A stretch of 42,286 bases of DNA, from positions 1-42,286 of the forward strand of contig CALXDR010000009.1 of the NCBI GenBank assembly GCA_944387115.1. The letters are read 5' to 3'. Position 1 is the stretch's first letter. Every line of letters starts with the position of its first letter. The position numbers and the translations under genes were made by a program. The notes beneath the pieces are model-generated. The model was not told the origin of the DNA and did not search any database. It saw only the letters and a program-made list of their open reading frames with translations. Positions 1 through 42,286 of the stretch are shown here, piece by piece. Origin of the DNA: an uncultured Oscillospiraceae bacterium (lineage in GTDB: Bacteria; Bacillota; Clostridia; Oscillospirales; Oscillospiraceae).

Positions 1-210
1 GCATGGCGGGCTGTGCCCGCCTTATGCCTATCCCTCGCTTCGGTCCATCCAGCCTGCTCACGACGGCTCGGCGCTTCTCAGATGTCACGCCTCGCCTGTT
101 CGCAACGGCTGGCTTCCCTCCGATTCGGGACAGGCATGGCGGGCTGTGCCCGCCTTATGCCTATCCCTCGCTTCGGTCCATCCAGCCTGCTCACGACGGC
201 TCGGCGCTTC
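1..210 (+). repeat. ~133-bp interspersed repeat, two tandem units (second partial)
   Basis: The stretch starting at base 1 recurs from base 134 with a 133-bp period; the second unit breaks off at 210. Each unit carries the hairpin GGCGGGC-TGT-GCCCGCC (5-21 in the first copy) flanked by GGCAT and ATGCC, which can extend the stem. The same family returns at 388-543, 15950-16226 (opposite orientation) and 41908-42286. Several frames are open through it, but 133 is not a multiple of three and the peptides are low-complexity, so I do not call genes here. The window edge cuts the left side. Confidence 0.93.
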
Positions 211-387
211 GTGTCTCACAGAGTTCCGCCGCCCGCAGGCGGCGGAAGAAAATTCAGTCCCGTGTTTTCCGGGGACATGCGCCTGAAGAAAACACTCTGG
301 TCAGGGGGGATTGGGTGACAATTCCGAAGGAATCGAACCCGATTCCCCCTGCATATCCTCACAAAAGTCCTTGGACTTTTGTGAGAA
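211..387. other. Hairpin-rich block between repeat units
   Basis: This block interrupts the 133-bp repeats and has several inverted repeats in a row. TTCCGCCGCC (224-233) pairs with 238-247. GTGTTTTC (262-269) pairs with 288-295. The segment around 305-350 has GGGGG/CCCCC ends and inner ATTCC/GGAAT arms. CTCACAAAAGTCC (358-370) pairs perfectly with 373-385 across a 2-nt gap. It lies downstream of the minus-strand EF-G-like gene, so it could fold at the end of that transcript. No arm is followed by a clear U-run, so a simple terminator is not well supported. Confidence 0.7.
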
Positions 388-543
388 GGCTCACGACGGC
401 TCGGCGCTTCTCAGATGTCACGCCTCGCCTGTTCACGACGCCCGGCTTCCCTCCGATTCGGGACAGGCATGGCGGGCTGTGCCCGCCTTATGCCTATCCC
501 TCACTTCGGTCCATCCGAGCTGTTCACGACGGCTCGGCGCTTC
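388..543 (+). repeat. ~133-bp interspersed repeat, further copy
   Basis: This is a diverged copy of the family seen at 1-210. It includes the GATGTCACGCCTCGCC segment, the GGCGGGC-TGT-GCCCGCC hairpin (from 471) and the closing GACGGCTCGGCGCTTC. Its right end runs into the 3' end of the EF-G-like gene on the minus strand and supplies that gene's last codons and stop. Confidence 0.92.
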
Positions 544-2599
544 GATTTCCAGCTGCAATGGCCTTTTCCTGGGCGGCAGGGGGGCAGTCCTCATAGCGGA
601 CAAATTCAAAGGTGAAGCTGCCCCGGGACTGGGTCATCGCCCGCAGGTCAATGGCGTATGTGGACATTTCCGCCATGGGGACCTCGGCGGTGATGGTCTG
701 GCAGCCGTCGTCGGTGGGCTCCATGCCCATCACACGGCCCCGGCGCTTATTGAGGTCGCCCATCACATCCCCCATGTACTGCTCGGGCACCGTGACCTTC
801 AGTGCGCCCACCGGCTCCATGAGCACGGGATTGGCCTCGGGCAGGGCGGCTTTGTAGGCCAGCTGTGCGGCGGTCTTAAAGGCAATTTCCGAGGAGTCAA
901 CGGGGTGATAGCTGCCATCGTAGAGCACGGCCTTCAAATTCACCACCGGATAGCCCGCCAGCACGCCGTGGGCACAGGCCTCCTGAATGCCCTTTTCCAC
1001 GGCGGGGAAGAAGTTCTTGGGCACGGCGCCGCCGAACACCTCCTCGGCGAACACCGGCGCTTCACACTCGGGGTTTGGCTCAAAGCGAATCCACACGTCG
1101 CCGAACTGACCCGAGCCGCCTGTCTGCTTCTTGTGGCGGCCCTGCTTGGACACCGTCTTGCGGATTTTCTCCCGGTAGGCCACCCGGGGCTCGGACAGCT
1201 CCACCTCCACGCCAAAGCGGTTTTTCAGCTTGGACACCAGCACATCCATCTGAATATCCCCGGCGGTGGTCACCACCATCTGGTGGGTCTCGGCGTTGTT
1301 CACCACGGTAAAGGTGGGGTCCTCCTCGTTGAGCCGGGCCAGGCCGGCGGCCATCTTGTCATCCTGTCCCCGGGTCTTGGGGGCGATGGCCTTGGAGTAG
1401 TTGGGGGGCGCAAAGGGGATGGGGTCCAGCTTCATAAATTTGCGGGCATCGGACAGGGTGTCCCCCGTGTGCACGTGCTCCATCTTGCCGATGGCCCCAA
1501 TATCGCCGCACAGCAGCTCCTTCACTTCGGTGGCCTTCTTGCCCTTCATCACATACAGCCGCCCCAGCTTCTCCGTGCGCCCGGTGGTGTTGTTCACCAG
1601 GGACATATCCGGGGTGATCCGGTCGGAGAGCACTTTGACGAAGGAGAACTTGCCGTACTGGTCTGCCACGGTCTTAAACACAAAGGCGGCGGGGACAGCG
1701 CCCTGGGAGACGATGAACTGGGCGGGATTGCCCTCCCGGTCGATACCCCCATGGGGAATGCCCTCCAGGGGGGTGGGGAGCAGGTCAATGATCACGTCCA
1801 TGAGCAGCTGGGTGCCCAGGCAGGTGTAGGCCGAGCCGCACACCACGGGGATGAGGGACAGGTCACGCACGCCGCTCTTCAGGCCCTGCATGATTTCCGT
1901 ATAGGTAAAGGGCTGGCCGGAGAAGTATTTCTCCATAAACTCCTCGCTGGTCTCAGCCACCGATTCCATGAGCTTGTCGTAAATCTCGTCAATCACCGCC
2001 ACCTTGTCCTCGGGGACGGGGATTTCCACCCGTTGATGGTTGTGAATCTCAAAGGCACGCTTGTGGAGGACATCCACAATGCCGGTCACCCGTTTGTTCT
2101 CATCCCAGATGGGCACCATGAGGGGGGCGATGTTCTTGCCGAACCGTTCACGCAAAGCGTCGAAGGCGGCGTTGAAGTCGCTGTGCTCCTCGTCCACCTT
2201 GGAGATGTAGATGATGCGGGGGAGCTTGCGCTGGTTGAGCAGCTTCCACGCCCGCTCCGTGCCCACAGCCAGGTCCCCCTTGGCGGAACAGACCAGAACC
2301 CCCGCATCTGCCACGGACAGACACTCGGCCACCTCGCCGGCAAAGTCGAAGTTTCCCGGGGTATCCAGCACGTTGATTTTGCAGCCGTTGTATTCCACGG
2401 GGGCAACGGCGGCGGAGATAGACATATGACGCTTGAGCTCCTCGGGGTCGTAGTCGCACACGGTATTGCCCTCGGAGATGCGGCCCATACGCTCTTGCGC
2501 GCCGGTGATGCGGAGAAGGCTTTCAACCAGCGAGGTCTTTCCGGTCCCACCATGGCCCAACAGGCAGATGTTACGAATGCTGTGCGGAGAATAACTCAT
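524..2599 (-). CDS. Elongation factor G-like GTPase (EF-G paralogue)
   Basis: A 691-residue translational GTPase with full EF-G length, including the C-terminal domains IV-V. The P-loop is GHGGTGKTS (15-23) instead of the AHIDAGKTT type of canonical EF-G. The usual RGITI switch I segment is not recognisable (KRHMSISAAV instead). Switch II reads DTPGN (79-83), so Asn replaces the catalytic His of DTPGH. The base-recognition motif is SKVD (133-136), not NKxD. These marks point to the divergent EF-G-like group rather than the essential fusA product; its exact role is unknown. The ATG at 2599 is preferred because AAAGGAG lies 11 nt upstream; the in-frame GTG at 2611 overlaps that site. The last few residues and the TGA stop come from the adjoining repeat. 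Confidence 0.9.
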   Translation of the reverse strand: MSYSPHSIRNICLLGHGGTGKTSLVESLLRITGAQERMGRISEGNTVCDYDPEELKRHMSISAAVAPVEYNGCKINVLDTPGNFDFAGEVAECLSVADAGVLVCSAKGDLAVGTERAWKLLNQRKLPRIIYISKVDEEHSDFNAAFDALRERFGKNIAPLMVPIWDENKRVTGIVDVLHKRAFEIHNHQRVEIPVPEDKVAVIDEIYDKLMESVAETSEEFMEKYFSGQPFTYTEIMQGLKSGVRDLSLIPVVCGSAYTCLGTQLLMDVIIDLLPTPLEGIPHGGIDREGNPAQFIVSQGAVPAAFVFKTVADQYGKFSFVKVLSDRITPDMSLVNNTTGRTEKLGRLYVMKGKKATEVKELLCGDIGAIGKMEHVHTGDTLSDARKFMKLDPIPFAPPNYSKAIAPKTRGQDDKMAAGLARLNEEDPTFTVVNNAETHQMVVTTAGDIQMDVLVSKLKNRFGVEVELSEPRVAYREKIRKTVSKQGRHKKQTGGSGQFGDVWIRFEPNPECEAPVFAEEVFGGAVPKNFFPAVEKGIQEACAHGVLAGYPVVNLKAVLYDGSYHPVDSSEIAFKTAAQLAYKAALPEANPVLMEPVGALKVTVPEQYMGDVMGDLNKRRGRVMGMEPTDDGCQTITAEVPMAEMSTYAIDLRAMTQSRGSFTFEFVRYEDCPPAAQEKAIAAGNRSAEPS

Positions 2600-2686
2600 T
2601 GTTGATTCCACTCCTTTGATTTCGGGTTGTGCTCCGGTGGGGCAATTTTGTCAGATGTCTGAGATACCTGGAGCACTGTACAACTA

Positions 2687-2715
2687 AGTATACAATACTA
2701 AAATGGAATTGGCAA
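2687..2715 (-). promoter_or_regulatory. Predicted SigmaA promoter of the EF-G-like gene
   Basis: On the minus strand TTGCCA (2715-2710) and TATACT (2692-2687) are separated by 17 bp, in an AT-rich patch about 90 bp upstream of the gene start. Confidence 0.75.
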
Positions 2716-2855
2716 TAAGTTTTGATTAAAATGACAAAGTTTTTTGAAAAAACTTCCGACCTATGGGAGGGGCGGAAGGGCAGTGGAGGGAGCGGCGGGC
2801 GGCGGGCATACAGAGCGGTGCGCCCTTTTGCCGCAGTCGGGGGTAGAACTGCAAA

Positions 2856-2883
2856 CCCCGCCCGGCAAATCTGCCGGGCGGGG
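2856..2883 (-). terminator. Hairpin after the anti-sigma factor gene
   Basis: CCCCGCCCGGCA (2856-2867) pairs with TGCCGGGCGGGG (2872-2883) over a 4-nt loop, 12 nt past the stop of the minus-strand anti-sigma gene. Only TTTG follows on the minus strand, so the U-tract is weak. Confidence 0.6.
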
Positions 2884-2895
2884 TGATGGGATGGG

Positions 2896-3654
2896 TCAGG
2901 GGGCGGCGGTGAGGGTGAGTACCTGGCCGCCCTGGAAGGGCTGGCCCACCTGGGCCACCAAAAGCCAGGCGCTGCCCTCCCCCTGGAGGGAACCGGGGGT
3001 GAGGACGGCGGAATGGGCGGTCAGCTGCTCCAGTGCGGGGGCAGAGGGGGCGCAGGCGGTCACCGCCAGCAGCAGTCCGCCCTCCTCAAAATAGGCGGAG
3101 GGGTAGCAGGCTGCCAAAGCCTCCAGCACAGACTGGGGGGCGCAGTGGGCCAGCAGCTGCTCCAGCTGAGAGAACTGGTCCACCACCACGGCGGCGGGGA
3201 CGGCGGGCAGGGCGGACAGGGAGAACACCTGGGGTTGGGCATAGGACACCACGCAGCGGTCCTGGGGCAGGGGGTTCTGGTTGCCGTCGGGATTGGTGGT
3301 GCGGTATTCCGCCGGCTGGGGGGCGTCAGAGCCGGGGGCATGGGCCCAGGGGTGGGCAATGCCCAGGCCCAGGGCCAGGGCGGCGCAGGCGGCCAGGGCG
3401 CCCCACCGCCGCCAGGACACCGCCAGACCCCGTTTTTTCTGGGCAGGCAGCTGGGAGAGGATGCGGGCGCTCAAATCCGCAGGGGGGGCATCCTCCACCG
3501 TGCGGAGTATTTGGGACTGCGCCTGAAGCTGCTCCAACAGCCGGGTGCAGCTGGGGCAGCGGGCCAGATGGGCCTTCAACGCCCGCTGTTCCTCTAGGGA
3601 GAGGGAGCCGTCTACGGCGGCGCTGAGCAGGTCGAGATAGCGGTCGCAGTCCAT
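2896..3654 (-). CDS. Anti-sigma factor with zinc-binding domain, membrane anchored
   Basis: A 252-residue protein starting at an ATG with GGAGG 7 nt upstream; an in-frame ATG at 3672 lies before that site and is disfavoured. The N-terminus carries the ZAS motif H29-x3-C33-x2-C36 typical of zinc-binding anti-sigma factors. One hydrophobic segment (about 75-95) follows a basic stretch, placing the N-terminal domain in the cytoplasm. The C-terminal ~150 residues are extracytoplasmic and of no family I recognise. It lies directly downstream of an ECF sigma factor gene, the usual arrangement in which the anti-sigma protein holds its sigma factor at the membrane until a signal arrives. The signal cannot be read from the sequence. 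Confidence 0.85.
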   Translation of the reverse strand: MDCDRYLDLLSAAVDGSLSLEEQRALKAHLARCPSCTRLLEQLQAQSQILRTVEDAPPADLSARILSQLPAQKKRGLAVSWRRWGALAACAALALGLGIAHPWAHAPGSDAPQPAEYRTTNPDGNQNPLPQDRCVVSYAQPQVFSLSALPAVPAAVVVDQFSQLEQLLAHCAPQSVLEALAACYPSAYFEEGGLLLAVTACAPSAPALEQLTAHSAVLTPGSLQGEGSAWLLVAQVGQPFQGGQVLTLTAAP

Positions 3655-3706
3655 GGTATGACCTCCAAACATAGCTGGGTATCGGGCAATGCCCTCTATA
3701 AAGACA

Positions 3707-3740
3707 GACGGAGGGCGGGATGAAAAGTTCCCACCCTCCG
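3707..3740 (-). promoter_or_regulatory. Hairpin and possible ECF-type promoter between sigma and anti-sigma genes
   Basis: On the minus strand GGAAC (3731-3727) and CGTC (3710-3707) are 16 bp apart, the layout of ECF (SigW-like) promoters. The same bases form an inverted repeat: GGAGGGcGGG (3710-3719) against CCCaCCCTCC (3730-3739). It may be an autoregulated promoter for the anti-sigma gene, an intercistronic attenuator, or both. Confidence 0.4.
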
Positions 3741-3749
3741 GTATAAAAT

Positions 3750-4304
3750 TTATCGGTGATCGCCCAACAGCTTTGCCAGGGCCAGCCGGGCACGGGCCAC
3801 CCGGGATTTCACAGTGCCCAGGGGCAGGGAGAGAAGCCCCGCCATCTCCTCATAGGACAGGCCCTGAAGTTCCCGCAGCACCAGCACCCGGCGCTGCTCC
3901 AGGGGCAGCTGGGCCAGCCCCTGGGTCACCGCACGGCGCAGCTCCTGCCGTTCGGCGGCCTGCTCCGGCGTGGGCGCAGGACAGGGAATCTGCGCTGCCA
4001 GCTCCTGGGCGGCGTCGTCCAGAGAAGCATCCCCCTGGCGCTTGCGCTCCCGGCGCAGCAGGTCGATGGCGGCGTGGTCGGTGAGCCGGTAGAGCCAGGT
4101 GGACAGGGAGCTGTCCCGGCGAAAGGCGGGCAGATTGCGCCAGGCCTTGAGAAAAACCTCCTGGGTGACGTCTGCGGCGTCCTCCGGGTGGTTGAGCATA
4201 CGCAGGGCCTGACGGTACACCTGATTTTGATAGCGCTCCACCAGCTGGGCAAAGGCCTGTTCATCCCCCTGGCTGGCACGCTGAATCAGGGTATGTTCCT
4301 CCAC
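3750..4304 (-). CDS. ECF-family RNA polymerase sigma factor
   Basis: A 184-residue protein of group IV sigma size. Region 2 spans about residues 10-85 and includes the typical DAADVTQEVFLKAW segment. Region 4 (about 120-180) ends in a helix-turn-helix of the type YEEMAGLLSLPLGTVKSRVARAR. It directs RNA polymerase to a dedicated regulon and is probably restrained by the zinc-finger anti-sigma factor encoded next. Translation starts at GTG 4304 with GGGAGG about 8 nt upstream. It follows dusB by 19 bp and is probably co-transcribed with it. It belongs to the broad SigW/RpoE-like type; the regulon cannot be told from the sequence. Confidence 0.93.
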   Translation of the reverse strand: MEEHTLIQRASQGDEQAFAQLVERYQNQVYRQALRMLNHPEDAADVTQEVFLKAWRNLPAFRRDSSLSTWLYRLTDHAAIDLLRRERKRQGDASLDDAAQELAAQIPCPAPTPEQAAERQELRRAVTQGLAQLPLEQRRVLVLRELQGLSYEEMAGLLSLPLGTVKSRVARARLALAKLLGDHR

Positions 4305-4323
4305 GGGGAATCCCTCCCTTCCC

Positions 4324-5295
4324 TCAGCACAGCTCCCGCTGGATGCCCTCGCTCACCCGGTAGAAGTCGTCAGGCGTTTGAATTTTGCAGATTTGCTCCT
4401 TCCAGTAGGAGGCGTAGGGAACGCCACGGAGGTACCAGGCATAGTGCTTGCGCATCTCCAGACAGGCGATTTTCTCACCCTTGTGGGCCAGGGCCAGCTG
4501 GAATTGCCGCTCCACCACCTTGCACCGCTCGGCCAGAGGGGGCAGAGGGGGAATCTCCTCCCCGGCCACAGCCGCAGCGGCCTGCTGGAGCAGCCAGGGG
4601 TTGCCGAAGGCGCCCCGCCCGATCATAGCCATATCCGCACCTGTATAGCGGAGAATGCGGGCGGCGTCCTTGGCCTCGAAGACGTCGCCGTTGGCAATGA
4701 CGGGGATGGACACCGCCTCCTTCACCGCCCGGATATAGTCCCAGTTTGCCACGCCGGAATACATCTGGGTTTTGGTGCGTCCGTGGACAGCCACAGCGGA
4801 CACCCCTGCATCCTCCATGCGGCGGGCAAAGTCCACGCAGTTGATGGAGCCCTTGTCCCACCCCAGGCGGAACTTCACCGTGACGGGCACCCCCGCCGCA
4901 CCCCGCACCACGGCCTTGGCCACGCGAACGGCCTTGTCCGGGTCCCGCATGAGGGCGGAGCCGTCCCCGGAGTTTGCCACCTTGGGCACGGGACAGCCCA
5001 TGTTGATGTCGATGACGTCTGCGCCGGAGCGCTCCAGGGCCAGGGCGGCACCTTTTTCCATAAACGGCTCGTCGCTGCCGAAAATCTGCACCGCCACCGG
5101 GTGCTCCCCCTGGCCCAGCTGGAGCAGGGTGGGGGTCTTTTTATCTCCGTAGCACAGCGCCTTGGCGCTCACCATTTCGGTGACGGTGTAGCAGCCGGAC
5201 AGCTCCCGGCACACGGTGCGGAAGGCCAGGTCGGTCACCCCCGCCATGGGGGCCAGAACAATCTGCGAGGGTATGGTTACATTGCCGATTTTCAC
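4324..5295 (-). CDS. dusB: tRNA-dihydrouridine synthase, DusB type
   Basis: A 323-residue flavoprotein predicted to reduce specific uridines to dihydrouridine in tRNA, using FMN and NAD(P)H. The TIM-barrel start has the Dus signature APMAGVTDLAFR (about 15-26). INMGCPVPK contains the catalytic Cys, and FMN-contact motifs such as ANGD and IGRGAFGNPW are present. The C-terminal helical domain is complete. The start is GTG 5295 with AAAGGAG 7 nt upstream. It heads a minus-strand run with the ECF sigma and anti-sigma genes; dusB upstream of unrelated genes is common and implies no functional link. Confidence 0.95.
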   Translation of the reverse strand: MKIGNVTIPSQIVLAPMAGVTDLAFRTVCRELSGCYTVTEMVSAKALCYGDKKTPTLLQLGQGEHPVAVQIFGSDEPFMEKGAALALERSGADVIDINMGCPVPKVANSGDGSALMRDPDKAVRVAKAVVRGAAGVPVTVKFRLGWDKGSINCVDFARRMEDAGVSAVAVHGRTKTQMYSGVANWDYIRAVKEAVSIPVIANGDVFEAKDAARILRYTGADMAMIGRGAFGNPWLLQQAAAAVAGEEIPPLPPLAERCKVVERQFQLALAHKGEKIACLEMRKHYAWYLRGVPYASYWKEQICKIQTPDDFYRVSEGIQRELC

Positions 5296-5481
5296 GCAGG
5301 TACTCCTTTCGGTATGTCAAAAGGCCTTGCCGCTTTTATCAAAGCGGGCGGGGAAATACGCCTGCAAAGCAGACAAGGGCCATGAAGATTTCCGTTTGGC
5401 GGCAGTGCTCGGTAGGGCCTGCCTGCCGGTACGTGTTCGCAGGGCCGGCGCTGTGTCAGCGCAGCCCGGTGAGCAGCCCTT

Positions 5482-5510
5482 ATATTAGCATATTTTGCGC
5501 CCGGGGGCAA
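5482..5510 (-). promoter_or_regulatory. Candidate promoter for dusB-sigma-anti-sigma
   Basis: On the minus strand TTGCCC (5510-5505) and TAATAT (5487-5482) are 17 bp apart. This implies a leader of about 180 nt before dusB. Confidence 0.45.
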
Positions 5511-5516
5511 GACAGG

Positions 5517-5551
5517 TTGCGACGGGGTTTTTTCACCATGGGCCGTATAAT
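5517..5551 (+). promoter_or_regulatory. Candidate spoIIE promoter with a long spacer
   Basis: A perfect TATAAT (5546-5551) lies 35 bp upstream of the spoIIE start. The best -35 match, TTGCGA (5517-5522), is 23 bp away. Spo0A-activated B. subtilis promoters such as spoIIE and spoIIG also have over-long spacers (about 21-22 bp), so the layout is suggestive, but I see no convincing Spo0A box. Confidence 0.4.
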
Positions 5552-5585
5552 TCTGGCTATCCATATGATTCGGAGGGATGTTTTG

Positions 5586-7898
5586 ATGACTGCAAAAGAG
5601 ACGGTGGGCCGGGACAGGCCCCTGGAGCGGATGCTGCTGCCCTGGGTGGGGCGGCTGAGTGAGGGGGTGACGCGGTTTCTCCTGGCTGCGGCCCTGTCCG
5701 GGGCGGAGGTGATGGGCGGGCACGCCCTGTTTGGCCTGGCTTTGGTGGGGGTGTGCCGCCCCGGCGGCCAGGGGCTGGCGGCGCTGCTGGGGGCGGCGCT
5801 GGGCTATCTGTCCTTCTGGGGGTTTGTGGGGGGACTGCGCTACATCGCCGCGGCAATGATGACCTATGCGGTGGCCCTGGCGCTGGGGGAGTTTCAAATC
5901 TATCACTGCCGCTGGTTTATGCCCCTGGCCACAGCCGCCCTCAACGGCCTGGTGGGGTTTGTATACCAGTCCGCCGCAGGGTGGACCCAGGCGGGGGCTG
6001 TGGGCTGGGCCCTGGAGGTGGTGCTCACAGGGGCAGCGGTATACTTCTTCCGCCTGGCCTTTGACCTGTGGGAGCAGGCCGGGCCTGGCGGACACCTTAC
6101 GCTGCGGCAAATCACCGGGGTGGTGGTGCTGGGCGCCGCCCTCATGATGACCCTGGCCCGGGTGACGGTGGCGGACAACTATGCCCTGGGGCGGGTGCTG
6201 TGCGTGGCGGCGGTGCTCCTGGCGGGGTGGAAAGGGGGCGTGGGCGTGGGGGCCACGGTGGGGGTGTCCGCCGGGGTGGCCATGGATTTGGCCGCAGGCA
6301 CCCCCGGAGTGTACACAGTGACCTATGCCCTGCCGGGGCTGATTTCCGGCCTGTTTGTGGGGCAGGGGCGCATGATGGCCGCCCTGTCCTATCTGCTCAC
6401 AGGCAGCTGTGTGGTGCTGTGGAGCTGGGCCATGGAGGCGGGGGGAAGCCACGGCTACGAAATGGCGGCGGGGGTGGCGCTGTTCCTGCTGATACCCGAC
6501 CGCCTTCTGCGCCGCATGGCGGCGCTCACCCGCCGGGAGGGTCCGGCAGCCCACGGGGCGCAGATGCGGCAGCGCACCGCCCAGCGCCTGCACCGGGCGG
6601 CCACCGCCTTTCGCTCGGTGTCCGGGGGGCTGCGGGGGAGCTTTCAGCTGGAGCTGCCCCACAACGACCAGGATGCCGCCCGGGTGTTTGACAGGGCGGC
6701 AGACCAGGTGTGCGTGCGCTGCCGCCAGCGGGAGCGGTGCTGGCAGGAGGAGTACCAGTCCACCCGCACCGCCCTCACCGACGCCCTCCCGCCCATCCTC
6801 CAGCGGGGCGAGGGGGTGCGGGAGGATTTCCCCCAGTGGTTTGTCCAGCAATGCCCCCAGTTTGACAAATTTTTGGGGTGTGTCAATGGGGAAATCCTCT
6901 CCCTGCGCCAGCGCAGACGGTATGACAGTCAGGTGCGGGAGAGCCGGGCGGCGGTGTGTGCGCAGTACGGGCAGCTGGCCCAGGTGCTCGACCAGGCCGC
7001 CCAGGAGGTGAGCTGGGAGCCGGAGATTGACCTGAGGCGGCAGAGATTGGTCAAGCAGTATCTGGGCGTGTTGGGTCTGGAGGGGCGGTGCACAGTCTAC
7101 TGCGACCCGCTGGAGCACCTGCACCTGGAGGTAGAGGGGGTGGGGATGGAGCGCCTGGGTCAGCCCGCAGAGCTGGAGCGCCTGGGCAGTCTGATGGGGT
7201 GCGCCCTGCGGGCGGAGTGTGCCGGAGAGGGGCGTGTGCATCTGGTGCAGCGTGAGCCTCTGGTCGCCGTGGTTGGTGCGGCGGCGCAGGACCGGGAGGG
7301 CCGGGGGGTGAGCGGCGACTTGGGGGCCTGGTTCCGGGATGAGAGCGGGCAGCTCAACGTCCTGCTGTGCGATGGGATGGGCAGCGGGGCAGAGGCCCAG
7401 GCGGACAGCAATTGGGCCATGGGACTGCTGGAGAAGTTTCTGCGGGCGGGTCTGCCCCCCGAGGGGGCCTTTAAGACGGTGGGGGAGGCCCTGGCGCTGC
7501 GGGGCGAGGAGGAGGGGGGGTTTACCACCCTGGACCTGCTGCGGGTGGATTTGTACACCGGGCGCAGCGGGGTGTACAAGCTGGGGGCCGCACCCACCTA
7601 CGTGCGGCGGAGCGGACGGGTGGAGCGGCTGTGCGGGGCTACCCTCCCCGCCGGGCTTGGCTCGGGTGCGCCGGACGTGTTCCACCGGGCGTTGATAGCG
7701 GGAGATTGTGTGGTGATGGTGAGCGACGGAATCACAGAGGGTGGTGGGGATGGCTGGCTGTGTCAGGCGCTGGAGGGCTTTGACGGGGCATCGCCCCGTG
7801 CGCTGGCCCAGGAGATTTTATCCAAAAGCGGCGCGCGGCTGGGGCAGGGGGACGACCGCACGGTACTGGTGCTCAAGCTGGCGGCACGCAAGGAATGA
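5586..7898 (+). CDS. spoIIE: Stage II sporulation protein E (SpoIIE phosphatase)
   Basis: A 770-residue protein, slightly shorter than the ~827 residues of B. subtilis SpoIIE. The N-terminal ~310 residues are a multi-pass membrane region. A central region (about 320-560) follows, and a C-terminal PP2C-type phosphatase has metal-binding motifs DGMGSG (Asp596), SDGI (Asp714) and GDDRT (Asp756). In the family, SpoIIE dephosphorylates the anti-anti-sigma factor SpoIIAA in the forespore to activate SigmaF and also acts at the polar septum. The ATG at 5586 has GGAGGG 8 nt upstream; the frame is open to 5382, but that would add residues with no family match. It is monocistronic and faces dusB divergently. 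Confidence 0.96.
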   Translation: MTAKETVGRDRPLERMLLPWVGRLSEGVTRFLLAAALSGAEVMGGHALFGLALVGVCRPGGQGLAALLGAALGYLSFWGFVGGLRYIAAAMMTYAVALALGEFQIYHCRWFMPLATAALNGLVGFVYQSAAGWTQAGAVGWALEVVLTGAAVYFFRLAFDLWEQAGPGGHLTLRQITGVVVLGAALMMTLARVTVADNYALGRVLCVAAVLLAGWKGGVGVGATVGVSAGVAMDLAAGTPGVYTVTYALPGLISGLFVGQGRMMAALSYLLTGSCVVLWSWAMEAGGSHGYEMAAGVALFLLIPDRLLRRMAALTRREGPAAHGAQMRQRTAQRLHRAATAFRSVSGGLRGSFQLELPHNDQDAARVFDRAADQVCVRCRQRERCWQEEYQSTRTALTDALPPILQRGEGVREDFPQWFVQQCPQFDKFLGCVNGEILSLRQRRRYDSQVRESRAAVCAQYGQLAQVLDQAAQEVSWEPEIDLRRQRLVKQYLGVLGLEGRCTVYCDPLEHLHLEVEGVGMERLGQPAELERLGSLMGCALRAECAGEGRVHLVQREPLVAVVGAAAQDREGRGVSGDLGAWFRDESGQLNVLLCDGMGSGAEAQADSNWAMGLLEKFLRAGLPPEGAFKTVGEALALRGEEEGGFTTLDLLRVDLYTGRSGVYKLGAAPTYVRRSGRVERLCGATLPAGLGSGAPDVFHRALIAGDCVVMVSDGITEGGGDGWLCQALEGFDGASPRALAQEILSKSGARLGQGDDRTVLVLKLAARKE

Positions 7899-8074
7899 GG
7901 CGCACGCCGGTCTGGCGGCCTGCACGCAATTCGGGCGGTGTGTGGGCAACCAACCCGGCAGGGCGAGCGGGCTGGGGATAGCGGGGGCAAGTCCGCTCCC
8001 CTGACAGGGGGGCCTCCGGGGGAGGGGGGCATTGGGTTTGGAGGGATGACCGGCGGAGGACATCCCAGGGCAGG

Positions 8075-8117
8075 AAAACGCCCATGGACGGCAGCAGGGT
8101 GCGTCCATGGGCGTTTT
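8075..8117 (+). terminator. Terminator between convergent spoIIE and ECF S-component genes
   Basis: AAAACGCCCATGGAC (8075-8089) pairs perfectly with GTCCATGGGCGTTTT (8103-8117) over a 13-nt loop. A T-rich run continues on the plus strand. The terminal A/T arms make it potentially bidirectional. The rest of 7899-8134 shows no gene. Confidence 0.8.
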
Positions 8118-8134
8118 GTCTTTGGAAAGGGGGG

Positions 8135-8731
8135 TCACTGCCTGGGGGGCAGGGGGAGCAGGTGCTCCAGTTGTGCGGTGCGCATGGCTCGGCGCACAGC
8201 CACGGCGAGGATGGGGGCGCAGATGAGGGCGACGGCTCCGTTGAACAGGGAGGAGGGCGCCTTTTCCAGCACCGCCACCCAGGCGGCGGAGGGGGTCAGG
8301 CCGCCCAGCCATATGCCGTTGTAGAAAAAGGTTTTGCCCAGGTAGATTGCCGTGTAGCACAGTGCGGCGCACAGGGTGGACAGCGCCTGTACCCCGTAGC
8401 GGGGTTTGCCTGAAAACACCCGCCAGCAGAGAAAGCCGGACACCAGGCCGTACACCCCTTTGGTCACAAGGGTGATGGGGGCTTCCGCCAGATAGGCGGG
8501 GTGAAACAGGTCAAACAGGGCTGAACCAACACCGGAGGCCAGCCCTCCCCACCAGGGGCCGAGGAGCAGGCCGGACAGGGCGCACATACTGTTGCCCAGG
8601 TGGAAGCGGCTAAAGCCGAGTATGGAGGGGATTTGAATTTGAAGCTGGGAACTGACAAAAACCAGGGCGGCCATCAGGGCGGCTACACACAGCTTTTGGA
8701 CGGATTTTGTGGAGGATTGACGCTGTTTCAT
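8135..8731 (-). CDS. ECF-type vitamin transporter, S component
   Basis: A 198-residue integral membrane protein with about six hydrophobic segments, and the N-terminal VAALMAAL-type helix plus FHLGN...GLLLGPWWG segment seen in energy-coupling factor substrate-binding subunits. S components bind a vitamin and dock onto a shared EcfAAT module, which is not in this window. ATG 8731 has GGGAG 8 nt upstream; an upstream in-frame start is less likely. The gene is divergent from a MocR-type regulator and shares its promoter region. As MocR proteins of the PdxR type control vitamin B6 genes, pyridoxine or a relative is a reasonable substrate guess, but folate- and riboflavin-type S components look similar and the substrate is not settled. 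Confidence 0.8.
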   Translation of the reverse strand: MKQRQSSTKSVQKLCVAALMAALVFVSSQLQIQIPSILGFSRFHLGNSMCALSGLLLGPWWGGLASGVGSALFDLFHPAYLAEAPITLVTKGVYGLVSGFLCWRVFSGKPRYGVQALSTLCAALCYTAIYLGKTFFYNGIWLGGLTPSAAWVAVLEKAPSSLFNGAVALICAPILAVAVRRAMRTAQLEHLLPLPPRQ

Positions 8732-8789
8732 GGTGAATGCTCCCTTCGTTGGGCGGATGCCGCCTTTGACACCCGCCGCAGATGGTGCT

Positions 8790-8818
8790 ATTATACCCCT
8801 ATCTGATACCATTGCCAG
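8790..8818 (-). promoter_or_regulatory. Predicted promoter of the ECF S-component gene
   Basis: On the minus strand CTGGCA (8818-8813) and a perfect TATAAT (8795-8790) are 17 bp apart. The -35 element overlaps the -35 of the divergent MocR gene. Confidence 0.65.
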
Positions 8819-8840
8819 ATTCAGTTTTTGTATTTTTTAT
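8812..8840 (+). promoter_or_regulatory. Predicted promoter of the MocR-family regulator
   Basis: TTGCCA (8812-8817) and TTTTAT (8835-8840) are 17 bp apart, 23 bp before the ATG. The two divergent promoters overlap, so one bound regulator could control both. Confidence 0.55.
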
Positions 8841-8862
8841 GTGGTCAGTTTGAGGTGATTGT

Positions 8863-10248
8863 ATGAAATCAGCGCCGCTCCGGCTCCCCGCTCTGGATGG
8901 CACAGCCCCCCTTTACCGCCAGCTCTACCACTACATTGCCGCCGCCATCCAGGCCGGACAGGTGCGCCCCGGGGAGAAGCTGCCCTCCAAGCGGCAGCTG
9001 TGCGCCACGCTGGGGGTGAGCATGAGCACGGTGGAGGGGGCGTATGGCCTGCTGACGGCGGAGGGGTATCTGTCCTCCCGGCCCCGTTCCGGCTATGTGG
9101 TGGCGGATGTGCTCCCCACCGCCCCGGCCGCTCCGGCGGATGTGCCCCCGCCTGCGCCCCCTGCGCCCCGGTGGCGCTTTGACTGCTCCACGGCGGCGGT
9201 GGACACCTCGGTGTTTCCCTTTTCCTCCTGGGCACGCATCACCAAGGAGGCGGTGTATCAAAATCCTGACCTGCTCCAGCGGGGGCATCCCCAGGGGGAT
9301 TTGCCCCTGCGGGGGGCGCTGTGCCAGCTGCTCTCCCAGTACCGGGGGGTGCGCTGTGTGCCCCAGCAGATTGTGGTGGGGGCGGGGGTGGACTACCTGC
9401 TCTCCCTGCTGCTGCAGCTGCTCCCCCACCACCGGAAGGTGGCCCTGGAGGACCCGGGGTATCCTACGGCCTATGGCGTGGTGGAGCGCCATGGCAGGCA
9501 GGGGGTGCCCATTCCGGTGGATGAGTGGGGGATGGACCCCGCCGCCCTGGCTGAGAGCGGGGCGCAGCTTGCCTACCTCACCCCCTCCCACCAGTTTCCC
9601 CTGGGGGTGACCATGCCGGTGGGGCGGCGCACCCGCCTGCTCCACTGGGCGTCTCAGGCGCCGGGGCGGTGGATTATCGAGGATGATTATGACAGCGAGT
9701 TCCGCTATGCCTCCCGCCCCATTCCCGCCCTCCAGGGGCTGGACGGCGGGGGACGGGTGGTGTACTTGGGCACCTTTTCCCGCTCCATTGCCCCCTCCAT
9801 CCGGGTGGCCTATATGATTTTGCCCCATCCCCTGGCAGAGGAGTACCGCCGGGTATTCTCCCACACCCCGTGCACCGTCTCCCGGTTTGAGCAGGAGGGA
9901 CTGCGGCGGTTTTTGGTGCAGGGGCTGTACGGGCGGCATCTGCGGCGGGTGGGCAATCTGTACCGGCGCAAGTGCGCCCGGTTCACCCGGGCGCTGGAGG
10001 AGATTCCGGGGGTAAAGCTGTGGGGGCAGGAGGCGGGACTGCACTTTCTCCTCACCCATCCGGCATTATCCGAAGGGCAGCTGGTGGAACGGGCGGCGGA
10101 GCAGTCGGTGCGGGTGAACCCCCTCAGCCAGTATTGCCACGCCGTCCAACCCCGTCCTTCCACGGTGGTGCTGGGGTATGCGGGCCTGGGCGAGGAGCAG
10201 CTGGAGCCTGCCGCCCGGGCGCTGGCGGCGGCGTGGGGCGGGATGTGA
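8863..10248 (+). CDS. MocR/PdxR-family transcriptional regulator (GntR HTH plus aminotransferase fold)
   Basis: A 461-residue protein. Residues ~12-78 form a GntR winged helix-turn-helix (PGEKLPSKRQL, STVEGAYGLL, YLSSRPRSGYVV). Residues ~115-461 form a fold-type I aminotransferase-like domain with the IEDDYDSEFRY motif that contacts PLP. In the family, PLP is held as a Schiff base on the Lys of GTFSK (GabR Lys312). Here the motif reads GTFSRS, with Arg307 (codon CGC, 9781-9783) in that position. The protein may therefore sense PLP non-covalently, sense another ligand, or not bind PLP. GAGGTG precedes the ATG by 5 nt. It most likely regulates the divergent ECF S component and itself. Confidence 0.93.
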   Translation: MKSAPLRLPALDGTAPLYRQLYHYIAAAIQAGQVRPGEKLPSKRQLCATLGVSMSTVEGAYGLLTAEGYLSSRPRSGYVVADVLPTAPAAPADVPPPAPPAPRWRFDCSTAAVDTSVFPFSSWARITKEAVYQNPDLLQRGHPQGDLPLRGALCQLLSQYRGVRCVPQQIVVGAGVDYLLSLLLQLLPHHRKVALEDPGYPTAYGVVERHGRQGVPIPVDEWGMDPAALAESGAQLAYLTPSHQFPLGVTMPVGRRTRLLHWASQAPGRWIIEDDYDSEFRYASRPIPALQGLDGGGRVVYLGTFSRSIAPSIRVAYMILPHPLAEEYRRVFSHTPCTVSRFEQEGLRRFLVQGLYGRHLRRVGNLYRRKCARFTRALEEIPGVKLWGQEAGLHFLLTHPALSEGQLVERAAEQSVRVNPLSQYCHAVQPRPSTVVLGYAGLGEEQLEPAARALAAAWGGM

Positions 10249-10249
10249 A

Positions 10250-10283
10250 AGCGCCGTACCCGGCTTATGCCGGGTACGGCGCT
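10250..10283. terminator. Shared hairpin between convergent MocR and queT genes
   Basis: AGCGCCGTACCCGGC (10250-10264) pairs perfectly with 10269-10283 around TTAT. It lies between two convergent stop codons. Neither strand has a strong U-tract (CTTTC on the minus strand), so termination strength is uncertain. Confidence 0.65.
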
Positions 10284-10309
10284 GCTGCGTGAGTGGGATA
10301 GGGATTGTG

Positions 10310-10825
10310 TCAATGCAGGGTGCGCTTGGCGGGGGCGAAGAGCTGGATACGGTCCATCACCTTGAGCAGCAGAGTGCCCAGCACATAGCAGGCCAGCGCC
10401 TCGCCAATGGCGAAGGTGACGGCGTTAAAGGCCAGCGCACCAAAGAATGCCTGGTTGACAGCGCCCACCTCTGCCCACGACCACATGGGGCACAAAATGA
10501 CCATGTTGACCAGAATGGGAGGGATGGGAGCCAGATACCACTTGGGCATTCTGGCGGTGAGCCAGGCGGCAATGCCGGTGGCCAGGGTGCCGAATATCAA
10601 ATCCACCACACCGTAGGGGGAGAGCAGATTGGTGAGGAAGCACCCCACCACCAGGCCGGGGGCCGTGGCAGGGAAGAGGAAGGGGAGCACCGTGAGGGCC
10701 TCGGCAAAGCGCACCTGCACCGCAGAGAAGGTCAGGCCGAATACATTGCCAAAGTACCCCATCAGGGTGTACAGGGCGGCCACCATAGCCGCCAGGGTCA
10801 AGTCTTGCACAGTCCATTTCCGCAT
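10310..10825 (-). CDS. queT: Queuosine-precursor transporter QueT (ECF S component)
   Basis: A 171-residue membrane protein with about five or six hydrophobic segments. It has the QueT marks: a short N-terminus leading into LAAMVAALYTLMGYF, the motif VQVRFAEALTVLPFLFP, and GLVVGCFLTNLLSPYGVVDLIFGTLAT. QueT proteins are predicted to import queuosine precursors such as preQ1 or queuine with the shared ECF energising module. The start at 10825 has GGAGG exactly 7 nt upstream. An unusually long leader of about 130 nt with a strong nested stem precedes it, and queT genes are frequently under preQ1 riboswitch control. Confidence 0.92.
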   Translation of the reverse strand: MRKWTVQDLTLAAMVAALYTLMGYFGNVFGLTFSAVQVRFAEALTVLPFLFPATAPGLVVGCFLTNLLSPYGVVDLIFGTLATGIAAWLTARMPKWYLAPIPPILVNMVILCPMWSWAEVGAVNQAFFGALAFNAVTFAIGEALACYVLGTLLLKVMDRIQLFAPAKRTLH

Positions 10826-10870
10826 AAAAAAACCTCCAGTTCATATTTAGAGTGCCTGCGTGGGGCACAG

Positions 10871-10930
10871 CGGCGGGCGTTCCTTCCGGACAGCCTCACG
10901 CATGCGCTGTCCGCGGCTCTCTGCCCGCCG
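10871..10930 (-). promoter_or_regulatory. Structured leader of queT, riboswitch candidate
   Basis: On the minus strand CGGCGGGC (10930-10923) pairs with GCCCGCCG (10878-10871), enclosing a perfect inner stem CGGACAGC/GCTGTCCG (10913-10906 with 10894-10887). Purine-rich internal loops of about 7-9 nt lie on either side. I could not match it with confidence to the class I, II or III preQ1 riboswitch sequences I remember. Confidence 0.5.
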
Positions 10931-10960
10931 TTTGGACCGAATGGAGCTCGGTCAAGGTGG

Positions 10961-10990
10961 AGTATAGCACAGGCGCACGGAACTTGTAAA
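10961..10990 (-). promoter_or_regulatory. Predicted queT promoter
   Basis: On the minus strand TTTACA (10990-10985) and TATACT (10966-10961) are 18 bp apart, giving a start near 10954 and a leader of about 130 nt. Confidence 0.65.
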
Positions 10991-11078
10991 GAGGAGAAGG
11001 GAAACGGTGTGCGGCACACCGGCGGCAAGGGGGCAGGCGGAGCGCACTGCGCCCGTTGGGTGGACCTACTGGGGAGAG

Positions 11079-11124
11079 AACATGGCGCAGAGGGTTGTAC
11101 CAGCACCCTTCTGCGCCATGTTTT
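11079..11124 (+). other. Terminator-like inverted repeat upstream of the SASP gene
   Basis: AACATGGCGCAGA (11079-11091) pairs perfectly with TCTGCGCCATGTT (11110-11122), and the plus strand continues with a TTTT run. A smaller hairpin CGGTGTG-CGG-CACACCG lies at 11005-11021. No plus-strand gene precedes it, so what it terminates is unclear. The rest of 10991-11254 shows no gene. Confidence 0.6.
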
Positions 11125-11161
11125 GCAACAAATGACTTGATGAAATTACCAAAAGAACGGT

Positions 11162-11191
11162 CGAATAATCTTCGGGGCACAGACCACACTA
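11162..11191 (+). promoter_or_regulatory. SigmaG-like promoter of the SASP gene
   Basis: CGAATA (11162-11167) and CACACTA (11185-11191) are 17 bp apart. They match the forespore SigmaG pattern (TGAATA / CATACTA) at all but one base per element, as expected for a spore DNA-protecting protein. Confidence 0.7.
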
Positions 11192-11254
11192 TGCTCGGAT
11201 TCCAAAGCGAGAGAAGAGAGTCCACTCAATCAAAGAGAAAAGGAGAACAAGGAT

Positions 11255-11458
11255 ATGTCTAACTCGAACAACTCTAACCGTCTGGTGGTTCCCGGCGCTC
11301 GTGAGGCCATGGACAAGTTCAAGATGGAGGCTGCCAGCGAGGTGGGCGTGAACCTGAAGCAGGGCTACAACGGCGACCTGACCAGCCGTCAGGCCGGCTC
11401 CATCGGCGGCCAGATGGTCAAGAAGATGATCGAGGCCTACGAGAACGGCCTGAAGTAA
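11255..11458 (+). CDS. Alpha/beta-type small acid-soluble spore protein
   Basis: A 67-residue protein that coats spore DNA and shields it from UV and chemical damage. It has both family signatures: MDKFKMEAASEVGV around residues 24-37, holding the GPR protease cleavage region, and LTSRQAGSIGGQMVKKMI near the C-terminus. AAAGGAG precedes the ATG by 9 nt. It is a single gene behind a SigmaG-like promoter and ends in a hairpin, so forespore-specific expression is expected. Which paralogue (SspA, B, C or D type) cannot be decided from one copy. Confidence 0.97.
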   Translation: MSNSNNSNRLVVPGAREAMDKFKMEAASEVGVNLKQGYNGDLTSRQAGSIGGQMVKKMIEAYENGLK

Positions 11459-11483
11459 GGTCTGCAACCTCGGTTGTGAACCT

Positions 11484-11530
11484 GGGCGTGTGCCAGGGCG
11501 GAGCAGCAGCTCCCCATGGGCACACGCCGT
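11484..11530. terminator. Hairpin between convergent SASP and thioesterase genes
   Basis: GGCGTGTGCC (11485-11494) pairs with GGCACACGCC (11519-11528), with an inner GGAGC-AGCA-GCTCC stem (11500-11513). It lies 25 nt past the SASP stop and just before the opposing stop. Only a short T-rich stretch follows. Confidence 0.6.
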
Positions 11531-11536
11531 TACATA

Positions 11537-12034
11537 TTATGCCTCCCGGTTGTCCTGGCGGGGCTTGAGGGAGGAATCCCCGGCGGTGTAGTATACCCCC
11601 GAGGCGCAGGCCAGTATCTGCTCGGGCGCATGGGGGAGATAGAGCTCGGCGGTGGTATGGGAGAGGGTGCGCCCCAGCGACACAACCCGGGCACGCACCG
11701 CCACCGTGGCGTTGAGGGGGGCGGGGCGGAGGTATTGCAGGTTCATGCTCACCGTGGGGGCAAAGTCTACCCCGGAAAAGCACAGGCAGGCCACCCCCAT
11801 AGAGCTGTCCAGCAGGGTGGCGGTGATGCCGCCGTGGAGAATGTCTGCCGGGTTGCGCATCCAGGACTTGGTCTCGTAGGCCAGCTCCAGGGTGCGGCTG
11901 GGGCCGTCGCAGCCCAGCAGCTGGGGTGGAATGAGGGCGGAAGGGGCGTCCCGCTCCTCCAAAGGGGGCAGGCGGCGGTCGATAATCTGCTGGGCAAGCG
12001 CAGCCAACTGGGGGGTGGTCAGCTTCTTAAACAT
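11537..12034 (-). CDS. PaaI-type hotdog-fold thioesterase
   Basis: A 165-residue single hotdog-domain protein. It has the PaaI/YdiI-type HGGITATLLDSSMGVAC segment (about residues 67-83), where the HGG and the acidic residue on the following helix form the acyl-CoA hydrolysis site, then STV-like and LRPAPL strands. The native acyl-CoA substrate is not evident. ATG 12034 has AAAAGGAG 7 nt upstream; the frame is open further upstream but without family similarity. It stands alone, convergent with the SASP gene and divergent from tyrA. Confidence 0.85.
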   Translation of the reverse strand: MFKKLTTPQLAALAQQIIDRRLPPLEERDAPSALIPPQLLGCDGPSRTLELAYETKSWMRNPADILHGGITATLLDSSMGVACLCFSGVDFAPTVSMNLQYLRPAPLNATVAVRARVVSLGRTLSHTTAELYLPHAPEQILACASGVYYTAGDSSLKPRQDNREA

Positions 12035-12114
12035 GGTGGCGCTCCTTTTTGCTGTTCGCATGAAGTGTTGGTAAAGATGGCGGAAACTATTCCGTCCGTC
12101 TATGGATGATACCA

Positions 12115-12170
12115 CATACCCCGCCAGGTCACAAGGGCAAATCATACCCCGCCAGGTCACAAGGGCAAAT
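12115..12170. repeat. Perfect tandem duplication of 28 bp upstream of tyrA
   Basis: The 28-mer beginning CATACCCCGCCAGGTCAC (12115-12142) is repeated exactly at 12143-12170. The second copy ends 3 bp before the -35 box of the tyrA promoter. Two identical sites at helical-phase spacing could be an operator pair, or a recent slippage duplication. Confidence 0.95.
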
Positions 12171-12173
12171 CCC

Positions 12174-12202
12174 TTGACTTTTATAATTAAAAGCGCTAAA
12201 CT
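12174..12202 (+). promoter_or_regulatory. Predicted promoter of tyrA
   Basis: TTGACT (12174-12179) and TAAACT (12197-12202) are 17 bp apart, about 50 bp upstream of the chosen start. Confidence 0.65.
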
Positions 12203-12252
12203 ATCCAAAATCCCATTGGGAGGCAATGGGCCACGGCATAGGAGTGAAGGGT

Positions 12253-13146
12253 ATGCGGGAAAAGCAGATTTTGGTGGTTGGACTGGGGCTGATTGGCGGC
12301 TCGCTGGCCATGGCCCTGCAGGGCTTTGAGGACTACACAGTGGTGGGGGCGGTGCGCTCCCAGAGTACCTATGAAAAGGCGGCGGCAAAGGGGGCGGCGC
12401 AGCGCATCACCTTTGACCCTGCCGCAGAGCTGCCTGAGAGCGATGTGGTGATACTCTGTCAGGACCCCCAGGGGATTTGCGATTTCCTGCGGGACAACAG
12501 GGCGCGCTTTCGTCCGGGCAGTCTGGTTCTGGATGTGTGCGGCGTCAAGGGGGCCATCATGGAGTGTGCCAGCTGCCTGCCCCCGGAGGTGGATTTTATC
12601 GGCTGCCATCCCATGGCGGGCAAAGAGGTGTCTGGCATTGAGCACGCCGAGGCCACGCTCTTTCGCAACACCCATTGTCTCGTTGTGCCCGGGCCGCACA
12701 GCACCCAGGCCCATCTGGCGCTGGTGGAGCGCATGGCGGCCCACTGCCGGTTTGGAGATGTGGTGCGCACCACCAGCCAGGAGCACGATGCCCTGATTGC
12801 CTACACCAGCCAGCTGATGCACGTCATAGCCCTGGCGGTGTGCGACAGCCCTCTGCTGGAGGGGTGTGTGGGCTTTGAAGGGGGCTCATTTCGGGATTGC
12901 ACCCGGGTGGCGGCTTTGGACGTGGGGCTGTGGACGCAGCTGTTCACCCTCAATGCGCCGGCCTTGACCCAGGTGGTAGAGGAGCTGGAGGAGCGGCTGC
13001 GGGCCTATCGCCTGGCAATGCAGCGGGGGGATCGGGCGGCGCTGGAGGGGATGCTTGCCAGCGCCGCCGGACGCAAGCGGATGCTCAATCTGGAGCGGGC
13101 CAGAGGAGACGATGTGCGCAGTCAATTTTCGGGGGAAATGATTTGA
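12253..13146 (+). CDS. tyrA: Prephenate dehydrogenase
   Basis: A 297-residue NAD(P)-dependent enzyme of tyrosine synthesis, converting prephenate to 4-hydroxyphenylpyruvate. A Rossmann motif GLGLIGG (10-16) leads the nucleotide-binding half. Family motifs DVCGVKG, GCHPMAGKE and the helical dimerisation half follow; the segment TSQLMH probably holds a substrate-binding His. There is no chorismate mutase or C-terminal ACT domain, so feedback control by tyrosine is not obvious. ATG 12253 is preferred with GGAG 8 nt upstream; an in-frame ATG at 12226 has its Shine-Dalgarno site too close. Other aromatic genes are absent from the window. Confidence 0.92.
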   Translation: MREKQILVVGLGLIGGSLAMALQGFEDYTVVGAVRSQSTYEKAAAKGAAQRITFDPAAELPESDVVILCQDPQGICDFLRDNRARFRPGSLVLDVCGVKGAIMECASCLPPEVDFIGCHPMAGKEVSGIEHAEATLFRNTHCLVVPGPHSTQAHLALVERMAAHCRFGDVVRTTSQEHDALIAYTSQLMHVIALAVCDSPLLEGCVGFEGGSFRDCTRVAALDVGLWTQLFTLNAPALTQVVEELEERLRAYRLAMQRGDRAALEGMLASAAGRKRMLNLERARGDDVRSQFSGEMI

Positions 13147-13200
13147 CACCCATCCACGGGAATGGTAAACTGGAGGAAATTGCGCCGAGGAGTGTGTTGC

Positions 13201-14340
13201 ATGGAAAACAGTTTGTTCAAAAAGCTGCTGCTCTTGATTACCTACGCCATTGTGCTGGTGGCTGTGATTGTAAAAATAGACCTGGTGGGCGCATGGCTTG
13301 CCAGTGTAATTGGGGCCTTCCAGCCGCTGTTTATCGGGTTTGCCGTGGCCTTTGTGCTCAACCGGCCCTGCCAGTTTTTCGTCAGGGTATATGGGAAGTG
13401 CCTGCCCGGGCAGGGCAAGAGGGCGGCCCGGCCGCTGGCGGTGGCCACGTCCTACCTGGTGCTCTTTGGTCTGTTGGGGGTGCTGGTGTCCCTGGTGGTG
13501 CCGGAGCTGGTGCACAGCATTGAAACCTTTGCCGCCAACATGGGCACCTACGCCGCCAACCTCCAGGAGGCTTATGATTGGCTGGTGGAGACGTTTAATC
13601 TGGAGACGCTGGAGAATCTGGACCTGGCTGCCACCATCAACAGCTACCTCAATGAGCTGGTCAGCACCGTGCTCAATGTGCTCACCAATACCCTGCCCCA
13701 TCTCATCTCGGTGACCAGCGTGGTGATGTCTGGGGTCATCACCGGGGTGGTGGCGCTGGTGTTTTCTGCATATATGCTCTCCGGTGCGCCCAGGCTGCTG
13801 GCCCAGTGCCGCCGCATTGCCGTGACCTATCTGCCCAAGGGCGTGGTGGGCACGGTGCTGGATGTGGTGAATCTCACCGCAGACACCTTTTCCAAATACG
13901 TGTCGGGGCAGATTGTGGAGGCGTGTATCCTGGGCAGCTTGTGCTTTTTGGGCATGAGTGTGTTCCGCTTTGACTATGCCCCCCTCATTTCCGTCATCAT
14001 CGGGGTGTCCGCCCTCATCCCTGTGGCGGGGGCGTACATCGGTGCGGTGCTGGCGGTGCTGCTGCTGGTCATGATTGAGCCCATGCAGGCGGTGTGGTTC
14101 CTGGTGTTCCTGGTCATCCTCCAGCAGCTGGAGGGCAACCTCATCTACCCCCGTGTGGTGGGCACCTCCATGGGACTGCCCGGTATCTGGGTGCTGGCGG
14201 CGGTGACGGTGGGCAGCAGTCTGATGGGCTTTGTGGGGCTGATTATCAGCGTGCCGGTGACGGCGGTGCTCTACACGCTGCTCAAGCGGGATCTGCGGGC
14301 CAAAACGCCCCTGCCCCCCACCGCTGAGGAGGCGGAGTGA
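13201..14340 (+). CDS. AI-2E family (PerM/YtvI-like) membrane permease
   Basis: A 379-residue integral membrane protein of the AI-2E transporter family (PF01594). Hydrophobic segments lie near residues 5-27, 28-55, 78-100, and in a cluster from about 170 to the C-terminus. The conserved C-terminal stretch LQQLEGNLIYPRVVGTSMGLPG is clear. Family members export diverse small solutes or ions; most are not autoinducer transporters, so no substrate is assigned. ATG 13201 has GAGGAG 8 nt upstream. It starts 55 bp after tyrA and precedes the yabP block by 68 bp. Confidence 0.9.
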   Translation: MENSLFKKLLLLITYAIVLVAVIVKIDLVGAWLASVIGAFQPLFIGFAVAFVLNRPCQFFVRVYGKCLPGQGKRAARPLAVATSYLVLFGLLGVLVSLVVPELVHSIETFAANMGTYAANLQEAYDWLVETFNLETLENLDLAATINSYLNELVSTVLNVLTNTLPHLISVTSVVMSGVITGVVALVFSAYMLSGAPRLLAQCRRIAVTYLPKGVVGTVLDVVNLTADTFSKYVSGQIVEACILGSLCFLGMSVFRFDYAPLISVIIGVSALIPVAGAYIGAVLAVLLLVMIEPMQAVWFLVFLVILQQLEGNLIYPRVVGTSMGLPGIWVLAAVTVGSSLMGFVGLIISVPVTAVLYTLLKRDLRAKTPLPPTAEEAE

Positions 14341-14408
14341 GCCAGGCATAGGGGAATGTGATGCCGCATACCATAGACCATCCGCTAGTATGAGGGGAGG
14401 TTGACTGT

Positions 14409-14690
14409 GTGGGGTATGACAACGAGCGGCCTGCGCCGCACCATGTGGTTTTGGAGGAACGGGGAAGTCTGAGCATCTCCGGGGTGAATGATGTTGAGAG
14501 CTTTGATGACCGCTCCGTCACCATGACCACGGTGGCAGGGACCATGGTGGTGTCCGGGGAGGGTCTGCACATCGAGAAGTTCTCCATGGACGGAGGAGAT
14601 TTGCGGGTGGAGGGGAAAATCAACGCCATCACCTACGAGGACGACCGGCCTGGGGAGTCTGCGGGGTTCTTCAGCCGCCTGTTTCGCTAG
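14409..14690 (+). CDS. yabP: Sporulation protein YabP
   Basis: A 93-residue protein of the YabP family (B. subtilis YabP about 100 residues). It shows the expected HHVVLEERGSLSISGVNDVESFDD start and the repeated short beta-strands. YabP is needed for normal spore development; its biochemical role is unknown. The start is GTG 14409 with GGGGAGG 8 nt upstream. The order yabP-yabQ-divIC-yabR matches the conserved Firmicutes cluster. The S4-domain gene that commonly precedes yabP is replaced here by the AI-2E permease. Confidence 0.92.
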   Translation: MGYDNERPAPHHVVLEERGSLSISGVNDVESFDDRSVTMTTVAGTMVVSGEGLHIEKFSMDGGDLRVEGKINAITYEDDRPGESAGFFSRLFR

Positions 14691-14692
14691 CT

Positions 14693-15367
14693 ATGGGATG
14701 GGGGATGGACGTGGACGTCCAGGCCCGGATATTTGCCATGGGTCTGGCGCTGGGCGCTCTGCTGGGGGTGCTCTATGATGCTCTGCGGGCCATCCGCCGC
14801 CGGACAGGCTGGGGATGGGTGGCCTTTGTGGCGGACTTGCTCTTCTGGCTGTGTGCCGGGGTGACCCTGTTCTTCTACGGCCTGGTGCTGGGAGAGGGGA
14901 TGGTGCGCCTCTACCACGGCCTTGCCATGGCGCTGGGGGGCGGGGTGTATCTGGTCACTGTCAGTCCGCTAGTTTTTAGGATTTTCTCCTGGGTGCTGGA
15001 GGGTTTTGCGGCTTTATGGAAGATTCTTACCGCACCCGCCCGGTGGACGGGGCGGCGGGCGAAAAAAGTTTACAAACATTCAAAAAAGGACTTCCAAAAT
15101 TGGCTTGGTTGGTATAGAATAAATGTCGTATACCATTTCGTCGCAGAACATTCGGAAGGAGAGGCAGTGGGGTATGAAGATCAAGCGTGCAGGCATGGCC
15201 ACCAAGGTGCTCATCGTGGTGCTGCTGGTGAGTGCGGTGACGGCAACGCTGTCCCTGCAGGTTCAGCTGACACAGGCCAAGGAGACCCGGGATCTGCTGC
15301 GCCAGCAGGTGGAACAGCAGCAGGAGGTCAACGCCGCACTGGCCGACGACATCGCAAACAGCGATAA
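14693..15367 (+). CDS. yabQ: Sporulation protein YabQ, with a long 3' overlap into divIC
   Basis: A 224-residue frame starting 2 nt after the yabP stop; an in-frame ATG at 14705 is an alternative. Hydrophobic segments near residues 10-27, 41-65 and 73-102 and the GALLGVLYDALRAIRR motif identify YabQ, a spore-cortex-related membrane protein. A basic tail follows. From about residue 161 the frame coincides with divIC, and the translation becomes a Gly/Ala/Arg-rich tail unlike the family. The functional protein probably ends near there in relatives; here no stop occurs until 15365, 194 bp inside divIC. Confidence 0.85.
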   Translation: MGWGMDVDVQARIFAMGLALGALLGVLYDALRAIRRRTGWGWVAFVADLLFWLCAGVTLFFYGLVLGEGMVRLYHGLAMALGGGVYLVTVSPLVFRIFSWVLEGFAALWKILTAPARWTGRRAKKVYKHSKKDFQNWLGWYRINVVYHFVAEHSEGEAVGYEDQACRHGHQGAHRGAAGECGDGNAVPAGSADTGQGDPGSAAPAGGTAAGGQRRTGRRHRKQR

Positions 15368-15452
15368 CCCCGAGTACCTGGCCAACGTGGCCCGGACCGA
15401 GCTGGGGTTGCTGACGCCGGGTGAAATCGAGTTTGTGGATACATCCAAATAA
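15174..15452 (+). CDS. divIC: Septum formation initiator DivIC/FtsB family
   Basis: A 92-residue bitopic protein: a short basic cytoplasmic start, one membrane helix (about 9-27), then a coiled coil (QLTQAKETRDLLRQQVEQQQ). The family signature ANVARTELGLLTPGEIEF closes the protein. DivIC works with FtsL and DivIB at the division septum. ATG 15174 has AAGGAGAGG about 9 nt upstream. The gene overlaps the 3' part of the yabQ frame. Its place between yabQ and an S1-domain gene supports DivIC rather than FtsL. Confidence 0.92.
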   Translation: MKIKRAGMATKVLIVVLLVSAVTATLSLQVQLTQAKETRDLLRQQVEQQQEVNAALADDIANSDNPEYLANVARTELGLLTPGEIEFVDTSK

Positions 15453-15483
15453 TTAACAACAGGGAGAGGGAACAAAGAAACGT

Positions 15484-15942
15484 ATGGCTTTTGAAGTAGG
15501 TTCTATCTTGGAAGGAAAGGTGACTGGGATCACCAAGTTTGGCGCCTTTGTATCGCTGCCGGAAAATCGCTCCGGGCTGGTACATATTTCGGAAATCGCC
15601 TATTCGTATGTCAACGATATTCACGACCATCTGAGCGAGGGGCAGGGCGTCACCGTGAAGGTGATTGGGATTGATGAGAACAACCGCATCAATCTGTCCA
15701 TCAAGCAGGCTGCGCCCCCTCCTCCCCGTCCGGAGCGGCGTTTCTCCTCCCGCAATGGAGGCCAGGGCGGCGGTGAGCGCCGTGGTTCTTCGGGCGGCCG
15801 CCGTGGCATGGGCGAGGTGTCCCAGGCCAAGGGCCCGGCCAGCTTTGAGGATCAGCTCAAGCAGTTTATGGCCAGCTCTGACAGCAAGCTGTCCGAGCTG
15901 CACATGAATGAGAAGCGCTCCAGCCGCCGGGGGCGTAGGTAA
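15484..15942 (+). CDS. yabR: S1-domain RNA-binding protein, YabR-like
   Basis: A 152-residue protein. Residues 3-72 form one S1 OB-fold domain (GSILEGKVTGITKFGAFVSL ... GLVHISEIA). A low-complexity Arg/Gly/Ser linker (about 77-115) and a short helical tail ending SSRRGRR follow, both likely to bind nucleic acid. Homologues (YabR, also called CvfD or general stress protein 13) associate with ribosomes. It is the last gene of the yabP-yabQ-divIC-yabR run. An interspersed repeat begins within about 10 nt of its TAA stop. The ribosome binding site (GGGAGAGGG) is rather far from the ATG. Confidence 0.9.
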   Translation: MAFEVGSILEGKVTGITKFGAFVSLPENRSGLVHISEIAYSYVNDIHDHLSEGQGVTVKVIGIDENNRINLSIKQAAPPPPRPERRFSSRNGGQGGGERRGSSGGRRGMGEVSQAKGPASFEDQLKQFMASSDSKLSELHMNEKRSSRRGRR

Positions 15943-15949
15943 GATAGAA

Positions 15950-16226
15950 GCGCCGAGCCCCCGGAGCAGCTTGACTGGACTGGAGCGAGGAATAAATTCC
16001 AGGACGGGCATAGCCCGGCCGAATTTGTTCCGAGTCGGAGGGAAGTCAAGCGTGGCGGAGGGGAGCGAGGCGTGACAATAGCGAAGCGTCTGAGCCGTCG
16101 TGAGCAGGCTGGATGGACCGGAGTGAGGGATAGGCATAAGGCGGGCGTAGCCCGCTATGCCTGTCCCGAATCGGAGGGAAGCCAGCCGTTGCGAACAGGC
16201 GAGGCGTGACAACATAGAAGCGCCGA
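15950..16226 (-). repeat. Interspersed repeat, reverse orientation: one type-A and one divergent type-B unit
   Basis: On the minus strand 16226-16090 matches the ~133-bp unit at 1-133 (type A), with the hairpin AGCGGGC-TAC-GCCCGCC. 16090-15950 is a related but divergent unit (type B) with GGCCGGGC-TAT-GCCCGTCC. The stems remain paired although their sequences differ. The repeat lies directly behind yabR. Confidence 0.9.
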
Positions 16227-16227
16227 A

Positions 16228-16399
16228 CCCCGCCGCAGCCCCCTTCAGCGGAGCGCAACTGAGGGTACTCTGCCGGGGGCGGGGCAGGGGCGTGGGGAGT
16301 GTTCCCCTGTGCGCACCGTGCCGGCGCTGCCAGACTCCTTGCGCGGGAGTGCTTTTGATGGTCCTGCCATCCCCGACCAAGGTGGGGATGGCTTTTTTT
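16228..16399 (+). ncRNA. Array of hairpins ending in a strong terminator; possible structured RNA or 3' UTR
   Basis: CCCCGCC/GGCGGGG (16228-16234 with 16278-16284) encloses GCAG/CTGC and CCCTTCAG/CTGAGGG. CAGGGG/CCCCTG (16285-16290 with 16304-16309) follows, then ACTCC/GGGAGT (16334-16350), then the terminator at 16366-16399. No open frame here looks real. It may be a small RNA or the 3' end of the yabR transcript. It does not match 4.5S RNA, RNase P RNA or tmRNA motifs that I can recognise. Confidence 0.4.
16366..16399 (+). terminator. Rho-independent terminator
   Basis: GCCATCCCC (16366-16374) and GGGGATGGC (16384-16392) form a perfect 9-bp stem with a 9-nt loop, followed by seven T (16393-16399). 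Confidence 0.92.
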
Positions 16400-16423
16400 C
16401 GTCCCCTTTGGCCTGGCAGAGGA

Positions 16424-16463
16424 TAAAAAGCGGCGCTTTTCCGTCTGCTGCCGGAAAAGCGCC
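16424..16463 (-). terminator. Minus-strand terminator-like hairpin
   Basis: GGCGCTTTTCCG (16432-16443) pairs perfectly with CGGAAAAGCGCC (16452-16463). On the minus strand the stem is followed by GC and five T. There is no minus-strand gene upstream of it, so it may end an unannotated minus-strand RNA from about 16464-16640. That stretch has no gene, only a further imperfect hairpin near 16498-16523. Confidence 0.55.
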
Positions 16464-16640
16464 AAAGAGTCTTGTTGCGCGGGAGAATGGAATGACCGCA
16501 TGGGACATGCCCATGCTGCGGCGTTGACCGCGGATACAAGATACCACATCAGCCCAGTCGAAATCTGTTGAACGCTGGGGTGGCAGAGAATTTTTTTACA
16601 GCAGGCCCTGCCCGGAGCGGCCGGGGTCGGAGGAGGTAGT

Positions 16641-17789
16641 ATGTATATCATCAACGGCGTACTCCACACCATGGACGGCCCTGTGCTGTCCCGGGGCTAT
16701 GTGGCCTTTGAAGGGGGGCGCATCACTGGGGTGGGCCCCATGGAGGAGCTGGAGGGGGTGCACCTTTCCGGGGAGGTGGTGGACGCCCAGGGGGGGCATA
16801 TCATCCCCGGGATGCTGGACATCCACTGCCATCTGGGGCTGTACGGCTCCGGGGTGGGGTTTGAGGCGGAGGATTTGAATGAAATGACCGATCCCTCCAC
16901 CCCCCACCTCCGGGCGCTGGACGGGGTGAACCCCTTAGACCCCTACTTCCGGGAGGCCCGTCAGGCAGGGGTGACCTGCGTACTCACCGGGCCTGGCTCA
17001 ACCAACCCCATCAGCGGACAATCTGTCCTGCTCAAGACCGTGGGACGGGTGGTGGACGAGATGGTGGTGCGTGCCCCTGCCTCCATGAAATTTGCCCTGG
17101 GTGAGAACCCGAAAAAGTGCTACGGCAAGCGGGACCAGTCCCCCATGACCCGCATGGGCACTACGGCCATCATCCGGGAGCAGCTGGCCAAGGCGATGGA
17201 CTACCAGGTGAAATACAGCGGCAACGGCGACCAGCCCGATTTTGACGCCAAGCTGGAGGCGCTGCGCCCCCTGGCAGAGGGCAAGCTGGCCGCCCATTTC
17301 CACGCCCACCGGGCGGACGACATCGTCACCGCAGTGCGCATTGCCCGGGAGTTCGGCCTGGAGTTTGCCGTGGTACACGGCACAGAGGGGCACCTGGTGG
17401 CAGACTATCTGGCCCAGGAGGGCGTGCCTGTGATTACAGGGCCAATCCTCACCGACCGCTCCAAGCCGGAATTGGCCCAGCTGAGGCTGGAGAACACGGC
17501 CATACTCGCCCGGGCGGGGGTGGAGGTGGCCCTGTGTACCGACCATCCAGAGACGCCCATCCAGTACCTGCCCCTGTGCGCAGCCATGGCGGCAAAAGCC
17601 GGATTGGACGAGGAGGAGGCGCTGGCCACCATCACCTGCAATGCCGCCCGCATTGCCGGGGCGGGCCACCGGCTTGGCTCGCTGACGGTGGGCAAGGACG
17701 CCGATGTGGTGGTGCTGGACGGCCCGCCGCTGGACTGGCGCACCCATGTGGTGCGGGTGTACATCAACGGGGAAGAGGTGCGTGACTGA
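16641..17789 (+). CDS. Metal-dependent amidohydrolase
   Basis: A 382-residue protein of the amidohydrolase superfamily. The small beta-domain (MYIINGVLHTMDG and the C-terminal GKDADVVVLDG) surrounds a TIM barrel. Predicted metal ligands are H62 and H64 of DIHCHLG, the His residues of AHFHAH and VVHGTEGH, and the Asp of CTDHPE; a Lys in the MKFALGENPK stretch may bridge the metals. The family includes imidazolonepropionase-like and dipeptidase-like hydrolases; the substrate is not clear. GGAGGAGG precedes the ATG by 4 nt. Its stop overlaps the start of the fumarase-type subunit by one base, so the two are translationally coupled. Confidence 0.88.
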   Translation: MYIINGVLHTMDGPVLSRGYVAFEGGRITGVGPMEELEGVHLSGEVVDAQGGHIIPGMLDIHCHLGLYGSGVGFEAEDLNEMTDPSTPHLRALDGVNPLDPYFREARQAGVTCVLTGPGSTNPISGQSVLLKTVGRVVDEMVVRAPASMKFALGENPKKCYGKRDQSPMTRMGTTAIIREQLAKAMDYQVKYSGNGDQPDFDAKLEALRPLAEGKLAAHFHAHRADDIVTAVRIAREFGLEFAVVHGTEGHLVADYLAQEGVPVITGPILTDRSKPELAQLRLENTAILARAGVEVALCTDHPETPIQYLPLCAAMAAKAGLDEEEALATITCNAARIAGAGHRLGSLTVGKDADVVVLDGPPLDWRTHVVRVYINGEEVRD

Positions 17790-18634
17790 TGGTACGGGAG
17801 ATTTCGGCGCAGGCCCTCAGCCAGCTGGTGGCACAGCTGTGCGTGCAGGCCAATACGGTGCTCCCCCAGGATATGCGCCAGGCCATCTGCCAGGCGTGTC
17901 AGGGGGAGCGTTCCCCGGTGGGACAGCGGATTTTGCACGATATGCAGGACAATTACCACATTGCCCAGGAGGAGGGGCTGCCCATCTGCCAGGACACCGG
18001 CATGGCGGTGGTCTTTGTGGACTGGGGGCAGGACTGCCACCTGACAGGGGGCACGCTGGAGGAAGCGGTGAACCAGGGGGTGGCCCAGGGGTATGTGGAG
18101 GGGCATCTGCGACTGTCTGTGGTGGGCGACCCTCTGCGCCGGGTGAATACCAACAACAACACCCCCGCCATGCTCCACCTGCGCATGGTGCCCGGTGACC
18201 AGGTGCGGGTGACGGTGGCCCCCAAGGGGTTTGGCAGTGAGAACATGACCCGGCTGAAGATGTTCAAGCCCTCTGCAACCCTCCAGGAGGTGGAGGACTT
18301 TGTGGTGGAGTGCGTGTCCATGGCCGGCTCAAATCCCTGCCCCCCGGTGGTGGTGGGGGTGGGCCTGGGTGGCACCTCGGAGATGTCTGCCCTGCTGGCA
18401 AAGCGCGCCCTCCTCCGTCCGGCGGGGGCGGGCAGCGACGACCCCTATTACCGGGAGATGGAGGGGCGGCTGCTGGAGCGCATCAACCGGCTGGGGATTG
18501 GCCCTCAGGGGCTGGGAGGAACGGTGACGGCGTTGTCGGTGGCCATCCTTCCCTGCGCCACCCACATTGCCGGACTGCCCTGCTGTGTCAATCTGGGCTG
18601 CCACGTCACCCGCCATGCAGAGGGCATCTTGTAA
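17789..18634 (+). CDS. Class I fumarase / L-tartrate dehydratase alpha subunit (orphan)
   Basis: A 281-residue protein matching the N-terminal (alpha) half of two-subunit class I hydro-lyases. Cys67 in LPICQDTG, the Cys of SNPCPPVVVGVG and the Cys of NLGCHVTRHAEG are the three ligands of the oxygen-labile 4Fe-4S cluster. The conserved TNNNTPA and GGTxxxSALLAKRALLRP segments are present. Known enzymes need a beta subunit, normally encoded immediately downstream. Here the next gene is hpf, and no beta gene is in the window. The upstream coupled gene is an amidohydrolase, which hints at a catabolic hydro-lyase role rather than a citric-acid-cycle one. Confidence 0.9.
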   Translation: MVREISAQALSQLVAQLCVQANTVLPQDMRQAICQACQGERSPVGQRILHDMQDNYHIAQEEGLPICQDTGMAVVFVDWGQDCHLTGGTLEEAVNQGVAQGYVEGHLRLSVVGDPLRRVNTNNNTPAMLHLRMVPGDQVRVTVAPKGFGSENMTRLKMFKPSATLQEVEDFVVECVSMAGSNPCPPVVVGVGLGGTSEMSALLAKRALLRPAGAGSDDPYYREMEGRLLERINRLGIGPQGLGGTVTALSVAILPCATHIAGLPCCVNLGCHVTRHAEGIL

Positions 18635-18641
18635 ATAAATT

Positions 18642-18691
18642 GTGACTTTCGTCAAAAAACTATGGCATAATGCTGGGGGGTGTGGTATACT
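18642..18691 (+). promoter_or_regulatory. Candidate promoter region of hpf
   Basis: GTGACT (18642-18647) and CATAAT (18666-18671) are 18 bp apart. A second -10-like TATACT lies at 18686-18691. Two small GC hairpins (GGGGA-GAGG-TTCCCC near 18701 and CGCCCCC-AGC-GGGGGCG at 18722-18738) follow before the ribosome binding site. Confidence 0.4.
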
Positions 18692-18754
18692 CTACACACG
18701 GGGAGAGGTTCCCCGACGTACCGCCCCCAGCGGGGGCGAGAAGGAGCTGAGTAC

Positions 18755-19300
18755 ATGAAGTTTACGTTTACCGAGAGAAAGGTCCATCGTTCCAATGCCC
18801 TGCGGGAGTATGCGGAGAAGAAGGTGGGCAAGCTGGAGCGTTACTTCCAGGTGGAGCCGGAGGCCAACCTGGTGTTCTCTGTGGAGAAGGAGCGGAACAA
18901 GGTGGAGCTGACCATCCGTTCCGGCGGGCTGGTTTTGCGGGTTTCGGAGTGTACTTCTGATATGTATGCCTCTGTGGATGCGGCGGTGACCGCCATGGAG
19001 CGGCAGCTGCGCAAGCACAAGAGCCGCCTGGAAAAGCGCCTGCGCCAGGACGCCTTTGTGCGCACGGTGTCTGAGGAGGATGTGTCCTCCTTTGTCCCCG
19101 ATGTGGTGGAAAACAGCCAGTTCCAGGTGGAGCGGGCGAAGAAATTCCACCTCAAGCCCATGACGGTGGATGAGGCCATCCTCCAGATGGAGCTGCTGGG
19201 CCATGCCTTCTTTGCCTTCAAGAATGAGGACGGCGGCGCCTTCAGCGTGGTGTACCGGCGCAACAACGGCGGGTACGGCCTCATTGAGGACGAGGACTAA
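18755..19300 (+). CDS. hpf: Ribosome hibernation promoting factor, long form
   Basis: A 181-residue long-form HPF. Residues 1-105 are the RaiA/HPF domain that sits in the decoding centre. Residues ~125-181 are the C-terminal domain (KKFHLKPMTVDEAILQMELLGHAFFAF) that joins two 30S subunits into 100S dimers. It silences ribosomes in slow growth or stress. AAGGAG lies 8 nt before ATG 18755; the frame is open upstream to 18680 but without family similarity. It is a single gene between its own promoter region and a strong terminator. Confidence 0.96.
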   Translation: MKFTFTERKVHRSNALREYAEKKVGKLERYFQVEPEANLVFSVEKERNKVELTIRSGGLVLRVSECTSDMYASVDAAVTAMERQLRKHKSRLEKRLRQDAFVRTVSEEDVSSFVPDVVENSQFQVERAKKFHLKPMTVDEAILQMELLGHAFFAFKNEDGGAFSVVYRRNNGGYGLIEDED

Positions 19301-19314
19301 TCATCACAACTTCA

Positions 19315-19349
19315 CCGGCGTCTATCCACAGGGATAGACGCCGGTTTTT
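19315..19349 (+). terminator. Rho-independent terminator of hpf
   Basis: CCGGCGTCTATCC (19315-19327) pairs perfectly with GGATAGACGCCGG (19332-19344) over a 4-nt loop, followed by TTTTT. Confidence 0.95.
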
Positions 19350-19437
19350 CCATCAAAAAAGGGCGCCAACGCCCCGGCCGCGGCAAGCGGGCCGGGCGCA
19401 GGGGAGGTGTTCCGCGGCGTGCATCTGGGCGGCCTGA

Positions 19438-19467
19438 CCGGCGCCTATCGGCACGGATAGACGCCGG
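19438..19467 (+). repeat. Second, degenerate copy of the hpf terminator hairpin
   Basis: CCGGCGCCTATC (19438-19449) and GATAGACGCCGG (19456-19467) repeat the stem at 19315-19344 with one mismatched pair and a T-poor tail. Between the two lie other GC hairpins (GGGCG-CCAA-CGCCC near 19361). 19480-19640 is notably AT-rich and has no gene. Confidence 0.75.
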
Positions 19468-19624
19468 CTTTCTCTGTGAGATTTTGTGGAAAGGGTAGAG
19501 CGTCAGGCCGAAAAAAATCACTTGCCTTCAAATGGGAATCTTATTTTTGGAAAAATGGTAAAAACAGAGGAGAAATCCTTGAAAATCAAACATTTTGGTG
19601 TCAAAAATCATGGGAAGGAACCGT

Positions 19625-19653
19625 TTGCCAATGAAAAAGGCTTGTAGTATAAT
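19625..19653 (+). promoter_or_regulatory. Near-consensus SigmaA promoter of the pel-like operon
   Basis: TTGCCA (19625-19630) and TATAAT (19648-19653) are separated by exactly 17 bp, about 39 bp before the first start codon. The AT-rich stretch before it could act as an UP element or regulator site. The leader is too short (about 32 nt) for a c-di-GMP riboswitch. Confidence 0.85.
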
Positions 19654-19691
19654 AAGAGAGATTGTGCTTGGGCACAAAACGTTGAGGAAAA

Positions 19692-21830
19692 GTGGCGAAA
19701 TCGACCATGAAGGTATTGTTTGTTGGAAATTATGACCTGGCCGGTTCCTATCTGGCCCAGCGTCTGTATAAAGAGGGCAACCGCCTGTGCTGGATTACTT
19801 CGGAGAGCCACCGGGAGCTGTTCTTTCGGGGGACGAAGGGGAAGGTATACCGGGTGGAGCCGGACTACCACACCTGTGCGCAGATTCTGGCCATGGAGTC
19901 GGTGAACTATGTGGTCTTTCTAAGCGGCGGAATACGCTCGGGGGATACAGATGGGCATCAGTCCGGGCGGATGCTCCAGGCCATCCGCAGTGTGCTCCAC
20001 GCAGGGCTCAATTACAAGCTGACGGGGGTGGCGTACCTGTCAGCCAGCGAGCTGTCCAACCAGGATTTGCTCACTGCAGATTTGGAGGAGCTACGGGGGG
20101 CAGAACGGGTGGTGTCTGCCTTTTGCCAGGCCCACAGTATGCGGTGCACCATCCTGCGCCTGGGGCAGGTGTACGGCCGGGGGCTGTATGGGGACTTGGG
20201 ACTGCTGGGGGACGCCATGGAGAAAATCCAGGGGGGTGAAGGGGCGCTGTTCTGCCCCTTTACCCGGGATTCCCGTATAGACCTGCTGGACGGCGGGGAC
20301 GCCGCAGACGCCGTCTACCGTCTGGTGAGCGAGCTGCACAGCGGCGTATACACAGTGACCACGGGATACCCGGTGACCATGGAGCAGCTGTACACCACCG
20401 CAGCCCTGCAGCTGGGATACCAGGGCGAGATTTTTTACGGGGACCTGGTGCACCAGGAGAACCCCGCCGCCTGCGTGCCCCTCAAGGAGCAGACGGGGTG
20501 GATGCCCTTCCACCGCTTTGACCAGGAGGGCGGGCAGGCAGTGAGGAGCATTCTGGAGTTCAACCGCCAGGCAGCGGAGAACCAGGAGGAGGTGCGCCGG
20601 AAAAACATCGGCGGCAGTCCCCTGTTCAAGATGATTTTGGAGACGGGGCAGACGCTGCTGCTCTTTGTGGCCCTCCTCCTGCTCAGCAGCTTTATGCCCG
20701 ACTGGAGCGACCTGCGGCTGGTGGATTTGCGGCTGATGTATGTGGTCATTGTGGCCGTGTCCTTTGGTATGTGCCAGGGACTGCTGGCCACGGTGCTGGC
20801 CTGCGTGGCCTATATCCTCGGTGTGATGCGCTCCGGGGTGGACCCGTCCTATATGCTCTACAGCATTGATTACTGGGTGCCCTTTGCGGTGTACGGCACC
20901 GTGGGCGCCACGCTGGGCTATATCACCGGCAAGCGCAACGACGATTTGCACGTGCTGCAAAAGGAGTACGATGACCTGGATGAGGAGTACAACTTCCTCA
21001 AGGGCACCTACCGGGAGATGGCGCAGGTGAAAAACCACCTGCAAAAGCAGATTATGATCTCCAAGGAGAGCTTTTCCAGCATTTACGAAATCACCGAGCG
21101 GCTCAACTCCCTCAGCCCCCGTATGATTCTCTTCAAAACGGTGAAGGTGCTGGAGGAGACGATGGAGTGCCCCAATGTAGCCATTTACATCCTCCCCAAT
21201 CAGGGGGGCGGCTACGGGCGGCTGATGGCCTGCTCGGCCTCGCTGGCCTCCAAGCTCAATCCCTCCCTCAATGTGGAGAACATACCGGAAATTTGGGAGG
21301 CTGTTGGCCAGGGACAGATGTTTGTCAACTGTGATCTCATCCCAAACTATCCAGGCTATGTGATGCCCGTGTGCAACGGAGATACGGTGACCTCCATGGT
21401 CATGCTGTACGATTTGGAGCCGGAGAAGTTTACGGTGCACTACCGCAATCTGTTCCGCACGGTGGTGCAGCTGGTGCAGCAGAATATGGTGCGGGCCTGG
21501 CAGTATGAGAGCGCAGCCAAAGAGGGGCGCTACTTCCCCGGCAGCCGGGTGCTCCATCCCCAGGCCCTCCGGGAGGAGCTGGAGACCCTGGAAATGGCCA
21601 GCCAGGAGCTCAACTACCAGTACGATGTGGCCAGGGTATGCCTGCCCGCCGGTATGGACCAGGCGGAGGGCGTGCGCCGCATGGAGCGGCTGGTGCGGGG
21701 CACCGACCTGCTGGGCTGCAACGAGCAGGGAGAATACCAGGCGGTGTTCCTCTTTGCCGGGCAGGCAGGGCGGATGCAGATTGAGGAGCGCTTCCGGGCC
21801 AACGGCCTGGAGCTGGTGTGGGAGGTTTGA
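19692..21830 (+). CDS. pelD: PelD-like c-di-GMP receptor with N-terminal epimerase-like domain
   Basis: A 712-residue fusion. Residues ~5-300 resemble an NAD-dependent epimerase/dehydratase (GNYDLAG near the start, VYGRG later), but the YxxxK catalytic pair is absent: the equivalent helix reads LEELRGAE. Four membrane helices (~310-415), a coiled coil (~418-455) and a GAF-like domain (~465-600) follow. The C-terminal degenerate GGDEF domain has EQGEY (678-682) at the active site, but RGTD (669-672) five residues before it matches the RxxD c-di-GMP inhibitory site. This is the PelD architecture, in which the dead cyclase binds c-di-GMP to switch on polymer synthesis. GTG 19692 follows GAGG; ATG 19707 is an alternative without a nearby site. 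Confidence 0.85.
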   Translation: MAKSTMKVLFVGNYDLAGSYLAQRLYKEGNRLCWITSESHRELFFRGTKGKVYRVEPDYHTCAQILAMESVNYVVFLSGGIRSGDTDGHQSGRMLQAIRSVLHAGLNYKLTGVAYLSASELSNQDLLTADLEELRGAERVVSAFCQAHSMRCTILRLGQVYGRGLYGDLGLLGDAMEKIQGGEGALFCPFTRDSRIDLLDGGDAADAVYRLVSELHSGVYTVTTGYPVTMEQLYTTAALQLGYQGEIFYGDLVHQENPAACVPLKEQTGWMPFHRFDQEGGQAVRSILEFNRQAAENQEEVRRKNIGGSPLFKMILETGQTLLLFVALLLLSSFMPDWSDLRLVDLRLMYVVIVAVSFGMCQGLLATVLACVAYILGVMRSGVDPSYMLYSIDYWVPFAVYGTVGATLGYITGKRNDDLHVLQKEYDDLDEEYNFLKGTYREMAQVKNHLQKQIMISKESFSSIYEITERLNSLSPRMILFKTVKVLEETMECPNVAIYILPNQGGGYGRLMACSASLASKLNPSLNVENIPEIWEAVGQGQMFVNCDLIPNYPGYVMPVCNGDTVTSMVMLYDLEPEKFTVHYRNLFRTVVQLVQQNMVRAWQYESAAKEGRYFPGSRVLHPQALREELETLEMASQELNYQYDVARVCLPAGMDQAEGVRRMERLVRGTDLLGCNEQGEYQAVFLFAGQAGRMQIEERFRANGLELVWEV

Positions 21831-21832
21831 GT

Positions 21833-22744
21833 ATGGAGCGTGTGATGCAGGTGCTCCTCATCCTCCATGTGCTGCTTTCGCTGGTGTATGCCTATGACTG
21901 GTTCAAGGAGCATGAACGGGTGCAGGAGGCGCTGTTTCGCCTGGTGATGGTGCTACTCATTCCGGTGGTGGGCTTCCTCTTCTTTCATGTGCTGGATTTT
22001 GCCAGCCGCCGCAATCAGGAGGCGGATTTGGAGGGGCTGTACCTGGGATCCCAGAACTATGACAACGACCTGGAGCTGCTGCGCCCCATGGATATGGATG
22101 CCGAGCTCAACCGCACCTCGGTGGAGGATGCGCTGCGCATGGGAGATTACCGCACCCGGCGGCAGGCGGTGATGGAGACCCTCAAGACCGAGGACAATCT
22201 GGAGTACCTGGAGGTGCTGCGCAAGGCCCTTGAAAATGAGGACAGCGAAACCTCCCACTATGCCAGCGCCGTGATTATGGACATCCAGAAGAAGATTCAG
22301 GACAACCTCACCATGCGTGAGGCCGCCTTTGAGCGGGAGCCAGATAACGTGGCGGTGATGCAGGCGCTGGAGCAGGAGCTGTACCGGGTCATCACCAGCG
22401 GCGTGTACGACGAGCACAATTTGCACAAGTACTATGTGAAGTATAAAATGGTCTCCGACGCCCTGCTCAGCCAGGAGGAGCCCCAGGAGGAGTGGTTCCA
22501 CGGCCGTGTGCAGGTGGACCTGGCCACCGGGGATGTGGGCCATGCCCGACAGGTGTGCCGGCAGTTTCGCGACTGCTATCCAGACAGTGAGGATATGGTG
22601 GTGGACACCATCAAGGTGTGCATCAAGGCCAGCGACCGGGAGGGACTGGACGAGTTTTTGGCGCAAATTCCCTCCATGCCGGTGCTGCTCACCGATGAAG
22701 CGCTGCAATACATTCGGTTTTTCAGGAAGAGGGGGAGGACATGA
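21833..22744 (+). CDS. pelE: PelE-like membrane protein with helical repeats
   Basis: A 303-residue protein. Two hydrophobic helices (about 5-20 and 30-50) are followed by a soluble, charged, all-helical region of TPR-like character. This is the layout of PelE, which joins PelD and PelG in the inner-membrane Pel synthase complex. Sequence similarity is recognisable mainly by layout and position between PelD-like and deacetylase genes. GGGAGG sits 7 nt before ATG 21833, 2 nt after the pelD stop. The 3' end overlaps the next ATG (ATGA). Confidence 0.72.
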   Translation: MERVMQVLLILHVLLSLVYAYDWFKEHERVQEALFRLVMVLLIPVVGFLFFHVLDFASRRNQEADLEGLYLGSQNYDNDLELLRPMDMDAELNRTSVEDALRMGDYRTRRQAVMETLKTEDNLEYLEVLRKALENEDSETSHYASAVIMDIQKKIQDNLTMREAAFEREPDNVAVMQALEQELYRVITSGVYDEHNLHKYYVKYKMVSDALLSQEEPQEEWFHGRVQVDLATGDVGHARQVCRQFRDCYPDSEDMVVDTIKVCIKASDREGLDEFLAQIPSMPVLLTDEALQYIRFFRKRGRT

Positions 22745-24597
22745 AAGGATATTACCGCAGGCTGTCCATCGTTGTGGCGGTGGCCTGCCTGGTGGGCGTG
22801 CTCTTCTGGGGCATCAACACAGGCTGGCTGGTGGGAGACGCCCACCAGGCCCAGCAGAGCATCAGCATGGAGGGGGAGGCCCAGGGGAGCGTCACCGCCG
22901 AGGAGATGGCGCAGGCCAGCGCCAAGGCGCTGGTCATCTACGACCCCCAGGAGGAGGGCTCGGTCAACCTGGAGGAGAACCTGCAGCGGGTGCTCTACCA
23001 CCTGCGTATGCAGGCGGAATATCTCCCCGTGACCCGGCGGGACAGCGTGTCCTACCGCAATTATGACCTGGTCATCGTTGCCACAGGAGATTTGGAGAAG
23101 GGGATTGGCACCGACAGCAGCCGCCTGTTTGAGGCGGTGGAGGGGGGCACAAGGCTGCTGCTCACCTCCATGCCCACCAACATCGACGGGGTTCTGCGCC
23201 AAATCTACCGCAAGCTGGGGGTGCTGGAGCTGAAGGGGTACTGCAACACCCAGGGCTTCGCCTTTGAAGAGGAGCTGATGCCCGGCAGTGCGGGAGAGCG
23301 CTTTGCGGGGGATGGGTTTGCAGACTCTGCCCTGGAGGTGTCCCTGGACAGCGGCTGCACGGTGTACGCCCAGGCCTTCCGGGAGGGGGGCGGCACGGTG
23401 CCGATGGTTTGGACGGCGCAATTTGGAGGGGGCAGCGTGGGGGTCATCAACAGCACCTCCGCCGGCGGAGACTACTGGACGGGATTGCTGGCAGGGAGTG
23501 TCACCGCCCTGTTTGACACCTATCTCTACCCTGTGATCAACACCAAAACGGTGTTTATCGACGACTTCCCCTCCCCCCAGTACAACAGCGACAGCGACGT
23601 GATTCGCCAGGCGTACAACCGCACGGTGCGGGAGTTCTACCGGGACATCTGGTGGCCGGATATGCAGAGCGCCGCCAAGCAGGCGGGGGTGAAGTACACG
23701 GGGCTGTTTATGGCCACCTACAACAACATCGTGGACCCTGAGGACTTTACCTTCGGGGAGGACCCCATGGAGCAGTACTTTGGCAACAGCCTGTTGCGCG
23801 GCGGCTATGAGATGGGCGCCCACGGCTACAACCACCAGTCCCTGGGGCTGGCCGGGCAGATTCCCGCCGAGATGGGCTACCGTCCCTGGGCCACGGTGGA
23901 GGACATGGCCGCCTCCATCCGTCAGCTGCTCACCATTGCCGAGGAGATGTTCCCCAATGTGACCTTGTACACCTATGTGCCCCCCTCCAACTACCTCAGC
24001 CAGGAGGGGCGTGAGGCGGTGAAGCTGGCCATGCCCGATTTGCAGGTGATTTCCGGCGTGTATACCATGGAGGGCGAGGAAGGTGCGGTGTATGTCCAGG
24101 ACTTCCGGGTGGCGGAGGATGGGATTGCGGAATTTCCCCGCTTCTCCTCCGGTATGCTGGTGTCCGACTACGACCGGTTCTGTGTGCTCAACGGCCTGGG
24201 GCTGTACGGGGTGTTCTCCCACTTCCTCCACCCGGATGACATTCTGGATGCCGAGCGGGGCGGAGGCCTGGCCTGGCAGGAGCTGCTCGACCGGTACAGC
24301 CAGCTTCTGGACTATGTGAATGAAAAGTGCCAGGGCCTGCGGGGCGCCACCGCCGTGGAGGCGGGCACTGCCCTGCGCATGAAGGAGGCGCTGACCATGC
24401 GGGTGGAGTATGGAGAGGACCAGGTGACCGGGGCGCTGGGCAACTTCTACGGCCAGGCCAGCTTCTACCTGCGCACCGAAAAGACCCCCCAGGTGGACAA
24501 TGAGAGCTGCACCATTACCCGCCTGTGCCAGGAGGGGGCGGGGTACTATTATCTGGTGACGGTGAAGCAGCCTGAATTTTCCTTTTTGCTGAAGTGA
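22741..24597 (+). CDS. pelA: DUF2194 membrane-anchored polysaccharide deacetylase (Pel deacetylase)
   Basis: A 618-residue protein with one N-terminal membrane helix (about 8-27). A Rossmann-like region (LVIYDPQEEGS, VIVATGDLE) follows, then a carbohydrate esterase 4-like barrel. The motif FIDDFPSP (Asp274, Asp275) and HGYNH (His361, His365) match the catalytic and metal-binding elements of the PelA deacetylase; YVPPSNYLS is a likely third motif. The C-terminal ~80 residues look like a beta-sandwich. In Pel systems this activity partially deacetylates the amino-sugar polymer, making it cationic. The glycoside hydrolase domain of Pseudomonas PelA is missing, as in the PelA-DA form of Gram-positive clusters. 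Confidence 0.83.
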   Translation: MKGYYRRLSIVVAVACLVGVLFWGINTGWLVGDAHQAQQSISMEGEAQGSVTAEEMAQASAKALVIYDPQEEGSVNLEENLQRVLYHLRMQAEYLPVTRRDSVSYRNYDLVIVATGDLEKGIGTDSSRLFEAVEGGTRLLLTSMPTNIDGVLRQIYRKLGVLELKGYCNTQGFAFEEELMPGSAGERFAGDGFADSALEVSLDSGCTVYAQAFREGGGTVPMVWTAQFGGGSVGVINSTSAGGDYWTGLLAGSVTALFDTYLYPVINTKTVFIDDFPSPQYNSDSDVIRQAYNRTVREFYRDIWWPDMQSAAKQAGVKYTGLFMATYNNIVDPEDFTFGEDPMEQYFGNSLLRGGYEMGAHGYNHQSLGLAGQIPAEMGYRPWATVEDMAASIRQLLTIAEEMFPNVTLYTYVPPSNYLSQEGREAVKLAMPDLQVISGVYTMEGEEGAVYVQDFRVAEDGIAEFPRFSSGMLVSDYDRFCVLNGLGLYGVFSHFLHPDDILDAERGGGLAWQELLDRYSQLLDYVNEKCQGLRGATAVEAGTALRMKEALTMRVEYGEDQVTGALGNFYGQASFYLRTEKTPQVDNESCTITRLCQEGAGYYYLVTVKQPEFSFLLK

Positions 24598-24606
24598 GGA
24601 GACGCT

Positions 24607-26034
24607 ATGAGAATTTGTCTGATTGCGGAAGGGTGCTACCCCTATGTGGCCGGCGGGGTGTCCTCCTGGATTCAGATGCTGGTAAAGGGGATGCCCCAGC
24701 ACGAATTTGTGCTGTGCACCATTGGGGCGACCAAGGACCAGCGGGGGGTGTTCAAGTACGAAATCCCCGAAAATATCGTGGAAATCCACGAGAACTTTCT
24801 GGATGAGCTGATGGAGGGGAGTTTTCGCACCAAGGACGGCAGGGTGCTGGCCCCCAAGGAGCACCAGGCCATGCTGGACCTGATTACCAAGGACAGCGTG
24901 GACTGGGACACCATCTTTGATATGTTCGGCCGGGGCGGCCGGTATAAGGCCAACCAGTTTTTGAGCAGCAGGGGCTTTTTGGACATTGTGAAGGACGCCT
25001 GTCAGGAGGAGTACCGCATGACCCCCTTCAACGATGTGTTCTGGACCATTCGCTCCATGCTCCTGCCCATTTTGAACATCATGGCCTGCTCCATCCCCCA
25101 GGTGGACGTGTTCCACTCTGTGTCCACGGGATATGCCGGACTGCTGGGGGCGATGTTCCAGCACAAGACGGGGCGGCCCCTGCTGCTCACCGAGCACGGC
25201 ATTTACACCCGGGAGCGGGAGGAGGAAATCCTCAAGGCCCGGTGGGTGGATGTATACTTCAAGCAGACCTGGATTAACTTCTTTGCCGGCATGTCCAGGG
25301 CGGCCTACCACAAGGCAAGCCGCATTTTCTCCCTGTTTTACAAGGCCAGAGAGCTGGAAATTGAGCTGGGGGCCCCGGCGGAGCGGTGCTCTGTCATTCC
25401 CAACGGCATTAAGATGAGCCGCTTTCAGGACATCCCGCCCATCGCCGACGACGGGCACCCCCTGGTGCTGGGGGCGGTGATTCGCGCGGTGCCCATCAAA
25501 GACCTCAAGACCATGATTCACGCCTTTGACCTGGTGCGCCGTCGTATGCCGGAGGCAAAGCTCTACCTCATCGGCCCCACCGACGAGGACCCGGAGTATT
25601 ATCAGGAGTGCCTGGACCTCATCCGCAATCTGGAGTGCACCGGCATTACCTTTGTGGGGCGGGTGAATGTGGCCGAGTGGTATGGGCAGATGGACATTCT
25701 CCTCCTCAGCAGTGTGTCTGAGGGACAGCCCTTCGTCATTTTGGAGGCTATGGCCTCCCACCGCCCGGTGATTGCCACCGATGTGGGCTCCTGCCGGGAG
25801 CTGGTGGAGGGCAACGAGGACGGGTTTGGGCCGTCCGGTATGATTGTGCCGGTGATGAACCCCAGCCTGATGGCCCGGGCCATTCTCCAGCTGGGCAGCG
25901 ACCGGGCCATGCAGCGCGCCATGGGGGAGGCCGGGTTTCGCCGGGTGGACCGGTTTTACCGGGAAGAGGACTTTCTGGCTGCGTATGAAAAGGAGTATGA
26001 GGAGGTGAAGGCCCTTGGCGGGCGTGGGGTTTGA
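24607..26034 (+). CDS. pelF: Pel polysaccharide glycosyltransferase PelF
   Basis: A 475-residue GT4-family (GT-B fold) transferase. The N-terminus MRICLIAEGCYPYVAGGVSSW is the PelF signature. LLTEHGIYTRERE and the nucleotide-sugar motif SEGQPFVILEAM (E-x7-E) are complete. PelF polymerises the Pel chain in the cytoplasm from UDP-sugars, while PelD-PelE-PelG hold and export it. GAGGAG lies before the ATG, 9 nt after the preceding stop. The 3' end overlaps pelG by 20 bp. Of all genes in the cluster this one identifies the system most firmly. Confidence 0.95.
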   Translation: MRICLIAEGCYPYVAGGVSSWIQMLVKGMPQHEFVLCTIGATKDQRGVFKYEIPENIVEIHENFLDELMEGSFRTKDGRVLAPKEHQAMLDLITKDSVDWDTIFDMFGRGGRYKANQFLSSRGFLDIVKDACQEEYRMTPFNDVFWTIRSMLLPILNIMACSIPQVDVFHSVSTGYAGLLGAMFQHKTGRPLLLTEHGIYTREREEEILKARWVDVYFKQTWINFFAGMSRAAYHKASRIFSLFYKARELEIELGAPAERCSVIPNGIKMSRFQDIPPIADDGHPLVLGAVIRAVPIKDLKTMIHAFDLVRRRMPEAKLYLIGPTDEDPEYYQECLDLIRNLECTGITFVGRVNVAEWYGQMDILLLSSVSEGQPFVILEAMASHRPVIATDVGSCRELVEGNEDGFGPSGMIVPVMNPSLMARAILQLGSDRAMQRAMGEAGFRRVDRFYREEDFLAAYEKEYEEVKALGGRGV

Positions 26035-27499
26035 GCTGAAAAAGCTCTTCCGGCAAAACGGCGGCTATCTCAATACCGCAAAGGCCTATGCGGTATCCGC
26101 AGTGGTCACCGAGGGGCCTTTGGTGCTCAACATCGTTATGATGGTGGTGCTCAAGTCCCTGATGGGGCTGTTTCACGGGGGGTATGCAGACCAGGAGGTG
26201 TTCCTCATCACCTCCACGTACATCATGATTTTCTCCCTGATGCTCTCCAACACGGTGCTGATGTTTGTCAGCCGGTATGTGTCTGACTGCATCTATGAAC
26301 GGCGGGCCTCGGACATTCTGCCCTCCTTTTTTGCCGTGGTGTTCTACCTGCTCCTCTTCGGCGGAGTGGTGGGCATGGTGTATCTCAGCACCCTGTCTGC
26401 GCCCCCCATCCACAAGCTGCTCAATCTGGTGCAGTTCTGCGTCATGCTGGTGGTGTGGGTACAGATGGCCTATCTGTCCGCCATTAAGAAGTACACCAAA
26501 ATCCTCATTGGCTTTCTGGAGTCCACATTCCTCTCCATTGCCTCGGCGCTGACGCTGATGCTGCTCAAGGTATCCCCCTTGACGGCGGTGTTTGCCGCCT
26601 CCACCCTGGGGGTGCTGGTGATGATGCTGATTTATCTCCAGGAGATGGTGACCTACTATCCCCGGGGGGAGTTTTCTCTGGTGGGGTTCTTCCCCGCCCT
26701 GCAAAAGTTCAAGATTCTCATTCCGGTGGGGGCGTTTATGACCTTTGGTCTGTTCGGACACAATCTTGTGTACTGGATGAGCGACTACAGCACCCAGGTG
26801 ATGGAGCATATGGTGTACTGCATGAAGTACGATGTGCCCTGCTTTTACGCCAGCCTCACCATCATTCCCTTTCTGGTCACCTTCACCGTGTCCATGGAGG
26901 TGAAGTTTTTCCAGGCCTACCGCAAGTGCTTTGATACCATTCAGTACGGCGGCACCCTCCAGCACATCATGCTGGAGAAGGAGAACTTGTGCAAGACCCT
27001 GTTCCGGGAGCTGGCCCATGTGTTTGAGGTGCAGTTTTTCATCGAGGTCATTGCCATTACCTTTGTGGGCAACATTTTGCAAAATGTGCAGTTTGACCAG
27101 GAGATGATGGGAATCTTCCGCTACCTGTGCATTGGCTACTGCTTCTATGCCCTGTTTAAGAGTCTGGTCATTGTGCTGCTCTACCTGGATGACCGGAAGG
27201 GGGCCTGCCTGCTCTCGGGGCTGTTCGCTCTGCTGTCCCTGGCAGGGTCGGTGGCGGGGCTGTTTGCGGGCATTGAAACCTGGGGGCTGGGGTTCCTGGG
27301 GGCCGCCGCCATCACCTGTGTGGTGGGGGTAATCTATGTAAAGCACTTTGTCATGGGTCTGGAATACCATGTGTTCTGCACCCAACCCCTGGTGCACGAG
27401 GAGCCGAAGGGGATTTTTCTCGAGATTGCCCGCTGGGTGGAGCACCGTGAGCGGGACATCATAGACAAGAGGAGGATGAAGCACAATGAACATCTCTAA
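26015..27499 (+). CDS. pelG: Pel polysaccharide exporter PelG
   Basis: A 494-residue membrane protein with about 12 transmembrane segments, related to MOP/Wzx flippases. The start GVGFELKKLF and the stretch AKAYAVSAVVTEGPLVLNI are characteristic of PelG. It probably forms the export channel with PelD and PelE. The start is TTG at 26015 with GGAGG 9 nt upstream; no better start keeps the N-terminal signature. It overlaps pelF by 20 bp and the CotH-like gene by 14 bp, so translation is likely coupled along the operon. Confidence 0.94.
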   Translation: MAGVGFELKKLFRQNGGYLNTAKAYAVSAVVTEGPLVLNIVMMVVLKSLMGLFHGGYADQEVFLITSTYIMIFSLMLSNTVLMFVSRYVSDCIYERRASDILPSFFAVVFYLLLFGGVVGMVYLSTLSAPPIHKLLNLVQFCVMLVVWVQMAYLSAIKKYTKILIGFLESTFLSIASALTLMLLKVSPLTAVFAASTLGVLVMMLIYLQEMVTYYPRGEFSLVGFFPALQKFKILIPVGAFMTFGLFGHNLVYWMSDYSTQVMEHMVYCMKYDVPCFYASLTIIPFLVTFTVSMEVKFFQAYRKCFDTIQYGGTLQHIMLEKENLCKTLFRELAHVFEVQFFIEVIAITFVGNILQNVQFDQEMMGIFRYLCIGYCFYALFKSLVIVLLYLDDRKGACLLSGLFALLSLAGSVAGLFAGIETWGLGFLGAAAITCVVGVIYVKHFVMGLEYHVFCTQPLVHEEPKGIFLEIARWVEHRERDIIDKRRMKHNEHL

Positions 27500-29234
27500 C
27501 CCTCTGCGCCGTGTGTGCGCTGCGGGACTGTGTCTGTCCCTGTGCCTGTGCGGGTGCACACTGCTGGAGGGCGGTGACACCGTCCAGGACGCCGGGGAGA
27601 CGCCCCAGGCCACCCACCGGGTGGACATCGCCCAGCCGGAGAGCATCGACACCGCCGGAGGCCGGGAGGACACGGCGGTCTACAGCCAGGACGACCCGGA
27701 CAGTCTGGTCTACTTCTATGTCACCGTGCGCATGGGCACCGAGGCCGAGGGCACCAACCACACCTTTGACGAGGTGAAAAACGCCATTCGATTTGTGAAC
27801 AGCGCCCATGTGGACAACAGCGTCTATGCAGAAGCGCTGGTGCAGGTGGGGGACGAAAACGGCCCTGTGTCCGGTATGCTGGGCTACGGGCAGTCTGCCA
27901 GCAACGCAACCATCCGCATTCGGGGCAACTCCTCCACCACCATGCCCCTCAAGTCCTACAAGCTGTCCCTGGACGACGATGCGGGGCTGTGGCGGGGACA
28001 GTCCAACATCGCCCTGAACAAGCACGCCTTTGACAGCAGCCGCCTGCGCAACAAGCTCTATTTCGACCTGCTGCGGGAGGTGCCCGAGGTGCCCAGCCTG
28101 CGCACCCAATTTGTGCGCCTGTTCATCAAGGACGAGACGGCCGGACAGACGGAGTTTGAGGACTACGGGGTATACACCCAGGTGGAGGTGCCGGGGAAGA
28201 AGTACCTGGGCAACCACGGGCTGGACACCTCCGGCTATCTCTACAAGGCCATCTCCTTCAATTTCGAGATGAAGGAGGGGCTGAAAAACTTCGACGACCC
28301 CGAATTTGACCCAGAGGTGTTCAAAACCATCCTCAACTGCAAGGGGCGGCAGGACAACGCACGGCTGATTGAGATGGTGGAGGCGGTCAACGATATGACC
28401 CGGGACATCAACGAGGTGGTGGACACCTACTTTGACCGGGACAACTACATTGCCTGGATGGCCTTTAACATCCTGATGGGCAACATCGACACCACCGAGC
28501 AGAATTTCTACCTGTACAGCCCCCTCAACAGCCAGAAGTGGTACTTCATTCCCTGGGACAGCGACGCCAGCCTGTACCGGCAGGAGCGGGAGCTCAAGGG
28601 CGGCTCCGGGGACTACGACGACTGGGAGAGCGGCCTGTCCATCTACTGGGGGGTGGTGCTCCACCAGCGCTTCCTCAAGGTGGAGCAAAATCGCCTGGAT
28701 TTGGCGGCCAAGGTGGAGGAGTTTTACCAGCAGTTCTCCCCCCAGCGGGTGCAGGCCCTGGCAGATTCGTACAACCAGGTCATTCGTCAGGACTTGTACC
28801 ATATGCCCGACCTGCTCAACCTCACAGTGACCACCGACGAGCGGGAGGAGCTGCTGGGCAGCATTGGAGAGGAGATTACCATCAACTATGACCTGTTCCA
28901 AAAGTCCCTCAACGCCCTGATGCCGTTCTGGCAGTGGTCGGAGGACAGGGGGGATACGGTCCATCTGTCCTGGGGAGAGGCCTATGACTTCCAGGCCAAA
29001 AGCGTCACCTATCAGGTGACGGTGAGCCAGTTCCCGGATATGTCCAACCCCGTCTACCAGGAGAGCGGGCTGAGCCAGCTGGAAGTGGATTTGCCCAAGA
29101 CGGTGCTCACCCCCGGAACCTACTATATGAAGGTGGAGGCCACCAGCGAGGATGGACGGGTGACCCGCTCCATGAACAAAAGCCAGGTCAACGGGGCGTA
29201 TTATCCCGGTGTGTATCAGTTCACCGTCAACTAA
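27486..29234 (+). CDS. CotH-like kinase lipoprotein
   Basis: A 582-residue secreted protein with a lipobox (LCLCGC, Cys near residue 24), so it should be anchored outside the cytoplasmic membrane. Residues ~75-430 form a CotH-kinase domain: TIRIRGNSS, LKSYKL, the RNKLYFDLLREV helix, GVYTQVE and IPWDSDASL, whose acidic residues resemble the CotH catalytic metal-binding site. The last ~90 residues look like a fibronectin III-type domain. CotH proteins phosphorylate spore-coat proteins; homologues outside spores have unknown targets. The 14-bp overlap with pelG puts it in the same operon. Confidence 0.86.
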   Translation: MNISNPLRRVCAAGLCLSLCLCGCTLLEGGDTVQDAGETPQATHRVDIAQPESIDTAGGREDTAVYSQDDPDSLVYFYVTVRMGTEAEGTNHTFDEVKNAIRFVNSAHVDNSVYAEALVQVGDENGPVSGMLGYGQSASNATIRIRGNSSTTMPLKSYKLSLDDDAGLWRGQSNIALNKHAFDSSRLRNKLYFDLLREVPEVPSLRTQFVRLFIKDETAGQTEFEDYGVYTQVEVPGKKYLGNHGLDTSGYLYKAISFNFEMKEGLKNFDDPEFDPEVFKTILNCKGRQDNARLIEMVEAVNDMTRDINEVVDTYFDRDNYIAWMAFNILMGNIDTTEQNFYLYSPLNSQKWYFIPWDSDASLYRQERELKGGSGDYDDWESGLSIYWGVVLHQRFLKVEQNRLDLAAKVEEFYQQFSPQRVQALADSYNQVIRQDLYHMPDLLNLTVTTDEREELLGSIGEEITINYDLFQKSLNALMPFWQWSEDRGDTVHLSWGEAYDFQAKSVTYQVTVSQFPDMSNPVYQESGLSQLEVDLPKTVLTPGTYYMKVEATSEDGRVTRSMNKSQVNGAYYPGVYQFTVN

Positions 29235-29248
29235 AGGGAGGGTGCGGC

Positions 29249-29959
29249 ATGGACAAGGCGCCAGTGTTCCGCTACGAACAGAAGTATAAAATCACCAGCT
29301 ACCAGATGGATGAGCTGAAACAGGCCCTGTCCCATCTGCTGCAGCCTGACCCCCATGCCCAGGCCAACGGGGGGTACATGATTCGCAGTATGTACTTTGA
29401 TGATATGTACCAATCCGCCTATCTGGAGAAGGTAGACGGGGTATACCACCGGAAAAAATACCGTATTCGGGTGTACGACTGTGGAGATCGGGTGATCAAC
29501 CTGGAGTGCAAGAACAAGCACGGCCCGTACATCTTCAAAGAGTCGGCGCGGCTGACCCGGGCGGAGTACGAGGGGATTTTGCAGGGGGATGTGGACTTCC
29601 TCCTCCACCGGGAGGAGCCCATGGCCAGGGAGTTTTTTCTGGACTACCGCACCAAGCTCCTGCGCCCCAAGGTGATTGTGGACTATGACCGGGAGCCGTA
29701 TATTCTGGACGCGGGCACAGTGCGCATCACCTTTGACCGGGAGATACGGGCGGTGCAGGTGGGGGAGAGCCTGTTTGACCCTGCTGCCCCGTCCTATACG
29801 GTGTATCCGCCGGGAGAGGAGATTTTGGAGATCAAATTCACCGGATACCTGCCTGAGTTTGTCCGCCGGATTTTTCAGGTGCGCAACTATACCCAGGTGT
29901 CCGCCTCGAAATACTGCCTGTGCGTAGACCGGCTGCGAGAGATTGGAAGAGGAGAGTAA
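29249..29959 (+). CDS. VTC-domain polyphosphate polymerase-like protein
   Basis: A 236-residue soluble protein equal to one VTC catalytic domain (PF09359). The tunnel-lining basic and acidic residues are in place: FRYEQKY (7-13), RSMYFDD, RKKYRIRVY, LECKNKH, YDREPY and the late EIKF. Related eukaryotic domains make polyphosphate from ATP. Bacterial single-domain versions lack SPX and membrane parts and usually lie beside a DUF4956 gene, as here. Activity may be polyphosphate synthesis or another triphosphate reaction. It starts 14 bp after the CotH gene with a GGGAGGG site. Confidence 0.88.
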   Translation: MDKAPVFRYEQKYKITSYQMDELKQALSHLLQPDPHAQANGGYMIRSMYFDDMYQSAYLEKVDGVYHRKKYRIRVYDCGDRVINLECKNKHGPYIFKESARLTRAEYEGILQGDVDFLLHREEPMAREFFLDYRTKLLRPKVIVDYDREPYILDAGTVRITFDREIRAVQVGESLFDPAAPSYTVYPPGEEILEIKFTGYLPEFVRRIFQVRNYTQVSASKYCLCVDRLREIGRGE

Positions 29960-29965
29960 TGCCCT

Positions 29966-30637
29966 ATGAGTTTTGCAGATTTGTTTAAGAAGTCCATTTT
30001 GGAAAAGCTGCCCCAGGAGGTATCCCCTGAAATTCTGGTGCTCACCCTGCTGGCGGCGACCGTGCTGGGGATGGGGATTTTCCTGATATACCGCCGGTGC
30101 TTCATCGGCGTGGTGTACGACCACTCCTTCAACATATCCCTGGTGGTGATGACGGTGCTGGTGGCTGTGATCATCGTCACCATCAGCTCCAACATCACCC
30201 TGTCCCTGGGTATGGTGGGCGCACTGAGTATTGTGCGTTACCGCACGGCGGTGAAAAGTCCCCTGGATTTGATGTTCATGTTCTGGGCCATTACCACGGG
30301 GATTGCGGTGGGAGCCAACTATTTTTACATCGCCTGCGGCTCCTTTGTGTTCGTGGCGCTGATTTTCTTCCTGCTCAAGAAGTGGAAGGGGGACACCACC
30401 ACCTATATGCTGGTGCTCAACTACCCCACCCAGCTGGAGACGGAGGAGGAGGTGCGCCGTGTCCTCAAAACGTGCAAGGGCAAGGTGCGCTCCAAGGTGG
30501 TCAAAAAGGGGCGCACGGAGCTGACGGCGGAGGTGTCTTTGCGCAACGACAATCTGAACCTCACCACCCGGATGTCCGCCATTGCGGGGGTGGAGGATGT
30601 GACCCTGGTGCAGTACCGGGGCAGCTATGAGGGGTAA
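29966..30637 (+). CDS. DUF4956 membrane protein
   Basis: A 223-residue protein with four to five membrane helices in the first ~145 residues. The conserved DUF4956 segment MVGALSIVRYRTAVKSPLD is followed by a long hydrophobic stretch. A cytoplasmic ferredoxin-like C-terminal domain (~150-223) completes it. Function is unknown. Its regular pairing with VTC-domain genes, from memory, suggests it forms a membrane channel or scaffold for the VTC partner. It begins 6 bp after the VTC gene and overlaps the next gene by 11 bp. Confidence 0.85.
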   Translation: MSFADLFKKSILEKLPQEVSPEILVLTLLAATVLGMGIFLIYRRCFIGVVYDHSFNISLVVMTVLVAVIIVTISSNITLSLGMVGALSIVRYRTAVKSPLDLMFMFWAITTGIAVGANYFYIACGSFVFVALIFFLLKKWKGDTTTYMLVLNYPTQLETEEEVRRVLKTCKGKVRSKVVKKGRTELTAEVSLRNDNLNLTTRMSAIAGVEDVTLVQYRGSYEG

Positions 30638-32036
30638 GGGCGCAAGGCTGGCGGGGGTTCTGGCGGCGGCAGCGGTGGTACTTGGTGCGCTGGGCTATGC
30701 CGCCTGCCCCATCACATGGGAGGAAGGTATGCTGTATCGTAAGGTGACGGTGCTGGAGCCGGAAGAGGGGCAGGCCCCGGCGTCCAACCCCCTCAAGGGG
30801 TGGATGCCCTGGTCAACCGCCCAGGCCTCGGAGCACTATGACAACACGCTGGTCTTTGCCCTGGTGAGCTGGGCGCAGCTGGAGCCGGAGGAAGGGTGCG
30901 TGGATTTCGAGGGGGTGGAGGCAGCCCTCAACCTCCCCTATTGGCGGGAACGGGGGGTGCGCTTTGTCCTGCGTTTGGTGTGCGACTACCCGGATGATGC
31001 GGGGGGATTGGACATCCCCCAGTGGCTGTATGACCGCATTGGCGGAGATGGGCAGTGGTACGACAACCAGTACGGCAAGGGTTTTTCCCCCAACTATGGA
31101 AACCCCCGCTTGCTCCAGGCCCACGGGGCGCTGCTGGAACAGCTGGGCGCACACTACGACCAGGACCCCTATCTGGCCTGGGTTCAGCTGGGCAGTCTGG
31201 GGCACTGGGGGGAGTGGCATGTGAACGCCTCGTCGGGCATCAAGCCCTTTCCTGAGCAGGTCATCACCGACCGCTATGTGCGCCAGTATCTGGAGGCCTT
31301 CCCCAGCAAACGACTCCTGCTCCGCCGGCCCTATGCCATCGGCGGGGAGGCGGGGCTGGGGCTGTACAACGATTCCTTTGCCCAGCCCCAGTCCCACGAC
31401 ACCTGGCTGTCCTGGATTGCCAACGGGTATGTGTCCGACCAGAACGGGGAGTCCCTGGCGGGGATGCCCCAGTTCTGGTGCAAGGCCCCCTCTGGCGGCG
31501 AGTTTGCCAGCGGGCGGGAGATAGAGGACTATCTGGGTGCGGGATTGGAGGAGACCCGGGACTACATCCGGCGCAGCCACACCACATTCCTGGGCCCCAG
31601 GTGTGTGTTTGACGTGGAGGACGGCTCCTGCGCCCAGGCGGCAGAGGAGCTGAGCCGGGAGATGGGGTATACCCTGCGGGTCAACCGCTGCACCACCCGC
31701 ACCCCCCTGTTTTCCGCCCGGATGGAGCTGGTGATGGAGTGGGAGAACACCGGGCTGGCGCCCATCTATGAGAACTGGCCCATTCAGATTCGCCTGGTGG
31801 ACCGGCAGGGCAAGGAGGTTTTGTGCCAGCAGGTGGATGGGGGCATCCACCGCTGGGGCACGGGGGTACACCGGCTGTGCTGCACGCTGGAGGGGGCGGA
31901 GAATCTGCCCCGGGGGACTTATGTTCTGGAGGTAGGCATTCTCGACCCCATCACGGGGGCGCCAGGGGTGGCGCTGGCCAATGGCGGAGCGCAGCCTGAC
32001 GGCAGCTACCGCATGGGGCAAGTGGTAAAGGGTTAG
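30627..32036 (+). CDS. DUF4874/DUF4832 glycoside hydrolase-like exported protein
   Basis: A 469-residue protein with an N-terminal hydrophobic signal or anchor (8-26). Residues ~50-330 resemble a TIM-barrel glycosidase: SNPLKGWMPW, VSWAQLEPEEG, VRFVLRLV, and GHWGEWHVN, whose Glu is a candidate acid/base. Residues ~350-469 form a beta-sandwich (WENTGLAPIYENWPIQIRLVD) of the DUF4832 type. Enzymatic activity is unproven for the family. As the last gene of the pel-like run, it may fill the role of the missing PelA hydrolase domain, trimming polymer outside the cell. Its ATG lies inside the stop region of the DUF4956 gene. Confidence 0.8.
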   Translation: MRGKGARLAGVLAAAAVVLGALGYAACPITWEEGMLYRKVTVLEPEEGQAPASNPLKGWMPWSTAQASEHYDNTLVFALVSWAQLEPEEGCVDFEGVEAALNLPYWRERGVRFVLRLVCDYPDDAGGLDIPQWLYDRIGGDGQWYDNQYGKGFSPNYGNPRLLQAHGALLEQLGAHYDQDPYLAWVQLGSLGHWGEWHVNASSGIKPFPEQVITDRYVRQYLEAFPSKRLLLRRPYAIGGEAGLGLYNDSFAQPQSHDTWLSWIANGYVSDQNGESLAGMPQFWCKAPSGGEFASGREIEDYLGAGLEETRDYIRRSHTTFLGPRCVFDVEDGSCAQAAEELSREMGYTLRVNRCTTRTPLFSARMELVMEWENTGLAPIYENWPIQIRLVDRQGKEVLCQQVDGGIHRWGTGVHRLCCTLEGAENLPRGTYVLEVGILDPITGAPGVALANGGAQPDGSYRMGQVVKG

Positions 32037-32064
32037 GAAGTTTCGGTACACGGGGGAGATTGGA

Positions 32065-32670
32065 ATGGATGTGAAGGTGATTACCATCAGCCGGGAGTTC
32101 GGCTCCGGCGGGCGCACGGTGGGCAGGTGTCTGGCGCAGCTGCTTGGGGTGCCCTATTACGACAAGGATTTGGTGCGCAAGGTGGCAGAGCAGACCGGGT
32201 TGGACGAGTCCTATGTGGCCGAGCAGGAGGATCATGCCAGGCCCTGGGGCAGCTTGCTCTCCTACGCCTTTTCCGGCTTTGGCGGGCACACCATGGGCGG
32301 GCTGTCGGCCGATGATTGGCTGTGGGTCAGCCAGAGCCGGGTGATTGAGGAGCTGGCAGACCAGGGCCCCTGCATTCTGGTGGGGCGGTGCGCCGACTAC
32401 ATCCTCCGCCACCGGAAGGATGGGTTTCATGTCTTTCTCCACGCCCCCATCCAGGAGCGGGCCGAGCGTATCGTGCGCCTGTATGGGGCGTCGGAGGCGG
32501 AGCCGGAACAGCGTCTGGAGGAGAAGGACAGCCGCCGCCGCACCTACTACAAGCACTACACCGGGCGGGAATGGGGCATGAGCCAGAACTATCACCTCAG
32601 CCTGGACACCAGCGTGCTGGGGGTGGAGGGCACCGCCCGGCTCATTGCCCAGGTGGTGGGGAGAGGCTGA
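32065..32670 (+). CDS. Cytidylate kinase-like family protein
   Basis: A 201-residue P-loop kinase of the cytidylate kinase-like family (PF13189). SREFGSGGRTVG (10-21) is the nucleotide-binding loop, in the GSGG form typical of the family. GPCILVGRCADYIL and a lid region rich in Arg and Lys follow. The true substrate is unknown; most members lie outside nucleotide synthesis operons. GGGGGAG precedes the ATG by 6 nt. It is 28 bp downstream of the DUF4832 gene and before a strong terminator, so it may be the last gene of the pel-like transcript. Confidence 0.85.
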   Translation: MDVKVITISREFGSGGRTVGRCLAQLLGVPYYDKDLVRKVAEQTGLDESYVAEQEDHARPWGSLLSYAFSGFGGHTMGGLSADDWLWVSQSRVIEELADQGPCILVGRCADYILRHRKDGFHVFLHAPIQERAERIVRLYGASEAEPEQRLEEKDSRRRTYYKHYTGREWGMSQNYHLSLDTSVLGVEGTARLIAQVVGRG

Positions 32671-32750
32671 CGGGAGCCGAACCCACCAAAATAGCCCGGA
32701 TGGACGGGCACGGGGCAATCCCTGCGCTGTCCCAAACGCACGGGAGGCAA

Positions 32751-32793
32751 ACCGCCGCCAGCACCTGAAAAGGGGTGCTGGCGGCGGTTTTTT
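32751..32793 (+). terminator. Strong rho-independent terminator closing the pel-like operon
   Basis: ACCGCCGCCAGCACC (32751-32765) pairs perfectly with GGTGCTGGCGGCGGT (32774-32788) over an 8-nt loop and ends in six T (32788-32793). Confidence 0.95.
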
Positions 32794-32875
32794 CTGCCCC
32801 TGCAGGGGCGGGGGCGTGGCGGCGGTGTACCTGGCGTGAGAATGGGGCATACTGGGGGTGCAGGAGGTGCATGGT

Positions 32876-33526
32876 ATGCAAGAGCGCAGAGAACAGGGGA
32901 GCAGAGCCTACCAGCGGGGGCTGGCGCTGGGCCTGCTGGGCACAGTGGGGGTGGCGGCGGCGGGGGGCGCCCTCGCCCAGGCGCTGGCCCGGTGTGTGGG
33001 GGCAGGGGCGGCGCTGGCCGGGGCGCAGGTGTGCCTTCACGATGGGCAGTGCGCCGGGTGCGCCCGGTGGATGGGAACCTACTACCGCTGGGGTGCGTCG
33101 GTCTTTGTGCGCCAGGAGGGGGCGCAGACATCGTGGTGGATTACCGATGGGGCGGGAAAGGCCCTGGAGCCGTCCCCTGCGCCGGGGGACGGGGCGGCAG
33201 GGTGCACCGGGGAGTGGGTGTACCTGAACGGGGCCGAGCGGGCCTGGGCGGCAGCTCGTTCCGCCGGGGTGCATCGCCGGGGCTGGGTGTCCGCCCATGG
33301 GCCGGATGCGCTGGTGCTCGCCCTGGAGCGCATGGGGTACACCCTGGTCCCCCCGCAGGGGGAGATTCCCCACTTTCAGGCAGACCGGGAGGGGCTGCGG
33401 CTGGAGGTATTCCAGGCTGGGGCACGGGTGTGCCCGCCCGGCGGAGATGCCCTGGCGCAGGCGGCGGCCTACCAGGCCCGGGAGGCGGCCTGGGAGGGGG
33501 TGGAGCCGGTGCGGCGGCTTATCTGA
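32876..33526 (+). CDS. Hypothetical protein, Ala/Gly-rich with one membrane helix
   Basis: A 216-residue frame with a good GGAGG site 8 nt before ATG 32876. After a short charged start there is one hydrophobic segment (about 15-38), then a soluble region with the pattern CLHDGQCAGC, four Trp in 45-90, and a C-terminal helical part. I recognise no family. An alternative overlapping frame (32836-33552) is almost entirely Gly, Arg and Pro and is a poor candidate. The gene sits alone between a terminator and the pyrE promoter. It may be a membrane-anchored envelope protein. Confidence 0.6.
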   Translation: MQERREQGSRAYQRGLALGLLGTVGVAAAGGALAQALARCVGAGAALAGAQVCLHDGQCAGCARWMGTYYRWGASVFVRQEGAQTSWWITDGAGKALEPSPAPGDGAAGCTGEWVYLNGAERAWAAARSAGVHRRGWVSAHGPDALVLALERMGYTLVPPQGEIPHFQADREGLRLEVFQAGARVCPPGGDALAQAAAYQAREAAWEGVEPVRRLI

Positions 33527-33562
33527 TGGGGTGGAAAAATCCACAAAAGTAGGGAGGACACC

Positions 33563-33591
33563 TTGAGCGGCGGGTCAAAAGATGGTATAAT
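33563..33591 (+). promoter_or_regulatory. Predicted pyrE promoter
   Basis: TTGAGC (33563-33568) and a perfect TATAAT (33586-33591) are 17 bp apart. Transcription from here gives an untranslated leader of about 236 nt. Confidence 0.8.
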
Positions 33592-33597
33592 GGACCC

Positions 33598-33833
33598 ATA
33601 TGGCATTGTGCCGGTGTGCAGGCGGGTGTTCCCCCCTTGTCAGAGGAGGGAAGGGCGGCCTGCACCACCTCGGGGCAATGGGGGTATGGAGGCCGAAGGG
33701 CCCCGTGCCCTGCCCGCCGGGGGACAGAGAAACGGGTTGGACGCAGGATGCCTGCCGCTGGGACTGCGCTGCGGTGTCCTGCGCTGACAATAGACAGCCT
33801 GATTGACAGGGCAAATGGAAGGGAGAAATTTAC
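33598..33833 (+). promoter_or_regulatory. Long structured leader of pyrE
   Basis: No convincing gene lies here. GGTGTGCAGGC (about 33614) can pair with GCCTGCACCACC (about 33658), enclosing a CCCCCCTT/AAGGG-type inner stem, and further GC hairpins follow to about 33780. The motifs of PyrR-binding attenuators are not evident, nor is a terminator with a U-run. Confidence 0.45.
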
Positions 33834-34508
33834 ATGACCTACCGTGAGGAATTTATTCATTTTATGGTGCGCTCCGGCGTACTCACCTTTGGCGACTTCA
33901 TCACCAAATCCGGCCGCAAGACCCCCTATTTTGTCAACACCGGAAACTATAAGACCGGCGCCCAGGCCGCCCGTCTGGGGGATTACTATGCCGCCTGCAT
34001 TCAGGAGCATATGCCGGAGGGCATCACCGCCCTGTTTGGCCCCGCCTACAAGGGCATTCCCCTGGCGGTGACTGCGGCGGCCTCCCTCTACCGCAACTAT
34101 GAGCGGGATTTGCCCTACTGCTTCAACCGCAAGGAGGCCAAGGATCACGGCGAGGGCGGCGCCATGGTGGGCTACAAGCCCCAGGACGGGGACAACATCG
34201 CCATTGTGGAGGATGTGGTGACCGCCGGCACTGCGGTGCGGGAGTCCATCGAGCTGTTCAAGCACGTGGCGGATGTCAACATCAAGGCCCTGTTTGTCTC
34301 TGTGGACCGCATGGAGCGGGGCACCCGGGAGTGCACCACGCTGGACGAGCTGCGGGAGGACTACGGCATTGCCGTGTATCCCATTGTCACCATCCGGGAA
34401 ATCATCGACTGCCTGCACAACAAGCCTGTGGACGGCAAGGTGTACATCGACGACGCCATGCGGGCACGCATGGAGGAGTACCTGGCCACCTACGGCCCCA
34501 AGACCTGA
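33834..34508 (+). CDS. pyrE: Orotate phosphoribosyltransferase
   Basis: A 224-residue enzyme that joins orotate and PRPP to give OMP in pyrimidine synthesis. The PRPP-binding motif IVEDVVTAGTA is near residue 125, the flexible-loop motif FNRKEAKDHGEGG near 100, and GPAYKGIPLA near 70. GGGAG lies 9 nt before the ATG. It is longer than E. coli PyrE (213), as is usual in Clostridia. No other pyrimidine gene is nearby; radC follows within 6 bp. Confidence 0.96.
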   Translation: MTYREEFIHFMVRSGVLTFGDFITKSGRKTPYFVNTGNYKTGAQAARLGDYYAACIQEHMPEGITALFGPAYKGIPLAVTAAASLYRNYERDLPYCFNRKEAKDHGEGGAMVGYKPQDGDNIAIVEDVVTAGTAVRESIELFKHVADVNIKALFVSVDRMERGTRECTTLDELREDYGIAVYPIVTIREIIDCLHNKPVDGKVYIDDAMRARMEEYLATYGPKT

Positions 34509-34513
34509 CGCCA

Positions 34514-35233
34514 GTGAAGCGGGGAGAAGGGGAAGAGGGACGCAGCATCCACGCCGGGCACCGCAAGCGGATGAAGGAGGAGTTTCGGCTGCGGGGGCTG
34601 GAGGGGATGTCTGAGTACCGGGTGATGGAGCTGCTGCTGTTTTACGCCATCCCCCAGGGGGACGTCAATCCCCTGGCCCATCGGCTGGTGGATCGGTTCG
34701 GCGGTCTGGCTGGGGTGTTCAACGCCACCTATGAGCAGCTGATGGCGGTGCCTGGAGTGGGACACAATACAGCCCTCCTCCTCACCTTCATGCCCCAGCT
34801 GGCCGCCCGCTACCAGGATAGCAGCTACAGCCTGGAGGGGCAGGTGGTGGGCACCTGGCAGCTGCAGGAGCTGCTGGTGCCGCTGTTTCTCGGCGCCCGG
34901 AATGAAAAGGTGTTTCTGGTGTGTCTGGATTCCAAGGACCGTCTCATCACCTGCCGGCAAATCCATGAGGGGATTGCGGACCGGGTGGATGTGTCCGCCA
35001 GAAAGATTGTGGAGATTGCCCTGGGCTGCGGGGCCCGGCGGGTGGTGCTGGCCCACAACCACCTGTCCGGCATTGCCCTGTGCTCCGCCGCCGATGTGCA
35101 GGCCACCCGCCAGCTGCGCACCCTGCTGGCCCAGATGGAAATCTGCCTGGTGGACCATGTGGTGGTGGCGGATGGAGATATGGTGTCCATGGTCGCCTCG
35201 GGGTATATCCCCGCTTGGGGCGCAAGACCATGA
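34514..35233 (+). CDS. radC: RadC-family JAB/MPN domain protein
   Basis: A 239-residue protein. The N-terminal region HAGHRKRMKEEF and a helix-hairpin-helix (VPGVGHNTALLL) precede the MPN domain. The metal site is intact as H-N-H-x7-S-x2-D in AHNHLSGIALCSAAD, although HNHPSG is changed to HNHLSG. Biochemical function is unresolved; a direct role in recombination repair is doubtful. The start is set at GTG 34514 because HAGHR must be included, but no good ribosome binding site is visible. It probably depends on coupling to pyrE, 6 bp upstream. Confidence 0.88.
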   Translation: MKRGEGEEGRSIHAGHRKRMKEEFRLRGLEGMSEYRVMELLLFYAIPQGDVNPLAHRLVDRFGGLAGVFNATYEQLMAVPGVGHNTALLLTFMPQLAARYQDSSYSLEGQVVGTWQLQELLVPLFLGARNEKVFLVCLDSKDRLITCRQIHEGIADRVDVSARKIVEIALGCGARRVVLAHNHLSGIALCSAADVQATRQLRTLLAQMEICLVDHVVVADGDMVSMVASGYIPAWGARP

Positions 35234-35296
35234 GGGGCGGGCCGGGCGGCTGCTCTGCCCGGCCAGGGCCCTTTGGAGCTGGGTGTGGAGATTGCC

Positions 35297-35326
35297 TTGA
35301 CAATCAAACAGATGTTCTGGTAGAAT
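35297..35326 (+). promoter_or_regulatory. uvrB promoter with embedded LexA-like box
   Basis: A perfect TTGACA (35297-35302) and TAGAAT (35321-35326) are 18 bp apart. Between them AAAC-AGAT-GTTC (35306-35317) matches the Gram-positive LexA/DinR core GAAC-N4-GTTC at seven of eight positions, so SOS repression is likely. Confidence 0.7.
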
Positions 35327-35336
35327 AGAGCAGAGC

Positions 35337-35361
35337 GGGGGACAATCTGGCATTGTCCCCC
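35337..35361 (+). promoter_or_regulatory. Perfect hairpin at the predicted 5' end of the uvrB transcript
   Basis: GGGGGACAAT (35337-35346) pairs perfectly with ATTGTCCCCC (35352-35361) around a 5-nt loop, only a few bases past the expected start of transcription. There is no U-run. The remaining GC-rich leader extends to 35481. Confidence 0.65.
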
Positions 35362-35493
35362 TGCGTGCTGTATGCCCGCCGGGCGCAGCGGCGGGGTGCG
35401 CCGGGGAGGCCGCCCCGGTCAGCGGTCCGGACGGGTTTGGGAATGACGAGGGAGATGGGCGCCGCAGGTACACCGCGGCGGAAAGGAGTGCAT

Positions 35494-37455
35494 ATGCCGA
35501 AGTTTCAAGTGGTGTCCGAGTACACCCCCAGCGGAGATCAGCCGGAGGCCATTGCGGCCCTGTCCAAGGGCATTGCCCTGGGGCTGAGCGAACAGACTCT
35601 GCTGGGCGTGACCGGATCAGGCAAGACCTTTACCATGGCCAAGGTGATTGAGCAGGTGCAGCGCCCCACCCTGGTGCTGGCCCACAACAAGACCCTGGCC
35701 GCACAGCTGTGCGCGGAGTTTCGGGAGTTTTTCCCCAACAACGCCGTGGAGTACTTTGTATCCTACTACGACTACTACCAGCCGGAGGCGTACATCCCCC
35801 ACACGGACACCTTCATTGAGAAGGATTCCGCCATCAACGAGGAGATTGACCGTCTGCGCCTGTCCGCCACCGCCTCTCTGCTGGAGCGGCGGGATGTGAT
35901 TGTGGTGGCCTCGGTGTCCTGCATCTACGGCCTGGGTGAGCCGGAAGACTTTGCCAAGATGATGGTAGCCCTCCGGGTGGGGGCGGAGATGAAGCAGGAG
36001 GCGCTGCTCAAGCGCCTGGTGGACATCCGCTATGGGCGCAACGACATTGCCTTTGAGCGCAACACCTTCCGGGTTCGGGGGGACACGGTGGAGGTGTGGC
36101 CCGCCTATTGGAAGGATACAGCGGTGCGGGTGGAGTTTTTCGGCGATGAAATCGACCGCATCAGCGAAATCAATGTGGTCACCGGCACCCCCATCCGGCG
36201 GCTGAACAACATCCCCATCTGGCCCGCCACCCACTATGTCACCCCAAAGGAGAAGATGGACGCGGCCATCCAGGACATCTACAAAGAGCTGGAGCATCAG
36301 GTGGCCAAGTTTGAGGGGGAGGGCAAGCTGATTGAGGCCCAGCGCATCAAGCAGCGCACCATGTACGACATTGAAATGATGCAGGAGCTGGGATATTGCT
36401 CGGGCATTGAGAACTACTCCCGGGTCATCGAGGGGCGGCCGGTGGGCTCCCCGCCCCACACCCTGCTGGACTACTTCCCCGACGACTTCGTGCTCTTCAT
36501 CGACGAGAGTCACGCCACCCTCCCCCAGGTGCGGGCCATGTACAACGGCGACCGGGCCAGAAAGACTGCGCTGGTGGACTACGGCTTCCGCCTGCCCTGC
36601 GCCTATGACAACCGCCCGCTGAAGTTTGAGGAGTTTGAAGCCCGGCTCAATCAGGTGGTGTATGTCTCCGCCACCCCAGGCGCGTATGAGCGGGAGCGGT
36701 CTGGACAGATTGTGGAGCAGGTCATCCGGCCCACCGGCCTGCTCGACCCCGTGGTGGAGGTGCGCCCGGTGGAGGGGCAGATTGACGACCTGATTGGGGA
36801 GATTCAGGCCAGGATTCAGCGGGAGGAGCGGGTGCTGGTCACCACCCTCACCAAGAAAATGGCGGAGAGTCTCACCGATTACTTCAAGGCGGTGGGCATC
36901 CGGGTGCGCTATATGCACCACGACATCGACACCATCGAGCGGATGGAAATCATCCGGGATTTGCGTCTGGGTCATTTTGATGTGCTGGTGGGCATCAATC
37001 TGCTGCGTGAGGGGCTGGATTTGCCGGAGGTATCTCTGGTGGCCATTTTGGATGCGGATAAGGAGGGCTTCCTCCGTTCAGAAACCTCCTTGATTCAGAC
37101 CATCGGGCGGGCTGCCCGCAATGCCGAGGGTGTGGTCATCCTGTACGCCGACACAGTGACCCCCTCTATGGCCCGGGCCATGGAGGAGACCCAGCGCCGC
37201 CGGAACAAGCAGCACGCCTTCAACCAGGCCCACGGCATTGTGCCTAAGACGGTGAAGAAGTCGGTGCGGGAGCTGATGGCGCTGGCCCCCGAGGAGGAGG
37301 CCGCTCCGGCAGACCTGCGCCACCTCACCCGCCAGCAGCGGGCCGAGCACATCGCCCGTCTGGAAAAGGAGATGAAGGAGGCGGCCAAGATGCTGGAGTT
37401 TGAAATCGCCGCCGCCCTGCGTGACCAGATTATCCAGCTGCGGGGGGAGGCATAA
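35494..37455 (+). CDS. uvrB: Excinuclease ABC subunit B
   Basis: A 653-residue nucleotide-excision repair helicase. Walker A is GVTGSGKT (about 38-45). The beta-hairpin motif [12 protein letters not shown] grips the damaged strand. The DEAD-type motif is FIDESH, the late helicase motifs are [11 protein letters not shown] and QTIGRAARN, and a C-terminal UVR domain (about 615-650) contacts UvrC/UvrA. AAAGGAG precedes ATG 35494 by 5 nt; longer upstream frames have no family match. uvrA follows about 1.6 kb downstream, after two short genes; all four are on the same strand. Confidence 0.98.
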
Positions 37456-37488
37456 GCCATCCGGCCGCCCATAGGACAGGTGAAAGAT

Positions 37489-38013
37489 ATGGCAAAGCAC
37501 AAAGAGGAAAAGACCAATGTGATGCGCCTGCTGGAGCAGCGGCGCATCCCCTACACCCCCCACACCTACCCCCACGGAGCCCAGGCCCCTGATGGGGTGA
37601 GCGTGGCCCGTAGCCTGGGGCAGGACCCGGCGGCGGTGTTCAAAACCCTGGTGACCTGTGGAGCGTCCGGGGGCTATTATGTGTTTGACATCCCGGTGGC
37701 GGACACATTGGATTTGAAGAAGGCCGCCCGGGCGGTGGGGGAAAAGCGGGTGGAGATGCTGCCCAGCCGGCAGCTGCTCCCCCTCACCGGGTATGTGCAC
37801 GGGGGCTGCTCCCCGGTGGGGATGAAAAAGCCCTTTCCCACGGTATTCCACCGCACCTGCCTGGAGCAGGAGCACATTTTCGTGTCCGCCGGGAAGGTGG
37901 GTGTGCAGGTGGAGGTATCCCCCCAGGCGCTGCTGGAGCTGGTGGGGGCAGGGGTGGACGACCTGGTGGTCAGCATAGGACAAAAGGGAGAAGACAACCA
38001 TGAAGTATATTGA
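37489..38013 (+). CDS. ybaK: YbaK-type aminoacyl-tRNA deacylase
   Basis: A 174-residue editing enzyme of the YbaK/EbsC branch, expected to hydrolyse Cys-tRNA(Pro). Typical segments are KTNVMRLLEQRRIPY (8-22), AVFKTLVT with the catalytic Lys, KRVEMLPSRQL and the GYVHGGCSPVGMKK loop. ATG 37489 with AGGTG 6 nt upstream is chosen over GTG 37480. It lies 33 bp after uvrB and overlaps the next gene by 14 bp. Confidence 0.92.
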   Translation: MAKHKEEKTNVMRLLEQRRIPYTPHTYPHGAQAPDGVSVARSLGQDPAAVFKTLVTCGASGGYYVFDIPVADTLDLKKAARAVGEKRVEMLPSRQLLPLTGYVHGGCSPVGMKKPFPTVFHRTCLEQEHIFVSAGKVGVQVEVSPQALLELVGAGVDDLVVSIGQKGEDNHEVY

Positions 38014-39013
38014 ACTGGGGCGCACGGGACTGCGCTGCGCCCAAATTTCCTTTGGCGGAATCCCCATTCAGCGGGCGGATGCGGCAAACACCATGGCGGT
38101 GGTGGACGCACTGGAGCGCCACGGGATGAATTATATCGACACCGCCCGGGGGTACACCGTTTCCGAGGAGTACCTGGGGGCGGCGCTGGAGGGGCGGCGG
38201 GAGAAGTTCATCCTGGCCACCAAGTCCATGGCCCGGGATTACCAGGGGATGAAGGCGGACATTGACCGCAGCCTGGCCAACCTGCGCACCACCTGGGTGG
38301 ATGTGTACCAGATTCACAACCTGCCCATGGATGACTTTGCCCAGGTGTTTGGCCCCGGCGGAGCCTTTGAGGCGCTGGAGGAGGCCAAAGCGGCGGGGAA
38401 GGTGCGCCACATTGGCGCCACCGCCCACAATCTGGACGCCCTGCGCCGCCTGGTGGAGGAGTATCACCACTGCATTGACACGGTGATGTTCCCCTACAAC
38501 ATTGTGGAGACCCACGGCACCCAGGTGTTGCGCCAGGCTCGGGCGTATGGCATGGGGACCATCTGCATGAAGCCCCTGGCAGGGGGCAACCTGGAGGACT
38601 GGGATCTGGCCCTGCGCTTCATCGCCCAGGCGGATGTGATGGATGTCATCATCCCCGGAATGGGGGATGTGGAGGAGGTGGAGCGCAATGCCAAGGTGGC
38701 GGAGGATATGCGCCCCCTCACCCCGGAGGAGGTGGAGCGCTGCCAGGCCATCCGGGATGAGCTGGGACAGCACTTCTGCCGCCGTTGCGGATATTGCGCA
38801 CCCTGCACCGTGGGCATTGAGATTCCCGCCAATTTCCTCATGGCCAATTATCTGCGCAAGTACAACCTGAACCAATGGGCGCAGACACGCTACCAGAACA
38901 TGGCGCACCATGCCGGGGAGTGTGTGGGCTGCGGGGCGTGCGAGCGCCGCTGTCCCTATCAGCTGCCCATTCGGGAGATGCTGGCCGATGTGGCGGCTGT
39001 GTTTGGATACTGA
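38000..39013 (+). CDS. Aldo/keto reductase with C-terminal 4Fe-4S ferredoxin domain
   Basis: A 337-residue two-domain protein. Residues 1-~250 form the aldo/keto reductase barrel, with Tyr in [14 protein letters not shown], Lys in ATKSM and His in YQIHNL as the catalytic set. The C-terminal ~85 residues carry [10 protein letters not shown] and [13 protein letters not shown], typical of iron-sulfur cluster binding. Such fusions are common in anaerobes; the substrate is unknown. GGGAG lies 9 nt before the ATG, inside the end of ybaK. Confidence 0.92.
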
Positions 39014-39045
39014 TGGATGTTTTGCGGATTTTGTGAGGTGACAGT

Positions 39046-41871
39046 ATGCAAGACCATATTTTCATCAAGGGCGCCCGGGAGAACAACCTGAAAAACATTG
39101 ACGTCACCATCCCCCGGGATAAGCTGGTGGTGCTCACCGGCCTGTCCGGGTCGGGCAAGTCCTCGCTGGCCTTCGAGACCCTCTATGCAGAGGGGCAGCG
39201 CCGCTATGTGGAGTCTCTCTCCTCCTATGCCCGGATGTTTCTGGGGCAGATGGAAAAGCCGGATGTGGACTATATCGAGGGGTTGTCCCCCGCCATCTCC
39301 ATCGACCAAAAGACCACCAGCAAAAACCCCCGCTCCACCGTGGGCACGGTGACGGAAATCTATGACTACCTCCGCCTGCTCTGGGCCAGAGTGGGCACCC
39401 CCCACTGCCCCATCTGCGGCAAGGAGATTGAGCAGCAGACCATCGACCAGATCATCGACCAGGTGCTGGCGCTGGAGGAGGGCACCCGCATTCAAGTGCT
39501 CGCTCCCGTCATCCGGGGGAAGAAGGGGGAGCACGCCAAGGTGTTTGAGGACGCCCGCCGCTCCGGCTATGTGCGATGCCGGGTGGATGGGGCGCTGTAC
39601 GACCTGAGCGAGGAGATCAAGCTGGAGAAAAACAAGAAGCACTCCATCGAGATTGTGGTGGACCGCCTGGTCATCCGGCCGGACATCAACCGCCGCCTGA
39701 CGGATTCTGTGGAGACGGCCTCCGGTCTGTCGGGGGGGATTGTGCTCATCAACCTGCCCGGCGAGGACCGGGATTTGCTCTTCTCCCAGAACTACGCCTG
39801 TGAGGACTGCGGCATTTCCATCGAAGAGCTGACCCCCCGGATGTTCTCCTTCAACAACCCCTTCGGCGCCTGTCCCACCTGCACGGGACTGGGGGCGCAG
39901 ATGAAGGTGGACCCCCAGCTGGTCATTCCCAATCCCAGCCTGTCCATTTTGGAGGGGGCCATTGTGGCCTCCGGGTGGAACAGCATCAAGTCAGACGGCA
40001 TTGCCCGGATGTATTTTGAGGCCCTGGCCAAGACCTACCGCTTTGACCTCAACGACCCGGTGTCCTCCCTGCCCCAAAAGGTGCTGGAGGTGATTCTCTA
40101 CGGCACAAAGGGGGAAAAGCTCACCATTGAGTATGACCAGCCCCGGGGGAAGGGGGTGCTCCACCAGCCCTTCGAGGGGATTATCAACAATCTGGAGCGC
40201 CGCTATCGGGAGACTCAGTCCGACTCTGTGAAGCGGGAGATTGAGGAGTGTATGAGCCAGTGCCCCTGTCCCGACTGTCAGGGACAGCGGCTGCGGCGGG
40301 AGTCGCTGGCTGTGACGGTGGGGGGCATCTCCATCCACCAGTTCTGCCAAAAGCCTGTGGACGACGCCCTGGCCTTCCTGGACACCATCACCCTCACGGA
40401 GACCCAGATGATGATTGCCCACCGCATTTTGCGGGAAATCCGTTCACGGCTGGGCTTTTTGCGCAGCGTGGGCCTACAGTACCTCACCCTCAACCGCCAG
40501 GCGGGCACGCTGTCCGGCGGGGAGAGCCAGCGCATCCGGCTGGCAACGCAGATTGGCTCCTCCCTGATGGGGGTGCTGTATATTCTGGACGAGCCGTCCA
40601 TCGGGCTGCACCAGCGGGACAACGACCTGCTGCTGGCCACCCTCAAGCATCTGCGGGATTTGGGCAACACCCTCATTGTGGTGGAGCATGACGAGGACAC
40701 CATGCGTGCTGCGGACTATATTGTGGACATCGGCCCCGGGGCGGGCGTCCACGGCGGTCAGGTGGTGGCCTGCGGCACTGCCCAGGAGATTATGGACACC
40801 CCCGGCTCCATCACGGGGGACTATCTGTCCGGGCGGAAGAGGGTGCCCGTGCCCCAGCAGCGCAGGGCGGGCAATGGGCATCAGCTGGTTGTCCGGGGCG
40901 CTTCGGAGAACAATCTGCGGGGCATTGACGTGGCGTTCCCCCTGGGTACCTTCATCGCCGTCACCGGCGTGTCCGGGTCGGGCAAGTCCTCCCTGGTCAA
41001 CGAGATTCTCTATAAGCGCCTGGGGGCAGAGCTGAACCGCACGAAGGCCCGACCCGGCAAGCACCAGGCCATGGAGGGCATGGAGTATTTGGATAAGGTC
41101 ATTGCCATTGACCAGTCCCCCATTGGGCGCACCCCCCGTTCCAATCCCGCCACCTATACAGGGCTGTTCAACGACATTCGTGAGCTGTTTGCCTCCACCC
41201 CCGACGCCAAGAGCAGAGGGTATGGCCCGGGGCGGTTCTCCTTCAATGTGCGGGGGGGACGGTGCGAGGCCTGCGCAGGAGATGGCCTGCTGAAAATTGA
41301 GATGCACTTCCTGCCCGACATCTATGTGCCCTGCGAGGTGTGCAAGGGCAAGCGCTACAACCGGGAGACGCTGGAGGTGCGCTATAAGGGCAAGAACATC
41401 CATGAGGTGCTGGAGATGACGGTGGAGGAGGCTCTGCCCTTTTTTGAGAATCTCCCCCGTCTGGCCAAAAAGCTTCAGACCCTGCTGGATGTGGGGCTGG
41501 GCTATGTGAAGCTGGGGCAGCCCTCCACCACGCTGTCCGGCGGCGAGGCCCAGCGGGTCAAGCTGGCCACCGAGCTGGCCAAGCAGTCCACCGGCTCCAC
41601 CATTTATATTCTGGACGAGCCCACCACCGGCCTGCACACCGCAGATGTACACCAGCTGGTGGATGTGCTCCAGCGGTTTGTGGACAAGGGCAATACCGTG
41701 GTGGTCATTGAACACAATCTGGATGTCATCAAGACCGCCGACTACCTGGTGGACTTGGGCCCGGAGGGCGGCTCCGGAGGGGGCACCCTGGTGTGCTGCG
41801 GCACGCCGGAGGAGGTGGCCCAGTGCCCTGGCTCCTATACCGGTAAGTATTTGAAGCCCCTGCTGGAGTAG
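39046..41871 (+). CDS. uvrA: Excinuclease ABC subunit A
   Basis: A 941-residue damage-recognition ATPase of full length. Two ABC ATPase halves have Walker [11 protein letters not shown] (about 31) and [10 protein letters not shown] (about 643) and signatures LSGGESQR and LSGGEAQR. Zinc-finger cysteines appear as CPICG, CEDCG...CPTCTG and CEACAG...CEVCKG. It loads UvrB at lesions. GAGGTG precedes the ATG by 5 nt. Its stop at 41871 is followed within about 40 bp by the interspersed repeat. Confidence 0.98.
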
Positions 41872-41907
41872 GCCGGGTGATTGAGCTGCGGTGTATCCGG
41901 GCTGCGA

Positions 41908-42286
41908 CCGGGGCTGCGCACTTCTGTGATGTCACGCCTCGCCTGTTCGCAACGGCTGGCTTCCCTCCGATTCGGGACAGGCATGGCGGGCTGTGCCCGC
42001 CTTATGCCTATCCCTCACTTCGGTCCATCCAGCCTGCTCACGACGGCTCGGACGCTTCTCAGATGTCATGCTCCGCCTCCCTCCGTGTACGCTCGGCTTC
42101 CCTCCGACTCAGGGCAAACCCGGCCGGGCTGTGCCCGCCCTGGGCTTTGCCCTTCGCTCCGGTCCATCCGAGCTACTCCGGGGGCTACGCACTTCTGTGA
42201 TGTCACGCCTCGCCTGTTCGCAACGGCTGGCTTCCCTCCGATTCGGGACAGGCATGGCGGGCGTTGCCCGCCTTATGCCTATCCCT
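41908..42286 (+). repeat. ~133-bp interspersed repeat array, A-B-A order, cut by window end
   Basis: A type-A unit (about 41930-42060) is followed by a divergent type-B unit (about 42062-42180) and another type-A unit that runs off the window. Hairpin stems are GGCGGGC-TGT-GCCCGCC, GGCCGGGC-TGT-GCCCGCCC and GGCGGGC-GTT-GCCCGCC. It is in the same orientation as the array at the left end. Confidence 0.93.

Follow-up and report, generated by a model that had tools for sequence, protein, structure and literature searches.

Does a Pel exopolysaccharide synthase that runs without a break into genes for a CotH-family kinase-like protein, a VTC domain, a DUF4956 membrane protein and a DUF4832 protein form one system, and do the added genes belong to Pel? 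The question arises from positions 19692 to 32036 of the window (the whole stretch of 42,286 nucleotides analyzed here, from an uncultured Oscillospiraceae bacterium). We favor, with considerable confidence, the explanation that this is a Gram-positive Pel operon of the SDR-PelD type known from the literature, which continues, in one probable transcription unit, into a surface cassette. In streptococci and clostridia the four accessory genes have been described directly adjoining pelDEADAFG (PMC7112168, 2020); the operon type is already published, and the window adds one uncultured genome.

Operon layout and transcription signals

The ORF listing places nine tightly packed genes on the plus strand between 19692 and 32036, in the order PelD with an SDR domain, PelE, PelA deacetylase, PelF, PelG, CotH, VTC, DUF4956 and DUF4832. 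The sequence-only reading had described short gaps or overlaps throughout, and the coordinates bear this out, with successive spacings of -13, -4, 9, -20, -14, 14, 6 and -11 bp (that is, from -20 to 14 bp), the 14-bp overlap being that between pelG and cotH. It had also proposed a promoter ahead of the operon, and one predicted sigma-70-like site (TTGCCA-17-TATAAT, 19625 to 19653, plus strand, 11 of 12 consensus positions) does lie 5' of the first gene and 3' of a terminator-like hairpin (19314 to 19345, plus strand; 14 stem pairs, then a run of T) that separates the operon from the gene before it. These sites come from a consensus scan, which listed neither a promoter-like nor a terminator-like site at the pelG-cotH junction, so the internal terminator or promoter that might have separated the two modules was rejected. 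Core and accessory genes probably form one transcription unit. The transcript may be longer than nine genes, because a cytidylate kinase-like ORF (32065 to 32670, plus strand) starts only 28 bp downstream of the DUF4832 gene, making it a candidate tenth gene of unsure membership.

Pel core genes

The first five genes had been read as a Gram-positive-type Pel synthase, and this assignment holds. PelF, a GT4 glycosyltransferase (24607 to 26034; NF038011, E of 2.3e-122, 409.5 bits versus a curated cutoff of 100), the membrane exporter PelG (26015 to 27499; PF16933, E of 1e-112, 377.8 bits versus a cutoff of 29) and a predicted PelA-like deacetylase with DUF2194 (22741 to 24597; E of 5.2e-115, above the curated cutoff) were recognized by profile. 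The PelD-like protein (19692 to 21830) consists of an SDR-type N-terminal domain, a TM region, a GAF-like region and a C-terminal region. It was identified by alignment, which carries the assignment of TM and GAF regions, since its GAF and DUF4118 matches fall under the Pfam cutoffs; an epimerase match covers residues 137 to 217. Judged by eye against what we take to be the SDR motifs, the SDR-type domain looks degenerate. The C-terminal region keeps RxxD (R669, D672), as do 62 of 69 PelD ORFs, and is without a GGDEF signature; the genome itself has 13 GGDEF places. The second gene (21818 to 22744), between PelD and PelA-DA, matches no Pfam/NCBIfam family above cutoff and resembles the ORF that occupies this position in each of three further loci, and its designation as PelE-like rests on position and similarity.

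Accessory genes

Profile matches and spacing show the four accessory genes to be contiguous with the Pel core, each match being above its curated cutoff. The CotH-family kinase-like protein (27486 to 29234; E of 7.4e-62) carries, as read from the sequence, a lipobox-like signal, LCGC, with the cysteine at position 24. The lipobox pattern occurs in 25/44 pel-linked, 1/15 two-component-linked, 0/3 GT2-linked and 0/11 other CotH sequences, counts from which no inference is drawn as start codons are uncertain. In the alignment with the solved chain 5jd9_A, the aspartates D335 and D358 fall opposite D224 and D247, at the same spacing of 23, and the two are kept in all 44 pel-linked CotH sequences. 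It is through this chain that they would correspond to the catalytic pair, Asp228 and Asp251 in Bacillus subtilis CotH (PMC7821199). Residues R146, K156 and D360 set pel-linked CotH apart from the type found with two-component genes.

The next gene encodes a VTC-domain protein predicted to act as a polyphosphate polymerase (29249 to 29959; E of 8.6e-35). The alignment, on which the residue numbering was counted, shows all ten tunnel residues of yeast Vtc4 kept, which we take to be K200, R264, R266, K281, K294, R361, R373, E426, K428 and K458; they are retained in 54/54 pel-linked VTC sequences. With residues kept in both proteins, a degenerate or inactive VTC or CotH was rejected. A PDB search with the single VTC sequence gave no match, whereas the alignment query did. 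The profile match and the tunnel residues are common to the window protein and the catalytic domain of Vtc4 in the yeast VTC complex, unlike which VTC is here a stand-alone domain of 236 amino acids with a separate, adjoining DUF4956 membrane protein. Nor does VTC appear to be a simple replacement of polyphosphate kinase, an idea rejected on the presence of PPK1 in 12 of 46 VTC genomes versus 30 of 253 others; the genome of the window itself gave no PPK1 match.

The DUF4956 protein (29966 to 30637; E of 2.3e-9) combines a helical membrane part, with an invariant RxR, and an ACT-like C-terminal domain, and is MgtC-like. Foldseek returned nothing for it at an E of 0.001 or better, the best match being the MgtC C-terminal domain (E of 1.4e-3), over the small C-terminal domain. 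The DUF4832 protein (30627 to 32036; E of 7e-15) has an N-terminal helix, a TIM-barrel glycoside hydrolase-like part with two glutamates, E196 and E292, invariant across 27 aligned sequences, and a C-terminal beta domain. Its best Foldseek matches were GH35 beta-galactosidases and endoglycoceramidase II (E of 1e-10 to 5e-9), with query TM-scores of 0.24 to 0.39 that leave the subfamily open.

Order and linkage in PelG loci

To follow the order across genomes we used, from a count over 84 loci, the 65 PelG loci with 5 kb of downstream sequence. CotH, VTC and DUF4956 occur together in 50/65, and their order is that of the window in 50/50; all four accessory genes are present in 29/65, again in the same order (29/29). 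Hosts of these loci belong to Bacillota, Actinomycetota and Chloroflexota. The proposed continuity of the synthase with the accessory genes is therefore a conserved neighborhood. Cultured organisms with the operon include Blautia schinkii (L162) and Paenibacillus curdlanolyticus (L156), in the latter of which DUF4832 is not the next gene. CotH, VTC and DUF4956 are all missing from nine of the 65 loci, two of them (L005 and L006) from the window's own genus, and in a sample of 299 genomes of the window's phylum VTC lies beside PelG in only 2 of 12 PelG genomes, from which it follows that Pel does not need the cassette.

Among the 65 loci, the three that come from Treponema, Selenomonas and Selenomonadaceae records are all without the cassette. 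In L144 (Anaerovibrio) and L149 (Veillonellaceae), which have less than 5 kb downstream and lie outside the 65, an exported-looking protein of 680 and 677 amino acids, respectively, directly follows PelG; it has no Pfam match and its end resembles an outer-membrane barrel. Where bacteria have no outer membrane, the cassette may take the place of the outer-membrane export part. We consider this idea weak because few clades are involved, they are confounded by descent, and the Liquorilactobacillus loci L163 and L175 are also without the cassette.

VTC-DUF4956-CotH away from Pel

The 299 genomes hold 55 VTC places. DUF4956 adjoins VTC at 52 of them, while only 2 are by pel and at least 28 have VTC, DUF4956 and CotH without PelG. 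The locus counts, those for PelG included, are low for CotH, since L065 and L085, counted without it, match it in Pfam. Two-component genes lie within two genes upstream of VTC in 21/54 places; among unlabeled ORFs, two-component-type ORFs (an identity checked on sampled members) make up 20/42 at -1 and 20/46 at -2, against no more than 4/47 at any other offset that has at least 20 ORFs. Three GT2-synthase operons also carry the set. The genome of the window has a second cassette (L086) outside pel, where a response regulator is the only gene recognized beside VTC, and the 417-amino-acid ORF behind it is without a Pfam match. In the sampled genomes VTC-DUF4956-CotH is thus mostly not a Pel module; it is a portable cassette that also accompanies two-component systems and GT2 synthases. 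This disagrees with PMC12345266 (2025), which states that no instance of the three-gene synteny was seen away from pel.

On the tree the pel label needs 5 changes versus a shuffled mean of 35.8, and 5 may be too many, since the PelG loci L135 and L166 were labeled "other" by greedy ORF choice. Neighborhoods and tree together show, direction of change left aside, that the cassette joined pel in few events, because pel-linked forms cluster, and was then inherited with it. Pel-linked cassettes are also more uniform at the checked DUF4956 and CotH positions.

Comparison with published systems

The streptococcal and clostridial operons share with the window the gene families, their contiguity and the SDR-type PelD domain, although the streptococcal PelD has lost its GGDEF domain, whereas in the PelD of the window a C-terminal region with RxxD is retained (PMC7112168). 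Bacillus cereus ATCC 10987 has the same core synthase order, but its neighbors as described there are a divergent PelAH and GalE, not the CotH set (PMC7112168). In Streptococcus intermedius, where the locus SIR_1591-1594 holds the same accessory set, each of pelDEADAFG is needed for Pel, each accessory gene has been deleted, and Pel was still detected after any of the four deletions (PMC12345266). Loss of SIR_1594 (CotH) gave less Pel and loss of SIR_1592 (four TM segments and ACT), which we equate with DUF4956, gave more; both deletions cut aggregation by more than half in 10% ASM. SIR_1591 is an active hydrolase that, like the window protein, combines a TIM barrel with DUF4832. The available text mentions no aggregation loss for SIR_1591 or the VTC homologue SIR_1593 and, as Pel is also made without the accessory genes, the roles of VTC and the hydrolase may be minor or conditional. 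S. intermedius is described as having no known diguanylate cyclase, unlike the genome of the window with its GGDEF places (PMC12345266). Clostridium perfringens NELoc-2, with two VTC, CotH, a HEAT-repeat protein and a glycosyltransferase, has the shape of our locus L052; a chitin-synthase-like glycosyltransferase takes the place of Pel, and the available description does not name pel (PMC2879425, PMC11677781). We infer that its 226-amino-acid "tubulin" gene is DUF4956.

Proposed mechanism and alternative explanations

From family knowledge and published genetics, PelF in this organism would polymerize GalNAc from UDP-GalNAc and PelG would export the polymer in complex with PelD and PelE, the synthase complex being switched on by c-di-GMP binding at the RxxD site of PelD. 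Outside the cell the DUF2194 protein would deacetylate the chain and the DUF4832 hydrolase would trim it. Working on the inner side of the membrane, VTC would synthesize polyphosphate from ATP, with DUF4956 as an MgtC-like membrane partner, and the exported kinase-like CotH would tune how abundant and how cohesive the polymer layer is. CotH kinases use ATP, and we know of no ATP source outside the membrane here, a reliance that counts against the favored explanation. Exported polyphosphate might fill this gap if VTC-DUF4956 were a two-part polyphosphate synthase-exporter, a polymerase with an MgtC-like channel, and if its product were the phosphoryl donor for exported CotH kinases where ATP is absent. 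One extracellular phosphorylation system would then serve Pel, GT2 polymers and surface layers under two-component control alike; we regard this as very unlikely.

That two unrelated operons merely abut in the contig has next to no probability: the same-genus loci without the cassette and its absence from most of the PelG genomes among the 299 would fit, but the pelG/cotH overlap, the junction without a scanned terminator or promoter, and above all the conserved synteny in 50/65 loci across three phyla refute chance adjacency. The sequence-only reading had suggested a polymer further modified or anchored, perhaps with phosphate; CotH would then phosphorylate the sugar chain, from polyphosphate or ATP, to give a charged or wall-anchored polymer. 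The catalytic residues kept in pel-linked CotH and VTC and the accessory order conserved with pel agree with this, and the differences at R146, K156 and D360 are compatible with a Pel-specific substrate. The idea is nevertheless weakened, and in our view quite unlikely, because the set is common without PelG and Pel persists in the S. intermedius accessory deletions; moreover, the CotH substrates named in the available text of PMC7821199 are spore coat proteins. Unlikely as well is a cassette that serves phosphate or envelope stress in general, shares the pel transcript only for timing and never touches the polymer. The two-component-type ORFs concentrated just upstream of VTC, the MgtC-like DUF4956 and the second cassette beside a response regulator speak for it, but pel-linked cassettes cluster and are more uniform, the same set stands in three GT2-synthase operons, and deletion of the CotH or DUF4956-type gene alters the amount of Pel (PMC12345266).

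Implications

What is new beyond the published papers is that, in the sampled genomes, the three-gene set is more often away from Pel than beside it. The gain is a wider map, in which three poorly known Pel companions form a portable cassette with its own distribution, and their role is therefore to be sought outside Pel too. Two-component system and GT2 synthase contexts offer other handles on cassette function, and the pel accessories are now linked to the genes given for C. perfringens NELoc-2.

Operon structure and published precedents

The window, contig 9 of a draft genome (97 contigs, 1.68 Mb, 94.65% complete), carries nine packed plus-strand ORFs at 19692-32036, as the sequence-only reading had described, with successive spacings of -13, -4, 9, -20, -14, 14, 6 and -11 bp. 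Family matches identified the third gene as DUF2194 (PelA deacetylase-like), the fifth as PelG and the sixth to ninth as CotH, VTC, DUF4956 and DUF4832, in that order; the fourth matched the curated NCBIfam model of PelF, and the second is PelE by position and similarity alone. The first gene, PelD-like, has an epimerase match at residues 137 to 217, both GAF and DUF4118 being sub-threshold; its product aligned over the full length, at 21 to 25% identity, with the proteins that occupy the PelD position in two genomes of the same genus. A tenth ORF, cytidylate kinase-like, begins 28 bp 3' of this run.

A consensus scan of the window found a good sigma-70-like site directly upstream of the operon, where a promoter had been proposed, preceded by a terminator-like hairpin (19314-19345); at the pelG-cotH junction the same scan listed neither a promoter-like nor a terminator-like site. 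Two similar hairpin-like repeats lie before the operon, at 19314-19345 and about 19437-19472, with ATAGACGCCGG common to both, and the first alone was listed as terminator-like. At the contig end (41910-42286) there is a 134-bp tandem repeat in 2.8 copies.

This operon adds one more example to a known type. In its account of such loci, PMC7112168 reports streptococcal and clostridial pelDEADAFG contiguous with CotH, a polyphosphate polymerase, DUF4956 and DUF4832, as well as an extra, likely inactive, PelD epimerase domain that accompanies such accessory genes in streptococci, clostridia and actinobacteria. According to the deletion results of PMC12345266, in which every gene of the Streptococcus intermedius locus was removed, the five core genes are required for Pel, which is still produced after single loss of any of the four accessory genes. 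Deletion of SIR_1594 (CotH) lowered the amount of Pel and deletion of SIR_1592 (four transmembrane segments plus ACT), which we equate with DUF4956, raised it; either deletion cut aggregation by more than half in 10% artificial sputum. SIR_1591 (TIM barrel plus DUF4832) is described there as an active hydrolase without deletion phenotype. The coupling of pel to these accessories, first noticed here from the sequence, is therefore not new, being already in print and partly tested.

Conservation of gene order at PelG loci

Four PelG proteins were aligned and the alignment was scanned over a named genome collection; from at least 513 confirmed loci, the top 80 entered the analysis together with the window, two same-genus loci (L005 and L006) and L067, the other sampled VTC place adjoining PelG. 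Because only the best-scoring loci were retained, this set of 84 is biased toward relatives of the window's PelG. In the 65 loci whose downstream sequence extends for 5 kb or more, CotH followed PelG in 53, VTC in 55, DUF4956 in 53 and DUF4832 in 35. The neighborhood is conserved: CotH, VTC and DUF4956 occurred together in 50 of these 65, always in this order, and all four accessory genes in 29, again invariably in order, while the three-gene set was partial in six and absent in nine. Several loci are near-identical to one another, so these counts are not independent events. Hosts in this set include Lachnospiraceae, Oscillospiraceae, Paenibacillaceae, Coriobacteriaceae, Atopobiaceae and Anaerolineaceae.

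L005 and L006 carry pelDEADAFG without CotH, VTC or DUF4956, with a DUF4832-profile match further downstream. A Treponema pel locus, also without these three genes, continues with a pair of genes matching the DUF4832 profile and an open frame of 2302 aa. In Anaerovibrio (L144:7679-9721) and a Veillonellaceae genome (L149:8549-10582), the cassette's place directly 3' of PelG is taken by an exported-looking protein whose end resembles an outer-membrane barrel, followed in L144 by a GH114-like gene.

The cassette outside Pel

A VTC search of 299 genomes of the window's phylum gave 55 places in 46 genomes. All 55 were examined, in the window and in 54 fetched loci, although contig ends truncate some of them. 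DUF4956 lay within 1.5 kb of VTC in 52 of the 55 and CotH within 4.5 kb in at least 31, whereas PelG lay within 6 kb only in the window and L067; at least 28 places combine VTC, DUF4956 and CotH without PelG. The CotH counts are lower bounds because L065 and L085 carry a Pfam CotH below the profile cut-off used. Conversely, PelG was present in 12 of the 299 genomes (11 above cut-off), and only two have VTC beside it; one other (G174) has VTC on a different contig and nine have no VTC match, including G248, in which PelG is at a contig end. Thus, in this sample, most cassettes occur without Pel and most PelG genomes lack a cassette beside PelG. The high cassette frequency at PelG loci applies to relatives of the window's PelG. 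PMC12345266 states that its analyses fail to detect this three-gene synteny outside pel, and our counts contradict that statement.

The free cassettes have other neighbors. Among unlabelled ORFs, members of a two-component cluster (54 in 27 loci; the nine scanned were five histidine kinases and four response regulators) accounted for 20 of 42 at position -1 relative to VTC and 20 of 46 at -2; at no other offset having at least 20 ORFs did they exceed 4 of 47. A carbohydrate-binding Cthe_2159-type protein (PF14262; 16 clustered ORFs, five of five scanned matching) lies near the cassette in 15 loci, mostly at CotH's position. At L052, L083 and L096 the cassette adjoins a GT2 synthase and a HEAT or bactofilin-like protein, with DHHW/AlgX-type genes also present in the latter two loci; the gene list given for a Clostridium perfringens locus (VTC, CotH, HEAT and glycosyltransferase; PMC2879425, PMC11677781) resembles this form. 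A further form, in DUF4956-VTC order or reversed, was seen in four loci (L065, L084, L085 and L094), where the third protein has lamin-tail and leucine-rich-repeat domains; L065 and L085 also have CotH.

The window's own genome has a second VTC-DUF4956-CotH cassette outside pel (L086, G000:C47:1-12500), adjoining a response regulator and holding the sole other VTC and CotH matches of that genome; the contig end cuts its CotH. In a quick tree of concatenated VTC and DUF4956 from 106 of 138 loci (both genes close together and long enough), with SH-aLRT as the sole support measure, the pel label required five changes, fewer than in any of 500 shuffles (mean of 35.8), with L135 and L166, both PelG loci, counted as "other." Most pel rows lay in two sets, one of 49 rows (47 labelled pel, support 97) and another, mostly Paenibacillaceae, of eight (seven labelled pel, support 95). 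A separate set of 24 cassettes without Pel (support 99) includes the second copy from the window's genome, indicating that cassettes linked to pel and free ones belong to distinct lineages, both present in that single genome.

Conserved residues and predicted structures

A profile of the window's VTC and ten other cassette VTCs matched yeast Vtc4 structures (best E value of 3.4e-16). The window's protein keeps all ten of what we take to be the yeast Vtc4 tunnel residues, numbered by counting on the profile alignment. In the tree set these were kept in 54/54 pel-linked, 23/24 two-component-linked, 3/3 GT2-linked and 25/25 other VTCs. CotH residues D335 and D358 align with D224 and D247 of chain 5jd9_A and are kept in 44/44 pel-linked proteins; the spacing of 23 is that of Asp228 and Asp251 reported for B. 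subtilis CotH (PMC7821199). In the two-component-linked CotH (loci within L046-L099), D360 is replaced by Asn in 14 of 15, the remaining one having a gap, and K156 by Tyr or Phe in all 15; the 11 "other" CotH have Asn (8) or Asp (3) at D360. The CotH types may thus not share the same substrate or activity, the two-component-linked one being a distinct type.

DUF4956 was predicted as helices plus an ACT-like domain (pLDDT of 81.7), nearest to the MgtC C-terminal domain (E value of 1.4e-3), a model that agrees with the description of its counterpart in PMC12345266. For DUF4832 the model was of high confidence (pLDDT of 92.8); its structural matches were to GH35 enzymes and endoglycoceramidase, at modest TM-scores. 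Two of its glutamates, E196 and E292, do not vary among 27 sequences.

Possible function

The RxxD motif was kept in 62 of 69 PelD ORFs, the remaining seven being without that region, and the 13 GGDEF places in the window's genome make c-di-GMP control plausible there, unlike in streptococci. We propose that c-di-GMP would switch on Pel synthesis, that the polymer would be deacetylated and trimmed outside, that VTC would make polyphosphate and that CotH would act at the outer face and tune the layer. The GT2-linked loci point to another polysaccharide type sharing the accessories of pel, and it is the free cassette that is the part worth following up.
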